Shown piece after piece: positions 1 through 64,000 of a stretch of 64,000 bases of DNA; the first letter of the stretch is position 1; each line of letters opens with the position of its first letter. A model generated the notes under the pieces. That model was not told the DNA's origin. It was given only the letters and a program-made list of their open reading frames with translations, and made no database searches. The position numbers and the translations under genes are program-made. The DNA comes from Mycolicibacterium sarraceniae (GTDB lineage Bacteria; Actinomycetota; Actinomycetes; Mycobacteriales; Mycobacteriaceae): contig NZ_AP022595.1 in the NCBI RefSeq assembly GCF_010731875.1, forward strand, positions 3,844,001 through 3,908,000, read 5' to 3'.

Positions 1-908
1 TGACCGACACCTCAGCCGGGATCCAGGTGGCCACCCATGACCGCCGCGTCGGCCTGTTGCTGCAGGACCCGCTGCTGTTTCCGCATCTGAGCGTGCAGGC
101 CAATGTCGAGTTCGCACCGCGCAGCCGCAGGGCGGGACGCGCTGTGGCGCGTGGCAGTGCCGCGACGTGGCTGGCCGAGGTCGGGCTGGCCGACTTGGCC
201 GGGCGCAAACCGAGCCAGCTGTCCGGCGGGCAGGCCCAGCGGGTCGCGATCGCGCGGGCGCTGGCCGCCGAGCCCGAGGTGCTGTTGCTCGACGAACCCC
301 TGGCCGGACTTGACGTGGCCGTGGCGGCCTCGGTGCGGGCGCTGCTGCGCCGGGTGTGCTCGGCGCGGGGCCGCGCGACCGTGCTGATCACCCACGACCT
401 GCTCGACGTTCTGACGCTGGCCGACCGGGTGCTGGTGCTCGAGGACGGCGGGGTGGCCGAGATCGGCCCGATCGCCGATGTGCTGGCCGCGCCGCGCAGC
501 ATGTTCGGCGCCCGCATCGCGGGCGTGAACGTGGTGCGCGGTGTCCGCGACGGTGCCGAGAGCCTGCGCGCCGCCGACGGCACGCACTGGCATGGCAGGC
601 AGGGCGCCGACCCGATCGCCGAGGGCGGTCTGGTCGCAGTGTTCTCCCCGGCGGCCGTCGCGGTGTACCGCGAGCTACCGCATGGCAGCCCGCGCAACAG
701 TGTCCAGATCCGGGTCGCGGAGCTGGACGCCGACGGCGCGCGGGTGCGGGTGCGCGCCGCCGAGCAGGCCGACGGCGCGCCGGGGCTGGCCGCCGATATC
801 ACCGCGGAGTCGGCGGCCGGCCTGCGACTCGCCGCGGGCGACACGGTGTGGTTCACGGTCAAGGCGCAGGAGGTCGCGCTACATGCCGCGGCCCGCGCAA
901 CACCCTGA
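1..908 (+). CDS. modC: Molybdate ABC transporter ATP-binding protein ModC (5' end outside window)
   Basis: This is the ATPase subunit that would power molybdate import at the cytoplasmic membrane. The reading frame is open from base 3, so the gene starts upstream and the Walker A loop is outside the window. Visible in order are a Q-loop ([11 protein letters not shown]), the ABC signature LSGGQAQR, Walker B ([12 protein letters not shown]) and the H-loop (VLITHD). A C-terminal Mop/TOBE-like domain of about 130 residues follows, as expected for ModC rather than a generic ATPase. About 301 residues are visible, so only the N-terminal ~50-60 are missing. The next gene is apa, the order I recall for modC-apa in M. 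tuberculosis (Rv1859-Rv1860), which supports the name. Confidence 0.88.
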
Positions 909-954
909 GCAGGCCACACTTGCGTCACGGCTGTAACACGGTAGGTTCATCGGA

Positions 955-1986
955 ATGACGAAGTCGGACCCGATTTCGCGACGCCCGGGCCGGTGGACGG
1001 CGTTTGCGGTCACCGCGGTGACCGCCGCCAGCGCCGTCACGATCGCGTTGCCAGCACCATCAGCGCTCGCGGATCCCGCCACGCCGACACCCACGCCGGT
1101 GGCTCCCGCAGTCCCGGCCGCTCCGCCGGCTACCCCGGTCCCGGCACCGCCGGCTACCCCGGTCCCGGCACCGCCGGCTACCCCGGTCCCGGCACCGCCG
1201 GTCGACCCCAACGCGCCACCGGTACCGGCACCACCGCCGGTCGACCCCAACGCGCCGGTCCCGCCGCCGCTTGATCCGAACGCGCCGCCGGCTCCGCCCA
1301 CCCCTCCGGCGCTGGAGCCGGGTCGCATCCCGAATACCGCAGGTGGGTTCAGCTACTTGCTGCCCGCGGGCTGGGTTGTCTCTGACGCGTCTCGCCTCAA
1401 CTACGGGCAGGCACTGTTGAGCAAACAGATCGCCCCCGCGGAGAGTGGCCAGCCCGCGCCGACCGCCAGCGACGCCAGCGTCATTCTCGGCCGGTTGGAC
1501 CTGAAGCTGTTCGCCGGTGCCGAGCAGGACAACAGCAAGGCCGCGGTCCGGCTGGGCTCGGACATGGGTGAGTTCTTCATGCCGTTCGCCGGCGTCCGGA
1601 TCAATCAGCAGAGCGGTGCGCTGCAGGCCGGCGACATGCCGGGCTATTTCTCCTCCTACGAAGTGAAGTTCACCGACACCACCAAGCCCAACGGTCAGAT
1701 CTGGGCCGGCGTCGTCGGCACGTCGGTCCCCAACGCACCGCGCGATCAGCGCAACCAGCGCTGGTTTGTGGTCTGGCTGGGCACCGCCAAGGATCCGATC
1801 GATCCCGCGGCCGCCAAGGCGCTGGCCGAGTCGATCCGGCCGTACACCCCGCCGCCACCGCCGGAGCCGCCACCCGCGGATCCGAATGCTCCGGTTCCCC
1901 CGCCGCCGGCAGCGGGTGGGCGAATTCCGCTCGGCGTGCCTGTCCCGGTGGAGACGCCGGTTCCGGGGATGACGCCCGGTCAGTAG
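955..1986 (+). CDS. apa: Alanine-proline-rich secreted antigen Apa (fibronectin-attachment protein, MPT32-like)
   Basis: Secreted, proline-rich mycobacterial antigen; homologues are O-mannosylated and bind fibronectin. The 343-residue product starts at an ATG with a basic N-terminus, a hydrophobic segment and a likely signal peptidase site near ALA-DP at about residue 39. A Pro/Ala-rich linker (residues ~40-120) contains three perfect ATPVPAPP units and repeated VDPNAP motifs. A globular middle domain follows (~125-300, beginning [11 protein letters not shown]), then a second Pro-rich tail. This linker-domain-linker plan is that of Apa. The neighbour order modC-apa-small membrane protein agrees. 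Glycosylation is known for the family and is not shown by the sequence. Confidence 0.93.
1127..1198 (+). repeat. Perfect 24-bp tandem repeat (3 copies) in apa
   Basis: Three identical 24-bp units starting cggctaccccggtcc lie head to tail inside apa. Each encodes the octapeptide ATPVPAPP, so copy-number change keeps the frame and only alters the length of the Pro-rich linker. Confidence 0.9.
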
Positions 1987-2088
1987 GTGATCGTGGCCGT
2001 ATCGACCGGTCAATCGTTATCTTCCGGCGGTATACCGAAGGGATAGGGGTCAGCATTGGCGCTGGCCAGCGACACCGAGGAGACGGTC

Positions 2089-2388
2089 ATGGACATGGTG
2101 GCTACTACTGAATTCCTCGCCCGTTCAACGACGCTGACCAGCGTCGGCTGGATCGGCTACATCATCATCGGCGCACTGGCGGGCTGGATCGCCGGCAAGA
2201 TCGTCAAGGGTGGCGGCTCGGGCATTCTGATGAACATCGTCATCGGGGTGGTCGGCGCGCTGGTCGGCGGGTTCCTGCTGAGCTTCTTCCTCAACACCGC
2301 GGGGGGCGGGTGGTGGTTCACCCTGTTCACCGCGGTCCTCGGCTCGGTGATCCTGCTCTGGATCGTCGGGATGGTCCGCAAGACCTAG
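2089..2388 (+). CDS. Small GlsB/YeaQ/YmgE-type membrane protein
   Basis: A 99-residue membrane protein of the transglycosylase-associated (GlsB/YeaQ/YmgE) family, whose biochemical role is unknown. It has three hydrophobic helices: around residues 20-35 (GYIIIGALAGWIAGKI), 47-66 (MNIVIGVVGALVGGFLLSFF) and 76-96. The Gly-rich GALAGWIAGKIVKGGG signature is present. I chose the ATG at 2089 because GAGGAG lies 6 nt upstream; a TTG 33 bases earlier is possible but lacks a comparable site. It sits between apa and the adhA remnant, as Rv1861 does in M. tuberculosis by my recollection. Confidence 0.83.
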   Translation: MDMVATTEFLARSTTLTSVGWIGYIIIGALAGWIAGKIVKGGGSGILMNIVIGVVGALVGGFLLSFFLNTAGGGWWFTLFTAVLGSVILLWIVGMVRKT

Positions 2389-2394
2389 CACCCA

Positions 2395-2756
2395 CACCGG
2401 CCAGGCGCGTGCACGACAGAGGGCTGGCCACCGAACCGACCACACACCCGCGGGGTCTGCGACTACTGCCGCCGCGGCGCGGAGAACCTGTGCCCGAACT
2501 CGCTCTACACCGGGTGGGATGCCGACGGCGGTTATGCCGACTTCGCCACTGTCCCAGCCGCTTTCACGCACCGGCTACCCGACGGCTACACCGATTCCGA
2601 ACTCGCGCCGCTGCTGTGCGCCGGGATCATCGGGTACCGGTCGCTGCTGCGCACCGAGCTGCCCCAAGGGGGACGCCTGGACTCGGGCAGGCTGATCGGG
2701 CCCTGACCGATCTGGCCGAGGGGCGCATCGCCGGTGCCGCGGTGCTGGTGGCTTAG
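2395..2756 (+). pseudogene. adhA: Remnant of zinc alcohol dehydrogenase adhA
   Basis: The + strand still encodes the structural-zinc lobe and following substrate-domain sequence of an AdhA-type zinc alcohol dehydrogenase in one frame. Recognisable pieces are [25 protein letters not shown] and [13 protein letters not shown]. The catalytic-zinc N-terminus is gone. After [14 protein letters not shown] the NAD(P)-binding core is missing, and the sequence jumps to a typical family C-terminus ([17 protein letters not shown]) in a different frame, ending at TAG. About 100 codons of family sequence survive out of a usual ~345. It cannot make an active enzyme. The position after apa and the small membrane protein is where adhA is expected. 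Confidence 0.85.
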
Positions 2757-3253
2757 AGGGCCGCCAGCACGCCGCGCAGCTCGGCGGCCAAACTGCCCCG
2801 CCCGTTGCGATAGAGCGGCCCGGTTCCGTCGGCGAGCAAGAGGCGCAGCCTGGCCATACCCCGCGCGCGCACCGGGCGCGGGGAATGCAGCAGCAACGTG
2901 ATGTCGTCGATCACGTCCCGGCAGCTGGCCAGTCGCTCCGGATCCACGGGAATGTGAGGGGAGAAGCCTCGACGGTCGCGACGCAACTCGGCCAGTGCCT
3001 GCATGAGTGTGCCGGCCAGTGCTTCGCGTTCCCCACTGGACGTGAGTCGTGCGATGTGCGCCGCCAGCGAGCTGCCCGGCAACGGCACGATACCCACTTC
3101 GACTTCACGATCGAGCCGACCGGCGAGCAGCCGTGCCTTCAGCCGGGTGCGTAGTGCCGCATCACCTTGTGGTCCGGCCGTTGCGGGGGCGGCGAATCCG
3201 CCCGGCAGCCGCGTGTTAGTGTCGCGGGAGTCTTGAAAATCGTTGGGCCCCAT
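2753..3253 (-). CDS. Conserved hypothetical protein
   Basis: I do not recognise this 166-residue protein. It is Arg/Leu/Ala-rich, predicted soluble and largely helical, with no signal peptide and no obvious catalytic motif. Its start is the ATG at 3253, and its TAA stop overlaps the stop of the adhA remnant on the other strand by three bases, so the two end tail to tail. GC content and codon usage look like the neighbours and the frame is uninterrupted, which favours a real gene. Function unknown. Confidence 0.6.
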   Translation of the reverse strand: MGPNDFQDSRDTNTRLPGGFAAPATAGPQGDAALRTRLKARLLAGRLDREVEVGIVPLPGSSLAAHIARLTSSGEREALAGTLMQALAELRRDRRGFSPHIPVDPERLASCRDVIDDITLLLHSPRPVRARGMARLRLLLADGTGPLYRNGRGSLAAELRGVLAAL

Positions 3254-3374
3254 GGGCTTTTCCTGTTCCGAGACGAGCCTCGTCGCCGTCTCTGATGGCC
3301 ATCGAAAACGCTACACCGGTCACGCATGACCAGTCAAATTGATTTACCGGTCACGGGCTCGTACGCTGATCCAT

Positions 3375-3962
3375 ATGACGCAGGCCCCTGTGCAGTGGCC
3401 AGGTGGTATCGAGGCCAAGCCGGCACCCGAGCCGTTGGCCCGGATACAAGCGTTGGTCAACACCATCGACCTCGAATCTGGCGTCGACCGATTGGCGCTG
3501 GTCACCGACGCGCAGCCGTGGCTGCGCACCCACGGGCTGTTGCCGTTCGACGGGATTCCCACCGACGACGAGCTGCGTGCCATCCGCGATGTCCGCGAAG
3601 CGCTGCGTGCGATGCTGCTGCAGAATGCGGGTGGTCCGGCGCCGACAGTCGATCAACTGAGTCCGCTGAGCCGGATCACCGCTGCAGCCGGTGTCCGGGT
3701 ACACCTCGGTGCGGACGGCACGGTGCAGCTCGCCGCCGACAGCGATTCCCTCGACGGGCGGCTGCTCGCGCTGATGCTCGTGGTTTCCGACGCTCAACGC
3801 GATGGCACCTGGGCGCTGCTGAAGGCCTGCGCCAACGAGGACTGCCGATGGGCGTTCTACGACCGGTCCCGCAACCACGGCGGCACGTGGTGTGACATGG
3901 CCACGTGCGGCAACAAGCTGAAGAATCGGGAGTTCCGGGCCCGACGCACTCGCCGCGGTTAG
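3375..3962 (+). CDS. CGNR zinc-finger (ABATE-type) transcriptional regulator
   Basis: A 195-residue protein of the ABATE/CGNR family, putative stress-responsive transcription factors of actinobacteria. The N-terminal ~130 residues form the ABATE region. The C-terminus carries the zinc-finger CANEDCRWAFYDRSRN, then WCDMATCGNKLKNR, where CGN plus the following basic residues is the family signature. Four cysteines (CxxxxC and CxxxxC) are spaced to hold zinc. I chose the ATG at 3375 because it begins the conserved region; an in-frame start 36 bases earlier would add an unsupported extension. Its targets cannot be told from the sequence. Confidence 0.82.
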   Translation: MTQAPVQWPGGIEAKPAPEPLARIQALVNTIDLESGVDRLALVTDAQPWLRTHGLLPFDGIPTDDELRAIRDVREALRAMLLQNAGGPAPTVDQLSPLSRITAAAGVRVHLGADGTVQLAADSDSLDGRLLALMLVVSDAQRDGTWALLKACANEDCRWAFYDRSRNHGGTWCDMATCGNKLKNREFRARRTRRG

Positions 3963-3963
3963 C

Positions 3964-4725
3964 TCAGGACAGGTGCCACACCAGCGCGGCCGCAAGCGCG
4001 CCGAGGCCGTTGAGCGACCAATGCAGCGCGATCGGGGCGATCAGGCTGCCGCTGCGCCGCCGCAGCCAGGTGAAGACGAATCCGGCGGCTCCCGTCGCCA
4101 GCACCGCCATGACCACCCCGGCGAGCATGCCGAGCACGCCACCGCCGAACAGCCGGGTGAAACCGACATTGCTGCTGGTCAGGCCCATCGACGTGGCGAT
4201 GTGCCACAGGCCGAACAGCAGCGACCCGGCGGCCGCCACCCCACGGAAGCCCCAGGCGCGGTCCAGTGCACCGTGCAGCACACCGCGAAACGCCAGCTCC
4301 TCGGGAATCACGGTCTGCAGCGGGATGATGATCATCGACGCGAGCAGCGCGCCCGACAGGGTGGCGTAGTGGTTGTTCAGGAACATCGGCCGGGTCCAGG
4401 GCAGGAGCGCGCCGACCGCGATGACCGTCAGCACCAGCAGTACCGCGCCGAGTGCGTAGAGCGCGCCCGAGCGCCAGTGCTCACGGCCCAGCCCGAGCTC
4501 GGTCCAGCCCAGTCCGCGTGAGCGGACCAGCAACAGCAGGCCGACGGCGGCGGCGGGTACCACAGCGACATTGGCCCACGGCGTGGTGAAGTGAGCAACA
4601 AGGTTGGTCATCGCCAGCACAACGACGACGATGCCGATGTCGACGTAGATCCGGTAGTGATGCAGGGCTGCAAGCTGCGAAAGCGCGGGGTGGGGGTGCG
4701 CGGCCACCGCGCTCTGTTCGGACAT
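3964..4725 (-). CDS. CPBP family intramembrane glutamic protease (Abi/CAAX-like)
   Basis: A 253-residue polytopic membrane protein with about seven hydrophobic helices. The family motifs are present: PEELAFRG (the EExxxR motif), GLWH about 40 residues later, and HWSLN near the C-terminus; these supply the Glu and His residues of the intramembrane active site. Prokaryotic members include bacteriocin-immunity and CAAX-like proteases, but the substrate here is unknown. The gene runs convergently with the CGNR regulator, leaving a one-base gap. The ATG at 4725 follows a cytoplasmic N-terminus. Confidence 0.85.
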   Translation of the reverse strand: MSEQSAVAAHPHPALSQLAALHHYRIYVDIGIVVVVLAMTNLVAHFTTPWANVAVVPAAAVGLLLLVRSRGLGWTELGLGREHWRSGALYALGAVLLVLTVIAVGALLPWTRPMFLNNHYATLSGALLASMIIIPLQTVIPEELAFRGVLHGALDRAWGFRGVAAAGSLLFGLWHIATSMGLTSSNVGFTRLFGGGVLGMLAGVVMAVLATGAAGFVFTWLRRRSGSLIAPIALHWSLNGLGALAAALVWHLS

Positions 4726-4771
4726 AACCCGCCCGAGTGTACTCGCCTTCAGCGAGTGACCAGCAAAGTTT

Positions 4772-7207
4772 CTACTCGTTGTCTCCGCCGGTGGCCGCGG
4801 TGGCGTCCACAGCCTGGCTCACCCCGGCGGCGCGGGCATCGGGCCAGACCCAGTCCCGCACCTCGGGGATGTCGTCGCCGTGGGCCCGGGTGTACTCGCG
4901 GGCCTCGAGGCGTTTGTCGATCATCTGCTGGCGCAGCGTGGCGCACGCCGAACCCAGGCCGGGGACTCGATCGATGACGTCGATGACCAGGTGGTAGCGG
5001 TCCAGGTCATTGAGCATCACCATGTCGAACGGCGTGGTGGTCGTGCCTTCCTCCTTGTACCCGCGAACGTGAATGCGGTTGTCGTTGCTGCGCCGGTAGG
5101 TCAGCCGATGGATCAGCCAGGGGTAGCCGTGATAGGCGAAGATCACCGGCTTGTCGGGCGTGAAGATGCCGTCGAACGCCCGGCTGGACAGGCCGTGAGG
5201 GTGTTCGGTGTCGTCCTGCAGCCGCATCAAGTCCACAACGTTGACGAAGCGGACCCGCAACTCCGGGAGGTGCTGGCGCAGCAGGTCGACGGCAGCCAGT
5301 GCCTCCAGCGTCGGGACATCGCCGGCGGCGGCGATCACGACGTCGGGATCGATGCCCACGGTCTCGTTGCCCGCCCACTCCCAGATGCCCAGGCCGCGAG
5401 TGCAGTGCGCGATCGCCTGCTCCATAGTGAGGAAGTTGGGGTGCGGTTGCTTACCGGCGACCACAACGTTGACGTACTGGCGCGAGCGCAGGCAGTGGTC
5501 GTAGGTCGAGAGCAATGTGTTGGCGTCTGGCGGCAGATACACCCGCACGACTTCGGCGCGTTTGTTGACCACATGGTCGATGAAACCAGGATCCTGATGA
5601 CTGAACCCGTTGTGGTCCTGGCGCCAAACATGGCTGGACAGAAGGTAATTGAGGCTGGCAATCGGGCGGCGCCACGGAATGTGGTTAGTGACCTTGAGCC
5701 ATTTGGCATGCTGGTTGACCATCGAGTCGATGATGTGGATAAACGCCTCATAGCAGTTGAACAGACCATGTCTGCCGGTCAGCAGGTATCCCTCGAGCCA
5801 GCCCTGGCACTGGTGTTCCGACAGCATCTCGACCACGCGACCGGCTCGGGCCAGATGCTCGTCTACCTCGGGGCCGACGAACTCGGCGCTCCACTGTTTG
5901 TCGGTCACCTCGAAGACGGACTGCAGCCGGTTGGATGCGGTCTCGTCGGGCCCGAAGATCCGGAAGTTGTCCGGGTTCAGCCGGATCACCTCGGTCAGCC
6001 ACTGCCCGAGCACGCGGGTCGCCTCGGCGACCGTGGCCCCGGGCGCGGGCACGTCCACGCCGAAGGCCCGGAAGTCTGGCAGTCGCAGATCCTTGAGCAG
6101 CAATCCGCCGTTGGTGTGCGGGTTCTCACTCATTCGCAGCTGGCCGGGCGGCGCGAGTGCGGCGATGTGGGGATCCAGCTTGCCGTCGGCGTCGAACAGT
6201 TCCTCGGCCCGGTACGAAGCCAACCACTCGGCCAGTACCGCGAGGTGTTCGGGGGTGTCGCGGGCGCTGGCCAGCGGAACCTGGTGCGCGCGCCACGATC
6301 CGGTCGTCTTCTTGCCGTCGATGGTGGCAGGGCCCGTCCACCCCTTGGGGGTGCGGAACACGATCATCGGCCAGGCCGGCCGCTCTGCGTCGGGCGAAGC
6401 CTTGATCTCGGTGATCCGGTCCAACACGTCGTCCAACAGCGCAGCGAACCGGCGATGCGCGTCGGCATGGCCACTCGAGTCTGCTGCACCGTCATCCGGC
6501 ACCTCGAAGAAGTACGGCTGATGGCCCAAACCGATCATCAGGCTCCGTAATTCGTCCTCAGGGATGCGGGCCAGCACGGTGGGGTTGGCGATCTTGTAGC
6601 CGTTGAGGTGCAGGATCGGCAGCACCACACCGTCGTTGGCGGTGTTCACGAACTTGTTGGAATGCCAGCTGGTGGCCAGTGCACCGGTCTCGGCTTCGCC
6701 GTCGCCGACTACCGCGACCACCAGCAGGTCCGGGTTGTCGAACGCCGCGCCGTAGGCGTGCGACAGGGCATACCCGAGTTCGCCGCCTTCGTGGATCGAA
6801 CCAGGGGTTTCGGGCGCGACGTGCGACGGGATGCCGCCGGGGAAGGAGAACTGGCGGAACAACCGGCGCAGACCCTCAGCGTCCTGGGTGATGTCCGGGT
6901 AGGTCTCGGTGTAGGTGCCGTCCAGGTAGGCGTTGGCCACCAACCCTGGACCGCCGTGGCCGGGTCCGGTGACGTAGATGGTCGACTGCTCGCGCGTCTT
7001 GATGGCGCGGTTGAGATGCGCGTAGAGGAAATTCAACCCCGGGGTCGTGCCCCAGTGCCCGAGCAGTCGGGGCTTGACGTCGTCGCGGGTCAGCGGCGTT
7101 CGTAGCAGCGGGTTGTCCAGCAGGTAGATCTGGCCGACAGAGAGGTAGTTGGCGGCGCGCCACCAGCCGTCGAGTTGGGCGATCGTGTCTTCACTTATCG
7201 ACTCCAT
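4772..7207 (-). CDS. xfp: Xylulose-5-phosphate/fructose-6-phosphate phosphoketolase
   Basis: A thiamine-diphosphate enzyme that splits xylulose 5-phosphate (and often fructose 6-phosphate) with phosphate into acetyl phosphate plus an aldose phosphate, a cytosolic shunt to acetyl units. The 811-residue product has the family's usual length. It shows the N-terminal [11 protein letters not shown] and GPGHGGPG motifs, the ThDP-binding GDGEAETG signature near residue 155, and the C-terminal half with [19 protein letters not shown] use the ATG at 7207, preceded by GGATGGGGG; a TTG 12 bases upstream is weaker. The divergent CoA-transferase starts about 80 bp away, so the two may share a control region. 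Confidence 0.95.
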
Positions 7208-7287
7208 GCCCCCATCCAACTCCGATCGACGCGATCGTGCTTGCGGGGCACCATTTGTTCACGGGCCGCTCTACTACGCTGACTCAG

Positions 7288-9624
7288 GTGTTGCTCTCCT
7301 CGGTGCGGGTTCTGGATCTGTGTGAGGAGACCGGCGACGGGGTCACCCGACTGCTAGCCGATCTCGGCGCAGACGTCATCAAAATCGAGCCTCCCGGCGG
7401 CAGTCCCGCGCGCTGGTCCCGGCCTACCCTGGACGGGGTCAGCGTTCCCTTCGCCCTGCATAACGCCAATAAGCGCGGCACCGTTCTCGATCCCTCCGAC
7501 GACGCCGACCGGCGGCATTTCTTCGAGCTGGTCGCCGGCGCGGACATCCTCATCGACAGCGGGACACCCGGACTGTCGGCGGCGCTGGGCACCTCCTGCG
7601 CCGCATTGGCCGACCAGTTCACCGCACTGGTCACGATGTCGGTCACCGATTTCGGGACGCAGGGCCCGCACGCCTCCTGGCGCGCCACCGACGCGGTGCT
7701 CTATGCGATGTCGTCGGCGCTGTCGCGCTCAGGCCCGGCGACCGGCACCCCGGTGCTGCCCCCGGACGGCATCGCCTCGGCAACCGCCGCGGTGCAGGCG
7801 GCCTGGGCGGTACTGGTGGCCTACTTCAACCGATTACGCTGCGGAACAGGCGATTACATCGACTTCTCCCGCTTCGACGCAGTGGTCTTGACACTGGATC
7901 CACCGTTTGGCACCCAGGGTCAGGCCGCCACCGCCCGCAATTCCGCCGAGCGGTGGCGGGGCCGACCGAGAAACCAGGATTCCTATCCAATCTTCGCCTG
8001 CCGGGACGGCTACGTGCGCCTTTGCGTCCTGGCTCCGCGACAGTGGCACGGCATGCGGGCCTGGCTGGGGGAGCCCGAGCAGTTCCAGGATCCCCGTTTC
8101 GACTCGATTGCCGCCCGCACCAAGGCATTCGGCGAATTGAGCCAGCTGATGGCGGCACTGTTCGCGGATCGGACGATGAAGCAACTGGTGGCCGAGGGCC
8201 AGGCGCACGGGGTGCCGATCGCCGCGGTCCTGACCCCGTCGCAGGCCTTGGCGTCTGAGCACCTTGCCGAGGTCGGGGCGCTGGTGGACACCGAGTTGGC
8301 ACCCGGCGCCCCGGCCCGGGTGCCAGTGGGTTACTGGGTGGTCGACGGCACCCACGCCGGGTACCGCACCCCGGCGCCAGAGCTCGATGACAACGACAAT
8401 GGCTGGGTGTCAACGGCATTCACTCCCGGGGCAACCCGGAGCCTAGGTACCCGGCCGCTCGAAGGTATTCGGGTTCTGGATCTGGGTGTGATCGTCGCGG
8501 GCGGGGAACTGAGCCGGCTGTTCGCCGACCTCGGCGCCGAGGTGATCAAGGTCGAGAGTTCGAGTTACCCCGACGGCCTGCGACAGAAGCGGCCCAATCA
8601 GCAGATCAGCGCGTCGTTCGCCAGGGCACATCGCAATAATCTTGGACTCGGCCTGGAGCTCCGCGGCCCGGCCGGCGCGGCGCTATTCGGACGGCTGGTC
8701 TCAGAATCCGATGCCATCTTCGCCAATTTCAAGCCGGGAACCCTGCCGGCACTGGGCTTTTCCCACGAACGGCTGCGGGAGCTCAACCCGACTCTGGTGG
8801 TGGCCGAAAGCAGCGCATTCGGCGATACCGGCCCGTGGAGTAAGCGCATGGGCTACGGCCCGCTGGTGCGCGCCACCATCGGCGTGACCCGATTGTGGAC
8901 ATCGGCGGAGCCACCCGCGCCCACCGCACGGCACGCGTTCTACGACGCGACGACGATCTTCCCCGACCATGTGGTCGGGCGGGTCAGTGCGATCGGCGCC
9001 CTGGCCGGGTTGATCCAGCGCGAGCGCGAGGGCGTCGGCACGCGGATCCACGTGTCCCAGGCCGAAGCGGTGATCAACCAGCTCGACACGCTCTACGTCA
9101 CGCTGGCCGCTGCCGCTGCCGCTGCCGATCGGATCGATCCGGATCCGACCACCCACCTGGTTTTGCCATGCGCGGGCGATGACGAGTGGTGTGTGGTGTC
9201 GATCAGGTCGGATGCCGACCGCACCGCGATTTCGACGCTGGTCGGAACGGGGGAGCTGGCGGCGTGGGTCCGGGATCGGTCACCGGTGCAGGCCGCAGAG
9301 ACGTTGCAGGCCGCTGGCGTTCCCGCCGGTCCGATGTACCGATCCACCGATCTGCACGACGACCCGCAGCTTCGGTCACGACACGTATTCGCCGATATGG
9401 CACATCCGTTGTTCGAGGTGCCGCTGCCGACCGAGGCGGGCCCGGCGCCATTCCGCCACATCCCGCCCGCGCCGCAACGCCCAGCACCCCTTCCCGGCGC
9501 CGACACCCGCCGAGTCTGCTCAGATGTGCTTGGCATGCGAGGCGATGAGATCGAACAGTTGATCGCCGACGGGGTGCTGTTCGCACCCGCGGTCGATACC
9601 GAGTTCACGGGAGTGACCAGATGA
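7288..9624 (+). CDS. Double-domain CaiB/BaiF (type III) CoA-transferase
   Basis: A family III CoA-transferase that would move CoA between carboxylic acids. The 778-residue protein is a tandem fusion. Domain 1 begins SSVRVLDLCEETGDG with LADLGADVIKIEPPGG. Domain 2 begins near residue 390 with LEGIRVLDLGVIVAGGELS and LFADLGAEVIKVESS, the same motif repeated. Single-domain members are ~380-400 residues, so this is two copies end to end. The GTG at 7288 sits just before the first conserved strand; an in-frame GTG at 7237 would add an unconserved leader. Its stop overlaps the ATG of the following aldehyde dehydrogenase remnant as ATGA, so they formed an operon. Substrate unknown. Confidence 0.85.
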   Translation: MLLSSVRVLDLCEETGDGVTRLLADLGADVIKIEPPGGSPARWSRPTLDGVSVPFALHNANKRGTVLDPSDDADRRHFFELVAGADILIDSGTPGLSAALGTSCAALADQFTALVTMSVTDFGTQGPHASWRATDAVLYAMSSALSRSGPATGTPVLPPDGIASATAAVQAAWAVLVAYFNRLRCGTGDYIDFSRFDAVVLTLDPPFGTQGQAATARNSAERWRGRPRNQDSYPIFACRDGYVRLCVLAPRQWHGMRAWLGEPEQFQDPRFDSIAARTKAFGELSQLMAALFADRTMKQLVAEGQAHGVPIAAVLTPSQALASEHLAEVGALVDTELAPGAPARVPVGYWVVDGTHAGYRTPAPELDDNDNGWVSTAFTPGATRSLGTRPLEGIRVLDLGVIVAGGELSRLFADLGAEVIKVESSSYPDGLRQKRPNQQISASFARAHRNNLGLGLELRGPAGAALFGRLVSESDAIFANFKPGTLPALGFSHERLRELNPTLVVAESSAFGDTGPWSKRMGYGPLVRATIGVTRLWTSAEPPAPTARHAFYDATTIFPDHVVGRVSAIGALAGLIQREREGVGTRIHVSQAEAVINQLDTLYVTLAAAAAAADRIDPDPTTHLVLPCAGDDEWCVVSIRSDADRTAISTLVGTGELAAWVRDRSPVQAAETLQAAGVPAGPMYRSTDLHDDPQLRSRHVFADMAHPLFEVPLPTEAGPAPFRHIPPAPQRPAPLPGADTRRVCSDVLGMRGDEIEQLIADGVLFAPAVDTEFTGVTR

Positions 9625-10213
9625 GCACGGCAGCACAGATTTTCATCCGGCGCAGGTGCTCACCGCATTCGCCGCTGCCCTGGAGCAGCGCGGTCGCGGC
9701 GGCGATCATCATCGATGACGGGGAACCGATATCGGCCCGCTGGTCAGTGCCCGCCAGCGCGATCGAGTGCTGGGCTACATCGAGTCGGGAAAGAAAAGCT
9801 CGACGAAACTTGTTGCGGGCGGATCAGTTCCGGCGGATCTGAAACGCGGCTGGTTCGTCGCGCCGACGGTTTTTGCCGACGTGAACAATGCCGACCGCAT
9901 CGCCCAGGAGGAGATCTTCGGTCCGGTGCGCGCGGTGATCCCGGATGACAGCGACGAGGAAGCCATCGCGTTGGCCAACGACAGCGAGTTCGGCCTGGCC
10001 GGGACGGTGTGGTTCACCGACGACGACAGAGTCACCGAGGTGGCCAGAGCAGTGCGTACCGGGACGATCGGGATCAACGACTGTCGACTGGATTTCCGCG
10101 CGCCGTTCGGCGGTGTGAAAGCCAGCGGCATCGGCCGCGAACTCGGACCGGAAGGGCTGGACGCGTTCTTCTCACTCAAATCGATCGACCGGGTGGGACC
10201 CGCTCAAAGCTGA
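9621..10213 (+). pseudogene. Aldehyde dehydrogenase remnant (C-terminal part)
   Basis: The last ~160 codons of an NAD-dependent aldehyde dehydrogenase are intact: DIGPLVSARQRDRVLGYIES, then APTVFADV, QEEIFGPV, the NDSEFGLAGTVW helix and FGGVKASGIGREL. The N-terminal ~300 residues with the cofactor domain, catalytic Glu and catalytic Cys are missing. Just upstream in the same frame a helix-like stretch (FHPAQVLTAFAAALEQ) is followed by a TGA at 9716-9718 before the conserved part resumes. The ATG at 9621 overlaps the CoA-transferase stop, so translation may start but soon leaves the family frame. This was probably a partner of the CoA-transferase. Confidence 0.82.
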
Positions 10214-10265
10214 GTGGCCACTTATGACACGACTACGAGTCGGATGCGTGCCACAAGTGGCCACT
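10213..10265. terminator. Long inverted repeat between convergent genes
   Basis: An 11-bp perfect inverted repeat (agtggccactt at 10213-10223, aagtggccact at 10255-10265) surrounds a 31-base loop between the ALDH remnant and the convergent lipoprotein gene. It could act as a bidirectional transcription stop; the loop is longer than in classic intrinsic terminators. Confidence 0.4.
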
Positions 10266-10279
10266 GGCTTTGCGTACGC

Positions 10280-10684
10280 CTATCCGCCGGTGCCGATGCA
10301 GCCGACACCGTTGATGCAGCCGCCGCCACCGCCGGGACCACCACCGCCGCTACCGACGCCGGGGATCGATCCGGTGCCGCCACCGGGTCCGCCGCTACCG
10401 GTCGGACCGCCCGGGATGGTGCCGCCACCGCCGTTGGCGTCGCCACCACCGGTGACGCCACCCGGCGCAGTACCGGCACCGCCCGTGCCGCCCGGTGCCA
10501 TCGTATCGGTCGGGCTGGTCGTCGTCGTCACCACAACCGATGAGGTCGGTGTCGTGGTCGTCGTCGACGTGGAACTCTTGCCGGAGTCGCCGCTGCCACC
10601 GCAGCCGACGGCCAACGTGAGCACTGCAGCCCCGCCCACCAACGCCATTGTGGCCCTTGACATCGTTGTCGATCCGAGAGGCAT
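10280..10684 (-). CDS. Gly/Thr-rich secreted lipoprotein
   Basis: A 134-residue putative lipoprotein of unknown function. The N-terminus has a signal peptide ending in the lipobox LAVGC (Cys near residue 28), so the mature protein should be lipid-anchored. A Ser/Thr-rich stretch follows, then ~75 residues that are almost all Gly with Pro/Thr, ending GGCINGVGCIGTGG with a cysteine pair. The ATG at 10684 has GAGGG about 5 nt upstream; an ATG at 10663 would still keep the signal sequence. The opposite strand carries a Pro-rich open frame that mirrors this low-complexity sequence, but only this strand encodes a signal peptide. It lies divergent to the TetR gene. Confidence 0.68.
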   Translation of the reverse strand: MPLGSTTMSRATMALVGGAAVLTLAVGCGGSGDSGKSSTSTTTTTPTSSVVVTTTTSPTDTMAPGGTGGAGTAPGGVTGGGDANGGGGTIPGGPTGSGGPGGGTGSIPGVGSGGGGPGGGGGCINGVGCIGTGG

Positions 10685-10865
10685 GCGACCCTCACTTCCT
10701 TGTTAGGGGACAGTTGGGCATACCCCGCATGTCGGAGCGCAAACGTCAGTCGGCGCCGCTGCTCGTGCGAATCGACGGACGGACATGGTGCCGAGCCGCA
10801 ACGCGCTCACCCGTCTGGTTGTTGACTTACTGTCAGTGCTATCCAACGATAGTTTGGTGGGTGAA

Positions 10866-11504
10866 GTGCTGACCAACAAGAAGTTGCGAACCCGCTCTGC
10901 TCTGCTCGTCGCGCTTCAGGAACTACTGCTCGATCGGGCGGTGGACACCGTCTCGGTACCTCAGGTGGTCGCCAGGGCCGGCGTGGCACAGGGTACGTTC
11001 TATGCTCACTTCGAGTCCCTGCCCGCCGCCATCCAAGCCATCGGCGGGCTGGTGATCGGCGAACATTTCCGCGTACTGGGGCACGCCACGGCCGACGCCG
11101 CCGATCAGGCCGATCTTGTCGCGCGCACCACGCGCCAGACGCTCACACTGTTCGCCGTCAACCCTGACGTCGGCAGACTGCTGTTCGACTCAGGCCTCCC
11201 GGTCGACGGTCTACTCGACGGCTTTCACATCCAGCTGCGCGAAGACATCCAGCTCGGCGTCGCCCGGAGGGAATTCCGAGTCACCGACCTGGCGGCGACG
11301 TGTTGCATCTTCGCGGGTGCGGTGATGGGCGCGGGTCTGGATCTTTTCCGCGGCCGCCTCACCCCGGACGCCATCCCGCTCGTTATCGCCGAACTGCTGC
11401 GACTACTGAATGTCAACGCGCGCAAAGCGCAACGGCTCGCCAACGTGGCCCACGAATTCGTGCCATGGCGCGCTTTGCCACTCTCCGACATCGATCAGGA
11501 CTGA
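10866..11504 (+). CDS. TetR family transcriptional regulator
   Basis: A 212-residue TetR-type repressor. Residues ~5-50 form the helix-turn-helix domain (TVSVPQVVARAGVAQGTFYAHF, of which VAQGTFYAHF is the recognition helix). The rest is a helical ligand-binding and dimerisation domain. The frame is open to 10785, but I prefer the GTG at 10866: it lies just before the first helix and follows GGTGGGTGAA. A TTGACT hexamer at 10822-10827 and the imperfect palindrome ctatccaacgatag at 10839-10852 are possible promoter or operator parts. It could control the divergent lipoprotein gene or itself; the ligand is unknown. Confidence 0.85.
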   Translation: MLTNKKLRTRSALLVALQELLLDRAVDTVSVPQVVARAGVAQGTFYAHFESLPAAIQAIGGLVIGEHFRVLGHATADAADQADLVARTTRQTLTLFAVNPDVGRLLFDSGLPVDGLLDGFHIQLREDIQLGVARREFRVTDLAATCCIFAGAVMGAGLDLFRGRLTPDAIPLVIAELLRLLNVNARKAQRLANVAHEFVPWRALPLSDIDQD

Positions 11505-11883
11505 CCGCCGCACCTCGCGCTGCGGGCCCATCACCGCAGGAGCCAGGCGCTGAGAACCATCGGAAGGGGAGCGCGGCACAATTCCTGCACACCCGTTGGC
11601 GCAGAGTGTGTTTGATCTGTCCCGGCGCTTCCCAACATCAGATATTGACAGATTGTCATTCCGAGGTCACAATTCGGATTATGGGGCTTATCCGGCGAAC
11701 CGGCACCAGGGCTGGAGGCTGTCCGGTTGGTCGCCGGATCCCGCAGGCCGTACTGAATGCCCATGGCGACAAGCCATCTCGGCCAACGGTGTCCCGTGAG
11801 GGGTCGCCAACGGGAGTGCGGCGCTGGTGCATGCGATCGGTTCATTGTCGCCCCAGCTCATCTCGTGATCGAAAGGCCTGCTG
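11505..11883. other. Intergenic region, no gene seen
   Basis: No family-like protein is encoded on either strand. The centre, around 11620-11690, is AT-richer than the surroundings (cagattgtcattccgagg), which is compatible with a promoter for the downstream Gly-rich gene, but I cannot name promoter elements with confidence. Confidence 0.4.
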
Positions 11884-12384
11884 ATGGTTTCCTTGCTCTG
11901 CCGTCGCGCATCTCGGACAAAGGCGATGAGGGTTCTGCGTTGTGGGCCCTATGTGGGGAGGGTCGGTGGTTTGGCGTTCGCCGACGACGGGTCATCGCCT
12001 TCGGCGAGTGGGACGGTGAAAGCTGTTCCGGCGCGCGCGTCTGTGTCGGCGGGTACGGGACGTGGGGCGCCGCGACCAAAAGCGCCCGGTTCGCACACCA
12101 CCCCAGCGCAGGCCGCGACGCGAGCGGTGTCGACCCCGAAGGTGGTGACGATGGCGAGCCTGCCGGCACCGGGAGCCGGGGTGCGCTTGTTCGTCGGCAA
12201 CGGCACGGCCCAGCATCCTGATGCCGGCGTTCTCTTGGGCAATGGCTACAGCTGGATCGCCGAGACGTGTCCGAGCGGTGGCTGCACCGGCGGCCGGGGC
12301 GGAGTGATCGGTTTGGGCGGCAACGGCGGTACGGGCGGGCCGGGCGGGACCGAGGGCACTCCTGGCGAGAACGGAAATCCCTGA
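11884..12384 (+). CDS. Short PGRS-like glycine-rich protein
   Basis: A 166-residue protein whose C-terminal third resembles the glycine-rich PGRS-type modules of mycobacterial surface proteins: FVGNGTAQHPDAGVLLGNGYS, then a Cys pair (CPSGGC), then TGGRGGVIGLGGNGGTGGPG. There is no PE or PPE domain. The N-terminal ~40 residues are basic and only weakly hydrophobic, ending in an AFA-DDG site that looks like a signal-peptidase motif, so the true signal peptide may be degraded or the start may be wrong. The ATG at 11884 follows GAAAGG. Function unknown; export is inferred. Confidence 0.55.
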   Translation: MVSLLCRRASRTKAMRVLRCGPYVGRVGGLAFADDGSSPSASGTVKAVPARASVSAGTGRGAPRPKAPGSHTTPAQAATRAVSTPKVVTMASLPAPGAGVRLFVGNGTAQHPDAGVLLGNGYSWIAETCPSGGCTGGRGGVIGLGGNGGTGGPGGTEGTPGENGNP

Positions 12385-12397
12385 GCTGCAGCCTGAT

Positions 12398-13144
12398 TCA
12401 GGCCAGCGAGGACCAGAAGTCGGTGAGCACCTGAGCGGCGCGTGCGGGATCCTGCAGCATCCACCAGTGCCCGAGACCACCGAGCACCACTGTGCGGGCG
12501 CCGGCCCGGGCCGCGGCGTCTCGCCGCAGTTCGTCGCTGCCGACATAGGTGTCCTCAGTGGCCAGCAGCGATAGCCCCGGCCGGGCCGCGGCATTACCCA
12601 ACGAGCGGCCCGCGTCGGCCATCGCGGGCTGGGTGGCCGAGCGGTACAGCGCCAGGATGGCCCGACCCATCTCCGGGCCCTGGGCGACGGCCAGTTCCGC
12701 GGCGACGCCTTCGGGAATCCCGAGCCCGGCGAGCTGGGTGGCGCGGTCCTGTACTGAACCGCCGATCATCACCTCGACCAGTTCTTCGCCGGCTTCCGGG
12801 GTCTGCCACACCTGCGCCATGTCGTGCCAGACGTAATCGGGGTGCAGGATGCCTAGCACATCGCTGGCCCAGCTGCGTACCAATTCTGGCCGGTGCATCA
12901 CCGCGTTGATGACGTGCCCCCCTCCCCAGTCGTGGCCAACCAGGTCGACGGGAGTGTCGAAACGCTCCAGCTCGGTCTCCAGCCAATCCCGGTAGGCCAG
13001 GTGTGTCATCGGGAAATCCGCAGGCACCGGAGCCCCGAATCCTGGTGGCGATAACCGCACCACATCATCGCGGCCCAGTGCTGCGACCAGCGGGCCCCAG
13101 ATCGCATCGGTCTCCGGATTGCCGTGCACCAGAACCACCGTCAT
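12398..13144 (-). CDS. Alpha/beta hydrolase (epoxide hydrolase/haloalkane dehalogenase type)
   Basis: A 248-residue alpha/beta-hydrolase. VLVHGNPETDAIW near residue 5 supplies the oxyanion loop (HGNP). GHDWGGGH at about residue 80 carries an Asp nucleophile, as in epoxide hydrolases and haloalkane dehalogenases rather than Ser esterases. The catalytic His is likely in GLGHWWML near residue 225. Substrate unknown. The ATG at 13144 starts at the first conserved strand; the frame runs 87 bases further up but would then approach the divergent thiolase-like gene. About 107 bp separate the two start codons. Confidence 0.83.
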   Translation of the reverse strand: MTVVLVHGNPETDAIWGPLVAALGRDDVVRLSPPGFGAPVPADFPMTHLAYRDWLETELERFDTPVDLVGHDWGGGHVINAVMHRPELVRSWASDVLGILHPDYVWHDMAQVWQTPEAGEELVEVMIGGSVQDRATQLAGLGIPEGVAAELAVAQGPEMGRAILALYRSATQPAMADAGRSLGNAAARPGLSLLATEDTYVGSDELRRDAAARAGARTVVLGGLGHWWMLQDPARAAQVLTDFWSSLA

Positions 13145-13251
13145 GGCGACATCCTGACATGGCCGTCGGCACCGACCGTCGGGACCCCGGCGAGCCGATG
13201 CTAGGTTTTGACAGCCGTCAAACACCGCCACGACTAGGGAAGGGATCGGCC

Positions 13252-14715
13252 ATGGATCCTCGGACGCCAGTACTCGTCGGGGCCGGACAGGTCAACCAGC
13301 ACGACGACGCCGATATCGAACCCGTCGACCTGATTGCCGCGGCCGCCCGCGAGGCGGCCGACCCACGGGTGCTGCAAGCCGTCGATGCGATCCGGGTGGT
13401 CAACCTGCTGTCGTGGCACTACCGCGATCCCGGCCTGCTGCTGGGCCAGCGGATCGGTGCGCCCGAGGCGGCCACCCGCTACACCGGGGTCGGCGGTAAT
13501 ACGCCGCAATCGCTGGTGAATCAGGCGTGCCTGGACATCCAGAACGGCCGCGCCGACGTCGTGTTGCTCGCCGGCGGCGAGACCTGGCGGACCCGGATGC
13601 GCCTGCGCGCCAACGGGATCAAACCGGACTGGACCCGCCAGGACGATACGGTGGCGGTGCCCCCGGGCGGCGAGGACGTGCCGATGTCGGGCCCGGCCCA
13701 AGACCGCATCGCCCTGGACCGACCGTCGTTCGTCTATCCGCTCTTTGAGCAGGCACTGCGGATCGCCGACGGTGAGACCGTCGAGGATCACCAGCGCCGG
13801 ATCGCTGACCTGTGGGCGCGGTTCAGCCAGGTGGCAGCGGCTAACCCGCACGCATGGAGCCCTGAGGCGCGCAGCGCCGAGCAGATCGGGCAGCCCAGTG
13901 CGGACAACCGCATGATCAGCTGGCCCTATCCGAAGCTGATGAACTCCAACAACATGGTCAACCAGGCTGCGGTGGTCATCCTGTGCTCGGCGGAGAAAGC
14001 CACTTATCTGCAGATCCCGCGGGATACGTGGGTCTTTCCGTATGCGGGTGCCGACTCGCATGACACCTACGCCGTGGCAGAACGCCACGAACTGCACCGC
14101 TCCCCGGCGATCCGGCTCGGAGCCCACCGCGCCTTGGAACTGGCCGGTGTCGGTGTCGATGACCTCGACCACATCGATATCTATTCCTGCTTTCCGTCAG
14201 CGGTGCAGGTGGCAGCCCGCGAGCTCGGCGTCCCCACCGACGATCCGCAGCGGCCGTTGACGGTCACTGGTGGGCTGACGTTCGCCGGCGGACCGTGGAA
14301 CAACTACGTCATGCACTCGATCGCCACCATGGCCGACCTGCTCCGGGCCAACCCGGCCGCCCGAGGGCTAATCACCGCCAACGGCGGCTACCTCACCAAA
14401 CACAGCTTCGGTGTCTACAGCGCGACTCCACCGCCGGCCGCCTTCCGCTGGGAGGACGTGCAGGAGGCGGTCGACCGCGAGCCCACCTGCCGGGCGCTGG
14501 TCGAATTCGACGGCGAGGGCACGGTGGAGGCCTGGACCACGCCATTCAATCGCGACGGGCAGCCGGAAAAAGCTTTCCTGACGGTGCGAACCAGCGACGA
14601 CTCGCGCGCACTGGCGGTTATCGACGAGCCTGAGGCAGCGGCGGTGACGGTGCGCGAGGACATCGCCGGTGCCGTGGTGCGGGTGCACGCCGACGGCCGG
14701 GCCAGCCTGGCCTGA
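13252..14715 (+). CDS. Thiolase-like acetyl-CoA acetyltransferase family protein
   Basis: A 487-residue thiolase-superfamily protein of the kind often annotated acetyl-CoA acetyltransferase, likely acting in lipid or steroid side-chain degradation. It starts PRTPVLVGAGQVNQ and carries VNQACLDIQNG with a Cys at the position of the thiolase nucleophile. It also has LAGGETWRTR, DIYSCFPSAVQ, and the C-terminal NGGYLTKHSFGVYS, which resembles the SCP2-thiolase His region. An extra ~90-residue C-terminal domain follows. The ATG at 13252 comes after AGGGATCGG. The frame is open to 13003, but that part overlaps the divergent hydrolase and is unconserved. The exact reaction is uncertain. Confidence 0.82.
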   Translation: MDPRTPVLVGAGQVNQHDDADIEPVDLIAAAAREAADPRVLQAVDAIRVVNLLSWHYRDPGLLLGQRIGAPEAATRYTGVGGNTPQSLVNQACLDIQNGRADVVLLAGGETWRTRMRLRANGIKPDWTRQDDTVAVPPGGEDVPMSGPAQDRIALDRPSFVYPLFEQALRIADGETVEDHQRRIADLWARFSQVAAANPHAWSPEARSAEQIGQPSADNRMISWPYPKLMNSNNMVNQAAVVILCSAEKATYLQIPRDTWVFPYAGADSHDTYAVAERHELHRSPAIRLGAHRALELAGVGVDDLDHIDIYSCFPSAVQVAARELGVPTDDPQRPLTVTGGLTFAGGPWNNYVMHSIATMADLLRANPAARGLITANGGYLTKHSFGVYSATPPPAAFRWEDVQEAVDREPTCRALVEFDGEGTVEAWTTPFNRDGQPEKAFLTVRTSDDSRALAVIDEPEAAAVTVREDIAGAVVRVHADGRASLA

Positions 14716-14831
14716 TCGCGCAAGTAGCAGTATTTTCACGTCCCCGTCGCCCGGATGGCCGGGCTGATCGCGGTGCTCGCCCTGGACTGCGAAGTCGTGG
14801 GGGCGTGACAGCGGTATACCGTGTCCCGGTG

Positions 14832-15566
14832 ATGTGGCGGACGATCGCGACCCTCTCATTGCTGTGGTGCGTCCTGATCGTGGTGCCGGCCCTGATCGGT
14901 AGTCTCATGCTCGACCACGTCGGTTCCGCGGCATCCACCGGCCGGGTGCTCGGCGTCTGGCTGGTCGGGTACGTTGCGCAGTTCGTTGTGTTCCTGATGA
15001 TTTCGCGCCGATCACCGCGGCCCGTGCTGATGGGCTGGTTCATTGCGTCGCTGGTTCCATGGGCAGCCGACTGGACTGCACCACTGTCCCTGTGGTGGCT
15101 CGCGCTGTGGACTGCCCTGATCGCCGGCTACGGAGTGTGGCTGATCGGCCGAGTCGCAGAATTGGATCAGCTGCGCCGCGACGGCGTGCGCGGGATCGGT
15201 GTGGTGCTCGAGGTGATCAGGCCGATATTCAACGTTGTGGTGAACAAGGATGCCGGCCGTCGTGTCCTGCGGCTGAGCATCGAACTCCCCAGCGGCACAG
15301 CATCTTACGAGGCCCGGCTGACCGGGACGTTCATCCTCGGTGAGGTGCCGGAGTCCGAGGACCGGGTGGCGGTGCGCGTCGACCCGCACCGGCCTGACCG
15401 CATCGAGCTGATCGAAGACGAGCCGATCCTGCGGGCCGCCCCGCAGCCCAGCGATCTCGAACCCGAGATCGCCGAGCGGTTGCACACGCTGAAGATCATG
15501 CGGGACCGCGGCGATCTCACCGACGCCGAATTCGCAACGGCCCGAGAGCGACTCCTCGAACAGTGA
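14832..15566 (+). CDS. Membrane protein with C-terminal SHOCT domain
   Basis: A 244-residue protein with about four transmembrane helices in its first ~120 residues (for example VLIVVPALIGSLML and VGYVAQFVVFLMI). A soluble beta-rich part follows (GVVLEVIRPIFNVVVNKD), and a C-terminal SHOCT motif of ~28 residues (ERLHTLKIMRDRGDLTDAEF, then ATARERLLEQ). SHOCT motifs occur at the ends of many bacterial membrane proteins and may mediate oligomerisation. The start is uncertain: ATG 14832 gives a clean membrane N-terminus, while an in-frame GTG at 14805 would add nine residues. No specific function can be assigned. Confidence 0.7.
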   Translation: MWRTIATLSLLWCVLIVVPALIGSLMLDHVGSAASTGRVLGVWLVGYVAQFVVFLMISRRSPRPVLMGWFIASLVPWAADWTAPLSLWWLALWTALIAGYGVWLIGRVAELDQLRRDGVRGIGVVLEVIRPIFNVVVNKDAGRRVLRLSIELPSGTASYEARLTGTFILGEVPESEDRVAVRVDPHRPDRIELIEDEPILRAAPQPSDLEPEIAERLHTLKIMRDRGDLTDAEFATARERLLEQ

Positions 15567-15569
15567 CTC

Positions 15570-15870
15570 CTACGCACCTGCCGTGCCGACCAGCTCACGC
15601 AGGCCGTCGTCATGGGAGACGCGCACCAGCGCGGTAGCCAACGGTGCCATCGACCGTCCGGTGAGGGCAGCCAGCCGGTCAGGCTCGCGGGGGAGTCCGA
15701 GCTCGCCGGCGGTTTCGAGTGAACGTTTGTCGAAATATGGCCTTACCCAAGGCCATACGTCCTGTACTTCGCGCAGGAAAATGTCGGCCCCGGTATCGCC
15801 GATACCGCCGAACTGTTTGAGGAGGACCTTGGCGGCTCGTGCATCCGGCTTGCCGATCCGAGCCAGTATG
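15570..15870 (-). pseudogene. HhH-GPD/endonuclease III-like protein, C-terminal remnant
   Basis: About 100 codons on the minus strand encode the C-terminal half of an endonuclease III-like helix-hairpin-helix protein: KVLLKQFGGIGDTGADIFLR (the HhH loop), then EVQDVWPWVRPYFDKRSLE and LATALVRVSHDDG, ending TAG at 15570-15572. No start codon or N-terminal half is found; beyond ~15870 the frame carries no family sequence. It lies between two other broken genes, so this looks like a deletion scar. Family members act in base-excision repair; this fragment should be inactive. Confidence 0.72.
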
Positions 15871-15941
15871 CGACGAGACCCGAAACTGAAACGAGATTTA
15901 CTTCAGCGTCCGGGATATCGCAAAATTGACGCATCGGGCGA

Positions 15942-16592
15942 TCATCGCTTCGTGTCGCGCCAGGCGATCATTTTCTCGGCCGTGCTGAGGTCGTACTTTC
16001 CGTCAACCGCGCGGATCTCGTTGTGGAACAACGTCGCACCGGCGGCCAAATAGTCGTCCGCCGATCGTGGACCTGTCCAAAACGTCGACCGCTCGATGCC
16101 ACTGTCCGCACGCCCGAATCCCGCCGCCAGCTCAGCGACGCGGCTGCTCGCCTCACGGTTGGAGTCGATGGGCAGGAAGGTGTGCCAGATATCGGCATGG
16201 CGTGCGACGGCGGGCAGAGTGCGCTTGGGGCCGGAACCCCCGATCAGAATCGGGATCTTGCGCACCGGCGGCGGCTGCAGAAGCTCGAACCGGTGCTCGA
16301 TGCGCAGCAGTCCCTCATCGAATAGATCAGCCCGAGATTTGACCGTGCCGAAGTCGAATCAGTAAGTGGTGTAATCCGTTTCATACCAGCCGGCACCGAC
16401 GCCGAGGATGGTCCGCCCACCGTCGATATGGTCGAACGTCCGTGCCATGTCCGCGAGCAGGTCCGGATTGCGGTAGCCGAAGATGACGTCCACCCCGATC
16501 TCCTCGGCATGCAGGACGGCCTGCGGCCAGGTGGCGTAGTCAGGGGTGTCAGCTGGCTGGATCTGGACGGCGATGCGGACCGGATAGGTCAT
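15942..16592 (-). pseudogene. F420-dependent LLM-class oxidoreductase, broken by TGA and internal deletion
   Basis: Both halves of a luciferase-like, F420-dependent oxidoreductase lie in a single frame. The first half starts [19 protein letters not shown] and reaches [12 protein letters not shown], where a TGA interrupts. The second half resumes immediately with FDFGTVKSRADLFDEGLLRI and runs through VRKIPILIGGSGPKRTLPAV. The TGA stands where relatives have a Gly codon (GGA to TGA would suffice). In addition, ~60 residues usually found between VDVIFGY and RNPDLLADM are absent, so the gene carries two lesions. Its ATG overlaps the stop of the truncated TfoX gene as ATGA. Confidence 0.83.
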
Positions 16593-16801
16593 TCACCCGA
16601 CAGGCAATGGTCGCGGGCCACGAAGTCAGCCGTCTGCTCGGGTGGCACCCGCACCATCAGACCTCCGCGCCCGCTGGCCGCGACTGCCATGTTGCCGTTG
16701 ACCAGGAAGGCCGGGCCGCCGAACATTCGCTTCTCCTCGACACCCTTTTCGGGGGCGAGCAGTTCCCGCAGCCGGTTCACCAGATCTTCGTCGTAGGCCA
16801 T
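16589..16801 (-). pseudogene. TfoX N-terminal domain protein, truncated
   Basis: The first ~60 residues match TfoX/Sxy N-terminal-domain proteins: MAYDEDLVNRLRELLAPEKG, then EEKRMFGGPAFLVNGNMAVA and GLMVRVPPEQTADFVARDH. Relatives continue for another ~40 residues (a MRGREMRGW-type motif and a C-terminal helix). Here the frame stops at residue 70 in a TGA that overlaps the start of the broken LLM gene. A deletion has probably removed the 3' end. The ATG at 16801 is the family start. A short product could be made but would lack the conserved C-terminal half of the domain. Confidence 0.65.
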
Positions 16802-16836
16802 GGTGCGACGGTAGTACGGCGAGCAGACCCAAAATC

Positions 16837-16860
16837 GCCCTGATTCAGGTGAATCAGGGC
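16837..16860 (-). terminator. Intrinsic terminator of lon
   Basis: An 11-bp perfect stem (gccctgattca / tgaatcagggc) with a 2-base spacer lies just downstream of the lon stop codon. In the direction of lon transcription it is followed by GATTTTGGG, a short T run. Position and shape fit a Rho-independent terminator. Confidence 0.7.
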
Positions 16861-16880
16861 AATTCTGCGTCTGATCGCGA

Positions 16881-19202
16881 TCAGGCCGCGGTGGTGGCCG
16901 ACTCGGCCGCCGGCGCGAGCGCCAGGGCGACGATCTCGGCGACATCGGTCATCGGCTTCACGCTCAGCGCCGCGAGCACCTCGGCTGGCACGTCGTCCAG
17001 GTCGGCCTCGTTGCGTTGCGGAATGAAAACCGTTGACAGTCCGGCACGTTGAGCAGCCAGCAGCTTCTGCTTGACGCCGCCGATCGGCAGCACCCGGCCG
17101 TTCAGGGTGACCTCACCGGTCATCCCGACATCCGAGCGGACCTGCCGTCCAGTGGCCATGGAAACCAGCGCGGTCACCATGGTCACGCCGGCGGATGGAC
17201 CGTCCTTGGGCACCGCGCCGGCGGGCACGTGCACGTGGATCTTGCGGTTCAGCGCCGCGGGATTCACGCCCAGCTGCTGCGCGTGGCTGCGGACGTAGGA
17301 CAGCGCGATCTGCGCCGATTCCTTCATCACGTCGCCCAGCTGACCGGTCAATTGCAGACTCGGCTCTCCCTCGGTGGACCCTGCCTCTATGTAGAGCACA
17401 TCGCCGCCCAGCCCCGTCACCGCCAGTCCGGTCGCCACGCCCGGCACCGCCGTGCGCTCGGCCGACTCCGGCATGAACCGCGGCCGGCCCAGGTACTCGA
17501 CCAGGTCGGGCTCGTCGATCGTCAACGCAGCCGGATCGTCGGCCAGCTTGGTGGTGACTTTGCGCATGGCCTTGGCCAGCAGTCGCTCGAACTGACGCAC
17601 GCCGGGTTCCCGGGTGTAGTCCGCAGCTATCTTGCGTAGTGCAGAATCCGTCACCTCCACTTCTTCAACGGTGAGCGCTGCCCTTTCCCGCTGCCGGGGC
17701 AGCAGGTAATCGCGGGCGATGGCCACCTTGTCGTCCTCGGTATAGCCGTCGATCGACATCAGCTCCATGCGGTCCAGCAGTGCCGACGGGATGTTCTCGA
17801 TCACGTTGGCCGTGGCCAGGAACACCACATCGGATAGGTCCAGATCCAGGTCCAGGTAGTGGTCGCGGAAGGTATGGTTCTGCGCCGGGTCCAAGACCTC
17901 CAGCAGGGCAGCCGACGGATCACCGCGGTAGTCCGAACCCACCTTGTCGATCTCGTCGAGCAGCACGACCGGGTTCATCGAGCCGGCCTCGCCGATGGCG
18001 CGGACGATCCGGCCGGGCAGCGAGCCGACGTAAGTGCGCCGGTGTCCGCGGATCTCGGCCTCGTCGCGCACGCCACCGAGGGCAACGCGAACGAACGTGC
18101 GGCCCAACGCACGAGCCACGCTCTCGCCCAGTGATGTCTTACCGACCCCAGGAGGCCCGGACAGTACCATCACCGCACCCGAGCCCCGCCCACCGACGAC
18201 CTGCAGGCCGCGCTGAGCACGCCGGGAACGCACGGCCAGGTACTCCACGATGCGGTCCTTGACGTCGTCCAGCCCGTGGTGGTCGGCGTCAAGGATCTCG
18301 CGGGCCGCCTTCAGATCCGTTGAATCCTCGGTGCGGGTGTTCCATGGCAGGTCCAAGACGGTGTCCAGCCAGGTACGGATCCAGCCACCTTCGGGGCTCT
18401 GCTCGCTGGAGCGTTCCAGCTTTCCGACTTCGCGCAGCGCCGCCTCGCGGACCTTCTCTGGCAGGTCGGCGGCCTCGACGCGGGCCCGATAATCATCAGA
18501 ACCGTCCGGTTCGCCCTCGCCCAATTCCTTGCGGATCGCGTTGAGCTGCTGGCGCAGCAGGAATTCCTTCTGCGTCCTCTCCATACCGTCGCGGACGTCC
18601 TCGGCGATCTTGTCGTTGACCTCCACCTCGGCCAGCAGATCGCTGGTCCAGCCGATGAGCACGCGCAGCCGCTCGGCCACGTCCTCGGTTTCCAGCAGCT
18701 GACGCTTCTGGATGTCGGTCAGGTATGACGCGTAGCCGGCGGTATCGGCCAATGCCGTGGGATCGGCGATCTTGTTGACCACATCGACGATCTGCCACGC
18801 CTCACGGCGCTGCAGCATTGCCAGCAGCAGTTTCTTGTACTCCGCCGCTAGCGTCTTGGTGTCCTCGGTCGGTTCGGTTGCAGCGACCTTCTCCACCTCG
18901 ACCCACAGCGCGGTGCCGGGGCCGGTGGTGCCCGACCCGATATGGGCGCGGCTTTCACCGCGGACGATGGCTGCGGCGGCGCCGCCGGGGATGCGGCCGA
19001 CCTGCACAATCGACGCGAGCACTCCGTAGGTTGGGTAGCGATCGTCCAGGCGGGGTGCGATCAACAGCTGGCCGGCGTCGGTCGCTTGGGCCGCGTCGAC
19101 CGCGGCCCGAGCGGTGTCGTCAAGCGAGATCGGCACGACCATTCCTGGCAGCACGATCGGGTCGCTGACAAACAGCACCGGCACAGATTTGGCTTCAGCC
19201 AT
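16881..19202 (-). CDS. lon: ATP-dependent Lon protease
   Basis: Cytosolic AAA+ serine protease that degrades misfolded and regulatory proteins. The 773-residue product has the normal LonA plan: N-terminal LAN domain (VPVLFVSDPIVLPGMVVPIS), a coiled segment, Walker A (GPPGVGKT), Walker B (VVLLDEIDKV), and the protease domain with the catalytic Ser in KDGPSAGVT and the Lys about 40 residues later. The ATG at 19202 has GGAGG 6-8 nt upstream; the frame is open for another 155 codons but that part is unconserved. A HAIR-like inverted repeat sits just upstream, suggesting HspR heat-shock control. M. tuberculosis lacks lon while fast-growing mycobacteria keep it. Confidence 0.96.
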   Translation of the reverse strand: MAEAKSVPVLFVSDPIVLPGMVVPISLDDTARAAVDAAQATDAGQLLIAPRLDDRYPTYGVLASIVQVGRIPGGAAAAIVRGESRAHIGSGTTGPGTALWVEVEKVAATEPTEDTKTLAAEYKKLLLAMLQRREAWQIVDVVNKIADPTALADTAGYASYLTDIQKRQLLETEDVAERLRVLIGWTSDLLAEVEVNDKIAEDVRDGMERTQKEFLLRQQLNAIRKELGEGEPDGSDDYRARVEAADLPEKVREAALREVGKLERSSEQSPEGGWIRTWLDTVLDLPWNTRTEDSTDLKAAREILDADHHGLDDVKDRIVEYLAVRSRRAQRGLQVVGGRGSGAVMVLSGPPGVGKTSLGESVARALGRTFVRVALGGVRDEAEIRGHRRTYVGSLPGRIVRAIGEAGSMNPVVLLDEIDKVGSDYRGDPSAALLEVLDPAQNHTFRDHYLDLDLDLSDVVFLATANVIENIPSALLDRMELMSIDGYTEDDKVAIARDYLLPRQRERAALTVEEVEVTDSALRKIAADYTREPGVRQFERLLAKAMRKVTTKLADDPAALTIDEPDLVEYLGRPRFMPESAERTAVPGVATGLAVTGLGGDVLYIEAGSTEGEPSLQLTGQLGDVMKESAQIALSYVRSHAQQLGVNPAALNRKIHVHVPAGAVPKDGPSAGVTMVTALVSMATGRQVRSDVGMTGEVTLNGRVLPIGGVKQKLLAAQRAGLSTVFIPQRNEADLDDVPAEVLAALSVKPMTDVAEIVALALAPAAESATTAA

Positions 19203-19214
19203 CAGTCCTCCAAA

Positions 19215-19235
19215 GTTCAGTCTGATGCACTCAAC
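19215..19235 (-). promoter_or_regulatory. HAIR-like HspR operator upstream of lon
   Basis: Read on the minus strand the sequence is GTTGAGT-GCATCAG-ACTGAAC. This has the CTTGAGT-N7-ACTCAAG layout of the HspR-associated inverted repeat, with 13 of 21 positions being spacer-matched arms that differ from consensus at three arm bases. It ends 13 nt before the lon start codon. HspR control of lon is known in Streptomyces; here it is inferred. Confidence 0.6.
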
Positions 19236-19284
19236 CCTGGTGGTAGTCGCTTTGTTCCCCGGTGCTGGTGGTCGCGACACAAAG

Positions 19285-19324
19285 CAGCGAGCCTGCCGCC
19301 GGGGGGTTGGCGACAGGCTCGCTG
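19285..19324 (-). terminator. Terminator hairpin after antigen 85 gene
   Basis: An 11-bp perfect inverted repeat (cagcgagcctg / caggctcgctg) with an 18-base loop lies 19 bp past the stop of the antigen 85 gene, in the gap before lon, where transcription should end. Confidence 0.6.
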
Positions 19325-19342
19325 GTGTGTGGTGTGGCCGGA

Positions 19343-20401
<1,059 letters not shown>

Positions 20402-20567
20402 CTAATCACGCGCGCCCGCGCCGACTCGGTACGCGCGGCGGTGCGCCAAGTCGCGGTTCGCTAACGATCAGGAGACGTGCCGGACTCGGGATCTGCCCCG
20501 GCCCAACGACTTTGAATTAGTCGCCGATAACAGCATGGTCACGCCCCGGCAACGATACGGTGGCGGC

Positions 20568-20843
20568 ATGGAGGACCCATTCGACCTGCAGCGCTTCGTC
20601 GATGCTTGGCGGCGCGGCAGCATGAGTGCACCCCGCTGCTGGCCGCCATTGAGGGCGCCTCGATCAAGGACCGCCATTGAGGGCGCCTCGATCAAGGAGA
20701 TCTTCCCCTGGCCGGAGAGCCTGAAGGTGCGCTCGTCGATGACACTGTTCGCTCGAGCCGCCACCGACAACGCCGATTTCCTCGCGGTATTGGACCCGTT
20801 CTACAGCGGCCATCAAGACCCCCGCACCCTCGAACTGCTCTAG
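20568..20843 (+). pseudogene. DUF1810 family protein with core deletion and 28-bp duplication
   Basis: The N-terminus (MEDPFDLQRFVDAW) and the C-terminus (KVRSSMTLFARAATDNADF, then LDPFYSGHQDPRTLELL) match DUF1810 proteins, normally ~140-150 residues. Here only 91 codons separate start and stop, and the conserved middle (the HWMWFVFPQ-type region) is gone. A perfect 28-bp tandem duplication occupies part of the gap; it happens to keep the two ends in one frame, so a small product is possible. Its stop overlaps that of the convergent GH13 gene. In M. tuberculosis a DUF1810 gene (Rv1873, from memory) precedes bfrA. Confidence 0.75.
20643..20698. repeat. Perfect 28-bp tandem duplication
   Basis: Two identical, adjacent 28-bp units beginning ccgccattgagggcgcct occupy 20643-20670 and 20671-20698 inside the DUF1810 remnant. 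Because 28 is not a multiple of three, loss of one copy would shift the frame. Confidence 0.95.
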
Positions 20844-22147
20844 CTGGGGCGTAGCACCAGCCAACCCTGCGGCGGGACCACGACCTCCCTGACGGTGTCC
20901 TCCGGCGGTGCCCCCGTGCCGCCCACCAGCTGGGCCGGCCCGCCGATCAGCGAGGCCACTGGCAGGTGCATCGGGGCGTCATCAATATTGAGCGCGACAA
21001 TCAACGCGTCATCACCGCTGCGGGTCTCGTACGCGTAGGTCCGGTTATCTAATTGCAGCGCAGTGGTTTTCGCGTCAAATAGCCACGGATTTCGACGGCG
21101 CAACCCGATCAGATACTGGTGCAGGTTCAAAATCTCGCGTCCGGCCGCGTCCGGTTGCGGCGGCAGGAGGCCGAACTCGGGGCGCACCGCATCATCGCCG
21201 CCGGCCCGCTCCTCCTTGACGCCGTGGGATCCGAGCTCGTCACCGGCGTAGATGCTGGGAACGCCGCCGGTGGTGAAGAGCAGCACCAGCGCGTGGGTCA
21301 CATGCTCGGCCCGTTCCAACTGGCTGGCGATCCGGGTGACATCGTGATTGCCGACGAACGTCAGGGGAGCGAAGGTGGCCAGAAATTCGTTGTGGCGCTG
21401 TAGCGCCCAGTCCAGCTCGTGGAAGTTGCCGTCGTTGAGGCTGCTCCAGATCGCCTTCCACAGCTCGTACTGGGTCACCGAGTCGACTCCGGAGCCGTCG
21501 ACGAACGCCGTGTAGTCGCCGTGGATCACCTCGGCGACGAACCACGCGTCGGGATGCGTGTCGCGAACCCGGGGCAGCACCTGCGCCCAGAAGGACTCCG
21601 GCACCGCATAGGCGGCATCTAGACGCCAGCCGTCGGCGCCGCGAGTGAGCCAATGTTTCATCACGTCGACGATGTAGTCGGCGACGACCGGGTTGCCGTG
21701 GTTAAGGGTGACCAGCTCACCGTGGCCCTCGAAGGTGTGGAAGCGGCCCGGGCGGCCGCGGAACCACCCGATCGATTCCGCGTCGCCCTCATCGACCGCC
21801 CGGCGATACGGCGCGAAATCGGTTCCGACATGGTTGAACACACCGTCGAGCAGGACCCGCAGTCCGCGCCGGTGCGCTTCGTCGATGAGGCGGTCGAAGT
21901 CGGCATCGTCGCCGAGGCGGGGGTCGATGCGGAGGTGGTCGGTGGTGTCGTAGCCGTGGGTGTGGGAGGCGAACACCGGGCCCAGCGCGATCCCCGAGGC
22001 ACCGAGTTCGACGGCGTAGTCGAGCCAGTCGACGATGCGGCGCAGCCGGTGTTCGTCGGGTCCGGGCGGTTCGGCGTTGGGGAAGGCGCCCACGAAGCCC
22101 AGCGGGTAGATGTGCCACCAGATCGCATGGCGCACCCAGTCCTTCAT
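20840..22147 (-). CDS. GH13 alpha-amylase family glycoside hydrolase
   Basis: A 435-residue cytosolic GH13 enzyme acting on alpha-glucans or related alpha-glucosides. The family regions are visible: LLDGVFNHVG (region I), GWRLDAAYAVP with the nucleophile Asp (region II), WFVAEVIHGD with the acid/base Glu (region III) and FVGNHDVTR with the transition-state Asp (region IV). A C-terminal beta domain follows. No signal peptide is seen. The ATG at 22147 shares one base with the stop of the upstream deaminase gene (TGATG), showing translational coupling. The exact specificity (amylase, glucosidase, trehalose-related) cannot be told. Confidence 0.87.
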   Translation of the reverse strand: MKDWVRHAIWWHIYPLGFVGAFPNAEPPGPDEHRLRRIVDWLDYAVELGASGIALGPVFASHTHGYDTTDHLRIDPRLGDDADFDRLIDEAHRRGLRVLLDGVFNHVGTDFAPYRRAVDEGDAESIGWFRGRPGRFHTFEGHGELVTLNHGNPVVADYIVDVMKHWLTRGADGWRLDAAYAVPESFWAQVLPRVRDTHPDAWFVAEVIHGDYTAFVDGSGVDSVTQYELWKAIWSSLNDGNFHELDWALQRHNEFLATFAPLTFVGNHDVTRIASQLERAEHVTHALVLLFTTGGVPSIYAGDELGSHGVKEERAGGDDAVRPEFGLLPPQPDAAGREILNLHQYLIGLRRRNPWLFDAKTTALQLDNRTYAYETRSGDDALIVALNIDDAPMHLPVASLIGGPAQLVGGTGAPPEDTVREVVVPPQGWLVLRPS

Positions 22148-22623
22148 CACGCGAACTTCGCGGCGTAAAGGGCCATCATTTCGTCGCGGTACTCCGGCGC
22201 TGGACCGTCGACCGTCAGCTGTGGGGCGATCGTCGTGATCGGCAGCGCCGCCACCGGCGGCAGCGGCGCCTGCCAGTCGGCCAGCCACTGCGCCAACTGC
22301 GCACCCGAGGTCGCAAAGACGATGCGGCCCAAGCCAACCCAGGCGTGGGCCGCCGCGCACATCGGGCAGTGCTCACCGGAGGTGTAGACGGTGGCTCGGG
22401 CACGCTGATCGGGCGACAGGTTGGTCACCGACCATTGTGCGATCGCCAGCTCGGGATGCGCGGTGGCGTCACCGGCACCGACGTGATTGTGGTCCTCGAA
22501 CAGGACTCGGCCGTCGGCGTCGACCAGGATCGAACCGAAGGGCTCGTCGCCGGCCACCAGCGCGGTGCGGGCGAGTTCCACACAGCGGCCGAGCAGCCGG
22601 ATGTCCTCCTCGTCGAGCGCCAC
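22147..22623 (-). CDS. Nucleoside/guanine deaminase (CDA fold)
   Basis: A 158-residue zinc deaminase of the cytidine/guanine deaminase superfamily. The HPELA segment supplies the zinc His and proton-shuttling Glu, and EHCPMCAAA supplies the two zinc cysteines about 30 residues later. The GDEPFGSILVD loop at residues ~26-36 is typical of the guanine/tRNA-adenosine deaminase-like group. Likely substrate is a purine base or nucleoside in salvage, but this is not proven. It is the first gene of a two-gene unit with the GH13 enzyme through a TGATG junction. Confidence 0.82.
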   Translation of the reverse strand: MALDEEDIRLLGRCVELARTALVAGDEPFGSILVDADGRVLFEDHNHVGAGDATAHPELAIAQWSVTNLSPDQRARATVYTSGEHCPMCAAAHAWVGLGRIVFATSGAQLAQWLADWQAPLPPVAALPITTIAPQLTVDGPAPEYRDEMMALYAAKFA

Positions 22624-22634
22624 GCTGTCTCACT

Positions 22635-23339
22635 TTACGCAGCTGGTGGCCGCGGGTGCCGTGTGCGCGCCAGCCAGGAGGGATCCACCGGTGGGCCAGG
22701 CCGCCCGCGGGTCAGTGGATAACATGCCAGCCCGACGATCAGGGCGGTCAGGTGTCCGATCGGGGTGAAGGTGGGGTTGATCAGTACCGCCCCGACGAAC
22801 CAGCAGCAAGCGGCGATCAGGTACAACCAGCGCCATGGGCGCGCGATGTGATACGTCAGCAGCCCGACGATGCCGACGACGAAATAGCTCACCCCGATAT
22901 CGCGGGCATTGAGGAAGCGCGGCGAGACGGCGGCCTCTTGGATCTGCCAGTACAGAAAACCCTCGCTGAGATAGGTGGCGACGATATGCGCGATCAGCCC
23001 TGCGATCACGAAACGTAGGTGTCCGAGCCAGCGCTCGGCCGGGGCCAGGAACAGACAGAACATCACCAGATAGGGCCACCACGAGGCGCCATCGAGCCAG
23101 AGCAGGCTGGTGATCAGCACCCGGATCGGGTCGGAAGCCAGGTGATGCAGGTTGGTCGAATCCTGGCGCAGCAGCACGATGAGATGCCACCGGGGCAGCA
23201 GATGCTGGGCGACCGTGGTGAGGAACAGCACCGCGAGCCAGGTGAACGTCACTGGCGCCGAGCGGATGAAATGCATGATCGGCCGCGTCCTGCCGCGCTG
23301 GGCGGTGACCGGCGCAGGTTGTTCTAAGCCGTCATGCAC
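22635..23339 (-). CDS. Rhomboid-like integral membrane protein
   Basis: A 234-residue membrane protein with about six helices. It resembles the rhomboid-like family of mycobacteria: a helix containing the GVSYFVVGIVG segment, in which the Ser could be the nucleophile, and a later helix with TPIGHLTALIVG containing a His. Whether it is an active intramembrane protease or an inactive relative is not clear. The C-terminus is Pro/Arg-rich and cytoplasmic. The ATG at 23339 gives the full length; an ATG at 23276 is also possible. It lies 12 bp from the deaminase gene on the same strand and could be cotranscribed. Confidence 0.72.
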   Translation of the reverse strand: MHDGLEQPAPVTAQRGRTRPIMHFIRSAPVTFTWLAVLFLTTVAQHLLPRWHLIVLLRQDSTNLHHLASDPIRVLITSLLWLDGASWWPYLVMFCLFLAPAERWLGHLRFVIAGLIAHIVATYLSEGFLYWQIQEAAVSPRFLNARDIGVSYFVVGIVGLLTYHIARPWRWLYLIAACCWFVGAVLINPTFTPIGHLTALIVGLACYPLTRGRPGPPVDPSWLARTRHPRPPAA

Positions 23340-23356
23340 GTGTCGAGATTACGGCG

Positions 23357-25063
23357 TCAGTGGCAGCAATCCGTGGCTGAGTCGGCCGGGGTGTCGAACA
23401 CGTCCAGTCGACACGCGCACGACGCCAGGATCGGGACATCGGCGCGGGCTGTGGCCAGTTCGAGCTGGCGGCCGATGATCACCGCTTCGCCGGCCCGGCC
23501 CAGGCGTTGCAGGCATTCGTGATAGCCGTGCAGGCTCCACACATTGCCCGGATGCTGACACGGCCGATTCAGTGTCGGGTCCAGACCGAGGTCGGCGGCG
23601 TACACCGCGGCCGCCTCTTCGACCCGCCCCTGCTCCAGCAGTAGTGCACCGTAGGCATGCCGGGTCGGCTGCATCCAGCCCCACGGTTCGTCATACGGCA
23701 ACGCGTCGTCGAGGGCGATGGCGCTCCTCAGGTGTTCGAAGGCCACGTCGAAATCGCCATTACGGTAGGAGATCTCGCCGTCGAGCATGGCCCCCGCGAC
23801 GGCCAAGATGTCGCGACTGGTGTTGTTGAACAGATACCGCGAGTCCGGGACCGAATCGTAGGCGGCCGCGAACGCCTCGCGTTCGGCGGCAGCCTGCGCC
23901 AGCTGGCCCGTGGCAGCATAGGCGACGCCACGTCCGTAGTGGATAGTCGCCGTTGTGCTGCAAAATAACGCCACATCCTGGGGGAGTGGCTCGGCGATCA
24001 ACTCATCCCAGCGGCCGAATCGGATCAGCACGTGTACTCGCAGCGGGACGAAGGCTTCCAGCCAATCGGCCATTGGCGGGGATTCGATGGACAGCAGGTC
24101 AGGTGTCAGCTGCCCGGACAATTCATCGGCGGCCTGCAGTGCGATCTGGGACTGTCCGGCGAACATCGCCGAGTAGACGATGAAGTGCAGATCATGCGCC
24201 CGGTAGAGCGAGTAGAAGTTCAGCGGCCCCGCGTGTTCGACGAACCGCCGGTCGGCGGCCACCGCGGTCTGATTGGCCAGCACGGAATCGCGGTAGTTTC
24301 CGCACAGCACGTCGATGTGGGACGGCATGTGCTGCAGGTGGCCCGCGTCGGGCACCAGGCCGCGCAGCAGATCGGCGGCGGGTAGCGCGTCCTCGGGGTG
24401 AGCCGACATCTCGAGCGCGTGGATGTGCAGGTGCAGGACGAAGGGGTGGACGCGGCCGGCTTCGGTAGACAGGGCGCGGTTCAGGAGCGATATCGCCTCC
24501 AGCACCCGCGATCCGGGGGCGGGCTCGCCGGTTGTGGTGTCCCACAACGCCCATGCGGTCAGGTTGACCAGTGCGTCGGCGGCCAGGGCCAGCACGTCGA
24601 CATCGTCGGGATAGGCCGCAGCCAGCTCGGCCATCGCGTCGGCGTAGGCAGCGTGGCCGGCCGCCAGCGCCTCGGTGTCATCGGGGTCGTCGGTGGGGAA
24701 TCGGGTGGCCAGCGCCGCGATCAGGGCGAGCTCGACGGCGCTGGCGCGGCTCGTGGCGGCCAGCTCGAGTTCCATCCGGGCTCGGGCCAGCGACGCTGCC
24801 AGGTCTACGGGATCGAACGCGTCCCAGGCCTTGTTGTAGTTGGGCCCGATCGCATACGCGATACCCCAGCGCGCTATCGCCAGGTCAGCGTCCAGTGCCA
24901 GCGCCCGCTCGAAGCAGGTGATCGCCTCCTCATGGTTGAAGGCGTAGGCCCACACCAGTCCTCGGTCGACCCACAGCTGTGCCTGCGGCGAGGGGGTCTC
25001 GACGGGTCGGTGATAGTCCCCGAGGTCGTAATACGGCTCAGTGTCGCCGCGCGGAACCGCCAT
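23357..25063 (-). CDS. Tetratricopeptide-repeat protein
   Basis: A 568-residue helical protein with TPR-like units, the clearest near the start (WAYAFNHEEAITCFERALAL then DADLAIARWGIAYAIGPNYN) and near the end (YGALLLEQGRVEEAAAVYAA). A conserved HLQHMPSHIDVLCGNYRDS motif in the middle is typical of a widespread bacterial TPR family of unknown function. No signal peptide or membrane helix is present, so it is probably cytosolic and involved in protein contacts. The ATG at 25063 begins a short polar leader. It is divergent from the cupin gene; the start codons are 71 bp apart. Confidence 0.8.
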   Translation of the reverse strand: MAVPRGDTEPYYDLGDYHRPVETPSPQAQLWVDRGLVWAYAFNHEEAITCFERALALDADLAIARWGIAYAIGPNYNKAWDAFDPVDLAASLARARMELELAATSRASAVELALIAALATRFPTDDPDDTEALAAGHAAYADAMAELAAAYPDDVDVLALAADALVNLTAWALWDTTTGEPAPGSRVLEAISLLNRALSTEAGRVHPFVLHLHIHALEMSAHPEDALPAADLLRGLVPDAGHLQHMPSHIDVLCGNYRDSVLANQTAVAADRRFVEHAGPLNFYSLYRAHDLHFIVYSAMFAGQSQIALQAADELSGQLTPDLLSIESPPMADWLEAFVPLRVHVLIRFGRWDELIAEPLPQDVALFCSTTATIHYGRGVAYAATGQLAQAAAEREAFAAAYDSVPDSRYLFNNTSRDILAVAGAMLDGEISYRNGDFDVAFEHLRSAIALDDALPYDEPWGWMQPTRHAYGALLLEQGRVEEAAAVYAADLGLDPTLNRPCQHPGNVWSLHGYHECLQRLGRAGEAVIIGRQLELATARADVPILASCACRLDVFDTPADSATDCCH

Positions 25064-25134
25064 GCCGCTCACCCTAGGTGAGCTCACCGGGCCCGGATAC
25101 CGTTGCAACCGAACAGAACGAAAGGGGGCACACC

Positions 25135-25518
25135 GTGATTCGCTGCGTGCGCTTGTTCACCGGAGCCGATCAGCAATCTCACATTCAGATCGGTAGCCTG
25201 GACCTGACGCCGGGCCGCAACGACGACCTGGTCTCGGCGGCGATCTCGACCAGTCACGTGACGGCGGAGGAGACCGCCACCGGTGGCACGCTGGCCTGGC
25301 ATACCGCACCGGTGCGCCAGCTCGTGGTGACACTCGCCGGCACATTGGTCTTCACCACGAGGGACGGGCAGGAGTTCACCCTGGCACCCGGCGATGTGCT
25401 GCTGGCCGAGGACACGGTCGGCTCCGGCCACCAGTGGCGTCTGGTCGACGACGAGCCGTGGCGGCGGATCTACATCGTGCTCGCCGACGGCGTTACGGTC
25501 CCGTTCGTCGCGGACTGA
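25135..25518 (+). CDS. Cupin-domain protein
   Basis: A 127-residue single-domain cupin. The beta-barrel motifs are recognisable: LAWHTAPVRQLVVTLAGTLVF corresponds to motif 1 and APGDVLLAEDTVGSGHQWRL to motif 2. The His pattern could bind a metal, but full ligand sets are not clear. Function unknown. The GTG at 25135 is preceded by AAAGGGGG at the right distance, and an in-frame start 57 bases earlier is less likely. Confidence 0.8.
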   Translation: MIRCVRLFTGADQQSHIQIGSLDLTPGRNDDLVSAAISTSHVTAEETATGGTLAWHTAPVRQLVVTLAGTLVFTTRDGQEFTLAPGDVLLAEDTVGSGHQWRLVDDEPWRRIYIVLADGVTVPFVAD

Positions 25519-25640
25519 TCCCGCCAGTGGCCTGCGACGACGCTCGCATTCCAACTGGGGGGCGGTTATCCGTCAATCGTGTTAGCCCAGCGACGAGACC
25601 CTGGTTCGACACGGCGTCGGCCCCGTGCTCTAGTGCTGGG

Positions 25641-26264
25641 GTGCTGGAATTCACCACCGAGGACCTGTCCGTCGAGGACATCGAGCGGCAGCAGGCGATC
25701 TATGAACCGCTCGCCATCTCAGTGCGTGAGCTGGTCGACGCGACGATCCGCACCGAGGTGGACGCCGAGACCGTCGCCGCGGTGAAGGCCGATATCGACG
25801 CGGCGACGGCCCGGCTGCGCAGCAAGCAGATCGACGGCGCCTTCGGAGTCAAGCGCACGCCTTCAGGGCGGAGCATCAGTTGGGGTAACGCCGTCATAGG
25901 CCTGCGCAACCCGAGCGCACCGCCGTTGGTGATCCACCGCGACGAGGACGGCCGGCGCTGGACCGACTTTCATCTCGGCGCACCCTACGAGGGTCCGCCC
26001 GGGCATGTGCACGGAGGGGTGTCGGCGCTGGTGCTCGATCATGTGCTCGGAGAGGCGGCCAGTCCCGACAACAAGCCCCGCTTCACCGGCAGCATCACCG
26101 TCCGGTACCTGCGGGCCTGCCCGCTCGGGCCGCTTCATGCCGAAGCCCAGATCACCCGCGTCGAGGGCGTGAAAACCTTTGTTGCCGGCTATATCTCCGA
26201 CGCCGAGGGCATCACCGTGGAGGCCGAGGGCGTCTTCATCACTCCGCGCTGGCTGCGCGACTGA
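25641..26264 (+). CDS. PaaI-type hotdog thioesterase
   Basis: A 207-residue protein with a C-terminal hotdog thioesterase domain (PaaI/4HBT group): DFHLGAPYEGPPGHVHGGVS, then ALVLDHVLG, then FTGSITVRYLRACPLGPLHAEA. The GHVHGG loop is the signature of the acyl-CoA-hydrolysing site. The N-terminal ~80 residues are helical and unassigned. The GTG at 25641 is close to a TAGTGC stretch and has no evident Shine-Dalgarno, so the message may be leaderless, as is common in mycobacteria (inference). It would hydrolyse acyl-CoA esters; substrate unknown. Confidence 0.83.
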   Translation: MLEFTTEDLSVEDIERQQAIYEPLAISVRELVDATIRTEVDAETVAAVKADIDAATARLRSKQIDGAFGVKRTPSGRSISWGNAVIGLRNPSAPPLVIHRDEDGRRWTDFHLGAPYEGPPGHVHGGVSALVLDHVLGEAASPDNKPRFTGSITVRYLRACPLGPLHAEAQITRVEGVKTFVAGYISDAEGITVEAEGVFITPRWLRD

Positions 26265-26462
26265 AACCGTTGGGCCAGTGCGCGATCGTGCCGTTGTGGG
26301 TGCCACCCCAATATGAGGCCACCTGCTTGGTCCACTGACAGGGCGCACACAGGGCGTGCGTCGAGCCGACGGCGTAATGGGTTGGAGGCCTCCACATCGT
26401 CGAGCAGGACGATGAGGACGTTCGGCGCACCTTTCGGCGGCCGCAGCTCCTTGATGGGCGGG
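26262..26462 (-). pseudogene. Arylsulfatase remnant
   Basis: The minus strand joins two distant pieces of an arylsulfatase. First comes the N-terminus PIKELRPPKGAPNVLIVLLD followed by DDV, containing the metal-binding Asp pair. After ~8 codons a second frame gives PCQWTKQVASYWGGTHNGTI and AHWPNGF, which in relatives lies some 250 residues further on. The sulfatase Cys/Ser formylglycine motif and everything between are missing, and the frame changes. This is a deletion scar of a ~780-residue gene. Confidence 0.75.
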
Positions 26463-26538
26463 TGACCACCGAGGAGACCAATTCTCGATCCCCTGAGGTG
26501 GGCCAGCCTACGCCGGGTCGGCGGGTAGGTTGCCAGTC

Positions 26539-27240
26539 ATGGAGAAGCTTATTGTCACGCTGCGCACCGGCGCGGCCGACGACGAGTGGGCCGAGAACCT
26601 GCGCGGTCCGGTGGCCCAGGAGCTGCTGGCGCTTGGCTTGCCCGGGCTGACGATCAACGTCCGTGACGCCGATGTCCGCGATTCGATGATGACATTGACG
26701 GTGCTGGATCCGCCGGTTCAGGCGTTGGTCAGCCTGTGGACCCAGCAGTATTACGGCGATCAGGTCCTCATGGCCCTCGAACTGCTCGGCCACCAGGCCG
26801 AGTACATCGCCGCCTACCTGGTGACCGAGTCGGCTCCGCTGCCCCCGCCGGTGACGGCACCCGGCGAGCGGACGCCGGGGCTGGCCAATATGGCGCTGCT
26901 GCGCCGGCCGGTCGATATGGACGAGCCGACGTGGCTGTCCCGCTGGCACGGCAACCACACGCCGGTGGCGATCGCCACCCAGTCGACGTTCACCTACGTG
27001 CAGAACTACGTGGTGCGCCCGCTCACCGAGGATGCTCCGGTGATCAACGCGATCGTTGAGGAGCATTTCCCCATCGAGTCCGTCAGCAGTCTGCACGCAT
27101 TCTTCGGTGCCGCCGACGATGCGGACCTGCAAAGCCGAATGGAGCAGATGGTCGCCAGCACAGCGGCATTCGGGGCCAACGTGAACATCGACGCGGTGCC
27201 GACCAGTCGTTACCTCTACCGGAGCCCGTTCCAGTCATGA
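26539..27240 (+). CDS. EthD-domain protein
   Basis: A 233-residue protein with one or two ferredoxin-like EthD folds. The clearest signature is near residue 135: MDEPTWLSRWHGNHTPVA (the W-x-x-H-x-P helix), then TFTYVQNYVVRPLTEDAPVI. EthD proteins often accompany catabolic oxygenases, but no chemistry is established. The ATG at 26539 begins MEKLIVTL, a typical strand. Its TGA overlaps the ATG of the following PPOX remnant (ATGA), showing a former operon. Confidence 0.75.
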   Translation: MEKLIVTLRTGAADDEWAENLRGPVAQELLALGLPGLTINVRDADVRDSMMTLTVLDPPVQALVSLWTQQYYGDQVLMALELLGHQAEYIAAYLVTESAPLPPPVTAPGERTPGLANMALLRRPVDMDEPTWLSRWHGNHTPVAIATQSTFTYVQNYVVRPLTEDAPVINAIVEEHFPIESVSSLHAFFGAADDADLQSRMEQMVASTAAFGANVNIDAVPTSRYLYRSPFQS

Positions 27241-27507
27241 CCACGCTGGACGAGGCCGTCGCCCGGGCCGAGGCCGACCGTGGTCTCGCGGTGGTCTCCA
27301 CGCTGCGCGCCGACAACACCATTCAGGCCTCGCTGATCAACGCCGGGCTGGCTGGGCGGCCCGGACCAGCTGCGGCGGCTGCTGCCCAAGGTGTTCACCG
27401 CTTGCGTTGGCACCCATGACAACTGGGCCGTATACGACCAGATCATGGCGGAGCAAGGCCGCGTCGCCATCCTGGTCGCGCCGACGCGGGTGTACTCAAA
27501 CGGCTGA
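27237..27507 (+). pseudogene. F420/PPOX-fold flavoprotein, deleted and frameshifted
   Basis: The start (TTLDEAVARAEADRGLAVVS then TLRADNTIQASLINAG) matches pyridoxamine-phosphate-oxidase-like, F420-binding split-barrel proteins. The next ~60 residues are missing. The tail resumes in another frame with GPDQLRRLLPKVFTACVGTH, DNWAVYDQIMAEQGRVAILV and APTRVYSNG-stop. Only about 85 codons remain of ~150. M. tuberculosis has an Rv1875-type PPOX protein just before bfrA, by recollection, so this may be its decayed counterpart. Confidence 0.75.
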
Positions 27508-27591
27508 CTCGACGAAGGAGCCCGGTTCTCTAGTCTCATCTGCCGGGCTTTGGCAGCCGCGATTCATTGGCGCACCGTTAGGCTTCCGCGC

Positions 27592-28347
27592 GTGACGCTG
27601 CTCATCGAAGACGAGAACCGGGTCCGCACGATCACCCTCAATCGGCCCGAGGCCCTCAATGCATTCAACGAGGCGCTCTACGACGCTACCGCCGAAGCGC
27701 TGCTGGCCGCGGCTGACGATCCCGAGGTGGCCGTCGTCCTCATCACCGGCGCCGGTCGCGCATTCAGCGCCGGCCAGGATCTCGGCGATATGCAGGCGCG
27801 CATCACCGATCCCGACTTCGTCCAAGGCGCACATGGGTTTCCCGGCCTAATCACCGCGCTGAGCCAGTTTCCCAAGCCATTGATCTGCGCGATCAACGGC
27901 GTAGGCCTTGGCATCGGCGCCACCATCCTCGGCTACGCGGATTTGGCGTTCATGTCCTCGACGGCCCGGCTGAAGTGCCCCTTCACCAGTCTGGGCGTCG
28001 CCCCCGAGGCGGCCTCGTCATACCTGTTGCCGCAGTTGATCGGTCGGCAGAACGCCGCGTGGTTATTGATGTCCTCGGAATGGGTAGACGCCGCCGAAGC
28101 GCTGCGGATGGGCTTGGTCTGGCGGGTGAGCGAACCCGATGAATTGATCACCGATGCTCGCAAGCACGCCGAAGTGCTTGCCTCCCGGCCTATTTCAAGC
28201 CTGATCGCGGTCAAGCAAACGATGGTCGAACCACTGCGCCCGGGGATCGCCGATGCGACCGCGCGGGAGAACGCCTTCTTCGAGAAGTTGATGGGCGCGG
28301 CTGCCAACGCTGAGGCGCTGGCGGATTTTCACCGCGGCAAGGCGTAG
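27592..28347 (+). CDS. Enoyl-CoA hydratase/isomerase
   Basis: A 251-residue crotonase-fold enzyme acting on acyl-CoA. It shows ITLNRPEALNAFN, the oxyanion loops GRAFSAGQDL and INGVGLGIGATI, and FTSLGVAPEAASSYLLPQ. The Glu in APEAASS fits one of the two catalytic acids; the other position is not clearly a Glu, so isomerase or another crotonase reaction is possible. The GTG at 27592 starts MTLLIEDENRVRTI. A TTAGGCT about 8 bp before it could serve as a -10 for a leaderless message. Role: fatty-acid or sterol side-chain beta-oxidation, inferred. Confidence 0.83.
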   Translation: MTLLIEDENRVRTITLNRPEALNAFNEALYDATAEALLAAADDPEVAVVLITGAGRAFSAGQDLGDMQARITDPDFVQGAHGFPGLITALSQFPKPLICAINGVGLGIGATILGYADLAFMSSTARLKCPFTSLGVAPEAASSYLLPQLIGRQNAAWLLMSSEWVDAAEALRMGLVWRVSEPDELITDARKHAEVLASRPISSLIAVKQTMVEPLRPGIADATARENAFFEKLMGAAANAEALADFHRGKA

Positions 28348-28348
28348 C

Positions 28349-28609
28349 TCAGCTGGCCCGTGCCGAGGAGCGCCGGGAGCCGCCGGCATGCAGCTGGCAG
28401 AACACTCTGCCGGTGCACTGGCGGCAGGGCACCTCTGTGGCCGTCGCGGCGAAGTGCTGCTCGATGATGGCCCGCACGGTGCGGCGGCAGCGGCCGCAAT
28501 CGCCGCCTGCGCCGCAGGCCGCAGCAACCTGCTTGGACGTACATGCGCCACCGGCGACGACCTCTTTGACGGTCGCGCTGGTCGCACCGGCGCAGAGACA
28601 CACGTACAT
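28349..28609 (-). CDS. bfd: Bacterioferritin-associated ferredoxin (Bfd-like [2Fe-2S] protein)
   Basis: A small [2Fe-2S] ferredoxin that reduces bacterioferritin to release stored iron. The 86-residue product has the Bfd cluster ligands Cys4, Cys6, Cys38 and Cys41 (YVCLCAGAT and GDCGRC). After the ~53-residue Bfd core comes an extra tail with three more Cys and a His (CRQCTGRVFCQLH at 62-74), beyond normal Bfd length. It is divergent from the bacterioferritin gene with an IdeR-like box between, so iron control of both is likely. The ATG at 28609 starts exactly at the family N-terminus. Confidence 0.85.
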   Translation of the reverse strand: MYVCLCAGATSATVKEVVAGGACTSKQVAAACGAGGDCGRCRRTVRAIIEQHFAATATEVPCRQCTGRVFCQLHAGGSRRSSARAS

Positions 28610-28651
28610 CAGGGCATCCCTCTCATCGCAGGCCACCTCGACTCGACACTG

Positions 28652-28670
28652 TTAGTGCAGACTAACCTTA
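28652..28670. promoter_or_regulatory. IdeR-like iron box between bfd and bfr
   Basis: The 19 bases ttagtgcagactaacctta match the IdeR consensus TWAGGTWAGSCTWACCTWA at 15 of 19 positions, with the mismatches clustered in the left half. It lies 43 bp from the bfd start and ~100 bp from the bfr start. In mycobacteria iron-loaded IdeR activates bacterioferritin genes. Confidence 0.65.
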
Positions 28671-28768
28671 GTTAGGCCCGCCTACAACACCCCGACCGAT
28701 CAAAGTTCGCAAATCCGGTATCGGCCCTGCATTAGGGTTATTTCCACAGCCACCCAAGGGGAGTCGTC

Positions 28769-29248
28769 ATGCAAGGTGACCCGGAAGTTCTGCGCCTGCT
28801 CAACGAGCAGCTCACCAGCGAACTGACCGCGATCAATCAGTACTTCCTGCATTCGAAGATGCAGGACAATTGGGGCTTCACGGAGCTGGCCAAACACACC
28901 AGGGACGAATCGTTCGACGAGATGCGGCACGCCGAGGCGATCACCGACCGCATCCTGCTCCTCGACGGTCTGCCCAACTACCAGCGGCTGGGCTCACTTC
29001 GAATTGGCCAGAGCCTGCGCGAGCAGTTCGAAAGCGATCTGGCGATCGAGTACGAGGTGGTCGCCCGGCTCAAACCCGCCATCGTCGTGTGTCGCGAGAA
29101 GCTGGACTCCACCACGGCCAACCTCTTCGAGGAGATCGTTGCCGATGAGGAGCACCATATCGACTACCTCGAGACGCAGCTCGAGCTGATGGACAAACTC
29201 GGCGTCGAGCTCTACTCCGCGCAGTGCGTGTCGCGCCCGCCGAGCTGA
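28769..29248 (+). CDS. bfrA: Bacterioferritin (iron storage, haem-binding)
   Basis: A 159-residue bacterioferritin that assembles into a 24-mer, oxidises Fe(II) and stores iron in the cytosol. All ferroxidase ligands are present at canonical positions: Glu18, Glu51, His54, Glu94, Glu127 and His130. Met52 is the haem ligand. Length matches BfrA. The ATG at 28769 has AAGGGGAG about 6 nt upstream. It pairs with the divergent bfd gene, and the shared intergenic region carries an IdeR-like site. Confidence 0.96.
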   Translation: MQGDPEVLRLLNEQLTSELTAINQYFLHSKMQDNWGFTELAKHTRDESFDEMRHAEAITDRILLLDGLPNYQRLGSLRIGQSLREQFESDLAIEYEVVARLKPAIVVCREKLDSTTANLFEEIVADEEHHIDYLETQLELMDKLGVELYSAQCVSRPPS

Positions 29249-29270
29249 CATAAAACCTCGTCGGAAAAAC

Positions 29271-29284
29271 TAGAACGCGTTCCA
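29271..29284. promoter_or_regulatory. KstR-type palindrome upstream of AhpD-like gene
   Basis: tagaacgcgttcca fits the KstR consensus TNNAACNNGTTNNA at every fixed position. It lies 30 bp upstream of the start of the carboxymuconolactone-decarboxylase-family gene, where a repressor would block transcription. Confidence 0.55.
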
Positions 29285-29314
29285 GATTCGCCTCTCGTGG
29301 CGTACGGTCGCGCG

Positions 29315-29812
29315 ATGAGCCGAATCGGAAATTTCGCCGAAGATGACGTCGCCGGTTGGATCGTCAAGTCCCCGGACATCGGAACGGCGATGGCGGGCTT
29401 CAGCGGTGCGGTCTACAGCGAGAAGAACCGCCTGCCGATGCGGGTGCGCGAGCTCGCCCGCGCTGTGATCGCCCACGACAACGAATGCGTCTTGTGCCAG
29501 AACACCCGCGACGCCGACGGACCCGCCGCCGGAGTCGATGAGGAGCTCTACGACCACGCCCTGGAATGGCAGACCTGGCCGGGTTACAGCGACCAGGAGC
29601 GCGTCGCTGCGGAGTTCGCGCACCGGTTCGGCACCGACCACGTGAACCTCAAGTACGACGAGGACTTCTGGGATCGCGCCCACGCCCAGTTCTCCGATGA
29701 GCTGCTCGCCGACCTGACGTTGTCGTGCGCGATGTGGATCGGCATGGGCCGCATGCTGTCCACTCTGGACATCGGGCAGAGCTGCAAGCTGACCCTGCCC
29801 AGCCGCGCCTAG
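29315..29812 (+). CDS. Carboxymuconolactone decarboxylase/AhpD-family protein
   Basis: A 165-residue all-helical protein of the CMD/AhpD superfamily. The motif RVRELARAVIAHDNECVLCQ gives the ECxxC pair that in AhpD-type proteins forms the redox Cys pair, so a peroxidase or thiol-disulfide role is possible. The ATG at 29315 starts MSRIGNFAEDD. A KstR-type palindrome 30 bp upstream suggests the gene belongs to a lipid or sterol regulon (inference). Confidence 0.75.
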   Translation: MSRIGNFAEDDVAGWIVKSPDIGTAMAGFSGAVYSEKNRLPMRVRELARAVIAHDNECVLCQNTRDADGPAAGVDEELYDHALEWQTWPGYSDQERVAAEFAHRFGTDHVNLKYDEDFWDRAHAQFSDELLADLTLSCAMWIGMGRMLSTLDIGQSCKLTLPSRA

Positions 29813-29837
29813 CGGTTATTCCGCGCAACAACGGGGT

Positions 29838-30212
29838 GTGGTCGGCACAGTAAGCTGCCATGACCACATCGCCAATGTGCCCCTGGTGGACAACCACCTA
29901 CATGGCTACTGGCTGACGCCCGGTGATCGCCGGCGCTTCGAGAACGGCCTCAACGAGGCCAATATCGAGCCGTTGGCCGACGTCGCGTCGGGTTTCGACA
30001 GCCAGCTCTGCTTCGCGGTGCGAGCGCACTGTGCACCGCTGTTGGGCCTGCCCGAACATGTTGACCCGCATAGCTATTGGGACCGACGCCACGAGATGAC
30101 TGAAGATCAGCTGGCGCGGGTGTTCCTACCGGCCGCGGGTGACGACGCCGACGCATTTCGGCGTGGTCGACTTGATCGGGCGGGAGAACGCCCGATACCG
30201 GTTGTAGGTTGA
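29838..30212 (+). pseudogene. Amidohydrolase remnant (Rv1879-like)
   Basis: The first ~95 codons match a metal-dependent amidohydrolase: VPLVDNHLHGYWLT with the HxH metal motif, RRRFENGLNEAN, FAVRAHCAPLLGLPEHVDP and LARVFLPAAG. Then most of the enzyme is missing. The last codons in another frame read VVDLIGRENARYRL-stop (TAG 30205-30207), like an amidohydrolase C-terminus. A ~380-residue gene has thus shrunk to ~125 codons. In M. tuberculosis, by recollection, an amidohydrolase (Rv1879) lies between glnA3 and cyp140; glnA3 is absent here. Confidence 0.72.
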
Positions 30213-30611
30213 TCAGGTGGGCGGGAAGTGGGTCCATCTGGCGATATCGGCCGGACCCGTGCACAGCAGCGGCACGCCGGGCACGTTGACCTGCCACTCG
30301 TCGCCGGCCATCCGCTCCTGGGCGGTGGTACCCGGCGTCGAGCAGGACAGCGCGTTCTGAGCCTCGCCGACGAGCGGGCCGGTCGGCATCCATACGCCAC
30401 TAGCCGCGCAGATCAGAGTTCCGTTGTTGGCGTCCATACCGAACACGAATGAGGGGCTCGGCGTGCATGGCGTTCCGCTGACGACGTTGCGGGCCACGTT
30501 CGGTACGCAGCTCGTTGAGTGGCACGACGTGGCTGACGACGGAGCGGCCAGCGAGATCGTCGTTGTGAACAGTCCGCCCGCGATAACCGCCGCAATGACG
30601 ATCGTGCGCAT
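30213..30611 (-). CDS. Small secreted protein with conserved cysteines
   Basis: A 132-residue exported protein I do not recognise. The N-terminus MRTIVIAAVIAGGLFTTTIS is a signal peptide with a likely cleavage after SSA near residue 27. The mature part has six Cys (for example SCHSTSC and GTPC), probably in disulfides, and ends ARWTHFPPT. The ATG at 30611 is preceded by GGAGGCAG; the frame is open further up without support. Small cysteine-containing exported proteins of this kind are frequent in mycobacteria. Function unknown. Confidence 0.7.
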   Translation of the reverse strand: MRTIVIAAVIAGGLFTTTISLAAPSSATSCHSTSCVPNVARNVVSGTPCTPSPSFVFGMDANNGTLICAASGVWMPTGPLVGEAQNALSCSTPGTTAQERMAGDEWQVNVPGVPLLCTGPADIARWTHFPPT

Positions 30612-30840
30612 CTCTGCCTCCTGCTGATCGGACCGGCATCCGTCGTTGGCGAAATTTTTTCCCCCATGAGAAACTGGCAGGTTTCGCGGATGGTCCTCTG
30701 CCAGTGGTTCGCAACCGGCTGGCTCCTGGCCGGGCCGCGGTACCCGCTGTGCTGTGCTCGCGAGTGAGGCGGTCCGCATGGCCGAAGTCTGCCAGGACCG
30801 GGCGCGCGTATCGTGGCCAAGGCGAGGTCGACGAGGGATC

Positions 30841-31311
30841 TCAGATCAGCCCGGTGGCGTCGAACATCCACGACATGTCCGCCTGGGCAAGATCTTCCAG
30901 CCAGGTGGGCGGAGCGAAACTCGTCAGCCCGTTCATATCCCAGTAGTCCTTCCACAGCGTGATCTTGCCGTTCTCGACCTTGTGCACGGTGACAAAGCGC
31001 AGCACACCTTGCTCGCCGGTCGTGAACGTCCACGTCTCGGAATGCTCGTACATGGTGTCCACGCCGTTGCTGACCAACACGCCGTCGTGGTTTTCATAGC
31101 CCGCCAACGGCTCGAGCCCGATTTTCAGCCGCTTGACGATGTCCTCGGGACCGCGCGCGGCCGCGATCGGTCCGACCGGCATGTCGACGTAGATGCAGTC
31201 GTCGGACAGGAACGTCTTGACCGTCTCCCAGTCTCGGTTGGACAACGCCTTCCACATGCCGAGCACCGTCTGTGCGATGTCGGTGGGGACCGCCGAAGTG
31301 TCAATTGACAT
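30841..31311 (-). CDS. SnoaL/limonene-epoxide-hydrolase-like protein
   Basis: A 156-residue NTF2-fold protein of the SnoaL / limonene-1,2-epoxide hydrolase type: NRDWETVKTFLSDDCIYVDM, then GPEDIVKRLKIGL, GVDTMYEHSETWTF and WKDYWDMNGLT. The D-x-x-Y-W-D and Arg/Asp pattern is similar to epoxide-hydrolase relatives, but enzyme activity is not assured. The ATG at 31311 lies inside the 3' end of the upstream D-aminoacylase-type gene (11-bp overlap), so the two are translated from one message. Confidence 0.78.
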   Translation of the reverse strand: MSIDTSAVPTDIAQTVLGMWKALSNRDWETVKTFLSDDCIYVDMPVGPIAAARGPEDIVKRLKIGLEPLAGYENHDGVLVSNGVDTMYEHSETWTFTTGEQGVLRFVTVHKVENGKITLWKDYWDMNGLTSFAPPTWLEDLAQADMSWMFDATGLI

Positions 31312-33103
31312 GTGCCAGCTCCGATTCCTTGGTAGGTCCGGGGGTGGTTCCCGGTGCCGGCGTTGTCCGGCCCACCCGCAAGAAGCTCCCGGTGCGCTGC
31401 ACACCGAGCACGGGCGTGGGCTCCCCGTCACGGACCACCGCGCGCCCGCCGATCAACACCAGCTCGACGGCTTCGTTGTTGCGGTTGACCATCCGGGACA
31501 GGCCCCCGTATTGCTCGACGGGCTCCTCGGCGTAGTCATCGAGACGACTGTCGAGGTGAGCAGGGTCGACCACGACGAGATCAGCGCGATCGCCGACGCG
31601 CAGGTGGCCGGCGTCGATCTGATACCAATCGGCCAGCTCGCCGGTCATCCGGTGCACCGCCTGCTCGACGGACATGAACGACCGTCCGCTGCGCTGGGCG
31701 TCACGCACATGACGCAACAGCCGAAGCCCGGAGTTGTAGAACGCCATATTGCGCAGGTGCGCACCGGCATCGGAGAAGCCCATCTGAATGCCGGGATCCT
31801 TGGCCAGCTTCTTGAGCACCTCGGGGCGGTGATTGGAAATGGTCGTACGCCAGCGCAGGGCGGTGCCATGCTCGAGCACGAGGTCCAGGAACGCGTCGAC
31901 CGGGTGCAGCCCGCGGTCCTTGCCGACCTGTCCGAACGACTTACCCACGACGGATTCGTCGGGGCAGCCGACGATATCGGCGTCGAAGAAGTCGCGATGC
32001 CAGACCCGAACCCCGTATTTGGTGTCGTAGTCCTTGCGGAACTGGCGCCGGTAGTTCTCGTCCTTGAGCAGCGTGTTGCGCTCGACCTCGTCACGTAGAT
32101 GCAGCGCGGCCGCTCCGGAGCCGAACTCCTCGAACACCACCAGATCGATGCCGTCGGCGTAGACCTCGAACGGAACCGGCAGGTGCTGCCAGCGGAAATC
32201 ACCGCCGAACGTGTTGGCCGCCTTGGCCAGCGGGCCCAGCAACAGGATGGCGAACGGATTGGATTTGACATCGGCCGCCGACAGCAGGCTGGTCTTGAGC
32301 TTGTCGCGCAGTACCGGAAGTGATTGCACCACTTGCGATAAGAGGTTCACTGGGTTCTGGATGTCCGGGCCGGACTGCAGCACGCGGCCACGCTTGCGCA
32401 GCAGTGACTTGAGGCGGCGCAGCTCACGCGGCTTGGCGTACGTGGACGGCAGTGTGCGGGAGCGGCAGGTGTCGCCGTCGATCTTGTCGAAAAGCAACTG
32501 CATCGAGGACATCCCGACGAATCCGGCATCCAGGGCTTCGGCGAGCATGCGCTCCATCTCGGCCTGCTGCGTTGCGCTGGGCCGCACGTCGTCCCGGGTG
32601 GCGCGATCCAATCCCATGACGGCAGTGCGCATATCGGAGTGACCGATGAACGCCGCGATGTTCGGGCCCAGCGGCCGGGACTCCAGGGCCTGTATGTATT
32701 GATCGGCGGTATTCCAGGTCTTGGCCCCGTCGACCGCGGCGATGACGTGCTCGCGTGGGATCGCCTCCACCCGGCCGAACAGATCGCCGGCATCGCTGCC
32801 GTCGACGTGGATGGTCGACAGTGAACAGGAGCCCAGCAGAATTGTGGTGACGCCGTGGCGCACCGACTCCGGCAGGCCGGGGCCGCCCAGCACCTCGACG
32901 TCGTAGTGGGTGTGGATGTCGACCATGCCCGGCATCACCCATTTGCCCCCTGCATCGACGACATCGTCGCAGCCGGTCACGTCGAGCGGGCGCAGGCTGA
33001 CTACGGCGACCCGGCCGTCCTTGATGCCGATGTCACGGATTCCGGACGGGGCTCCCGTGCCGTCGAACCACCGGCCGTTGCGGATGATCGTGTCGTAGGT
33101 CAC
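31301..33103 (-). CDS. N-acyl-D-amino-acid deacylase family amidohydrolase
   Basis: A ~600-residue zinc amidohydrolase of the D-aminoacylase group. It has an N-terminal beta segment (DTIIRNGRWFDGTGAPSGIR), the metal motif GMVDIHTHYDVE at residue ~60, GHSDMRTAVMG, SDAGAHLRNM with a metal Asp, and a typical C-terminal GDRADLVVVDPAHL. Mycobacteria carry several of these with unknown substrates. The start is uncertain: a GTG at 33103 gives MTYDTIIRNG as in relatives, and a TTG at 33112 is also possible. The gene overlaps the following SnoaL gene by 11 bp. Confidence 0.85.
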   Translation of the reverse strand: MTYDTIIRNGRWFDGTGAPSGIRDIGIKDGRVAVVSLRPLDVTGCDDVVDAGGKWVMPGMVDIHTHYDVEVLGGPGLPESVRHGVTTILLGSCSLSTIHVDGSDAGDLFGRVEAIPREHVIAAVDGAKTWNTADQYIQALESRPLGPNIAAFIGHSDMRTAVMGLDRATRDDVRPSATQQAEMERMLAEALDAGFVGMSSMQLLFDKIDGDTCRSRTLPSTYAKPRELRRLKSLLRKRGRVLQSGPDIQNPVNLLSQVVQSLPVLRDKLKTSLLSAADVKSNPFAILLLGPLAKAANTFGGDFRWQHLPVPFEVYADGIDLVVFEEFGSGAAALHLRDEVERNTLLKDENYRRQFRKDYDTKYGVRVWHRDFFDADIVGCPDESVVGKSFGQVGKDRGLHPVDAFLDLVLEHGTALRWRTTISNHRPEVLKKLAKDPGIQMGFSDAGAHLRNMAFYNSGLRLLRHVRDAQRSGRSFMSVEQAVHRMTGELADWYQIDAGHLRVGDRADLVVVDPAHLDSRLDDYAEEPVEQYGGLSRMVNRNNEAVELVLIGGRAVVRDGEPTPVLGVQRTGSFLRVGRTTPAPGTTPGPTKESELAHVN

Positions 33104-33159
33104 GAACGTCAATAGAACCGTCCGCCCGGACGGGTGTCAACGATTTAGTGGACACTTTC

Positions 33160-33662
33160 TCAGATGTGTTTACTCACAGGGGTGAACAGGCGTCGGGCTG
33201 TCGACCGTCGAGATCGGTGAACATAGGGCGTCAGCTCGTGCCCGAGCGCACACGCCAACCGGTTGACCGCGGATTTCACCGCGTCGTAGAACGCCGACAG
33301 CCGGGAGGCGTGTGCGTTGCACTCGGCGGTGCCGTCCGTCATATCGACCCGCTGTCGATGTCGTGTTCCCAGATGGGGCGATTCCATTCCGGTGGCGGCC
33401 CCTTGAGGATCTCGGCACCCCAGATGTCGTTGACCAGCACATCAATTCGGCCATAGTCGGCCCGGCTTCGGTCGGCGAGCCCGCGCACCTGCGCGGCGTC
33501 TAGATGATCGACTTGGATTGCCACGCCGGTTCCCTCGGGGTCGTCCTCCCAACGGCAGTGGCTGAACGTCTTGACCTGGTCGCCGGTCTCACCGCCGAAC
33601 AGCCGGGCCAGTTCCCTTTGCTCCGTGGCGAGCAGGTGGACGGCGCGATGTGTCATGGCCAC
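33160..33662 (-). pseudogene. Short-chain dehydrogenase remnant
   Basis: Two SDR pieces lie head to tail. The upstream one reads GVAIQVDHLDAAQVRGLADR, then DYGRIDVLVNDIWGAEILKG, and stops after PIWEHDIDSG. The downstream one, in another frame, reads MTDGTAECNAHASRLSAFYD, then AVKSAVNRLACALGHEL, which covers the SDR Tyr-x-x-x-Lys region (YDxxK). The intervening ~30 residues and the nucleotide-binding N-terminus are missing. The first ~40 codons from 33662 (MAMTHRAVHLL...) are not SDR-like and I cannot place them. This cannot encode an active enzyme. Confidence 0.7.
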
Positions 33663-33719
33663 CTCCTCGAAGATCCTGCTTTCACCTGACGCTTACCTAA
33701 AAGGCGCATACTCGCGTGG

Positions 33720-34634
33720 GTGACTCAACTACAGCGCTACATCGCCGAAGAGATCGCCACCGATCACGTCGACGGTCTGCTGAGCCGCCGAGAAGCTATG
33801 CGGCGCCTGGCACTGCTGGGTATGGGCGCCGCGGCGGCGAGTTCGTTGATCGCTGCGTGCGCCACGGACAAGCCCGCTCCGGCGTCTTCGTCCTCACTGT
33901 CCCCGTCCACCACCGCGCCGACATCGGCTGCGCCACCACCCGGGATGGCCGGTGCGCTGCCCACCACACCCATCACCTGGGTGGGGCCGAAGGGGCAACT
34001 CCGGGGTGCCTGGGCGCAGGCCGCCACACCGCGCGGCGCGGTCCTGGTGATCCACGAGAACAAGGGCCTCACCGACTGGGTGGGAACGGTCGCCGGCCGA
34101 CTCGCCGGCATCGGGTACAACGCGCTGGCCATCGATCTGCTCTCCGAGGAAGGTGGCACAGCTACATTCACCGACCCGGCCGCGGCGACCGCCGCACTGG
34201 GCAATATCGCACCGGACCGGTTTATCGCCGATCTCAGATCCGGGCTTGACGAGCTGGCGCGCCGTTCACCGGGCCAGAATCTGGCCGTCGTCGGCTTCTG
34301 CTTCGGTGGCGGCCTGGTGTGGCGACTGCTGGCCGCGGGGGAGCCCCGGCTGGCGGCGGCGGTGCCGTTTTACGGTCCGTTGCCGGACAATCCAAATTTC
34401 GGCAGGTCGAAGAACGTTGCCGTGCTGGGCCTGTATGGCGCGCTCGACCAGCGCGTCACGTCGTCCGAACCGGCCGCCAAGGCGGCGTTGGATCAGGCCG
34501 GTGTGGTCAATGTCCTGGTGGTGGAGCCGGACGCCGACCATGCGTTCTTCAACGACAGCGGACCGCGCTACAACGCGGTCGCAGCCGCAGATGCGTGGAA
34601 TCGATTGCAGGACTGGTTCTCTCGCAACCTCTAG
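33720..34634 (+). CDS. Dienelactone-hydrolase-family lipoprotein with Tat-like signal
   Basis: A 304-residue exported alpha/beta hydrolase. The N-terminus has SRREAMRRLALLGMGAA, a twin-arginine-like signal, ending in a lipobox LIAAC near residue 47, then a Ser/Pro-rich linker. The catalytic domain (from ~85) contains GFCFGGG with a Cys nucleophile, as in dienelactone hydrolase, then GALDQRV (Asp) and DADHAFFND (His). The GTG at 33720 is the most upstream plausible start and keeps the full N-terminal helix. Substrate unknown; a surface-anchored hydrolase is inferred. Confidence 0.83.
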   Translation: MTQLQRYIAEEIATDHVDGLLSRREAMRRLALLGMGAAAASSLIAACATDKPAPASSSSLSPSTTAPTSAAPPPGMAGALPTTPITWVGPKGQLRGAWAQAATPRGAVLVIHENKGLTDWVGTVAGRLAGIGYNALAIDLLSEEGGTATFTDPAAATAALGNIAPDRFIADLRSGLDELARRSPGQNLAVVGFCFGGGLVWRLLAAGEPRLAAAVPFYGPLPDNPNFGRSKNVAVLGLYGALDQRVTSSEPAAKAALDQAGVVNVLVVEPDADHAFFNDSGPRYNAVAAADAWNRLQDWFSRNL

Positions 34635-34750
34635 TTGTCGAGCCGCACGGCGACCATGACCCGGCCGCGGGCATCCCTGGTGGCGACGGCGTGGCCGGGT
34701 CGCTCGATGCCGTCCAGCAGGATAGTGAGCGGTGCGCCGCGCCACAACCT
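34635..34750 (-). pseudogene. Possible C-terminal fragment of an unidentified protein
   Basis: On the minus strand ~37 codons read WRGAPLTILLDGIERPGHAV then ATRDARGRVMVAVRLDN-stop. This looks like a well-formed protein C-terminus without any start or upstream part, and it abuts the stop of the dienelactone-hydrolase gene. I cannot name its family. It fits the local pattern of deletion remnants, but chance is not excluded. Confidence 0.3.
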
Positions 34751-34874
34751 GCAACACATCCGAAATCTGCACGTGATCAACGGTAGTGCACTTGTGGCTG
34801 TTCACCGCATGTTCAGGACGCCGAAGGGCGGGCGTAGCCATGCGCACACCGCCGCGGGTTCAGATACGGCCATG

Positions 34875-36011
34875 ATGAGGGTCGCGCAAGTCGCGAACTT
34901 CTACGGCCCCCGATCCGGTGGCCTGCGCACCGCCGTCGACCGCCTGGGTGCCGAATACTGCGCGGCCGGGCACGAAGTGTTCCTCATCGTGCCCGGATCC
35001 ACTGCCGCCCACACCCTGCTTCCCAGTGGTGTCACCCGAATAACGTTGCCTGCCAAACAGATTCCATTCACCGGAGGATACCGCGCGGTCGTGCCCGCCC
35101 CGGTGACCACGCTGCTGGAGCAGCTGGCACCCGACGCGATCGAGGTGTCCGACCGGTTCACCCTGCGATCGCTGGGCCGATGGGGCGCCCGGCAGGGGAT
35201 TACCACGGTGATGATCTCCCACGAGCGCCTCGACCGGTTGACCGGACAGCTGCTGCCGAAACGGCTGGCGCGCCGGATCGCCGATATGGCCAACCGTCGG
35301 ACCGCGGCCAGGTACTACACGGTGCTGTGTACCACCAGCTTTGCCCGCGAAGAGTTCGATCGTATCGGTGCCCAGAACGTGATGACAGTGCCACTGGGGG
35401 TGGATCTCGACATGTTCCATCCCGATCGGTTCTGCACGTTCACCCGCAACCGCTGGGCCGATCCGCGTCAATTGCTTCTGGTGCACTGCGGTCGGCTTTC
35501 GGTGGAAAAACGTGCCGATCGAAGCATCGACGCCCTTGCTGCCCTTCGTGATTCAGGCATCGACGCCCGCCTGGTGATCGCTGGCGACGGGCCCATGCGG
35601 ACCCGGCTGCAACGGCAGGCGGCGCGGTTGCCGGTGGATTTCACCGGTTTCGTCGAATCTCGGGATGCCGTTGCCACGCTCTTGGCGTCCGCCGATATCG
35701 CATTGGCGCCCGGTCCGCATGAGACCTTCGGCCTGGCCGCCCTCGAGGCGCTGGCGTGCGGCACGCCAGCCGTCGTGTCCCGTACCTCCGCGCTGACCGA
35801 GATCCTGACCTCCGACAGCGGCGCGTGCGCCGACAATGATCCGCACGCCATCGCCCAAGCTGTCACCGGCGTGATGGACCGTCCTGAACACCAACGACGG
35901 TTCTGTGCGCGACGACGAGCCGAAACCTTCACCTGGCCGCGCGCCGCGGCCGGCATGCTGACCGCGTTGAGCGGTTTGACGCACGGCCCCGGCGGGAACG
36001 CCGCTGATTGA
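34875..36011 (+). CDS. GT4-family glycosyltransferase (PimC/MgtA-like mannosyltransferase)
   Basis: A 378-residue GT-B glycosyltransferase of family GT4. The N-terminal domain has MRVAQVANFYGPRSGGLRTA with the G-G-L/I nucleotide-sugar loop, and ISHERLDRL. The C-terminal domain has VHCGRLSVEKRADRSIDAL, VIAGDGPMR, and the E-x7-E motif GPHETFGLAALEALACGTPA. The sequence resembles mycobacterial alpha-mannosyltransferases of the PimC/MgtA kind, which act on phosphatidyl-inositol mannosides or glycolipids at the inner membrane; the precise acceptor is not proven. Starts at 34872 or 34875 are equally close; I chose the second (MRVAQV). The open frame extends further upstream but is not conserved. 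Confidence 0.82.
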   Translation: MRVAQVANFYGPRSGGLRTAVDRLGAEYCAAGHEVFLIVPGSTAAHTLLPSGVTRITLPAKQIPFTGGYRAVVPAPVTTLLEQLAPDAIEVSDRFTLRSLGRWGARQGITTVMISHERLDRLTGQLLPKRLARRIADMANRRTAARYYTVLCTTSFAREEFDRIGAQNVMTVPLGVDLDMFHPDRFCTFTRNRWADPRQLLLVHCGRLSVEKRADRSIDALAALRDSGIDARLVIAGDGPMRTRLQRQAARLPVDFTGFVESRDAVATLLASADIALAPGPHETFGLAALEALACGTPAVVSRTSALTEILTSDSGACADNDPHAIAQAVTGVMDRPEHQRRFCARRRAETFTWPRAAAGMLTALSGLTHGPGGNAAD

Positions 36012-36040
36012 TGGCGCCGCATTCGCGGTCCGCTCAATGA

Positions 36041-36244
36041 GTGGAACCACGGACGGCCACGAACACTGTCTGGATTGTCATCGCCGTGGTCGTGGCGTTG
36101 GTCGTCATCGGCGCACTGGTCTGGGTCGGAGGTAGGCCGAGGAAAACGCCGCCAAGCACCGCGATGTTTCGCCGGGGTGCATTCATCCCTTCTCGGCGAA
36201 ACGTCGGTTTGGGTGCTCGGGGGAGGCTGACGCGCCAAGGCTAA
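36041..36244 (+). CDS. Small single-helix membrane protein (doubtful)
   Basis: A GTG at 36041 opens 67 codons whose first 35 contain one strong transmembrane helix (NTVWIVIAVVVALVVIGALV) followed by WVGGRPRK, a common layout for small mycobacterial membrane proteins. The last third overlaps the 3' end of the convergent cyp140 gene and is low-complexity. This may be a real gene truncated at its 3' end, or a remnant. No function. Confidence 0.35.
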   Translation: MEPRTATNTVWIVIAVVVALVVIGALVWVGGRPRKTPPSTAMFRRGAFIPSRRNVGLGARGRLTRQG

Positions 36245-37514
36245 CCGGTAGTTGGGCCAACCCGCGCAGCACCCGCGTATCGCGCTGACTGCCGAGGCCG
36301 GCCAGCCGGGCCTCGGGGAAGCGCGTGAAGAACTGGCGCAAGCCCACCTCACCCTCGGCTCGCGCCAGCGCCGCTCCCAGACAGAAATGGCGGCCACCCG
36401 AAAAGGCAAGGTGCTTACCGGCATTGGGCCGGCCGATATCGAAGCGGTGGGGATCGTCGAAGACGGCGGGATCACAGTTTGCGGCGGCCAGATAGATCAC
36501 CACCATTTCGCCGGCCTTCACCCGCGTCCCCGCCACCTCGGTGTCGCGCAGGGCCAGCCGTGCCGAAAGCTGCACCGGTGATTCCAGTCGCAAGATTTCC
36601 TCGACCGCATTCGGCCACAGCGACGGATCGGCTACCAGGCGGGCGAGTTGGTCGGGATAGTTCAGCAGCAGCCGAATTCCATTGCCCAGCAGGTTCACTG
36701 TGGTCTCGAACCCGGCGGCGAGCACCAGTCCCGCGACGCCCTGCAGTTCGGCCTCATTCAGATGCGCGCCGTCCTCGGAGGCTGCGATCAGCTGGCTCAT
36801 CAGGTCATCGCCAGGGTGCTGACGCAGATGCTGCAGATGTGCCGACAGCCACTGGTTGAATCCGGAAAGGCCATGCTGCACCCGCTGGTATTGCGGCCAG
36901 GACAGCCCGACGTCCAAGCTCGGAGCCGCGAGCTCACCGAACTCGAGAATGCGCGGCCGGTCGGCATCCGGCACACCGAGAATGTCGCCGATCACCGCGA
37001 CCGGCAGCTGCGAGCAGTACCGCTCGATGATGTCGACCACTCCGGGACCGGCGGCCAGCCCGTCGAGCAGCTCCCCGGCGCTGTCTTCGACTCGATCGCG
37101 CAGCGCGGCCACCGCACGGCTGGTGAAGACCGACGAGACGGTCTTGCGATATCGGGTGTGCTCGGGTGGTTCGACCGCCAGCAGCGACGGTGGGCGCAGC
37201 GGGTGCAGCAGATTGGCGCGGGTGCGCTGTTCCAGCCAGCGCACCGGCGCGGGCAGATTGCCGCCGAGCACGATCACCCGGAAATCCTCGGAGCGCAACA
37301 GCTCGTGAGCCACCGCATGATCGACGGTCATGTGACCGACCCGGGTGCGGATCAGCGGGCCGCGCGGGCGCAGCTCGGTGTAGAAGGCGACCGGATTGGC
37401 GCGCACCCCCGGATCGGCCACCATCCGGGCCTGCGGATCACCGCGTCGCGCCGCAATTGTGGCGACCGTTCGGACCACCCCGTGCATCGCCAGCCAGTGC
37501 AGCCGTTGCTTCAT
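36183..37514 (-). CDS. cyp140: Cytochrome P450 of the CYP140 family
   Basis: A 443-residue soluble P450. The start MKQRLHWLAMHGVVRTVATI matches the N-terminus I recall for M. tuberculosis CYP140A1 (Rv1880c). The I-helix has AAGFETTVNLL (acid/Thr pair), the K-helix EEILRLESP (ExxR), and the haem loop FSGGRHFCLGAALARAE with the Cys ligand. Near-identity of long stretches such as EPPEHTRYRKTVS and FGELAAPSLDVG supports the family. The ATG at 37514 is preferred to one nine bases upstream because it matches the family start. Substrate unknown. It lies tandem with and downstream of cyp124, ~48 bp apart. Confidence 0.92.
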   Translation of the reverse strand: MKQRLHWLAMHGVVRTVATIAARRGDPQARMVADPGVRANPVAFYTELRPRGPLIRTRVGHMTVDHAVAHELLRSEDFRVIVLGGNLPAPVRWLEQRTRANLLHPLRPPSLLAVEPPEHTRYRKTVSSVFTSRAVAALRDRVEDSAGELLDGLAAGPGVVDIIERYCSQLPVAVIGDILGVPDADRPRILEFGELAAPSLDVGLSWPQYQRVQHGLSGFNQWLSAHLQHLRQHPGDDLMSQLIAASEDGAHLNEAELQGVAGLVLAAGFETTVNLLGNGIRLLLNYPDQLARLVADPSLWPNAVEEILRLESPVQLSARLALRDTEVAGTRVKAGEMVVIYLAAANCDPAVFDDPHRFDIGRPNAGKHLAFSGGRHFCLGAALARAEGEVGLRQFFTRFPEARLAGLGSQRDTRVLRGLAQLPVSLGASASPEHPNRRFAEKG

Positions 37515-37562
37515 GCTCACCAACGCTACGAGGGCGGCACTGCCGGCGCCACAACCTCAGGC

Positions 37563-38851
37563 CTAGCCCCAGCTGACCGGTAGCCGCTTGATCCCGTGAA
37601 TGAACGCCGAGAGCAGCATCGCCGGCTCCTCGGTCACCGCGATATCCGGTATGCGGTGATGCAGTTCTTCGAAAACGACGGCGATCTCGCGGCGGGCCAG
37701 ATTGGCGCCGAGGCAGAAGTGCGCCCCGCCGCCGCCGAAGCCGACGTGATGGTTCGGTGTGCGGGTGACATCGAAGAGCCAGGGGTTAGCGAACTTGTCC
37801 TCGTCGCGGTTGGCCGAGGCGTACCACATGGTGACCTTGTCGCCTTCGGCCATCGCGACCCCGGACAACTCGATGTCACGAGTCACAGTGCGGCGCATGT
37901 AGATAACCGGTGATGCCCACCGCACCACTTCCTCGACGGCGGTATCGCTGACCGCGTCGAAACCGTCCCACCAGATGCCACGCTGCTCGGGGTAGCGAGT
38001 CAGCGCCAGGACACCATGGCTGATCGCGTTGCGGGTGGTCTCATTACCGGCGACGGCCAGCAGGATGAAGAACGAGGCAATCTCGGCCGATGTCAGCCGC
38101 TCCCCGTCGACCTCGGCGACCACCAGTGCGGTGGTCAGGTCTTCGCGGGGGTTGGCCCTGCGGTCCTCAGCCAGCGTCGTCGCATAGGCGCCGATATCCA
38201 GTGCGACCTTGAGGAACTCGTCGAAGTCGGTAGTCAGGTCGGGGTCGCCGAAGCCGAGGATGATGTTGGTCCATTGCAAGATCCGGTCGTGATCCGAATC
38301 CGGGATGCCCATCATGTCGCAGATGACCTGCAGGGGAAGCGGTCCGGATAGCTCGGAGACCAGCTCGGCATGGCCGTCGGGGTGGTTCTCGAGCATCGCC
38401 GATACCAACTGCTCGGCGCGGTCGCGTACCGACTGCTCGGTGCGGGCCACCACCTTCGGCGTGAACGCGCTGCGCACGATGTTGCGCAGCCGCGAGTGCC
38501 GCGGGTCGTCCAAGGCGATCATCGACCCGAAGTACTCGGCGACGTCTGGGATTTGATCGGCGATGGTGATGTTCGGATACGAGCTGAAGATTTCCGGGTG
38601 ACGGCTGGCGTAGAAGACGTCGTCGAGCTTCGTCAGTGCCCAGTGCCCAGTGCCCAGTGCCCCTTGCCGTGGGGCACGCCCTCCATCTCGACCTCGTGGA
38701 AGAACTTAATCGGGGCTTCGCGACGCAGCGTGGCGAACGCACCGTCGCGGGCCGCGTCGTCGAGGCCCCAGAACTCGAAGGTGCCCAGATTGATGTCGCC
38801 AAGTGCGATCTCGGGTGGCTGCTGACCGTTGACACGTGTCTCGATACCCAT
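37563..38851 (-). pseudogene. cyp124: Cytochrome P450 CYP124, frameshifted at a 7-bp tandem repeat
   Basis: CYP124 enzymes omega-hydroxylate methyl-branched lipids and cholesterol side chains. The gene is otherwise complete. The N-terminus runs in one frame (INLGTFEFWGLDDAARDGAF, then RREAPIKFFHEVEMEGVPHG) up to GHWALGTGH-stop at 38633. The remainder is open in another frame from HWALTKLDDVFYASRHPEIF on, with the I-helix AGNETTRNAISHG, ExxR and haem loop FGGGGAHFCLGANLARR. The switch occurs exactly at four perfect copies of a 7-bp unit. Relatives need GHWALTK, encoded by two copies; the two extra copies add 14 bp. Two or five copies would restore the frame. It may be a phase-variable gene, a pseudogene, or a sequencing artefact. 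Confidence 0.9.
38635..38662 (-). repeat. Four perfect copies of a 7-bp unit inside cyp124
   Basis: The + strand reads agtgccc four times without interruption (coding strand GGGCACT x4). The unit length is not a multiple of three, so each gain or loss moves the cyp124 frame. Confidence 0.97.
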
Positions 38852-38857
38852 GGAAGA

Positions 38858-39313
38858 TCATTCCTTCTCAACGACTTTCTTCATTCGCTCCAGCGTCGTG
38901 CGCATGTCCCGCCGGTTGCGCCGGCCCCGCAAACATCCGCCGAACAACCAGAACAGCCGCATCGGCGCGGCGTTGGCGAGCCGGAACGACTCTGTCACGT
39001 CGGTGCCGTCACCGCTCGGGTCCAGGCGGTAGTGCCAGTTGTTGAGGGCCTTGTCGCCAGCCAGCACGGCGAACCCGAATTCGCGTCCCGGCTCGCACGC
39101 GGTGACGCGGCAGGTGGTCCAGTACACCGGGCCGATCTCGTTGCGGCGCACATGGCCGCGGAACGTCGCCCCCAGTGCCGGCCCGGTGGTGCCATCGAGC
39201 CATTCGGACTCGAACACCTCCGGCGAGAACTCACCGGTCCTGGTGATGTCGGCGATGAGATTCCAGATCTTGTCGGCCGGTGCGGCCATGTGCACGGTCA
39301 CGGAGCCTTCCAT
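38858..39313 (-). CDS. SRPBCC (polyketide-cyclase-like) family protein
   Basis: A 151-residue START/Bet-v1-fold lipid-pocket protein: EGSVTVHMAAPADKIWNLIA, then DITRTGEFSPEVFESEWLDG and a C-terminal amphipathic helix (RRDMRTTLERMKKVVEKE). Such proteins bind hydrophobic ligands; no enzyme activity is implied. The ATG at 39313 starts at the first strand. It ends 6 bp before cyp124 on the same strand, so both likely share a message, which could link it to the P450's lipid substrate (inference). From memory M. tuberculosis has a similar gene near cyp140 (Rv1883c). Confidence 0.78.
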   Translation of the reverse strand: MEGSVTVHMAAPADKIWNLIADITRTGEFSPEVFESEWLDGTTGPALGATFRGHVRRNEIGPVYWTTCRVTACEPGREFGFAVLAGDKALNNWHYRLDPSGDGTDVTESFRLANAAPMRLFWLFGGCLRGRRNRRDMRTTLERMKKVVEKE

Positions 39314-39322
39314 GGTGTGATC

Positions 39323-40150
39323 CTATGCCGAGGTGACGTGTGGGATCTCCGGCTGCAGGAAGACGTCGTTGAGCGTGACCGTACGCAGGTTGCGGGATCG
39401 GATGATGTCCACCAGCGCGGGGTAGACATGCGTGACCGGCAGATGATTGAGGTGGCCGATGACGATGTTCTGCTGAATGAAGTATTGGTCGGCCATCTTC
39501 ACGATGAAGTCTTCGGTCACCTCCGTGGAATCGGCCAGCGATCCCGCCCACAGGGTCGGGACCCGGTAACCGAGATCGGCGGCGACGGCATCGACATCGT
39601 CATTGTGGCTGCCGTAGGGCGGCCGGAAATACGGGGTGGCGTCGGCACCGAACGTGGTACGCAGGAACTGGTCGTTGCGCCGCAACTGATCAGCGATCTG
39701 ATCCTTGGGCAGTGTGGTCAGATCCGGATGCGACCAGGTGTGGTTGCCGAGCTGAATCTGACCGGAATCCACCAGCGGCCGCAGCAGGGCGGCATTGTCG
39801 CGCCAGGAGTCGTACACGCCGTTGACGAAGAACGTCATCCGGATTCCGGTGTCCTTGGCCAGTTGGGTGTAGAGCCGTACCACCTCGGAGTTGACTCCGT
39901 CATCGACGGTCAGCGCCAACAGATCACCGTTGCCGGGCAGCTTGGTCAACTCACCGCCTCCGGGCAGAGGCACGCGATCGATCGGCGGGGGCGGGGGCAA
40001 CAGCGGGGCCGCGCCGACCGGCGGAGGGGGACCCTTGGGGGCAGCCAGCGGGGGATTGGTCTGCGACATCCCGATCGCGCTGGACGCCCCGACCAAGCTG
40101 GCCGACGTGAGCAATCCGATGACGAACTGGCGCCGGGTCACCTCGGGCAC
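39323..40150 (-). CDS. Exported polysaccharide deacetylase (NodB domain)
   Basis: A 275-residue CE4-type deacetylase. The N-terminus TRRQFVIGLLTSASLVG is a Tat-like signal, followed by a Pro-rich linker (residues ~33-60). The NodB domain has LTVDDG (metal Asp/base), NHTWSHPDLT (metal His pair) and FRPPYGSHNDD. It would remove acetyl groups from peptidoglycan or other wall glycans outside the membrane. A GTG at 40150 places the twin arginines at residues 6-7. It precedes the SRPBCC-cyp124-cyp140 genes on the same strand, 9 bp from the SRPBCC start. Confidence 0.85.
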   Translation of the reverse strand: MPEVTRRQFVIGLLTSASLVGASSAIGMSQTNPPLAAPKGPPPPVGAAPLLPPPPPIDRVPLPGGGELTKLPGNGDLLALTVDDGVNSEVVRLYTQLAKDTGIRMTFFVNGVYDSWRDNAALLRPLVDSGQIQLGNHTWSHPDLTTLPKDQIADQLRRNDQFLRTTFGADATPYFRPPYGSHNDDVDAVAADLGYRVPTLWAGSLADSTEVTEDFIVKMADQYFIQQNIVIGHLNHLPVTHVYPALVDIIRSRNLRTVTLNDVFLQPEIPHVTSA

Positions 40151-40272
40151 TGGCGAGTCCCAGGCACCACATCCGAAACATCTGTCACACCCCTAGGTTA
40201 AGGTCCGCGCACCGCGAAACGTGGCACATCCGCAACTGTGTCACTAAATCGGATGCGGACGACCGTGGCGGG

Positions 40273-40575
40273 GTGAGCGACGTGAAGATCCGGTTCGGCC
40301 TCAGGTCGGCACCTCGGTGGCGGTACTGCCCGGCCGCCATCCGGCCCTGGTCGCCAAACAGCTCGCGTCACTGGCCGCTCTCGGCCCGAAGCGGGTGCTG
40401 GGCTGCGCCCCGCGTCGCAGGCGGGATGGGATCTGTTCACCGTGCCAACCGGCCAGCGTGCCGCGGTATTCGATGAAGCACTGGAAGTGTTGTGCCTCTT
40501 GCTAACTGGTGACGAGGTGACCTTCGCGGGCCGGTTCTGTCAGCTCGCCGCGGCATCGCTGGGTATCCGCCCAGC
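40273..40575 (+). pseudogene. LLM-class F420-dependent oxidoreductase remnant
   Basis: Pieces of a luciferase-like oxidoreductase lie in successive frames: MSDVKIRFGL from a GTG at 40273, then QVGTSVAVLPGRHPALVAKQ and LASLAALGPKRVLG, then WDLFTVPTGQRAAVFDEALE, VLCLLLTGDEVTFAGRF and SLGIRP. At least two frame changes occur, the N-terminal third is incomplete, and everything after SLGIRP is lost. The DUF4331 gene begins ~130 bp later. Non-functional. Confidence 0.7.
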
Positions 40576-40704
40576 ACTCCCAACTCGACCGTTTGATCGA
40601 CGGGCTGTTGCCTCGGCAGAATTGATCCGGCACAGTGACCCCTGGTGGGTATTGATGCCCACTGATGCAGCGTCGACAGACGGCCGCGGCGGAGGAGTTG
40701 TGCA

Positions 40705-41715
40705 ATGTCGAATCATTTCACCGGGCTGAGCCTCGGCCCGCCGCTGGGAGATCAGCGCCTGGATCTCTGCGACCTGTATGCCTTCCAAGCGCCGGCCGAC
40801 CCGACCCGGACCGTGCTGATCCTCAACGCCAACCCGAACGCCGACGCCCTGCATCCCGATGCCATCTACCGTCTCGCGGTCGACAATGACGGCGATCTGC
40901 TCAACGACATCGCGTTCAGCTTCATCTTCTCCGGGCCTGTCGACGGCCGCCAGACAGTCGACGTGCACCTGGCGGTCGGCGACGATGCTGAATCACCATT
41001 TCCGATGGGGGAGAAGATCTTCGACGCGGTCGAGGTGTCGTTCGGGCCGACCGCCAACGTCCATCAATCCGGCGGCCACACGTTCGCCGCCGGTTCCCGC
41101 AGTGACGCCTTCTTCTTCGACTTCGACGGCATCAAGAACCTGTTCGATATCACCGGCGGGCGCAACTTCACCGCACCCCACCTTGGTGACTCCTCACCGT
41201 GGACGGGGGTGGACTCCAATCTGACCGCCAACGTGTTCTCGATCGCGATCGAACTGCCCACCGCCGAGCTCGGCGCCAATCCCGACATCCGGATCTGGGG
41301 CCGGTGCAGCCTCAGGCAGGATGGTGGCCTGAACCACGTTGACCGGGCCGGGCATCCGTCGGTGAGCAGTTTCTTCAATACCGATGACACGAAACTCGAG
41401 TACAACGCGAGCGTGCCGGTCAACGACCGCGAGCGGTGGACCGCGCAATTCGTGCACCTCATGGGCCACACCGGCGGCTACACCGAAGACGAGGCTGTCG
41501 CCGAGATCGACCGCGAGGGGACTTTGCCCGACATGCTGCACTTCAATCCGGCCAAGCCGGCGAAGTACCCGAACGGGCGGGTCACCACCGACGATGTCAT
41601 CGATTACCGGCTGGCATTCCTGACCAAAGGTGACTGCCCGCCCAGTGGGCTGGCTCCGCACACCGACGTTCTCGACGTCTTCCCGTATCTGGGTAATCCG
41701 CACCCGGCGAATTAG
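40705..41715 (+). CDS. DUF4331 domain protein
   Basis: A 336-residue protein of the DUF4331 family: SNHFTGLSLGPPLGDQRLDL, then CDLYAFQAPADPTRTVLILN, NPNADALHPDAIYRLAVDND and FDFDGIKNLFDITGGRNFTA. It is rich in Asp and Asn, has no signal peptide, and its function is unknown; related proteins are often near sigma factors or secreted in other phyla. The ATG at 40705 is preceded by GGAGGAG 8 nt upstream, a strong ribosome site. Its TAG overlaps the TAA of the convergent chorismate mutase gene. Confidence 0.83.
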   Translation: MSNHFTGLSLGPPLGDQRLDLCDLYAFQAPADPTRTVLILNANPNADALHPDAIYRLAVDNDGDLLNDIAFSFIFSGPVDGRQTVDVHLAVGDDAESPFPMGEKIFDAVEVSFGPTANVHQSGGHTFAAGSRSDAFFFDFDGIKNLFDITGGRNFTAPHLGDSSPWTGVDSNLTANVFSIAIELPTAELGANPDIRIWGRCSLRQDGGLNHVDRAGHPSVSSFFNTDDTKLEYNASVPVNDRERWTAQFVHLMGHTGGYTEDEAVAEIDREGTLPDMLHFNPAKPAKYPNGRVTTDDVIDYRLAFLTKGDCPPSGLAPHTDVLDVFPYLGNPHPAN

Positions 41716-42281
41716 CCTGTGGGACAGTATGACCGGGTGGCGGTGTCCAGAGCCGTGCGGTAGAGATCGTCGAATCCTCGCTCGCCGGCGACAACGACCT
41801 TCGCCGCCGCCAGCGCGGGACCGCAGCCCGGCGAGTTCAGCAGCGGCCACTGCACGGCGAATTGCTCGACGATCTGGTGATTGAGCCCGTCGATGATCGA
41901 TCGTGACGCCGCCAGATCTGGGGCCGACCTCGGCGCGCCCGCGCCGTCGAATTTCCAGCCGGCGAACCTGGCGTACTCTATCGCCTCGGTGGCATTGATC
42001 TGGTTGGTGAACGCGCCCGTCGCGTAATCAGTTGCCACACCTCGGGACTCAGCGTCCTTGGCTACCGCGTCCAACACCACCTTGACCCGGGCCGGATCGG
42101 TGATCGGGCCACCGGTGAGCCACTTGTTGGCGGCCACCGCATCGGCGGTCTGGAGGCGCTGCGCCGCGGCGTCGACCAAGCTGTACAACGGTGCCGTCGA
42201 ATCGGCGAGTACCGGTGCGGCGGTCGCCACAGCCAGCACGGTCATCGTCGCTGCGGTGCCGCGCGCCAGGGCAGTGCTCAT
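41712..42281 (-). CDS. Secreted AroQ-type chorismate mutase
   Basis: Exported chorismate mutase (AroQ-gamma, like Rv1885c of M. tuberculosis), which rearranges chorismate to prephenate. The 189-residue precursor has a signal peptide ending near VLA-DS (residue ~27). The mature helical domain has LVDAAAQRLQTADAVAANKW (catalytic Arg and Lys region), ATDYATGAFTNQINATEAIE, YARFAGWKF and a paired Cys in SPGCGP/TRSYCPTG. The ATG at 42281 has GAGG 8 nt upstream; a slightly earlier ATG at 42290 overlaps that site. The biological reason for exporting this enzyme is unclear. Confidence 0.9.
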   Translation of the reverse strand: MSTALARGTAATMTVLAVATAAPVLADSTAPLYSLVDAAAQRLQTADAVAANKWLTGGPITDPARVKVVLDAVAKDAESRGVATDYATGAFTNQINATEAIEYARFAGWKFDGAGAPRSAPDLAASRSIIDGLNHQIVEQFAVQWPLLNSPGCGPALAAAKVVVAGERGFDDLYRTALDTATRSYCPTG

Positions 42282-42418
42282 GGGTTCCATCCTCGTTGGT
42301 GCCGGCGATACCGCCCTTGACGTTAACTGTCCTGGTGGTGGCCGCGTACCAACCCCCTGGCGAGCTGCGCCGGCCACGTCCGGTTCATGCAGCCGCAGGC
42401 CGAGCTGCGCCTCTGGGA

Positions 42419-43492
42419 TCAGCCGACTGGGCCAGCGCCGAGGACCACAGGTGCGGTGCGCGGATTGCCTTCACGGTCCACCCAGCTCAGCGTGATGGTG
42501 TCACCTGGATGGTGGGCGTCCATCACGTTGGACAGATCGGCGGCGGCATTGATGGCCATCCCGTCGACAGATGTGATGACATCGCCTGGGGCGAGGCCGA
42601 CCCCGCGAGCCGCGGTATCCGGAAGCACTTGGCGCACAACCGCTCCGGCGGGGCCCCCGTCGTTCGCGTCAGCGATGCCGACGCCGATGAAGGCGGTGTC
42701 GCCCATATGCACTCCCGCGCCGCCCCCGGATCGGATGGCATTGGCGATGCCCAGTGCGCGGTCAATCGGAATGGCAAAACCCTCGCCGCCATGGACGTTG
42801 CCCATCCGGTAGGTCAAGGTGGCGGCGACGTTGACGCCGACCACCTGGCCGGCCGCATTGACCAACGGACCGCCCGAGTCGCCGGGGCGGACGTCGGCGG
42901 CCACCCGGATCAGGTCGCTGAGTTCACGCGTCCCGCCACCGGACTCATCGGAGGCGCGCACCGAGGCGCCGAGTTGAGTGATGTTGCCCGGTGAGAAGCT
43001 CGGCGCGCCGCCGGCCCCACCCGCGTTACCGATCGCCGCGATCGGATCGCCCACGGCGATACCCGACGACGTGCCCAGCGCTGCAACCGGAAGATCACTG
43101 GCGCCGCGCAACCGGACCACGGCGATGTCATTGGTGCGGTCGTAGCCGATGACATCGACGGGGTAGGTCCGCCCATTGGCCAGGCTGGTTGCGGTGATCC
43201 CGGTGGCGCCCTCGATGACGTGGTTGTTGGTCAGCACCTCACCGCCCGCGTCGAGCACGATCCCCGTGCCCGCCCCGACCGCACTTTGGTAGTCGAGAGT
43301 CGTGTTGATATCGACGAGTCCCGGGGTCACCTGCCCGAGCACCGCGGACTGATCCAGCGGTGCCAGGGGAGCCGGGGCCACCGGCGCCGGGGTGGCGTGC
43401 GCAGGCCCCGCAAGCAGACCCGGCACCAGCAGAAGGGCCGCCAGCAAGGTCATCAGCCGGCGGCCGCGGCGAAGCGGAAGCTTTGCGTCCAT
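42419..43492 (-). CDS. pepA: Secreted HtrA-like serine protease PepA with PDZ domain
   Basis: A 357-residue exported trypsin-like protease (S1C) similar to M. tuberculosis PepA (Rv0125). A signal peptide ends near AHA-TP (residue ~33). The catalytic triad is visible: His91 in LTNNHVIEG, Asp122 in YDRTNDIAV and Ser206 in RPGDSGGPLV. A PDZ domain (from ~265: GDTAFIGVGIADANDGGPAG) ends the protein, with VGLAPGDVITSVDGMAI as its carboxylate-binding part. It would act in the periplasm-like space. The ATG at 43492 precedes a basic LRRGRR stretch. Confidence 0.9.
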   Translation of the reverse strand: MDAKLPLRRGRRLMTLLAALLLVPGLLAGPAHATPAPVAPAPLAPLDQSAVLGQVTPGLVDINTTLDYQSAVGAGTGIVLDAGGEVLTNNHVIEGATGITATSLANGRTYPVDVIGYDRTNDIAVVRLRGASDLPVAALGTSSGIAVGDPIAAIGNAGGAGGAPSFSPGNITQLGASVRASDESGGGTRELSDLIRVAADVRPGDSGGPLVNAAGQVVGVNVAATLTYRMGNVHGGEGFAIPIDRALGIANAIRSGGGAGVHMGDTAFIGVGIADANDGGPAGAVVRQVLPDTAARGVGLAPGDVITSVDGMAINAAADLSNVMDAHHPGDTITLSWVDREGNPRTAPVVLGAGPVG

Positions 43493-43672
43493 AGCTCAAC
43501 TTTGCCTGAAACGCGGTTCATTTGGCACTCGGACGGCCTTTTGGCCGCTCGTGGCGTCGCTGAGCACAACGCCACGGTTTGGCGGCAGGGACATTTGGGC
43601 AGTCCCGTCGACAGCATTGATCTCGCTCGACCCAATCCTCGACATCGCCCTCACGGACGAGAAGGGAATCCG

Positions 43673-43912
43673 ATCGCGAGCACTCCAGAACGCTCCGAAA
43701 GGCCTTCCGGCCAGGCCCCCGACGCTCGAGCACAGCCCGAAAAGCCGGTGCCCGACGAGCATGCCCGGGCCAAAGCGGAAGAAATGATGACGGCCGACGA
43801 AGACCGGCCTACCGCTACTTTGCCGGGATCGCCCGACACCGTCACGGGCACTGCAGTCAATGACTGGCGGGACGACGAGGGAGAGCCGACTTACGGCCAG
43901 GATGGGCCCTAG
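43673..43912 (+). CDS. Small acidic conserved protein (start codon uncertain)
   Basis: The C-terminal ~50 residues (EHARAKAEEMMTADEDRPTA, then TLPGSPDTVTGTAVNDWRDD) look like a family of small hydrophilic mycobacterial proteins I recall without a function. The start is odd: no ATG, GTG or TTG lies in a suitable place. An ATC at 43673 is preceded by GAGAAGGG at ideal spacing, giving a 79-residue product; a TTG further upstream (43592) has no ribosome site. Either a rare ATC start is used or the N-terminus is damaged. Confidence 0.5.
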   Translation: MASTPERSERPSGQAPDARAQPEKPVPDEHARAKAEEMMTADEDRPTATLPGSPDTVTGTAVNDWRDDEGEPTYGQDGP

Positions 43913-44071
43913 GAAAAATCCGGATAGCATTCGACGCTTAGCCGTCTCGCAGTTTGCTCGACTGGGGATTTATCGGTGTGGTCCCGTAGGATGTCGGGGT
44001 TGGGTCACCCGGGGAGTGTGGCCGGTCTTGAGTGGGTAGGCCGGAGTGCGACGCAAGAACAGGACACGATT

Positions 44072-44956
44072 TTGTTAGAGACACCGGCCGACGCCGATCA
44101 CATGGAGCCGCGTTTCGACGACGTGCAGCACCATTACGACCTCTCCGATGACTTCTATCGGCTCTTCCTGGACAGAACACAAACGTACAGCTGCGCCTAT
44201 TTTGAGCGCGACGATTTGACGCTGGAGCAGGCGCAGATCGCTAAGATCGACTTGTCGCTGGGAAAGCTGGGCCTGCAGCCGGGGATGACGCTGCTCGACG
44301 TCGGGTGCGGCTGGGGAGCGACGTTGGTGCGCGCTCTGGAGAAATACGACGTCAACGTGGTCGGGCTGACCCTGAGCAAGAACCAGGCGCTGCACGTCCA
44401 ACAGCTGTTCGATGACTTCGACAGCACCCGCTCCAAGCGCGTCTTGCTCGAAGGCTGGGAGCAGTTCGACGAACCGGTCGACCGGATCCTCTCGATAGGT
44501 GCGTTCGAGCATTTCGGATCAGACCGCCACGACGCATTCTTTAAAATGGCGTACGACGCATTGCCCGCCGATGGAGTGATGTTGCTGCACACCATCGTTC
44601 TGCCGAGTGACGAAGAATTCGCCGCACGCGGAATGCCAATCACGATGCGGCACTTGAAGTTTTTCAAATTCATCATGGACGAGATCTTCCCCGGTGGCCG
44701 GTTGCCCAAGGTGACCGATGTCGAAGAGCACGCCACCAGCGCCGGATTCACCATCAATCGGGTCCACCCGCTGCGGTTGCATTACGCCCGCACTCTGGAT
44801 CTGTGGGCGACAGCATTGGAAGCCAACGAAGAAGAAGCCGTGGCTCTACAGTCGCGTGACGTCTACGACCGCTACATGCGGTATCTGACGGGCTGCGCTG
44901 AACTGTTCCGCGACGGCTATACCGACATTTGCCAGTTCACCCTGGCCAAGGGCTGA
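44072..44956 (+). CDS. Mycolic acid methyltransferase/cyclopropane synthase family
   Basis: A SAM-dependent enzyme that modifies double bonds of meromycolic acids. The ~294-residue product has the family signatures: VQHHYDLSDDFYRLFLD, QTYSCAYFERDDLTLEQAQI, the SAM loop LLDVGCGWGATLVRA, VGLTLSKNQALHVQQL, and IGAFEHFGSDRHDAFF with the catalytic Glu. It resembles MmaA/CmaA/UmaA; which one is not decidable here. The conserved part begins at ATG 44102, but a TTG at 44072 has an AGGA site and is my preferred start; both keep all motifs. A hairpin overlaps the stop codon. Confidence 0.87.
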   Translation: MLETPADADHMEPRFDDVQHHYDLSDDFYRLFLDRTQTYSCAYFERDDLTLEQAQIAKIDLSLGKLGLQPGMTLLDVGCGWGATLVRALEKYDVNVVGLTLSKNQALHVQQLFDDFDSTRSKRVLLEGWEQFDEPVDRILSIGAFEHFGSDRHDAFFKMAYDALPADGVMLLHTIVLPSDEEFAARGMPITMRHLKFFKFIMDEIFPGGRLPKVTDVEEHATSAGFTINRVHPLRLHYARTLDLWATALEANEEEAVALQSRDVYDRYMRYLTGCAELFRDGYTDICQFTLAKG

Positions 44957-44979
44957 CAGGTCACTGCCAGCCCTTGGCC
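44944..44979 (+). terminator. Terminator hairpin overlapping methyltransferase stop
   Basis: A 12-bp perfect stem (ggccaagggctg / cagcccttggcc) with a 12-base loop starts within the last codons of the methyltransferase gene and is followed by tcgatcttctg. It is a strong candidate terminator. Confidence 0.65.
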
Positions 44980-45081
44980 TCGATCTTCTGCGGGTGAACA
45001 CCTGGACGCATCCCCCGGTGTGCGCCTCTAGCTCGGTGCCGTCCCTGACGTTATGGGCTCTGCCCCAGTTGCGTCCCGAGT

Positions 45082-45109
45082 CAAAGGCCCGCATCTCGTA
45101 GGGCCTTTG
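45082..45109. terminator. Second hairpin in the 44957-45164 gap
   Basis: A 9-bp perfect inverted repeat (caaaggccc / gggcctttg) with a 10-base loop. It could be a backup terminator upstream of the next gene; no T run is evident on the + strand. Confidence 0.45.
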
Positions 45110-45164
45110 GTCCCAACCTGGGTGCTAGCATGCGCGCGTCGTCGATGTCGGTAAGGGAGAAGCC

Positions 45165-45686
45165 ATGGTCCGGGCAGTGACACTCGGGGGCGCGGCACTG
45201 GTGCTGATGGCGGCGGGGCTGAACCCCGGCACTCCCGATGCGGCAGCCGATCCGGGCACGACCGTGTACATGTTCGGCAGTTGCTACGACCCTAGCCAGC
45301 CACTGCAGGAGAGACCGCAGCGCGTGGTCTACGGATGCGATTCCACCAGCATCATGGAGGACATGACCTGGAGCTCGTGGGGAGCCGACGGCGCCACGGG
45401 CACCGGCACCGATAACTCCGTTCAATGCCAACCGAATTGCGCACAGGGGCCGCACCTGCGCAACCCGATCGTCGTGCACGCCTGGAACCCGGTCCGCGGC
45501 CGTCCGGGCTGCCCGGACAACGTGGCGTTCTTCACCGATATCACCGTCGCCTACCCGGTCGGCGTCCCGCCGTGGGTGGTACCCGGCACCACCTGGGGAC
45601 CGGGCGTGCAATACACCTACCTCGACGGCATGCCGGGAGTCCACTTCTTCGATCAACGCCCCTACAGCTGTACCCCGCTGTCGTGA
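45165..45686 (+). CDS. Secreted protein of unknown function
   Basis: A 173-residue exported protein. MVRAVTLGGAALVLMAAGLN is a signal peptide with a likely cleavage after DAA (residue ~27). The mature domain has Cys pairs (GSCYDP, YGCDST, CQPNCAQ, PGCPDN, YSCTPL), likely disulfides, and aromatic-rich strands (YMFGSCYDP, WNPVRGRPGCP). I do not recognise a named family, though similar exported proteins are common in mycobacteria. The ATG has AAGGGAG upstream. It is followed 4 bp later by the next gene, so they probably share a message. Confidence 0.72.
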   Translation: MVRAVTLGGAALVLMAAGLNPGTPDAAADPGTTVYMFGSCYDPSQPLQERPQRVVYGCDSTSIMEDMTWSSWGADGATGTGTDNSVQCQPNCAQGPHLRNPIVVHAWNPVRGRPGCPDNVAFFTDITVAYPVGVPPWVVPGTTWGPGVQYTYLDGMPGVHFFDQRPYSCTPLS

Positions 45687-45690
45687 TCTG

Positions 45691-46254
45691 ATGCCCGCCG
45701 CGACCGGCCTTCGCGCCAGACCCGCCCAGCTGCTGATCGCGTCAGCATTACTCGTCAGCCTGGCCTTGGGGCTGGGTTTCGTTGCCCTGCACAGGTTTCG
45801 GGATATGCGTGGCGCAGCGGTCGATCCGGTCGCGTACCCGTTGACCGACGACCAGGCCAAAACGCAGGTCCTTGATCCGGCCCGCGAGATCGCCGGCACC
45901 CTGAAGGGTGTCAGTGCCAGTTATCTGCTGATGTCGTGCGCGAACGCCGACGAACCGCCCTATCAGGGCGCGGTCTACCTCAACTTCGATGTGCCGGGGG
46001 TGCTGGAGACCCCGAAGTACTTCGACTCGATCGCGGCAGCGATGACGGCCAAGGGCTGGACCGCGGCGATGCCGCCAAACCGTCATCCCGGTGGTCGGGC
46101 CTTCAGCCGCAACGGGGTGACTGCCATCTTCTTCCGCACATCCGATCAGGCCGAGCGGGCCACCATGCAGATCTACGGCGAATGCCGCAACACCACCGAC
46201 CACCGACGCGACCCGACTGGGTGGGTGGATGTCACGGCGGCGTTACCCCGCTGA
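45691..46254 (+). CDS. Membrane-anchored conserved protein
   Basis: A 187-residue protein with one N-terminal membrane helix (LLIASALLVSLALGLGFVAL, residues ~14-33) and an extracytoplasmic domain containing a Cys pair (MSCANADEP and YGECRNTT). The domain resembles a family of small mycobacterial envelope proteins; no activity is known. The ATG at 45691 lies 4 bp after the stop of the preceding secreted-protein gene. A DosR-type box for the next gene begins 18 bp after this gene's stop. Confidence 0.7.
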   Translation: MPAATGLRARPAQLLIASALLVSLALGLGFVALHRFRDMRGAAVDPVAYPLTDDQAKTQVLDPAREIAGTLKGVSASYLLMSCANADEPPYQGAVYLNFDVPGVLETPKYFDSIAAAMTAKGWTAAMPPNRHPGGRAFSRNGVTAIFFRTSDQAERATMQIYGECRNTTDHRRDPTGWVDVTAALPR

Positions 46255-46272
46255 GTGGCGCGCGTTCCCGGA

Positions 46273-46292
46273 TTGGGGACTTTTGTCCCTGT
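46273..46292 (+). promoter_or_regulatory. DosR (dormancy) box upstream of fdxA
   Basis: ttggggacttttgtccctgt matches the DosR consensus TTSGGGACTWWAGTCCCSAA at 16 of 20 positions, including the GGGACT and GTCCC core. It ends 56 bp before the fdxA start. In M. tuberculosis fdxA (Rv2007c) belongs to the hypoxia/NO-induced DosR regulon. Confidence 0.8.
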
Positions 46293-46348
46293 TCTACAGG
46301 CCCTCTAGCTCGTGTCTGCTACGGCGAGTCACAGATAGGCTTCCGGAC

Positions 46349-46693
46349 ATGACCTACGTGATCAGCAGTGCGTGTGTCGATGTCAAACACAAGGCCTGCA
46401 TGAAGGAATGCCCGGTCGACTGCATCTACGAGGGCGACCGAACGATGTACATCAATCCCACCGAGTGTGTGGAATGCGGCGCCTGCAAAATCCTCTGCGA
46501 GGTCGACGCCATCTACTTCGAGGGCGACCTGCCCGAAGAGGAGAGGAAGTTCCTCGCCGACAATGCCGCCTTCTTCAGCGACATCCTGCCGGGCCGGGAT
46601 GCCCCGATCGGGGACCCGGGCGGGGCCTACGAGCTCGGTCCGGTCGGCGTGGACACCCCGATGGTCGCCGCGCTGCCTCCTCGACAGGACTGA
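46349..46693 (+). CDS. fdxA: Seven-iron ferredoxin FdxA
   Basis: A 114-residue electron carrier with one [3Fe-4S] and one [4Fe-4S] cluster. Cys9, Cys17 and Cys50 fit the 3Fe ligands; Cys21, Cys40, Cys43 and Cys46 fit the 4Fe ligands, and Cys25 is the usual extra. Start MTYVISSACVDVKHKACMKE and the C-terminal VGVDTPMVAALP match FdxA (Rv2007c-like) rather than FdxC. A DosR-type box upstream predicts induction in hypoxia or nitric oxide. The ATG at 46349 begins exactly at the family N-terminus. Confidence 0.92.
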   Translation: MTYVISSACVDVKHKACMKECPVDCIYEGDRTMYINPTECVECGACKILCEVDAIYFEGDLPEEERKFLADNAAFFSDILPGRDAPIGDPGGAYELGPVGVDTPMVAALPPRQD

Positions 46694-46928
46694 GCGGCCA
46701 CCTCCTCGTCTTCGGTAACTCCAGGGTCGAGTCGTTATCGGATCGTCGCCAAAGCGGGACGGTCCGGTGCTCATTCGCCGCTATGCGCGACTGCGGGTAG
46801 GCTCCACGGAGATCGAAGACGACCACGCTGTCCCGGTTCGCTTCCGGCGCTTCCAGCGCAACGCAACAGGTGTTTGGCGACTGTGCGCGCGTGCTGTGTC
46901 AGGCCGGCGAAGTCAGGACCGGAGAGGA

Positions 46929-48122
46929 GTGCCTCAGTTGGACACGGTCCTGGGACTGTCGATGACGCCGACCACCGTCGGACTCGTCCTCGTCCAAGGT
47001 GATGGAGTTGACGGTGCGACGAAGGGGCACGACGCGTTCGACGTTCGCCGCGGCGGCTTCAGTCCGGTCACGACATCGGAATTCGTTGCCGAGGCGCTAT
47101 CGCGCACCCAAGCTATCGCCGGCGGCCAGCGCCTGCAGTCCATCGGGGTGACCTGGAGCGATGACGCATCGGTCGAGGCCTCGCTGCTGCTCGACTCGCT
47201 GGCCGACTCCGGATTCGACAACGTGATCCCCATCCGCCTGCCAGAGGCCACCGAAGCCTTTGCGCGCGGCATCGGTCGAGTGATCGGCTCTGACGTGACC
47301 GCGGTGTGCGTCGTCGAGCCCGAGGCGGTCGTCGCTTTGGTCGTTGATGCCCAGGAAGGTGCCGTGCAGACCTGCGTCAGCTACGACCTGGAAACCGATC
47401 AGGACCTGATCGGCTGGCTGTCCGACATTCTGGGCGGCAGCGATTGGTCTCCCGACGGGCTGGTGTTGCTGGGCTCCGGCGACGGTCTTGAATCGATCGC
47501 GCGCCGCCTCGAAGAGGTTGTGGGCATCCCGGCATTCGCGCCGGCCGAGGCCGAGCTGGCCTTGGCCCGCGGCGCGGCCCTGGCCTCGGTGAACGGCATC
47601 GGGATCCTCGACGATCCGCTGTTCACCCTCCCAGCTCTGCCGGCCGATCGGCACCGAGACTCGAAGGCTATGCGCGGCGCGACAGCGCTGCTGGCCGGAG
47701 GTGTGGTGGCGTTCGTGGTGTCGGCGTCGGTGGCGGTGGGCCTGGAACTGCTGCCTGACCACGGGGTGCGCCCCGAGCACCGCAATGTGGTGAATACCGC
47801 CGAGACTCCCGCGCTGGCGCCCGAGCGTGCACCCGAGGCGCTGGCACCGCCCGCCTCCGAACCAGCACCGGCGCTGGCCGCCCCCGAAGCCGCGCCATCG
47901 CTTCCGGTCGCATCGCCCGAACCCGAGCCCACCTTCGATGCGACGCCGGTGGTTGCGATGACGATGAACGTGCCGCCGCCGGAGGCTCCGCCCAGCGATG
48001 TGCCGCTTGATCCCGCGGCGCTGCCGCCGATTCCGGCCTCTATCGCGCCGCCGCCCGTGCAGCCCAAGCCGTCACTACGGACCCGCCTGCGGGATCGCCT
48101 GTCCGGCCTCGGCGGCGGATAA
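46929..48122 (+). CDS. Mycobacterial hypothetical membrane protein (ASKHA-like N-terminus, Pro-rich tail)
   Basis: A 397-residue protein. The N-terminal ~250 residues (DTVLGLSMTPTTVGLVLVQG, then GVTWSDDASVEASLLLDSLA, VCVVEPEAVVALVVD and PAEAELALARGAALASV) have a layout reminiscent of an ASKHA (Hsp70/actin-like) fold, an inference only. One transmembrane helix follows near 260 (LLAGGVVAFVVSASVAVGLE), then a Pro/Ala-rich extracellular region to the end. The family is abundant in mycobacteria and uncharacterised. I prefer the GTG at 46929 because GGAG lies 4 nt upstream; a TTG at 46938 is also near the conserved start. Confidence 0.72.
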   Translation: MPQLDTVLGLSMTPTTVGLVLVQGDGVDGATKGHDAFDVRRGGFSPVTTSEFVAEALSRTQAIAGGQRLQSIGVTWSDDASVEASLLLDSLADSGFDNVIPIRLPEATEAFARGIGRVIGSDVTAVCVVEPEAVVALVVDAQEGAVQTCVSYDLETDQDLIGWLSDILGGSDWSPDGLVLLGSGDGLESIARRLEEVVGIPAFAPAEAELALARGAALASVNGIGILDDPLFTLPALPADRHRDSKAMRGATALLAGGVVAFVVSASVAVGLELLPDHGVRPEHRNVVNTAETPALAPERAPEALAPPASEPAPALAAPEAAPSLPVASPEPEPTFDATPVVAMTMNVPPPEAPPSDVPLDPAALPPIPASIAPPPVQPKPSLRTRLRDRLSGLGGG

Positions 48123-48145
48123 CCGGCACGGTTTCGCTGACGTTG

Positions 48146-48170
48146 CGCCCCGGGACGTATCCGGGGCGCT
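48146..48170 (+). terminator. Terminator hairpin
   Basis: A 9-bp GC-rich stem (gcgccccgg / ccggggcgc) with a 7-base loop lies 23 bp after the stop of the preceding gene. No T run follows, which is common for mycobacterial terminators. Confidence 0.55.
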
Positions 48171-48272
48171 ACCCGGACGCAGTTGCGGCATGTCCCCGGA
48201 CATCTGGCGGGCGCGATCGCGCCGACCGCTTAGAGTGGGTCTTTGCTGATCGCCCACGCGAGGAGGGGATCC

Positions 48273-49028
48273 ATGGCCAGAGCAGTTCGACGAGCATGTG
48301 CCGCCGCAGGGATTGTGATGGTGGCAATGGCGACTTCGATGCAGACCAGCATGGCCGCGGTCGCCCCGGCGATCGACGGGACGTCCATCGCGTCCGTCCA
48401 GCCCACCAACGGCCAGGTCGTGGGCGTCGCCATGCCGATCACCGTGACGTTCACCAAGCCGGTCATCGACCGGTGGGGTGCTCAGCAATCGATCCGCGTC
48501 ATGGCACCGGCCGATGTCGTGGGGCGCTACGACTGGCTCGACGATCAGACCGTGCAGTTCGTGCCGATCCAGTACTGGCCAGCGCATTCGGAGATCACCA
48601 TGATGGCCGGCGGCATCCCGCGGACCTTCGGCACCGGCTCCATTGTGTTGGGCGTCGCCGATATCTCCGCGCACACGTTCACCGTTAGCATCGACGGCCA
48701 GGTGGCGCGTCAGATGCCGGCATCCATGGGCAAACCCAAGCACCCGACCCCGGTGGGCAACTTCGACGTCCTGGAAAAGCAGTCCACGGTGGTCATGGAC
48801 TCTCGCACCATCGGTATCCCGCTCAACGATCCGGAGGGCTACAAGCTCACGGTCAACGACGCCGTCCGAGTCACCTGGGGTGGGGTGTACGTGCACTCCG
48901 CACCGTGGTCGGTGGGCTCACAGGGCTACGCCAACGTCAGCCACGGCTGCATCAACCTGAGCCCCGACAACGCCTCGTGGTACTTCAACCAGGTGCACAT
49001 CGGCGACCCGGTGGTCATCAACGCCTAG
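48273..49028 (+). CDS. ldtA: L,D-transpeptidase LdtMt1-like
   Basis: Wall enzyme forming 3-3 peptidoglycan cross-links. The 251-residue precursor has the same length as M. tuberculosis LdtMt1 (Rv0116c). A signal peptide ends near AAV (residue ~30), an immunoglobulin-like domain covers ~38-120 (SVQPTNGQVVGVAMPITVTF), and the YkuD catalytic domain follows (ISAHTFTVSIDGQVARQMPA, VVMDSRTIGIPL, YVHSAPWSV). The catalytic Cys226 is in NVSHGCINLS. The ATG at 48273 has AGGAGGGG 7 nt upstream. Confidence 0.93.
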   Translation: MARAVRRACAAAGIVMVAMATSMQTSMAAVAPAIDGTSIASVQPTNGQVVGVAMPITVTFTKPVIDRWGAQQSIRVMAPADVVGRYDWLDDQTVQFVPIQYWPAHSEITMMAGGIPRTFGTGSIVLGVADISAHTFTVSIDGQVARQMPASMGKPKHPTPVGNFDVLEKQSTVVMDSRTIGIPLNDPEGYKLTVNDAVRVTWGGVYVHSAPWSVGSQGYANVSHGCINLSPDNASWYFNQVHIGDPVVINA

Positions 49029-49219
49029 CGGTACCCGGTGTGGTGACGCCGAACCAGTAGTGTTCGTTCGTGAAATGATGAAGCCGGTGATCGCGCCAGA
49101 TCACCCGGTAGGCAGCGTGGCCGCCAATGCAGGACGAAGACGTGAATCGTCCACTCCCAGCGCCGGCATGCCCACCGAGCCGACAGAGGCCAAGTGGTCA
49201 GACCAGTGAGCGCATCGCG

Positions 49220-49765
49220 TTACGTGGGATGACGCGCCGTGAACCGGATGGTCACCTCGTCGGCCACTTTCAACGACCCGACGAACAACGAATACGGCTT
49301 GACCCCGAACTGCGTCTGAAGCACGGGCACGGATGCGGTCATCTCCCACACGCCACCCACTTCCTCGACGGTCAGGTCCACCGTCTGCGGCCGCGACGTG
49401 CCATGGATCTCGACGTCGCCGCCCAGCCGATAGCCGCCCGCGGTCTTGGCGATGTCCTCGGCAGTGAACGTAATCTGCGGAAACTTCCTGGCGTCCAACG
49501 CTTTCAACGCATTGGAGCGCACCACACCCTTCTCCGGCCCGGTCAGCGGCGTGATACCGCCCTCACCCTTGATCACCTGCAGCGAATCGACGTCCACCAG
49601 CAGCGCGACAGTCACCGGCTGCTTGCCACGCCACTGGACGTCGGCACGCCACGACGCCATCGCGATGGTCAGCCGGTGACCCATCTTGGCGGCCGGACCG
49701 GCCACCGCGGTGAGGATCTGCAGTTCGCCTTCGGCGGCGGTCAATGTCCAGGCTGTGTCCGTCAC
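49220..49765 (-). CDS. YceI-family lipid-binding protein
   Basis: A 181-residue YceI/lipocalin-like protein that binds a polyisoprenoid or similar hydrophobic ligand. Motifs: VAGPAAKMGHRLTIAMASWR, DVDSLQVIKGEGG, FPQITFTAEDIAKTAGGYRL and the strand ending FVGSLKVADEVTIRFTARHP. It lacks an obvious signal peptide, unlike many YceI proteins. The GTG at 49765 begins MTDTAWTLTA. It lies 22 bp from the end of the CYP125-like gene and on the same strand, so cotranscription is possible. Confidence 0.82.
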   Translation of the reverse strand: MTDTAWTLTAAEGELQILTAVAGPAAKMGHRLTIAMASWRADVQWRGKQPVTVALLVDVDSLQVIKGEGGITPLTGPEKGVVRSNALKALDARKFPQITFTAEDIAKTAGGYRLGGDVEIHGTSRPQTVDLTVEEVGGVWEMTASVPVLQTQFGVKPYSLFVGSLKVADEVTIRFTARHPT

Positions 49766-49787
49766 GCCTCGACTGTATCGACTGCTC

Positions 49788-51029
49788 TTACTTGCCGGCT
49801 CCGGTGTAGTCGACCTGCCAGTGCTTGATGCCGTTGAGCCAACCCGACCGCAGCCGCTCCGGTTTCGCCAGCGGGGCGAGATCCGGCATGTGGTCGGCGA
49901 TCGCGTTGAACATCAGATCGATCGTCATCCTGGCCAGGTTGGCGCCGAGACAGTAGTGCGCGCCGGTGCCACCAAAGCCCACATGGGGGTTCGGGTTGCG
50001 GAGGATGTTGAAGCTGAACGGATCCTCGAAGACCTCGTCGTCGAAGTTGGCCGAGCGGTAGGACATCACCACTCGCTGCCCCTTCTTGATCGGGACACCC
50101 GAGAGCTCGACGTCTTCCAGGGCCGTCCGCTGGAATGACGTCACCGGGGTGGCCCACCGCACGATCTCGTCGACCGCGGTTATCGGGCGCTGCGCTTTGT
50201 ACAGCTCCCACTGGTCGGGGAAGTCCGCGAACGCCGTCATGCCATGCGTGATCGAGTTACGGGTGGTCTCGTTGCCGGCCACCGCCAACAGAATGACGAA
50301 GAAGCCGAACTCGTCATCGGAGAGTTTGTGCCCGTCGACGTCGGCCTGTACCAGCTTGGTCACCAAGTCGTCGCCGGGATTGGCGGTCCTGTCGGCGGCC
50401 ATGGCCATGCCGTACATGATCAGCTCGCCGGCCGCGCCCTGCGGATCGTTGCGGGCGAACTCGGGGTCGGCTTCGCCGACCATCTGATTGGACCAGTCGA
50501 ACAGTTTCTTGCGCTCGTCCTGGGGCACACCCATGAGGTCGGCGATAGCCTGCAGGGGCAGCTCGCAGGAGACCTGTTCGACGAAGTCGCCGGAGCCTTC
50601 TGCCGCTGCGGCCTTGGCGATCGCCTGGGCACGCTCCCGCAGATTCTCACGCAGCGTTTCGACGGCCCGCGGCGTGAACGCCCGCGAGACGATCTGGCGT
50701 AGATGGGTGTGCCGCGGCGCATCCATGTTCAGCAGGATGAACTGACCGGTGTCCTTGTGCGACACAGCCGCATTATCGGGGTAGCGCGGCAGCGCGGTGT
50801 TCTCCAGGCTGGAGAACACGTCGCTGCGCCGGGAGACCTCCTTGACGTCTTTGTGCTTGCTGACGACCCAGTAGCCCTCGTCATCGAACCCGCCGACATT
50901 GCGCGGTTGCTCGTTCCACCAGATCGGGGCGACCCGGCGCAGCTCGGCGAGTTCCTCGACCGGCAGCCGTTCGTTGTTCAGATCAGGATCAGTGAAGTCG
51001 AAACCAGGGGAAAGGTTCGGACTCGGCAT
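49788..51029 (-). CDS. Cytochrome P450 of the CYP125 family
   Basis: A 413-residue P450 strikingly similar to CYP125 of M. tuberculosis, the sterol C26/C27 hydroxylase. Shared stretches include PSPNLSPGFDFTDPDLNNER, LPVEELAELR, LNMDAPRHTHLRQIVSRAFT, AVAGNETTRNSITHG (I-helix), EIVRWATPVTSFQRTA (ExxR region), NPHVGFGGTGAHYCLGANLA (haem Cys) and the end SGWLNGIKHWQVDYTG. I start at the ATG 51029 because GGAGG stands 11 nt upstream; the ATG at 51047 overlaps that site. A KstR-type palindrome upstream supports control by cholesterol. It may be a CYP125 paralogue, since no cholesterol cluster surrounds it. Confidence 0.9.
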   Translation of the reverse strand: MPSPNLSPGFDFTDPDLNNERLPVEELAELRRVAPIWWNEQPRNVGGFDDEGYWVVSKHKDVKEVSRRSDVFSSLENTALPRYPDNAAVSHKDTGQFILLNMDAPRHTHLRQIVSRAFTPRAVETLRENLRERAQAIAKAAAAEGSGDFVEQVSCELPLQAIADLMGVPQDERKKLFDWSNQMVGEADPEFARNDPQGAAGELIMYGMAMAADRTANPGDDLVTKLVQADVDGHKLSDDEFGFFVILLAVAGNETTRNSITHGMTAFADFPDQWELYKAQRPITAVDEIVRWATPVTSFQRTALEDVELSGVPIKKGQRVVMSYRSANFDDEVFEDPFSFNILRNPNPHVGFGGTGAHYCLGANLARMTIDLMFNAIADHMPDLAPLAKPERLRSGWLNGIKHWQVDYTGAGK

Positions 51030-51126
51030 AGTAAAGCGCACCTCCATAGGACGTGATCCAGCGCCCGGTGATCCATGCTTACACCACGCGCGGAAGCCTC
51101 GGGCCGGCTTGACGGAAACTCGTAAC

Positions 51127-51140
51127 TGAAACGTGTTCTA
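51127..51140. promoter_or_regulatory. KstR-type palindrome upstream of CYP125-like gene
   Basis: tgaaacgtgttcta matches TNNAACNNGTTNNA at all fixed positions. It lies ~100 bp before the P450 start and 6 bp before a possible small divergent gene, so it could repress both. Confidence 0.65.
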
Positions 51141-51146
51141 TGTTCA

Positions 51147-51305
51147 TTGTTCACGACGGGCGCAGCACCTCGGCCGTGGCGTCATCAGCTGGCCGGGCTG
51201 TGGCTGGGCCTGTTCGGGGTTGCGATAGCCGCCGGGCTGGCCATGGTCATGCGCGCGAATACCGAAATCCCCGAGGACTACTGGCGCTCCATCGTCAACT
51301 ACTAG
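51147..51305 (+). CDS. Possible 52-residue membrane protein
   Basis: A TTG at 51147 opens 52 codons ending in TAG. The central part (HQLAGLWLGLFGVAIAAGLA) is a clear transmembrane helix, and the tail RANTEIPEDYWRSIVNY is well-formed and charged, which argues against chance. The start lies only 6 bp past the KstR-type box with no evident ribosome site, so the message may be leaderless, or the N-terminus may be truncated. Function unknown. Confidence 0.45.
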   Translation: MFTTGAAPRPWRHQLAGLWLGLFGVAIAAGLAMVMRANTEIPEDYWRSIVNY

Positions 51306-51308
51306 CGA

Positions 51309-51497
51309 TTAGTCGAGGACGACGGCATTCTCGGGGCAGGCCTCCGCCGCCTCGCGGGCACTGTCCACGAGCTCGTCGGGCACCTCATCAACGATTGCTT
51401 CGGCGTAGCCGTCGTCGGTCATGGCGAAGACTTCCGGACAGATGGTGGTGCACACGCCGTGTCCGCGGCAACGGCCGTCGTCAATGGTGGCTTTCAT
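51309..51497 (-). CDS. [3Fe-4S] ferredoxin partner of P450
   Basis: A 62-residue ferredoxin of the type that donates electrons to P450s. Cys10, Cys16 and Cys20 (CRGHGVCTTICP) plus Cys54 (EACPENAV) form the cluster motif; the position usually holding a fourth ligand is not Cys (His13-Gly), consistent with a 3Fe-4S cluster. Its ATG overlaps the P450 stop as ATGA, so the two are translated together and almost certainly work as a pair. Confidence 0.9.
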   Translation of the reverse strand: MKATIDDGRCRGHGVCTTICPEVFAMTDDGYAEAIVDEVPDELVDSAREAAEACPENAVVLD

Positions 51498-52774
51498 GCG
51501 AGATCGAACTCCAGGTGCAGTTCGGTGAGCCCACGCAGGATGTAGGTGGGCACATAGTGGTATCGGCGCGCATCGGCGGGGCCGTGATGTTCCTCGCTGA
51601 TCCGGATATCCGTGGTGCGATCAAGCAGCCGTTCGAGCGCGACGCGCGCCTCGGCACGGGCCAGCGGCGCGCCCGGGCAGGTGTGGATGCCACGACCAAA
51701 GGCGATGTGCTGCCGCGCATTCGACCGTGCCGGGTCGAAGGTGTTGGGATCGGTGAATCGGCGCGGGTCGCGGTTGGCAGCGGCCTGGACGACCATCAGG
51801 GTTGATCCGGATGGCACATCGACGCCGCCGAGGGTGACCGGCTCCTTGGACAGCCGGAAGTCCCCCTTGACTGGGCTCTCGAAGCGCAGCGTCTCCTCGA
51901 TGAAGTTGGCGACCTTGGAGCGATCCGCGCGCAACAGCGCCTGGATGTCAGGGCGATCACCGAGGATTTGCAGGGCGGCGCTGAGCAGCCGCACGGTGGT
52001 CTCCTGGCCGGCCGAATACAGGTTCGCTGCAACGCGGGCCACATCGCCGGGATCAGGCACCGAACCGTCGGGGAAGGTCGCCGCGGCCATCTCCGACAGC
52101 ACGTCACCGCGCGGGTTGGCACGGCGGTCCTCGATGTAGGCGCTGAACTTGTCGTAGAGGTATTCCAGCGGGGACTTGGACAGGGCCTCGCCCTTGACGC
52201 TGCCGACGCCCCCGCCGTGGTGCGCGCCGCGCTGCATCTCGGCGAGGAACTCGTCGCGGTCGGCGTCAGGCACGCCCAGCAGGTCGGCGATGATCACCAG
52301 CGTAAACGGTTGGGCGAAGCCCGAAATCAGCTCGCCCTTACCGCCAACCAGGTAATCGTCGAGGACGCGGTCGACCATCGTCCACATCCCGTCCTCGTTC
52401 TCCTTGAGGCGCTTGGGCGTGATCAGCCGCATCAGCAGTGCGCGGTGGTCGGTGTGTACCGGGGGATCCAGCGCGGGCAGCTGATCGTTGAAGGGCAGCT
52501 CATCGCGGTGCGCGGCAATGAGTTCGGCGACGTCATCACGACCTTCGACGGGCACGGGGAACCCGGGGAACGGTCCGGTCACCGCGATGCAGGACGAGAA
52601 GCGGTCGGCGTCACCGGCGACCTCGGTGGCTTCTTCCCAGCCGGTGACCATCCATACGCCCTTATGCGGCTCGCGCGACACCGGGCAACGGGACTGCAGC
52701 GCCTCCAGATACGGGTATGGATCGGCGACCACATCGCGATCCATGAAGAAGTTCACGCTGTCGACATCGGTCAC
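51494..52774 (-). CDS. Cytochrome P450 (family not assigned)
   Basis: A 426-residue soluble P450 with the I-helix SAGQETTVRLL, the K-helix EETLRFESP (ExxR) and the haem loop FGRGIHTCPGAPLARAE. The SRCPVSREPHKGVWMV start and NFFMDRDVVADPYPYLEAL are typical of actinobacterial P450s. I cannot assign the CYP family. The GTG at 52774 has AAGGGA 7 nt upstream. It forms a two-gene unit with the ferredoxin and is divergent from a TetR gene, with three CGATCG-centred sites between, so the TetR protein probably represses it. Confidence 0.85.
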   Translation of the reverse strand: MTDVDSVNFFMDRDVVADPYPYLEALQSRCPVSREPHKGVWMVTGWEEATEVAGDADRFSSCIAVTGPFPGFPVPVEGRDDVAELIAAHRDELPFNDQLPALDPPVHTDHRALLMRLITPKRLKENEDGMWTMVDRVLDDYLVGGKGELISGFAQPFTLVIIADLLGVPDADRDEFLAEMQRGAHHGGGVGSVKGEALSKSPLEYLYDKFSAYIEDRRANPRGDVLSEMAAATFPDGSVPDPGDVARVAANLYSAGQETTVRLLSAALQILGDRPDIQALLRADRSKVANFIEETLRFESPVKGDFRLSKEPVTLGGVDVPSGSTLMVVQAAANRDPRRFTDPNTFDPARSNARQHIAFGRGIHTCPGAPLARAEARVALERLLDRTTDIRISEEHHGPADARRYHYVPTYILRGLTELHLEFDLA

Positions 52775-52805
52775 TGAGGGGTCCCTTCAGGCAAGGAAGC
52801 TGCCA

Positions 52806-52861
52806 TACGATCGGCAAGGGCGATGCTAGTCGATCGTATGGTAGATTGCTAGCCGATCGTA
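52806..52861. promoter_or_regulatory. Triple CGATCG operator between P450 and TetR genes
   Basis: Three 10-bp sites share a CGATCG core: tacgatcggc (52806-52815) in one orientation, gtcgatcgta (52829-52838) and gccgatcgta (52852-52861) in the other. The last two lie in 14-bp direct repeats 23 bp apart. Sites flanking both promoters suggest binding by the adjacent TetR protein. Confidence 0.65.
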
Positions 52862-52883
52862 AAGTTAGCGAAGGGAGCTGATG

Positions 52884-53474
52884 ATGAGCGCAGTCGCTGT
52901 TGCCAGCACCGGTTCGCCCGCCGATACCCGGCAACGGCTCATCGACGCAGCGATTGCACTGTTCATCCGGCACAGCTTCGCCGGCACCTCGCTGCAGATG
53001 ATCGCCGATGAGCTCGGCTTCACCAAAGCCGCTATCTACCACCACTTTCGAACCCGCGAACAGCTCTTGACGGCAATCCTGGAACCCATCATCAACCGGG
53101 TCGCCGCGGTGGTCGAGGACGCCGAGCAGCAGCGTGGCGTGCACGCCCGTGCCGAACGCATGATCAACGGCTACGCGCGGCTGGCCGTCGAGAGTCCCAT
53201 GCTGGTGTCCGTGCTGGCGGCCGATCCGAGCGTGCACACCGTGTTGAAGGCCAACCGCGAGTGGACGCACATCATCTCGCGACAGATGGTCTTGCTGGCC
53301 GACGTCCATCCCGGCCCGGAAGGCTTCATCCGCGCGCAGTTCGTGTTCGCCGGGATCGCCGGCTCGGCCGATCCCAAACGCGCGGCCGACGACGAGTGGC
53401 TACACGCCCAACTACTCGACGCCGGCCGGAAGGCGCTGGGCCTGCGTACGCCGAGACGAACGTCCCCACAGTGA
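52884..53474 (+). CDS. TetR family transcriptional regulator
   Basis: A 196-residue TetR repressor: DTRQRLIDAAIALFIRHSFA, then TSLQMIADELGFTKAAIYHH with FTKAAIYHHF as recognition helix. The C-terminal domain includes MLVSVLAADPSVHTVLK. It is divergent from the P450-ferredoxin pair and followed by an SDR, so its ligand may be the P450 substrate. The ATG at 52884 is best spaced from AAGGGAG; ATG 52881 is also possible. Confidence 0.87.
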   Translation: MSAVAVASTGSPADTRQRLIDAAIALFIRHSFAGTSLQMIADELGFTKAAIYHHFRTREQLLTAILEPIINRVAAVVEDAEQQRGVHARAERMINGYARLAVESPMLVSVLAADPSVHTVLKANREWTHIISRQMVLLADVHPGPEGFIRAQFVFAGIAGSADPKRAADDEWLHAQLLDAGRKALGLRTPRRTSPQ

Positions 53475-53538
53475 ACGTCCTAGAACCACAACAGTTTTGC
53501 ATTCACCAGGCGGCGCTTGCCGCCGGAAAGGGGAGCTT

Positions 53539-54249
53539 GTGTCCACGACGAAGACGGCATTGGTGACCGGTGGCGGTTCCGGGATCGGTGCGGCCATCGC
53601 TGCCCGGCTGCGCTCGGACGGCTACACGGTGGTCATCCTCGACCTGAATCCGGCGGAGGGCGACCATTCCTATGTCGCTGACGTGACCGACCGCGCGCAG
53701 ATCGATGCCGTGTTGGCCGAGGTCCACGCCGCCCTGGGGCCGGTCACCATCCTGGTCAACGCCGCAGGCAAGGACAGCTTTCGCCGGTTCCTCGATCTCA
53801 GTTTCGACGAGTGGCAGCAGACCATCGACATCAACCTGCACGGGGTCTTCCACACCATCCAGGCCGTACTGCCCGACATGATCGAGGCCGGCTGGGGCCG
53901 CATCGTCAACATCTCATCCTCGAGCACCCACTCCGGTGTGCCCTACATGTCGGCCTACGTCGCAGCCAAGTCCGGCGTCAACGGCCTGACCAAAAGCCTT
54001 GCCCTGGAGTACGGACCGGCCGGTATCACCGTCAACGCCGTCCCGCCCGGATTCATCGACACCCCGATGCTGCGCAAGGCCGAAGCTCGCGGAAACATGG
54101 GCGATGTTCAGGCCACCATCGACGCCACCCCGGTGCGAAGAATGGGCCAGCCCGAGGACATCGCGGCCGCCTGCGCGTTCTTTATCTCCGAAGAAGCCGG
54201 CTACATCACCGGCCAGATCCTCGGCGTCAACGGCGGCCGCAACACGTAA
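53539..54249 (+). CDS. Short-chain dehydrogenase/reductase
   Basis: A 236-residue classical SDR. It has the NAD(P) loop TGGGSGIGAAIA, NAAGKDSF, the catalytic Ser in NISSSSTHSG, and Tyr-x-x-x-Lys as YVAAK. The C-terminal GYITGQILGVNGGRNT is typical. Substrate unknown; it probably acts on a hydroxyl or keto group of a lipid or steroid, given its neighbour P450. The GTG at 53539 has AAAGGGGAG upstream. It follows the TetR gene by 64 bp. Confidence 0.85.
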   Translation: MSTTKTALVTGGGSGIGAAIAARLRSDGYTVVILDLNPAEGDHSYVADVTDRAQIDAVLAEVHAALGPVTILVNAAGKDSFRRFLDLSFDEWQQTIDINLHGVFHTIQAVLPDMIEAGWGRIVNISSSSTHSGVPYMSAYVAAKSGVNGLTKSLALEYGPAGITVNAVPPGFIDTPMLRKAEARGNMGDVQATIDATPVRRMGQPEDIAAACAFFISEEAGYITGQILGVNGGRNT

Positions 54250-54252
54250 GCC

Positions 54253-54939
54253 TCAGCCCGCCGGCTTCGTTGTCGTCGGGGTCACCGAGGACGTGACCGT
54301 CACGGTCGTGGTGCTCACCGTCGTCGTCGGGCTCCCGGTGGTGGTCGCGCTCGACGAGGTACCCGACTGCGAGAAGCTGGCTTCCTTGAACTCGATCCAC
54401 GAATCCTTGTAGATCACGTCGTTGCCCGAGGACACCAGGATCTGGGTGGGTGAAACCGCATAGGTGACACCGTCATTGGAGGCCACCAGCGTCCCGTCCG
54501 AGCTTCGGGTGATGGGTAGGTGCAGGGGAGCGTTATCGGACAGCCGTACGCCGCGGTACTCCAGTCCGCCGTCACGGTTCACGCAGATCACCACCAGCGA
54601 CTTGGAGGTGCGGCCGTACGCCATCAGTGTCTGGTTCTCGTCGCAGCGCGCACCGGTATCCACATAGCCGCGCGAGTCGGCCCGGTAGGACTGCGGCGCA
54701 CCCGAACTCGTCGTCGACGTGGTGGCGGTGGTAGCAGAGGCGGCCGCAGACGATGTCGCGGTCTCCGAGGCCGACGGCGATGTCGTCAACGTGGTGGGCG
54801 CGGCCCGGGCGACCGGCAGCGCATCTGAGGCCCCGGTGGCCACGGTCACTCCGACCACCAACCCGACCGCCGCGAAAACCCCGCCGATCCCCAGCCACGG
54901 CAACAATTTCGACGACGAGAGCAGATTCTGAGCGGACAT
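54253..54939 (-). CDS. Membrane-anchored Ser/Thr-rich protein
   Basis: A 228-residue protein with one N-terminal helix (WLGIGGVFAAVGLVVGVTVA), a Ser/Thr/Ala-rich linker (~45-80), and a small extracytoplasmic domain of ~100 residues. That domain reads TGARCDENQTLMAYGRTSKS, then LVVICVNRDGGLEYRGVRLS, with a Cys pair, and a Thr-rich tail closes the protein. It resembles orphan mycobacterial envelope proteins; no function known. The ATG at 54939 begins MSAQNLLSS. It is convergent with the SDR gene (3-bp gap). Confidence 0.72.
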   Translation of the reverse strand: MSAQNLLSSSKLLPWLGIGGVFAAVGLVVGVTVATGASDALPVARAAPTTLTTSPSASETATSSAAASATTATTSTTSSGAPQSYRADSRGYVDTGARCDENQTLMAYGRTSKSLVVICVNRDGGLEYRGVRLSDNAPLHLPITRSSDGTLVASNDGVTYAVSPTQILVSSGNDVIYKDSWIEFKEASFSQSGTSSSATTTGSPTTTVSTTTVTVTSSVTPTTTKPAG

Positions 54940-55376
54940 AGCCTAAGCGAACCATCTCAGGCGGCGATTACCGCGCTGGCGCGGCGGCGTTTCTCCGGAG
55001 TAATCGTCATGGCCGCGAGCGGCCGGTAGCGTCAGCTCGCCCTCATCGAGGCGCCGGTCGTGCATGGTGATCGCCAACCCGCAGGCCCGAGATGGCCAGC
55101 AGCGTTCTGATCGGCCCCTCTTCAGCGACGATCATCGTGAGCTCGGTGGTGGCGGCCAGGGCGAAGACCGCACCTACCGCGGCCGTGCTCACCATGTCGG
55201 CAGCACATGCCGTTGCCACGGAACGCCTCCGGTCGTCCTCTTCACCCCCGATGGCGCAATCGCCGCAGCTTTGCGGTTTAACCCGAAGCGCACCCGCCAC
55301 ACCCGTACGGCCCGTTAGGCTCAGCGCAGGCCGGCAGGGGCACAGGCCCGGCGGCAGAGAACCAGAGGGTGGATAC
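54940..55376. other. Mostly non-coding stretch with one possible short minus-strand ORF
   Basis: No clear gene. On the minus strand, codons from an ATG at 55065 to a TAG at 54943 would give a 40-residue protein (MHDRRLDEGELTLPAARGHD, then RQRGNRRLRWFA). It lies three bases before the start of the membrane-anchored protein gene, so it could be a leader ORF. Nothing else is recognised. Confidence 0.35.
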
Positions 55377-55820
55377 ATGCTCCGCGAATTCGTCATCGCA
55401 GCAGCCGTCGCAGCCACGGCGCTGGCAGTGGTGCCGGCTGCCGCAGCCGACGAACCCCACGGCCCGTTCCCGGGAGACCCGCCGGGAATGAGCTACGAGG
55501 CCTACCTGAACGCACCTTGCTATCGCTGGGACCGCTTCGTGTTCGGCCGCGGCCCCGGTGGCGAGCCGCTGGCGTGCCACTGGATTCCGGGGCAGTCGTC
55601 GATCGGTATGGACCGGCCACCGGAGGGCGTGGGCTTCTGGGTCCTCTCACCCAAGATCTATGGCGTGCAAGCCGTCGGCTCGCCGTGTCCCGGCTCGCAA
55701 GCCGCCGCGCAGTCGCCTGACGGGCTGCCGATGCTGTGCCTCGGTGCGCAGGGTTGGCAGCCGGGATCCATGCATTCTGGCGACTGGGGCAACGGAAACG
55801 ACTTCTACCCGGCCAGCTAG
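55377..55820 (+). CDS. Secreted protein of unknown function
   Basis: A 147-residue exported protein. MLREFVIAAAVAATALAVVP is a signal peptide, cleaved near AAA-DE (residue ~24). The mature part is Gly/Pro-rich with four to five Cys (PCYRWD, ACHWIP, SPCPGS, MLCLGA) and several Trp; it resembles small mycobacterial secreted proteins without a known role. The ATG at 55377 is preceded by GAGGGTGG. A strong bidirectional hairpin separates it from the convergent monooxygenase gene. Confidence 0.72.
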   Translation: MLREFVIAAAVAATALAVVPAAAADEPHGPFPGDPPGMSYEAYLNAPCYRWDRFVFGRGPGGEPLACHWIPGQSSIGMDRPPEGVGFWVLSPKIYGVQAVGSPCPGSQAAAQSPDGLPMLCLGAQGWQPGSMHSGDWGNGNDFYPAS

Positions 55821-55834
55821 AACAGGCGAGAAAA

Positions 55835-55876
55835 ATGACTGTGCCGCCAGGGCGAGAACCCCCGCGGCACAGTCAT
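55835..55876. terminator. Bidirectional terminator
   Basis: A 13-bp perfect inverted repeat (atgactgtgccgc / gcggcacagtcat) with a 16-base loop stands between convergent genes ending at 55820 and 55884. A-rich sequence (gaaaaa) precedes it on the + strand, giving a T run on the minus strand. Confidence 0.75.
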
Positions 55877-55883
55877 ATACGGA

Positions 55884-57011
55884 CTAGACGGACGCGTTGA
55901 GCTCCTCGAGCCGGCCAGTGGCCTCGAGGTACTCCTGCACCCAGCGCTCGATCACGGTGGACGTCTTCTCGACCTTGGTGAACTGGCCGACAACCTGACC
56001 GATCGGGTTGAACGCGACGTCGACGCTCTCGTTCGGGTATTTGCGCGTGGCCGCGACAGCCATGCCAGAAACCATGTACTGCAACGGCATTCCGAGCGGC
56101 TTGGGGTTGCCCTCTTTCTCCCATGCCTCGGTCCACTCGTTGCGCAGCATGCGCGCGGGCTTCCCGGTGAACGAACGGCTGCGCACGGTATCGCGGCTTT
56201 CGGCCTTCACGTACGCGGCGTGCTGCACCTCGGAGTGCTCAGACTCCTCGACCATCACCCACTGCGAACCGGTCCACGCTCCCTGCGCGCCCAGCGCGAG
56301 CGCAGCGGCAATCTGCTGACCACTTCCGATACCGCCGGCGGCCAGCACCGGTATCGGCGCCACCGCTTTGACGACCTGCGGCCACAGCACGATCGAGCCG
56401 ATCTCACCGCAGTGGCCACCGGCCTCGCCACCCTGGGCGATGATGATGTCGACGCCGGCTTCGGCGTGCTTCTTGGCCTGCGACGGCGAGCCGCACAGCG
56501 CGGCGACCTTACGGCCCTCGGCGTGGATGTGCTTGATCATCTCCGCTGGCGGCGTGCCGAGGGCGTTGGCGATCAGCGTGCACTTCGGGTGCTGGAGCGC
56601 CACCTCGACCTGCGGGGTCGCGGTCGCCTCGGTCCAGCCCAGCAGCCCCATCGCGTCGTCGTCGCTATGCTCGACGGGCACACCGTGGTCAGCGAGGACT
56701 TTCTTGGCGAAATCGATGTGCTCCTGGGGCACCAGGTCGTTGAGCGTCTTCTTCAGCACTTCGGGGGACAGGTCCGTGGCGTCCATCCCCTCGTACTTGT
56801 TGGGGATGACGATGTCGACGCCGTAGGTGTGGTCGCCGATGTTCTCGTCGATCCACTTCAGCTCGATCTCGAGCTGTTCGGGTGAGAAGCCGACCGCACC
56901 GAGGACACCGAAGCCGCCGGCCTTGCTGACGGCAACGACGACATCACGACAGTGGGTGAACGCGAAGATGGGGAATTCGATACCCAGCTCATCGCAGAGG
57001 GCAGTGTGCAT
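55884..57011 (-). CDS. Nitronate monooxygenase/2-nitropropane dioxygenase family flavoprotein
   Basis: A 375-residue FMN enzyme of the NMO/NPD group, the same length I recall for M. tuberculosis Rv1533. Motifs: GIEFPIFAFTHCRDVVVAVS, GGFGVLGAVG, AGVDIIIAQGGEAGGHCGEI (FMN phosphate loop region), PVLAAGGIGSGQQIAAALAL and GAQGAWTGSQWVMVEES. Many such mycobacterial proteins work in lipid or sterol degradation rather than nitronate detoxification. A perfect KstR-type palindrome 36 bp upstream suggests it belongs to the cholesterol regulon (inference). The ATG at 57011 begins MHTALCDELG. Confidence 0.87.
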   Translation of the reverse strand: MHTALCDELGIEFPIFAFTHCRDVVVAVSKAGGFGVLGAVGFSPEQLEIELKWIDENIGDHTYGVDIVIPNKYEGMDATDLSPEVLKKTLNDLVPQEHIDFAKKVLADHGVPVEHSDDDAMGLLGWTEATATPQVEVALQHPKCTLIANALGTPPAEMIKHIHAEGRKVAALCGSPSQAKKHAEAGVDIIIAQGGEAGGHCGEIGSIVLWPQVVKAVAPIPVLAAGGIGSGQQIAAALALGAQGAWTGSQWVMVEESEHSEVQHAAYVKAESRDTVRSRSFTGKPARMLRNEWTEAWEKEGNPKPLGMPLQYMVSGMAVAATRKYPNESVDVAFNPIGQVVGQFTKVEKTSTVIERWVQEYLEATGRLEELNASV

Positions 57012-57046
57012 GGACCGGCTCCTTCAAGCGGGGGGCGTAAGCAGAC

Positions 57047-57060
57047 TAGAACGTGTTCTA
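57047..57060. promoter_or_regulatory. KstR-type palindrome upstream of nitronate monooxygenase gene
   Basis: tagaacgtgttcta is a near-perfect palindrome and fits TNNAACNNGTTNNA at all fixed positions, 36 bp before the start codon. Confidence 0.7.
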
Positions 57061-57295
57061 GTTTAGTACGCCGTTGCTGAGTGATTTGCGGGTGTCCACC
57101 ATCAGCGAGCGGATGAATGGCTATCCGCCCAGTCTGCTCTTGATCGGTGCAGCGCGGAGTAGCGTTGGGTGTCCACCGATAGCCGGGGCACTCATCGCGT
57201 GCCGGCACAACCCGATCTGCCTGTCGTACTACGTGAATTACCCGGGCACTCTGATCGTCCCGGGTTATCGCCCGTAGGTCTCCAAACGTGCTCAG

Positions 57296-58372
57296 CTAGG
57301 GCTTGGTGAACAACTCCACCTCGGACACCAGCGGCAGGTTCAGCGTGGTCCGGATTCCCGGGGGAGCGGCGATCACGGCGGGGATGGCGTTGACGATGCG
57401 ACCGGCCCCGGCCGCGATCGCGGCGTAGTTGTGGTCACCCTTCTTGCTCGTCGGGCAGATATCGACGACGTAGGACGGCTCACCGGTGATCTCCACCCGG
57501 TAGGAGCCGCCGGGCTGGGCCGGTTGCGCCCAGTCGGGGCGCAGATCCTCGCGCAGCCGGGTGACGTGCTCGACGACGATCGCGGCGTGGTCACCGACCA
57601 TGCCCTTGATCTCGAAGCGCACCGCGGCCACGCCACCCTTGGGAATGTGGCCGGCGGCGACGTCGAAAGCTTCTGGGGCCGGCTCACGTTCGTAGCTCTC
57701 GGCGATCGAGTCCAGTTCGATGTTCAGTCCGGCGGCCAGCTGGCGGATGCCGCAGCCCCAGGCGATGCCGAGCACGCCGGGCAGGAACAGCATCGGCACG
57801 TCGTCGAGCGAGTCGCCGAAGCCCATGACGTCGAACATCACGGTGGCTCCGTCATAGGTGGCGTAGTCGGCGATCTCCGTACAACGCACCTGCTGGATGT
57901 TCTGGCAGGTGCTGGCGACGGCCAGCGGAATCAGATCCGTCACGAAGCCCGGGTCGACCCCGTTGATGTAGATGCTGGAATTGCCAAGGCGCCCAGCCTC
58001 TTCCAGCGGCTCGATGTACTTGTCGGGCATCGATCCCCACGGGAACTGCAACACCACCGGAGCCGAGCCGACGACGTTGATGCCGGCGGCCAGGATCTTG
58101 CGGACGTCTTCCATAGCCTCGGGCATCCGGGTATCGCCCATCGCGCAGTAGACCGCGCATTCGGGTTCGGTCGCCAGCACGGCGTCTAGGTCCTTGGTAG
58201 CGAGAATCCCGGTCGTGACGTCCAGGCCGGCCAGCTCGCCCGCGTCCTTGCCCACCTTCTCGTCAGCGGATACGCACAACGCGGTGAGCTCAAACGCCGG
58301 GTTCTCGATCAGCTCGCATAGGGCTATCCGGCCAACGTTTCCGGTGCCGATGTGGGCGACGCGGATGGCCAT
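57296..58372 (-). CDS. DapB-like NAD(P)-dependent dehydrogenase
   Basis: A 358-residue protein resembling dihydrodipicolinate-reductase-like dehydrogenases of mycobacteria. The Rossmann loop is VAHIGTGNVGRIALCEL; VYCAMGDTRMPEAMEDVRKI and NGVDPGFVTDLIPLAVAS are conserved in the group, and the C-terminal domain resembles the diaminopimelate dehydrogenase-type fold. These proteins do not act in lysine synthesis; their substrate is unknown. The ATG at 58372 has GGAGAA 6 nt upstream. A KstR-type box lies between it and the divergent SDR. Confidence 0.82.
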   Translation of the reverse strand: MAIRVAHIGTGNVGRIALCELIENPAFELTALCVSADEKVGKDAGELAGLDVTTGILATKDLDAVLATEPECAVYCAMGDTRMPEAMEDVRKILAAGINVVGSAPVVLQFPWGSMPDKYIEPLEEAGRLGNSSIYINGVDPGFVTDLIPLAVASTCQNIQQVRCTEIADYATYDGATVMFDVMGFGDSLDDVPMLFLPGVLGIAWGCGIRQLAAGLNIELDSIAESYEREPAPEAFDVAAGHIPKGGVAAVRFEIKGMVGDHAAIVVEHVTRLREDLRPDWAQPAQPGGSYRVEITGEPSYVVDICPTSKKGDHNYAAIAAGAGRIVNAIPAVIAAPPGIRTTLNLPLVSEVELFTKP

Positions 58373-58430
58373 GAGTTCTCCTGACGCTCGGGGGGTCGGT
58401 GGCATCAGTATGCGCATTGAGGCGCGAACC

Positions 58431-58444
58431 TGGAACAGGTTCTA
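58431..58444. promoter_or_regulatory. KstR-type palindrome in divergent promoter region
   Basis: tggaacaggttcta fits TNNAACNNGTTNNA at all fixed positions. It sits between the DapB-like gene (58 bp away) and the SDR gene (35 bp away), so it can control both. Confidence 0.65.
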
Positions 58445-58479
58445 CCTCTGGGACGGCATTATCGGTAGCCTGACGCCCC

Positions 58480-59223
58480 ATGGGACGCGTAGACGACAAA
58501 GTGGCCATCATCACCGGCGGCGCACAGGGGATGGGAGCCGCTGACGCGCGGATGCTTGTCGCCGAGGGTGCCAAGGTTGTGATCGGGGACATCCTCGACG
58601 ACAAGGGCAAAGAGCTGGCCGACGAGCTGGGCGACGCCGCGCGCTACGTGCACCTCGACGTGACCGAAGCCGATCAGTGGGCAGCCGCCGTCGACACCGC
58701 GATCTCCGAATTCGGCAAGGTCAACGTGCTGGTGAACAACGCCGGCATCGTCCAGGTGGCACCGCTGAAATCGCTGGACGTGGAGCGCTGGAAGAGGGTT
58801 CTCGACGTGAACCTGACCGGCGCGCTGCTTGGTATCCAAGCGGTGCTGCCGTCGATGAAGGAGTCCGGCGGCGGTTCGATCATCAACGTGTCGTCGATCG
58901 AGGGCATGCGCGGTGCCTCCTGGGTGCACAGCTATGTCGCTTCCAAGTGGGGCCTGCGCGGGCTGACGAAATCCGCCGCCCTCGAGCTGGCGCCGGACAA
59001 TATCCGGGTCAACTCGGTGCACCCGGGCTTCATCCGCACCCCGATGACCAAGCACCTACCCGAGGACATGGTCAGCGCCCCGCTGGGCCGCCCCGGCAAG
59101 CCGGAGGAAGTGGCCACCTTTATCGTGTTCCTAGCCAGCGACGAGTCGTCGTTCTCCACCGGTTCGGAGTATGTGGTCGACGGCGGCCTGATTACGGACG
59201 TTCCGCACCGCAAGATGCCCTAG
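58480..59223 (+). CDS. Hydroxysteroid-dehydrogenase-type SDR (FabG3-like)
   Basis: A 247-residue SDR very similar to the 3-alpha/20-beta-hydroxysteroid dehydrogenase group (M. tuberculosis FabG3, Rv2002). It shows TGGAQGMGAADARMLVAEGA, VIGDILDDKG, RYVHLDVTEADQWAAAVDTA, VNNAGIVQVAPL, NVSSIEGMRGASWVHSYVAS (catalytic Ser, Tyr and nearby Lys) and VNSVHPGFIRTPMTKHLPED. The ATG at 58480 begins MGRVDDKVAIITGG. A KstR-type palindrome 35 bp upstream strengthens the steroid assignment. Confidence 0.87.
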   Translation: MGRVDDKVAIITGGAQGMGAADARMLVAEGAKVVIGDILDDKGKELADELGDAARYVHLDVTEADQWAAAVDTAISEFGKVNVLVNNAGIVQVAPLKSLDVERWKRVLDVNLTGALLGIQAVLPSMKESGGGSIINVSSIEGMRGASWVHSYVASKWGLRGLTKSAALELAPDNIRVNSVHPGFIRTPMTKHLPEDMVSAPLGRPGKPEEVATFIVFLASDESSFSTGSEYVVDGGLITDVPHRKMP

Positions 59224-60051
59224 TCAGTCCTTGGGTAGTCGGCGCGTGCGGAGCGCCAGGGACGCGAATGCCGAGCCGAGGACGGCCCGGCCCACAGCGG
59301 GGAAGTGGCCGATCGCATTCGCCGCGATGCTTCGCCGTCCGGGAATGCTCAGCCGCAGCACCGGCCAGTCGTTGGCGGCTGCTTTCGCCGCCATGCCAGG
59401 GCGCGGGTTGACCGGTCGCGGATGGCCGACCAGCGCCATCAGCGCGCCGTCCTCGTCACCGTCGGCATAGAAATAGCTGGTCCTCAGGTCGATCTCGTTG
59501 GCCGCGCAAAACCGTTGCACCGCAGCGGCTTTATTCCGCCCCCAGACGATCGGTCTGGTGATCAAGCCGGTGAGCCGGCCGTCGGCGTCGAGTTCGAAGG
59601 TGTTGCACACCACATGCTCGATACCGAGCGCACGGGCTACCGGTTCGGCGTGGATGGTCAGCGCCGAGGAGCTGAGCACAACGGTATGCCCACGAGCCAG
59701 GTGGGCGGACACGATCTCGCGCATCAGTGGGTACACCCGTGCGGACACCTGCTCGACGTAGAGTCGCTCGCCGATCTCGTCGAGCTCGATCAATGACTCA
59801 CCACGCAGGTAGCCCGCGGCCCGGTTCAGCAGCCGCTCGAATTGCATGCGGCCCAGCTTGTACCGCAGCGAGGCCTCGATCACGCCCATAATCTCGCCGA
59901 TCCTGGCCTGTCCCCGACGGACCCGGTCACTGGCGTGCGCGGTCGCAGTGAAGCCGGCCACCAGCGTGCCGTCCAGGTCGAAGAACGCTCCAACCGCCGC
60001 GCCTGGCGGGCTACCGGCGATCTGCGCGAGCGGATCCGATGACAGGGTCAC
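59224..60051 (-). CDS. HAD-IB family phosphatase
   Basis: A 275-residue haloacid-dehalogenase-superfamily hydrolase of subclass IB (SerB1-like). The nucleophile motif is AAFFDLDGTLV (first D nucleophile), motif II is VVLSSSALTIHA (Ser), and motif III/IV is YFYADGDEDGALMALVGHPR (Lys region followed by acidic residues). Members dephosphorylate small phosphomonoesters or phospholipid-like substrates. The GTG at 60051 begins MTLSSDPL; longer starts upstream are unconserved. The gene is convergent with the SDR gene with no gap. Confidence 0.83.
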   Translation of the reverse strand: MTLSSDPLAQIAGSPPGAAVGAFFDLDGTLVAGFTATAHASDRVRRGQARIGEIMGVIEASLRYKLGRMQFERLLNRAAGYLRGESLIELDEIGERLYVEQVSARVYPLMREIVSAHLARGHTVVLSSSALTIHAEPVARALGIEHVVCNTFELDADGRLTGLITRPIVWGRNKAAAVQRFCAANEIDLRTSYFYADGDEDGALMALVGHPRPVNPRPGMAAKAAANDWPVLRLSIPGRRSIAANAIGHFPAVGRAVLGSAFASLALRTRRLPKD

Positions 60052-60195
60052 CACACCATCATGCCGACCGCGCGCGGGCCACGTCGCCGACGGAGCGATA
60101 GCCCACTCCCGCGTCGGCTGGGTTGACGTGATTCCCACACCACTCCACACTTGCCGTCATGTGCAGTCAGAAACCCACCATTCTGGTCATCTGAC

Positions 60196-60668
60196 ATGCT
60201 CCCGGTCGAACGGCACGAGGCGATCGTCGAGGCAGTCAGCGCCGGTCAGGTCGTCAGAACCGACGAATTGGTGCGCCGGCTCCCACGGCGGTCGCGGTGG
60301 CTCGCGCGATCCCTCGAAGCTTCACCGGAACCGTCATCACGCCGTCGGTGCCAGTCGCGGTAGAACTGGCCGATCGCCCCGGCATCGAGATTCTGCTGGC
60401 CGGTGGCCGCGTCCGGCCGGGCGACCTCGCCTGCTCGAACGCCCACACCAAAGCCTTCTTCGCCGACATCTATGCCGCCCGTAGCTACATTCTGGCCGAT
60501 TCCGCGAAACTCGGTCAGGTCGCGCCCTATCGGGTCTGCGGACTCGGGGAGGTCGACGGCCTGATCACCGACCGGAACACCCCGACAGCGATTGCGGCCG
60601 CCTTCCAAGAGCCCGCAGGTGTGGTTCCCGCGGGACCGAACCGCTTTCCCGAAAGTCCGATCCCATGA
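60196..60668 (+). pseudogene. DeoR/GlpR-type regulator with two deletions
   Basis: The N-terminus MLPVERHEAIVEAVSAGQVV then RTDELVRRL starts a DeoR-family helix-turn-helix, but the recognition helix and much of the sugar-binding domain are lost. A second frame continues with ITPSVPVAVELADRPGIEIL, LAGGRVRPGDLACSNAHT and FFADIYA. It then jumps (another deletion) to ARSYILADSAKLGQVAPYRV and GLGEVDGLITDRN. It overlaps the next short ORF as ATGA. This would have regulated the polyol-catabolic operon downstream, which may now be unregulated. Confidence 0.8.
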
Positions 60669-60802
60669 CAGACTCTTCCGCACCGTCGGGTATCCATGCG
60701 GGCTTGCTGCTCGGAGTAAAAGAGCTCAAGATGCCCGAATTGCGGTCGATCGACGTCGAACTCGACCAGATTGCTGCTGGCAGGACGCTACGAGGGCGGT
60801 GA
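60665..60802 (+). other. Short ORF, possible remnant
   Basis: A 45-codon frame (MTDSSAPSGIHAGLLLGVKE, then SIDVELDQIAAGRTLRGR) starts in the stop of the decayed DeoR gene and ends 4 bp before the kinase start. It has no recognised domain. It may be the joined ends of a deleted gene in this operon. Confidence 0.3.
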
Positions 60803-60806
60803 CTCA

Positions 60807-62237
60807 GTGACGGTGCTGGCGATCGACCAGGGCACCTCGGGTACAAAGGCGATTGTGGTCGACCCCGCAGACGGGATCGTGGGCCTGGCCGAGGTCGCCG
60901 TGCGCCCGCGGTATCTCAACGGCGGCGGCGTCGAGCACGATCCCGACGAACTGCTTGAGTCTGTTCTTGGTGCTGGCCGCGCCGCAGTCGCTCAGGCTGG
61001 TCGCCCCATTCACGCTGTCTCGCTGGCCAATCAGGGCGAAACGGTGCTGGCCTGGGACCGCCAGACCGGTCGCCCGTTGACGCAGGCGATCGTTTGGCAG
61101 GACCGGCGGGCCGGCGAGGTGTGCGACGGACTCAGCGCGCACGCCGAACAGCTGGCTGAGCGCACCGGACTGGTGCTCGACCCCTATTTCTCGGCACCGA
61201 AAATGGCCTGGTTGCGCCGCAACCGGGAGACCGGTGGGGTGATCACGACATCGGACAGCTGGTTGTTGTACCGGCTGACCGGCGCGTTCGTCACCGACGC
61301 CACGACGGCCAGCCGGTCCCTGGCCGTCGAGCTCGGCGGGCAGGATTGGAGCCCGGAGTTGCTGGCGCTGTTCGGGCTCGAGGACGAGCAGCTGCCAACG
61401 ATCGTGTCCAACGACGAAATCATCGGTACCACTGCTGAATTCGGCGCCGAGATACCCGTCGGCGGCGTAGTCGTGGACCAGCAGGCGGCACTTCTGGCCG
61501 AAGGGTGCTTCGACCAGGGGATGGCGAAATGCACGTTCGGCACCGGTGCCTTTCTGTTGGCGAACACCGGAGAGACTGCAGTTCGTTCAGCCAGCGGCCT
61601 CACCTCGTCCCTGGCATGGCGGATAGCCGGCAACGACACCTTCTGCGTCGACGGTCAGGTCTACACCGCGGCATCGGCGATCCGGTGGCTTTCCTCGCTC
61701 GGCGTCATCACCGGTGCCGAGGAAATGGACGGCCTGGCCGCCCCCGACAACGGTGGGGTCATGTGCGTCCCCGCCTTCGCCGGGTTGGCCGCACCGCGGT
61801 GGAAAGCGAGTGCCACTGCATCGATTTCGGGTATGACGCTGTCCACCGGCCGCGGGCACATCGTGTTGGCGGTCCTGCAGGGCATTGCCGGACAAATCGC
61901 CGAGCTGGTCAGTGCCATCAACGCCGATACCACCAGCGCATTGACGACGCTGCGCGCTGACGGTGGATTGACGCAGTCGAAGGTGCTCATGCAGGCTTGC
62001 GCTGACATTGTCCAGTTGCCCGTCGAAATCTATCCATCAGCGCACGCCACAGCACTCGGCGCCGCGGCGCTGGCCCGGCTCAGTCTTCAACCGCAGCAAT
62101 CGGTGCGCGAGGTCGTCGCTCACTGGCAACCATCGGCCACGTACGAGCCGAGCTGGACACCGACCCGAGCGGCCGAATTCGCCGACCGCTGGCGGCAATT
62201 GGCCGACACCACCTACTCCCAGGAGGGCCTGAAATGA
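60807..62237 (+). CDS. FGGY-family carbohydrate kinase (glycerol kinase-like)
   Basis: A 476-residue ATP-dependent sugar or polyol kinase. The FGGY signatures are present: VLAIDQGTSGTKAIVVD (phosphate 1 loop), IVWQDRRAGEVCDGL, DSWLLYRLTGAFVTDATTAS, CTFGTGAFLLANTG and LRADGGLTQSKVLMQACADI. The next two genes are FAD-dependent enzymes of the anaerobic glycerol-3-phosphate dehydrogenase type, so glycerol or a related polyol is the likely substrate. The GTG at 60807 follows GAGGGCGG. Its stop overlaps the next ATG (ATGA). Confidence 0.85.
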   Translation: MTVLAIDQGTSGTKAIVVDPADGIVGLAEVAVRPRYLNGGGVEHDPDELLESVLGAGRAAVAQAGRPIHAVSLANQGETVLAWDRQTGRPLTQAIVWQDRRAGEVCDGLSAHAEQLAERTGLVLDPYFSAPKMAWLRRNRETGGVITTSDSWLLYRLTGAFVTDATTASRSLAVELGGQDWSPELLALFGLEDEQLPTIVSNDEIIGTTAEFGAEIPVGGVVVDQQAALLAEGCFDQGMAKCTFGTGAFLLANTGETAVRSASGLTSSLAWRIAGNDTFCVDGQVYTAASAIRWLSSLGVITGAEEMDGLAAPDNGGVMCVPAFAGLAAPRWKASATASISGMTLSTGRGHIVLAVLQGIAGQIAELVSAINADTTSALTTLRADGGLTQSKVLMQACADIVQLPVEIYPSAHATALGAAALARLSLQPQQSVREVVAHWQPSATYEPSWTPTRAAEFADRWRQLADTTYSQEGLK

Positions 62238-63619
62238 CCGTCGGCTACGACGTGGCGGTGATCGGTGGCGGCATCGTCGGGTCTGCCATCGCCCGTGAGT
62301 TGGCAGGCTACGAGCTGTCGGTCGCGCTGATCGAAGCGCGCGACGACGTCGGCGACGGCACCAGCAAGGCCAACACCGCGATCCTGCACACCGGGTACGA
62401 CACCAAGCCCGGCACCCTGGAATCGACGTTGGTCAGCCGCGGCTACCGCCTGTTGTCCGACTATGCGGGATGTACAGGCATTCCGATCGAACACACCGGC
62501 GCGATCCTGGTCGCCTGGGACCAGGAGCAGCTCGACGCGCTACCCGGTCTATTGGAGAAAGCCCAAGCCAACGGCTACCAGCGATGCGAAATCATCAGCG
62601 CACCAGCCGTATACGCCGAATTACCGCACCTCGGCACCGGCGCCTTCGGCGGCCTGACCGTGCCCGACGAATCGATCATCTGCACCTGGACGGTCAATCT
62701 CGCCTTAGCCACTGACGCCGTGAACCGCGGCGTGACACTGCTGACGAACCACCGCGTCGTCGGCATCGACGTCACCTCGGCCACCACATCGGTTCACACC
62801 AATCAGGGAACCGTCACGGCCCAATGGATCATCAACGCCGCAGGCCTTGGTGCCGACCACCTCGACGGCCTGTTCGGGTATCGCAGGTTCACGGTGACCC
62901 CCCGCCGCGGCGAGCTCATCGTCTATGACAAACTCGCCCGTCCTCTGGTCGACAAGATCGTGCTCCCGGTTCCGACCGCCCGCGGCAAAGGCGTCCTCAT
63001 CAGCCCCACCATCTACGGCAACGTCATGTTGGGCCCCACCTCCGAGGATCTGCAGGACCGCGCTGCTACCGGCACCTCCGAAGCCGGTTTGGCGTTCCTG
63101 CTCGGCAAGGGCCGTCAGCTCATGCCGAAGCTGCTCGACGAAGAGGTCACCGCCACCTACGCCGGCCTACGCGCGGCAATCGATCGCGGCGACTACCTCA
63201 TCGAGGCCGACCCTGCGCAGCGCTATCTGCTGGTGGGCGGCATCCGCTCCACCGGTCTCTCCGCGGGGATGGCCGTCGCCGAGTACGTCCGCGGCCAACT
63301 CGGCACGGCGGGACTGACTCTCATTCCACGCCGCACACTCCCGGATCCACCCCGGATGCCCAACCTCGGCGAGGCGTTTCCACGCCCATACCAGCAGGCC
63401 GACACCATCGCCGCCGATGCTGCATACGGCCGCATCGTGTGCTTCTGCGAACGGGTCACCCACGGCGAGATTCGCGACGCATGTCAGTCGGTGATTCCGC
63501 CGGCTGGACTGGACGGACTGCGGCGGCGCACGCGGGCGATGAACGGCCGCTGCCAAGCGTTCTACTGTGGGGCAGACGTGCAAGACCTTTTCGACACCTG
63601 CTCAGAAAGCCAGCGATGA
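62234..63619 (+). CDS. GlpA-like FAD-dependent oxidoreductase with C-terminal Bfd-type [2Fe-2S] domain
   Basis: A 461-residue flavoprotein resembling anaerobic glycerol-3-phosphate dehydrogenase subunit A. The FAD loop is YDVAVIGGGIVGSAIARELA. The catalytic DAO domain includes GDGTSKANTAILHTGYDTKP and GGIRSTGLSAGMAVAEYVRG. The C-terminal ~60 residues carry a BFD-like cluster motif (IVCFCERVTHGEI and GRCQAFYCG) with four Cys for a [2Fe-2S] centre. It would oxidise a phosphorylated polyol from the upstream kinase and pass electrons on. It overlaps both neighbours by 4 bases, so the cluster is one operon. Confidence 0.88.
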   Translation: MTVGYDVAVIGGGIVGSAIARELAGYELSVALIEARDDVGDGTSKANTAILHTGYDTKPGTLESTLVSRGYRLLSDYAGCTGIPIEHTGAILVAWDQEQLDALPGLLEKAQANGYQRCEIISAPAVYAELPHLGTGAFGGLTVPDESIICTWTVNLALATDAVNRGVTLLTNHRVVGIDVTSATTSVHTNQGTVTAQWIINAAGLGADHLDGLFGYRRFTVTPRRGELIVYDKLARPLVDKIVLPVPTARGKGVLISPTIYGNVMLGPTSEDLQDRAATGTSEAGLAFLLGKGRQLMPKLLDEEVTATYAGLRAAIDRGDYLIEADPAQRYLLVGGIRSTGLSAGMAVAEYVRGQLGTAGLTLIPRRTLPDPPRMPNLGEAFPRPYQQADTIAADAAYGRIVCFCERVTHGEIRDACQSVIPPAGLDGLRRRTRAMNGRCQAFYCGADVQDLFDTCSESQR

Positions 63620-64000
63620 CCGCCATCGACACCGCAGACGTCGCCATTGTGGGGGCCGGCCCCGCCGGCCTCACCGCCGCCGCGATTCTTGCCGGCGAGG
63701 GCCTCAAAGTCATTGTCGCCGAACGAGAATCCGAACCCGGCGGCATCCCGCGACACAGCGAGCACCCGGGCTACGGTATCCGCGACATGAAGACGTTCAT
63801 CAGCGGACCCGCCTACGCCCGGCGGCTCACCGACCGTGCCCTCGCGGCGGGCGTCACGATCCAGACCGACACGATGGTCACCGGCTGGACCGGCGAGATG
63901 ACGCTGGATACCACCTCACCGAAGGGGCGCATACACCTCGAAGCTCGGGCCATCGTCTTGGCCACCGGCGCACGGGAGCGAGCCAGGCCGGCCCGATTGA
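63616..64000 (+). CDS. Second FAD-dependent oxidoreductase of the glycerol-type cluster (3' end outside window)
   Basis: The first 128 residues are visible. The N-terminus ADVAIVGAGPAGLTAAAILA is an FAD-binding loop, followed by EREPEPGG-like EREsEPGGIPRHSEHPGY and the NAD(P)-loop-like IVLATGARERARPARL near the edge. In related clusters (kinase, GlpA-like enzyme, second flavoprotein, DUF1667 protein) this gene encodes the partner flavoprotein subunit. The frame is open at base 64000. The ATG overlaps the previous stop (ATGA). Confidence 0.82.
   Translation, partial: MTAIDTADVAIVGAGPAGLTAAAILAGEGLKVIVAERESEPGGIPRHSEHPGYGIRDMKTFISGPAYARRLTDRALAAGVTIQTDTMVTGWTGEMTLDTTSPKGRIHLEARAIVLATGARERARPARL

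What the first reader, a model, noticed from the sequence alone, without database searches (positions are those of the whole stretch)
38635..38662. cyp124 is switched out of frame by the copy number of a 7-bp tandem repeat
Seen: four perfect copies of GGGCACT (coding strand) sit between the conserved KGHWAL and the conserved TKLDDVFYASRH. With four copies the N-terminal frame ends in TGA at 38633; the rest of the P450 is open and intact in the other frame. Family knowledge: CYP124 has GHWALTK here, which two copies encode. Inference: two, five or eight copies give a full enzyme, three or four do not, so slipped-strand mispairing could turn a branched-lipid/sterol hydroxylase on and off. No other lesion is evident in the gene, unlike the neighbouring pseudogenes.
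Basis: partly seen in the sequence, partly recalled or inferred. Interest (0 to 1): 0.85.

Follow-up and report, generated by a model that had tools for sequence, protein, structure and literature searches.

The report
Frameshifted cyp124 gene, probably decaying
A lipid- and sterol-oxidising enzyme gene in an environmental mycobacterium has been knocked out of frame by extra copies of a seven-letter repeat, and because it also seems to have lost its own promoter in a shrinking genome region, it looks more like a freshly broken gene than an on/off switch.

Summary
Four perfect copies of GGGCACT (coding strand; 38634-38662) split cyp124: the N-terminal frame stops after 72 codons, the C-terminal frame stays open. 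Both pieces, searched apart, match CYP124 best. Relatives carry the shorter, in-frame form (78 of 79 readable loci open across the site); the window has a net +14 bp.

The on/off-switch reading is not excluded but poorly supported. "No other lesion" is wrong: a deletion of about 2.35 kb brought the upstream gene's stop codon to 6 bp from the cyp124 ATG and removed a TANNNT element, found 7-8 nt before the ATG in 17 of 18 near relatives, that looks like a leaderless -10 promoter. The genome is 4.83 Mb (18 closest: 5.4-7.3 Mb), and this region is 47.7 kb against 68.5 kb in G004 (probably M. crocinum), with gene remnants. Among units of 5-40 bp it is the only array with three or more perfect copies and a unit not divisible by 3 in 384 kb sampled. 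dN/dS suggests a recent break. No conspecific sequence was found, so copy-number variation is untested.

Best reading: recent slippage-made pseudogene (0.72). Phase variation: about 0.12.

The parts
38634..38662 (-). Heptamer array, 4 perfect copies of GGGCACT (coding strand) plus one base; net +14 bp against relatives
   Evidence: relatives
38633..38851 (-). cyp124 N-terminal open frame, 72 codons, ends in the TGA at the end of the array
   Evidence: residues 1-63 match only CYP124 chains among solved structures
37563..38522 (-). cyp124 C-terminal open frame from its first in-frame ATG (319 codons; the frame itself is open from just below 38706), heme-binding region included
38852..38857 (-). 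Six-base gap between the SRPBCC stop codon and the cyp124 ATG: junction of a ~2.35-kb deletion that removed the conserved TANNNT element
38858..39313 (-). SRPBCC-like protein gene (151 codons), now directly upstream of cyp124 (fold name recalled; no NCBIfam match)
39323..40150 (-). Polysaccharide deacetylase-like gene (NCBIfam matches all below their cut-offs), upstream in the same run of genes
36183..37523 (-). Intact P450 gene 39 bp downstream of cyp124, same order as in near relatives
49797..51089 (-). Intact CYP125 homologue (steroid C26-monooxygenase), a possible functional backup

Best explanation
A recently inactivated gene (pseudogene). Shown: the cyp124 reading frame is broken by a net 14-bp gain in a heptamer array. 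Shown: among the loci compared, only this genome has lost about 2.35 kb upstream, including a conserved TANNNT element just before the ATG. Shown: on this branch the coding sequence evolved under about the same constraint as in its sister. Inferred: a synonymous GCA codon in the GHWAL motif made two exact adjacent heptamers, and replication slippage then added two copies, in one or two steps. Inferred: this was tolerated because the region is losing genes and CYP125, which overlaps CYP124 in sterol side-chain oxidation, is kept. The genome has NucS and no MutS match; NucS does not correct indels, so such a gain would stand.
For: Frame break. Relatives intact at the site: 78 of 79 loci with sequence there; the exception, L053, has unrelated DNA at the 5' end. 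No array of three or more near-copies at the motif in the 89 of 113 loci whose motif could be parsed. 330 of 396 genus genomes, this one included, have a strong match to the C-terminal piece. Upstream deletion: SRPBCC-to-cyp124 gap 6 bp here, 30 bp or more in the 36 relatives where it could be measured, 2353 bp in the sisters L011 and L012 (tree). TANNNT: 6-8 nt before the start codon in 38 of 76 loci against a mean of 2.0 per 5-nt window further upstream, and 17 of 18 near relatives; absent in the window. Recent: branch dN/dS of the C-terminal piece 0.11, sister branch 0.11. Shrinking region: 47.7 kb against 68.5 kb in G004 between the same anchors, with remnants of genes that carry Pfam domains in G004. 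NucS present, MutS_V not found; NucS does not correct indels (PMC8228993, passages). CYP125 intact.
Against: No other break is visible inside the coding sequence and constraint still looks normal, which a young 'off' phase would also show. The deletion may not have silenced the gene: the SRPBCC end carries AGAAGGA 10 nt before the cyp124 ATG, so read-through and coupled translation are possible. The promoter role of TANNNT is inferred; half of the loci lack it at that spot, including 15 of 24 MAG loci with SRPBCC close upstream. The branch value 0.11 is above the mean among relatives (0.07), but so is the sister's. One genome cannot show whether the state is fixed.
Confidence: 0.72

Rival explanations
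1. Phase variation: slipped-strand mispairing at the heptamer array turns CYP124 on and off reversibly in the population.
For: A perfect 4-copy array whose unit is not a multiple of 3 sits inside an otherwise well-preserved gene. Heptamer frame switching is real elsewhere: neuO of E. coli K1 (PMC13001214, passages). Copy-number variation of longer promoter repeats is reported in M. tuberculosis (PMC12817950, abstract and passages). Indels escape NucS repair.
Against: No second isolate found, so no variation seen. The array is short (4 copies; 3-53 in 64 neuO genomes, 20 the commonest). No second array with a unit not divisible by 3 and three or more copies in 384 kb of this genome. No expanded array at this site in relatives: 0 of 89 parsed loci of 113 tried; the exact three-copy pattern occurs in one other genome of 396, not in cyp124. 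The probable promoter is lost.
Confidence: 0.12
2. Assembly, sequencing or culture artefact: the extra copies are not in the natural population.
For: One assembly only; its reads are not available here. Reference errors and repeat changes consistent with in vitro evolution are reported for an M. tuberculosis strain (PMC12817950, abstract).
Against: The array is 29 bp, shorter than the reads usual for closed genomes (recalled), and the gain is two whole heptamers, not a homopolymer slip. The upstream deletion is a separate, larger change.
Confidence: 0.12
3. The two open frames are still expressed as a working product by programmed frameshifting or by restart inside the gene.
For: The two frames overlap by 70 nt.
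Against: No canonical X XXY YYZ slippery site in the N-terminal frame; longest homopolymer in its last 90 nt is 4; no ATG/GTG/TTG in the C-terminal frame before 38522, where a restart would lack about 105 residues of the P450 fold.
Confidence: 0.03

Closest known systems
neuO of E. coli K1 (heptanucleotide phase-variable acetyltransferase; PMC13001214, passages read)
   Same: A 7-bp tandem repeat inside a coding sequence; copy number modulo 3 sets the frame; strand slippage.
   Different: neuO repeats lie in the 5' region of the gene, number 3-53 across 64 genomes and vary within one strain; here 4 copies sit in a conserved motif at codon 64 and no variation is known.
Promoter tandem-repeat copy-number variation in M. 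tuberculosis (dop, lpdA, cysG; PMC12817950, abstract and passages)
   Same: Tandem-repeat copy-number change in a mycobacterium, proposed as phase variation.
   Different: Those repeats lie in promoters and are longer (54-57 bp for cysG and dop in the passages seen); this is a 7-bp unit in a coding sequence.
Slippage-made frameshift pseudogenes in genomes under reduction (kind recalled, no paper read)
   Same: Short tandem gain, frame lost, neighbouring genes deleted or degraded, an overlapping enzyme kept.
   Different: No clear difference found; one more example.
CYP124 (methyl-branched lipid omega-hydroxylase; PDB 2WM4, 6CVC, 8GDI)
   Same: Both pieces match CYP124 chains best.
   Different: Not one open frame here.

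Membership tests
CYP124 | Best match to CYP124 among solved P450s, well above CYP125/CYP142 | tested here: met
   C-terminal piece 552 bits to CYP124A1, next family 344 (CYP125MRCA), CYP142 193; N-terminal piece matches only CYP124 chains
CYP124 | One continuous reading frame of about 425 codons | tested here: not met
   frames of 72 and 380 codons
Phase-variable (contingency) locus | Tandem repeat whose copy number changes the reading frame | tested here: met
Phase-variable (contingency) locus | Copy number differs between or within isolates | not testable with these tools
   no second isolate and no reads; the window's piece is the only member of its cluster
Phase-variable (contingency) locus | Repeat expanded at the same site in relatives | tested here: not met
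   0 of 89 parsed loci (113 tried) have three or more near-copies; 1 of 79 has two exact copies
Phase-variable (contingency) locus | Gene otherwise intact, including its promoter | tested here: not met
   upstream deletion to 6 bp from the ATG, TANNNT absent; promoter role inferred, read-through possible
Pseudogene | Orthologous frame open in relatives, broken here | tested here: met
Pseudogene | Relaxed constraint after inactivation | tested here: inconclusive
   branch dN/dS 0.11, same as the sister: inactivation too recent to tell
Programmed frameshift | Slippery site at the frame overlap | tested here: not met
   (canonical X XXY YYZ heptamers only)

The most novel reading that the evidence does not exclude
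A coding-sequence heptamer array reversibly switches a sterol/branched-lipid hydroxylase, and possibly with it the downstream P450 of the same run of genes, in an environmental mycobacterium: a frame-based contingency locus with a unit longer than a homopolymer, in a lineage whose mismatch repair does not correct indels.
Probability: 0.12. Interest if true: 0.55.

Novelty: new member of a known kind. Interest (0 to 1): 0.22.

Why it matters
If it is a pseudogene, it is a clear case of how codon choice in a conserved motif (Gly-His-Trp-Ala-Leu) can create a short direct repeat that later breaks the gene, in a group whose mismatch repair ignores indels. If it were a switch, it would be a frame-based heptamer switch of a catabolic enzyme in a mycobacterium. 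The one search made for that combination (cytochrome P450, phase variation, tandem repeat, frameshift, mycobacteri) found no paper with all five terms; that library is incomplete.

Tried and rejected
A second 7-bp repeat at 46192-46207 looked at first like another slippage frameshift; alignment showed two separate adjacent genes and no heptamer insertion, so it was dropped. The three-copy heptamer in G248 is not in cyp124: tblastn of both cyp124 pieces against L119 gives no match (one search had failed to find the array because it searched the wrong strand). The broken cyp124 of G080 is a different lesion a few codons upstream of the motif, with no array. The search with the N-terminal frame gave 11 short proteins; none shows the array's readout. 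P0128 ends inside the motif and P0129 and P0130 change frame a few codons before it, cause unknown; the others run past the motif or end before it. Since that search only admits proteins of about 40-126 residues, breaks near this place are favoured by its design. L053 looked frameshifted but has unrelated DNA at its 5' end. Programmed frameshifting was tested and rejected. Heptamer counts were one base out of register; one search corrects them. One search read loci on one strand only; (32 of 35 parsed) and supersede it. Some ORFs picked in G004 are spurious or chimeric frames, so no pseudogene rate is claimed.

Full report
What is there. The window lies at 3,844,001-3,908,000 of a single-contig genome of 4,828,255 bp. 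The best-matching relatives of the gene are Mycolicibacterium/Mycobacterium species near rhodesiae, sphagni and crocinum. On the minus strand cyp124 starts at 38851, runs after codon 63 into four perfect copies of GGGCACT and stops at a TGA after 72 codons. The rest of the P450 is open in another frame down to 37563. The C-terminal piece matches CYP124A1 with 552 bits against 344 for the next family, CYP125MRCA. The N-terminal piece matches only CYP124 chains.

Is it more than chance? Yes. Three or more tandem copies of this heptamer occur at this one place in the genome. Perfect arrays of unit 5-40 with at least three copies were counted: 3 in the 64-kb window and 7 in 320 kb of samples of the same genome; of these ten only this one has a unit not divisible by 3. 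In 80 kb of G004 there was 1, unit divisible by 3. In 525 kb of relatives' loci there were 3, one of them with a 14-bp unit. Homopolymers and units under 5 bp were not counted.

Relatives. Of 80 loci from public genome records, 79 reach the site (L074 is cut). 78 are open across it with the shorter form; the other, L053, has unrelated DNA at the 5' end. In six loci saw a stop within 109 codons upstream of the C-terminal piece; read from the sequences, each lies two to four codons before the start codon. The GHWAL motif makes two similar heptamers in most species: 15 of 79 agree at 6 of 7 bases, 1 of 79 at 7 of 7. The exact doublet is therefore unusual and would favour slippage; that step is inferred. 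Of 113 loci tried, the motif could be parsed in 89, and none has three or more near-copies. Across 396 genus genomes, this one included, 330 have a strong match. Among the rows that call listed (it cut the rest), only this genome and G080 have frames under 420 codons.

A second lesion. In the sisters L011 and L012 the SRPBCC gene and cyp124 are 2353 bp apart, with other open frames between in L012. The tree groups the window with these two at 93/86, inside a 14-row group at 99/96. In the window the gap is 6 bp. It is 1217-2581 bp in the 12 near relatives where it could be measured and 30-426 bp in 24 more distant MAG loci; for some the end of SRPBCC was extrapolated from a partial alignment. 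So the window's gap is the smallest of the 37, and within its own group it is best read as a deletion. Of 76 loci with a start codon, 38 have TANNNT ending 6-8 nt before it and none ending 0-5 or 9-19 nt before it; further upstream the mean is 2.0 per 5-nt window. Among near relatives it is 17 of 18, L018 being the exception; among the MAG loci with SRPBCC close upstream it is only 9 of 24. TANNNT is the common -10 motif of M. tuberculosis promoters, and about a quarter of genes with a primary start site there are leaderless (PMC3898074, passages). So in this group cyp124 was probably leaderless, and that promoter is gone here. Read-through from the upstream genes remains possible, since AGAAGGA lies 10 nt before the ATG.

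Age. Nei-Gojobori estimates with two outgroups (L012, L015) give dN/dS 0.11 on the window branch for the C-terminal piece, equal to the sister L011; the mean of pairs among relatives is 0.07. For the intact downstream P450 the window branch has 0.11-0.12 and the sister 0.05-0.06. The short N-terminal piece is too noisy to use (0.12-0.48). No clear relaxation is seen, so the break is recent.

Region. Between the same anchors the window has 47.7 kb and G004 68.5 kb. G004's contig length (5,965,857) is the one listed for M. crocinum. The 18 genomes with the closest cyp124 (90-93%) have 5.4-7.3 Mb against 4.83 Mb here. I scanned ten G004 genes chosen because they looked damaged or missing in the window; 8 of 10 carry a Pfam domain. 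Among them: a short-chain dehydrogenase whose window copy has one stop (58387-59220), a luciferase-like gene in two frames (40296-40585), a short-chain dehydrogenase remnant (33223-33545), a FkbM methyltransferase remnant (29315-29677), an amidohydrolase remnant (29847-30140), and a glutamine synthetase with no match. This is not a rate. CYP125 is intact. CYP124, CYP125 and CYP142 overlap in sterol side-chain oxidation in M. tuberculosis, and the table there lists CYP124A1 as N in every screen shown (PMC6469627, passages).

Mechanism. NucS is present and no MutS_V match was found in this genome. NucS does not correct short indels (PMC8228993, passages). A slippage gain would stand uncorrected. 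The same process could in principle run back, so reversal is not excluded.

Verdict. The sequence observation is right and the arithmetic of the frame is right. A switch needs variable copy number, which cannot be tested here. The features that could be tested (repeat expanded in relatives, promoter kept, other such arrays in the genome) were not met. A recent pseudogene in a shrinking region is the best reading. Of the literature searches, one for a P450 under repeat-based phase variation in mycobacteria found no paper with all five terms. A wider one found 22 papers, of which I saw the listing of 20 and the abstract and passages of one, PMC12817950.

Noticed in passing
window 20643-20698: A perfect 28-bp tandem duplication (two copies) in a stretch between two genes matched in G004; unit not a multiple of 3.
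   Followed up: partly
window 38852-38870: The deletion junction leaves AGAAGGA in the 3' end of the SRPBCC gene 10 nt before the cyp124 ATG; sisters have AGAACGA there, so a Shine-Dalgarno-like site may have arisen with the new arrangement.
   Followed up: partly
L140 (G080): An independent broken cyp124: the frame is lost a few codons upstream of the same motif, without a repeat array.
   Followed up: yes
P0128, P0129, P0130 (metagenome proteins): Short cyp124 N-terminal proteins that end in the motif or change frame a few codons before it; with G080 and the window this hints at a fragile spot, but the search favours such lengths by design.
   Followed up: no
L119 (G248), 1500-1526: Three perfect tandem copies of the same heptamer plus most of a fourth, outside cyp124, in another species of the genus; open frames of up to 290 codons cross it but were not identified.
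   Followed up: partly
window 12404-14097: A homologue of a 570-codon alpha/beta-hydrolase-domain protein of G004 lies in two frames meeting at 13240; a frameshift here or a fused frame in G004.
   Followed up: no
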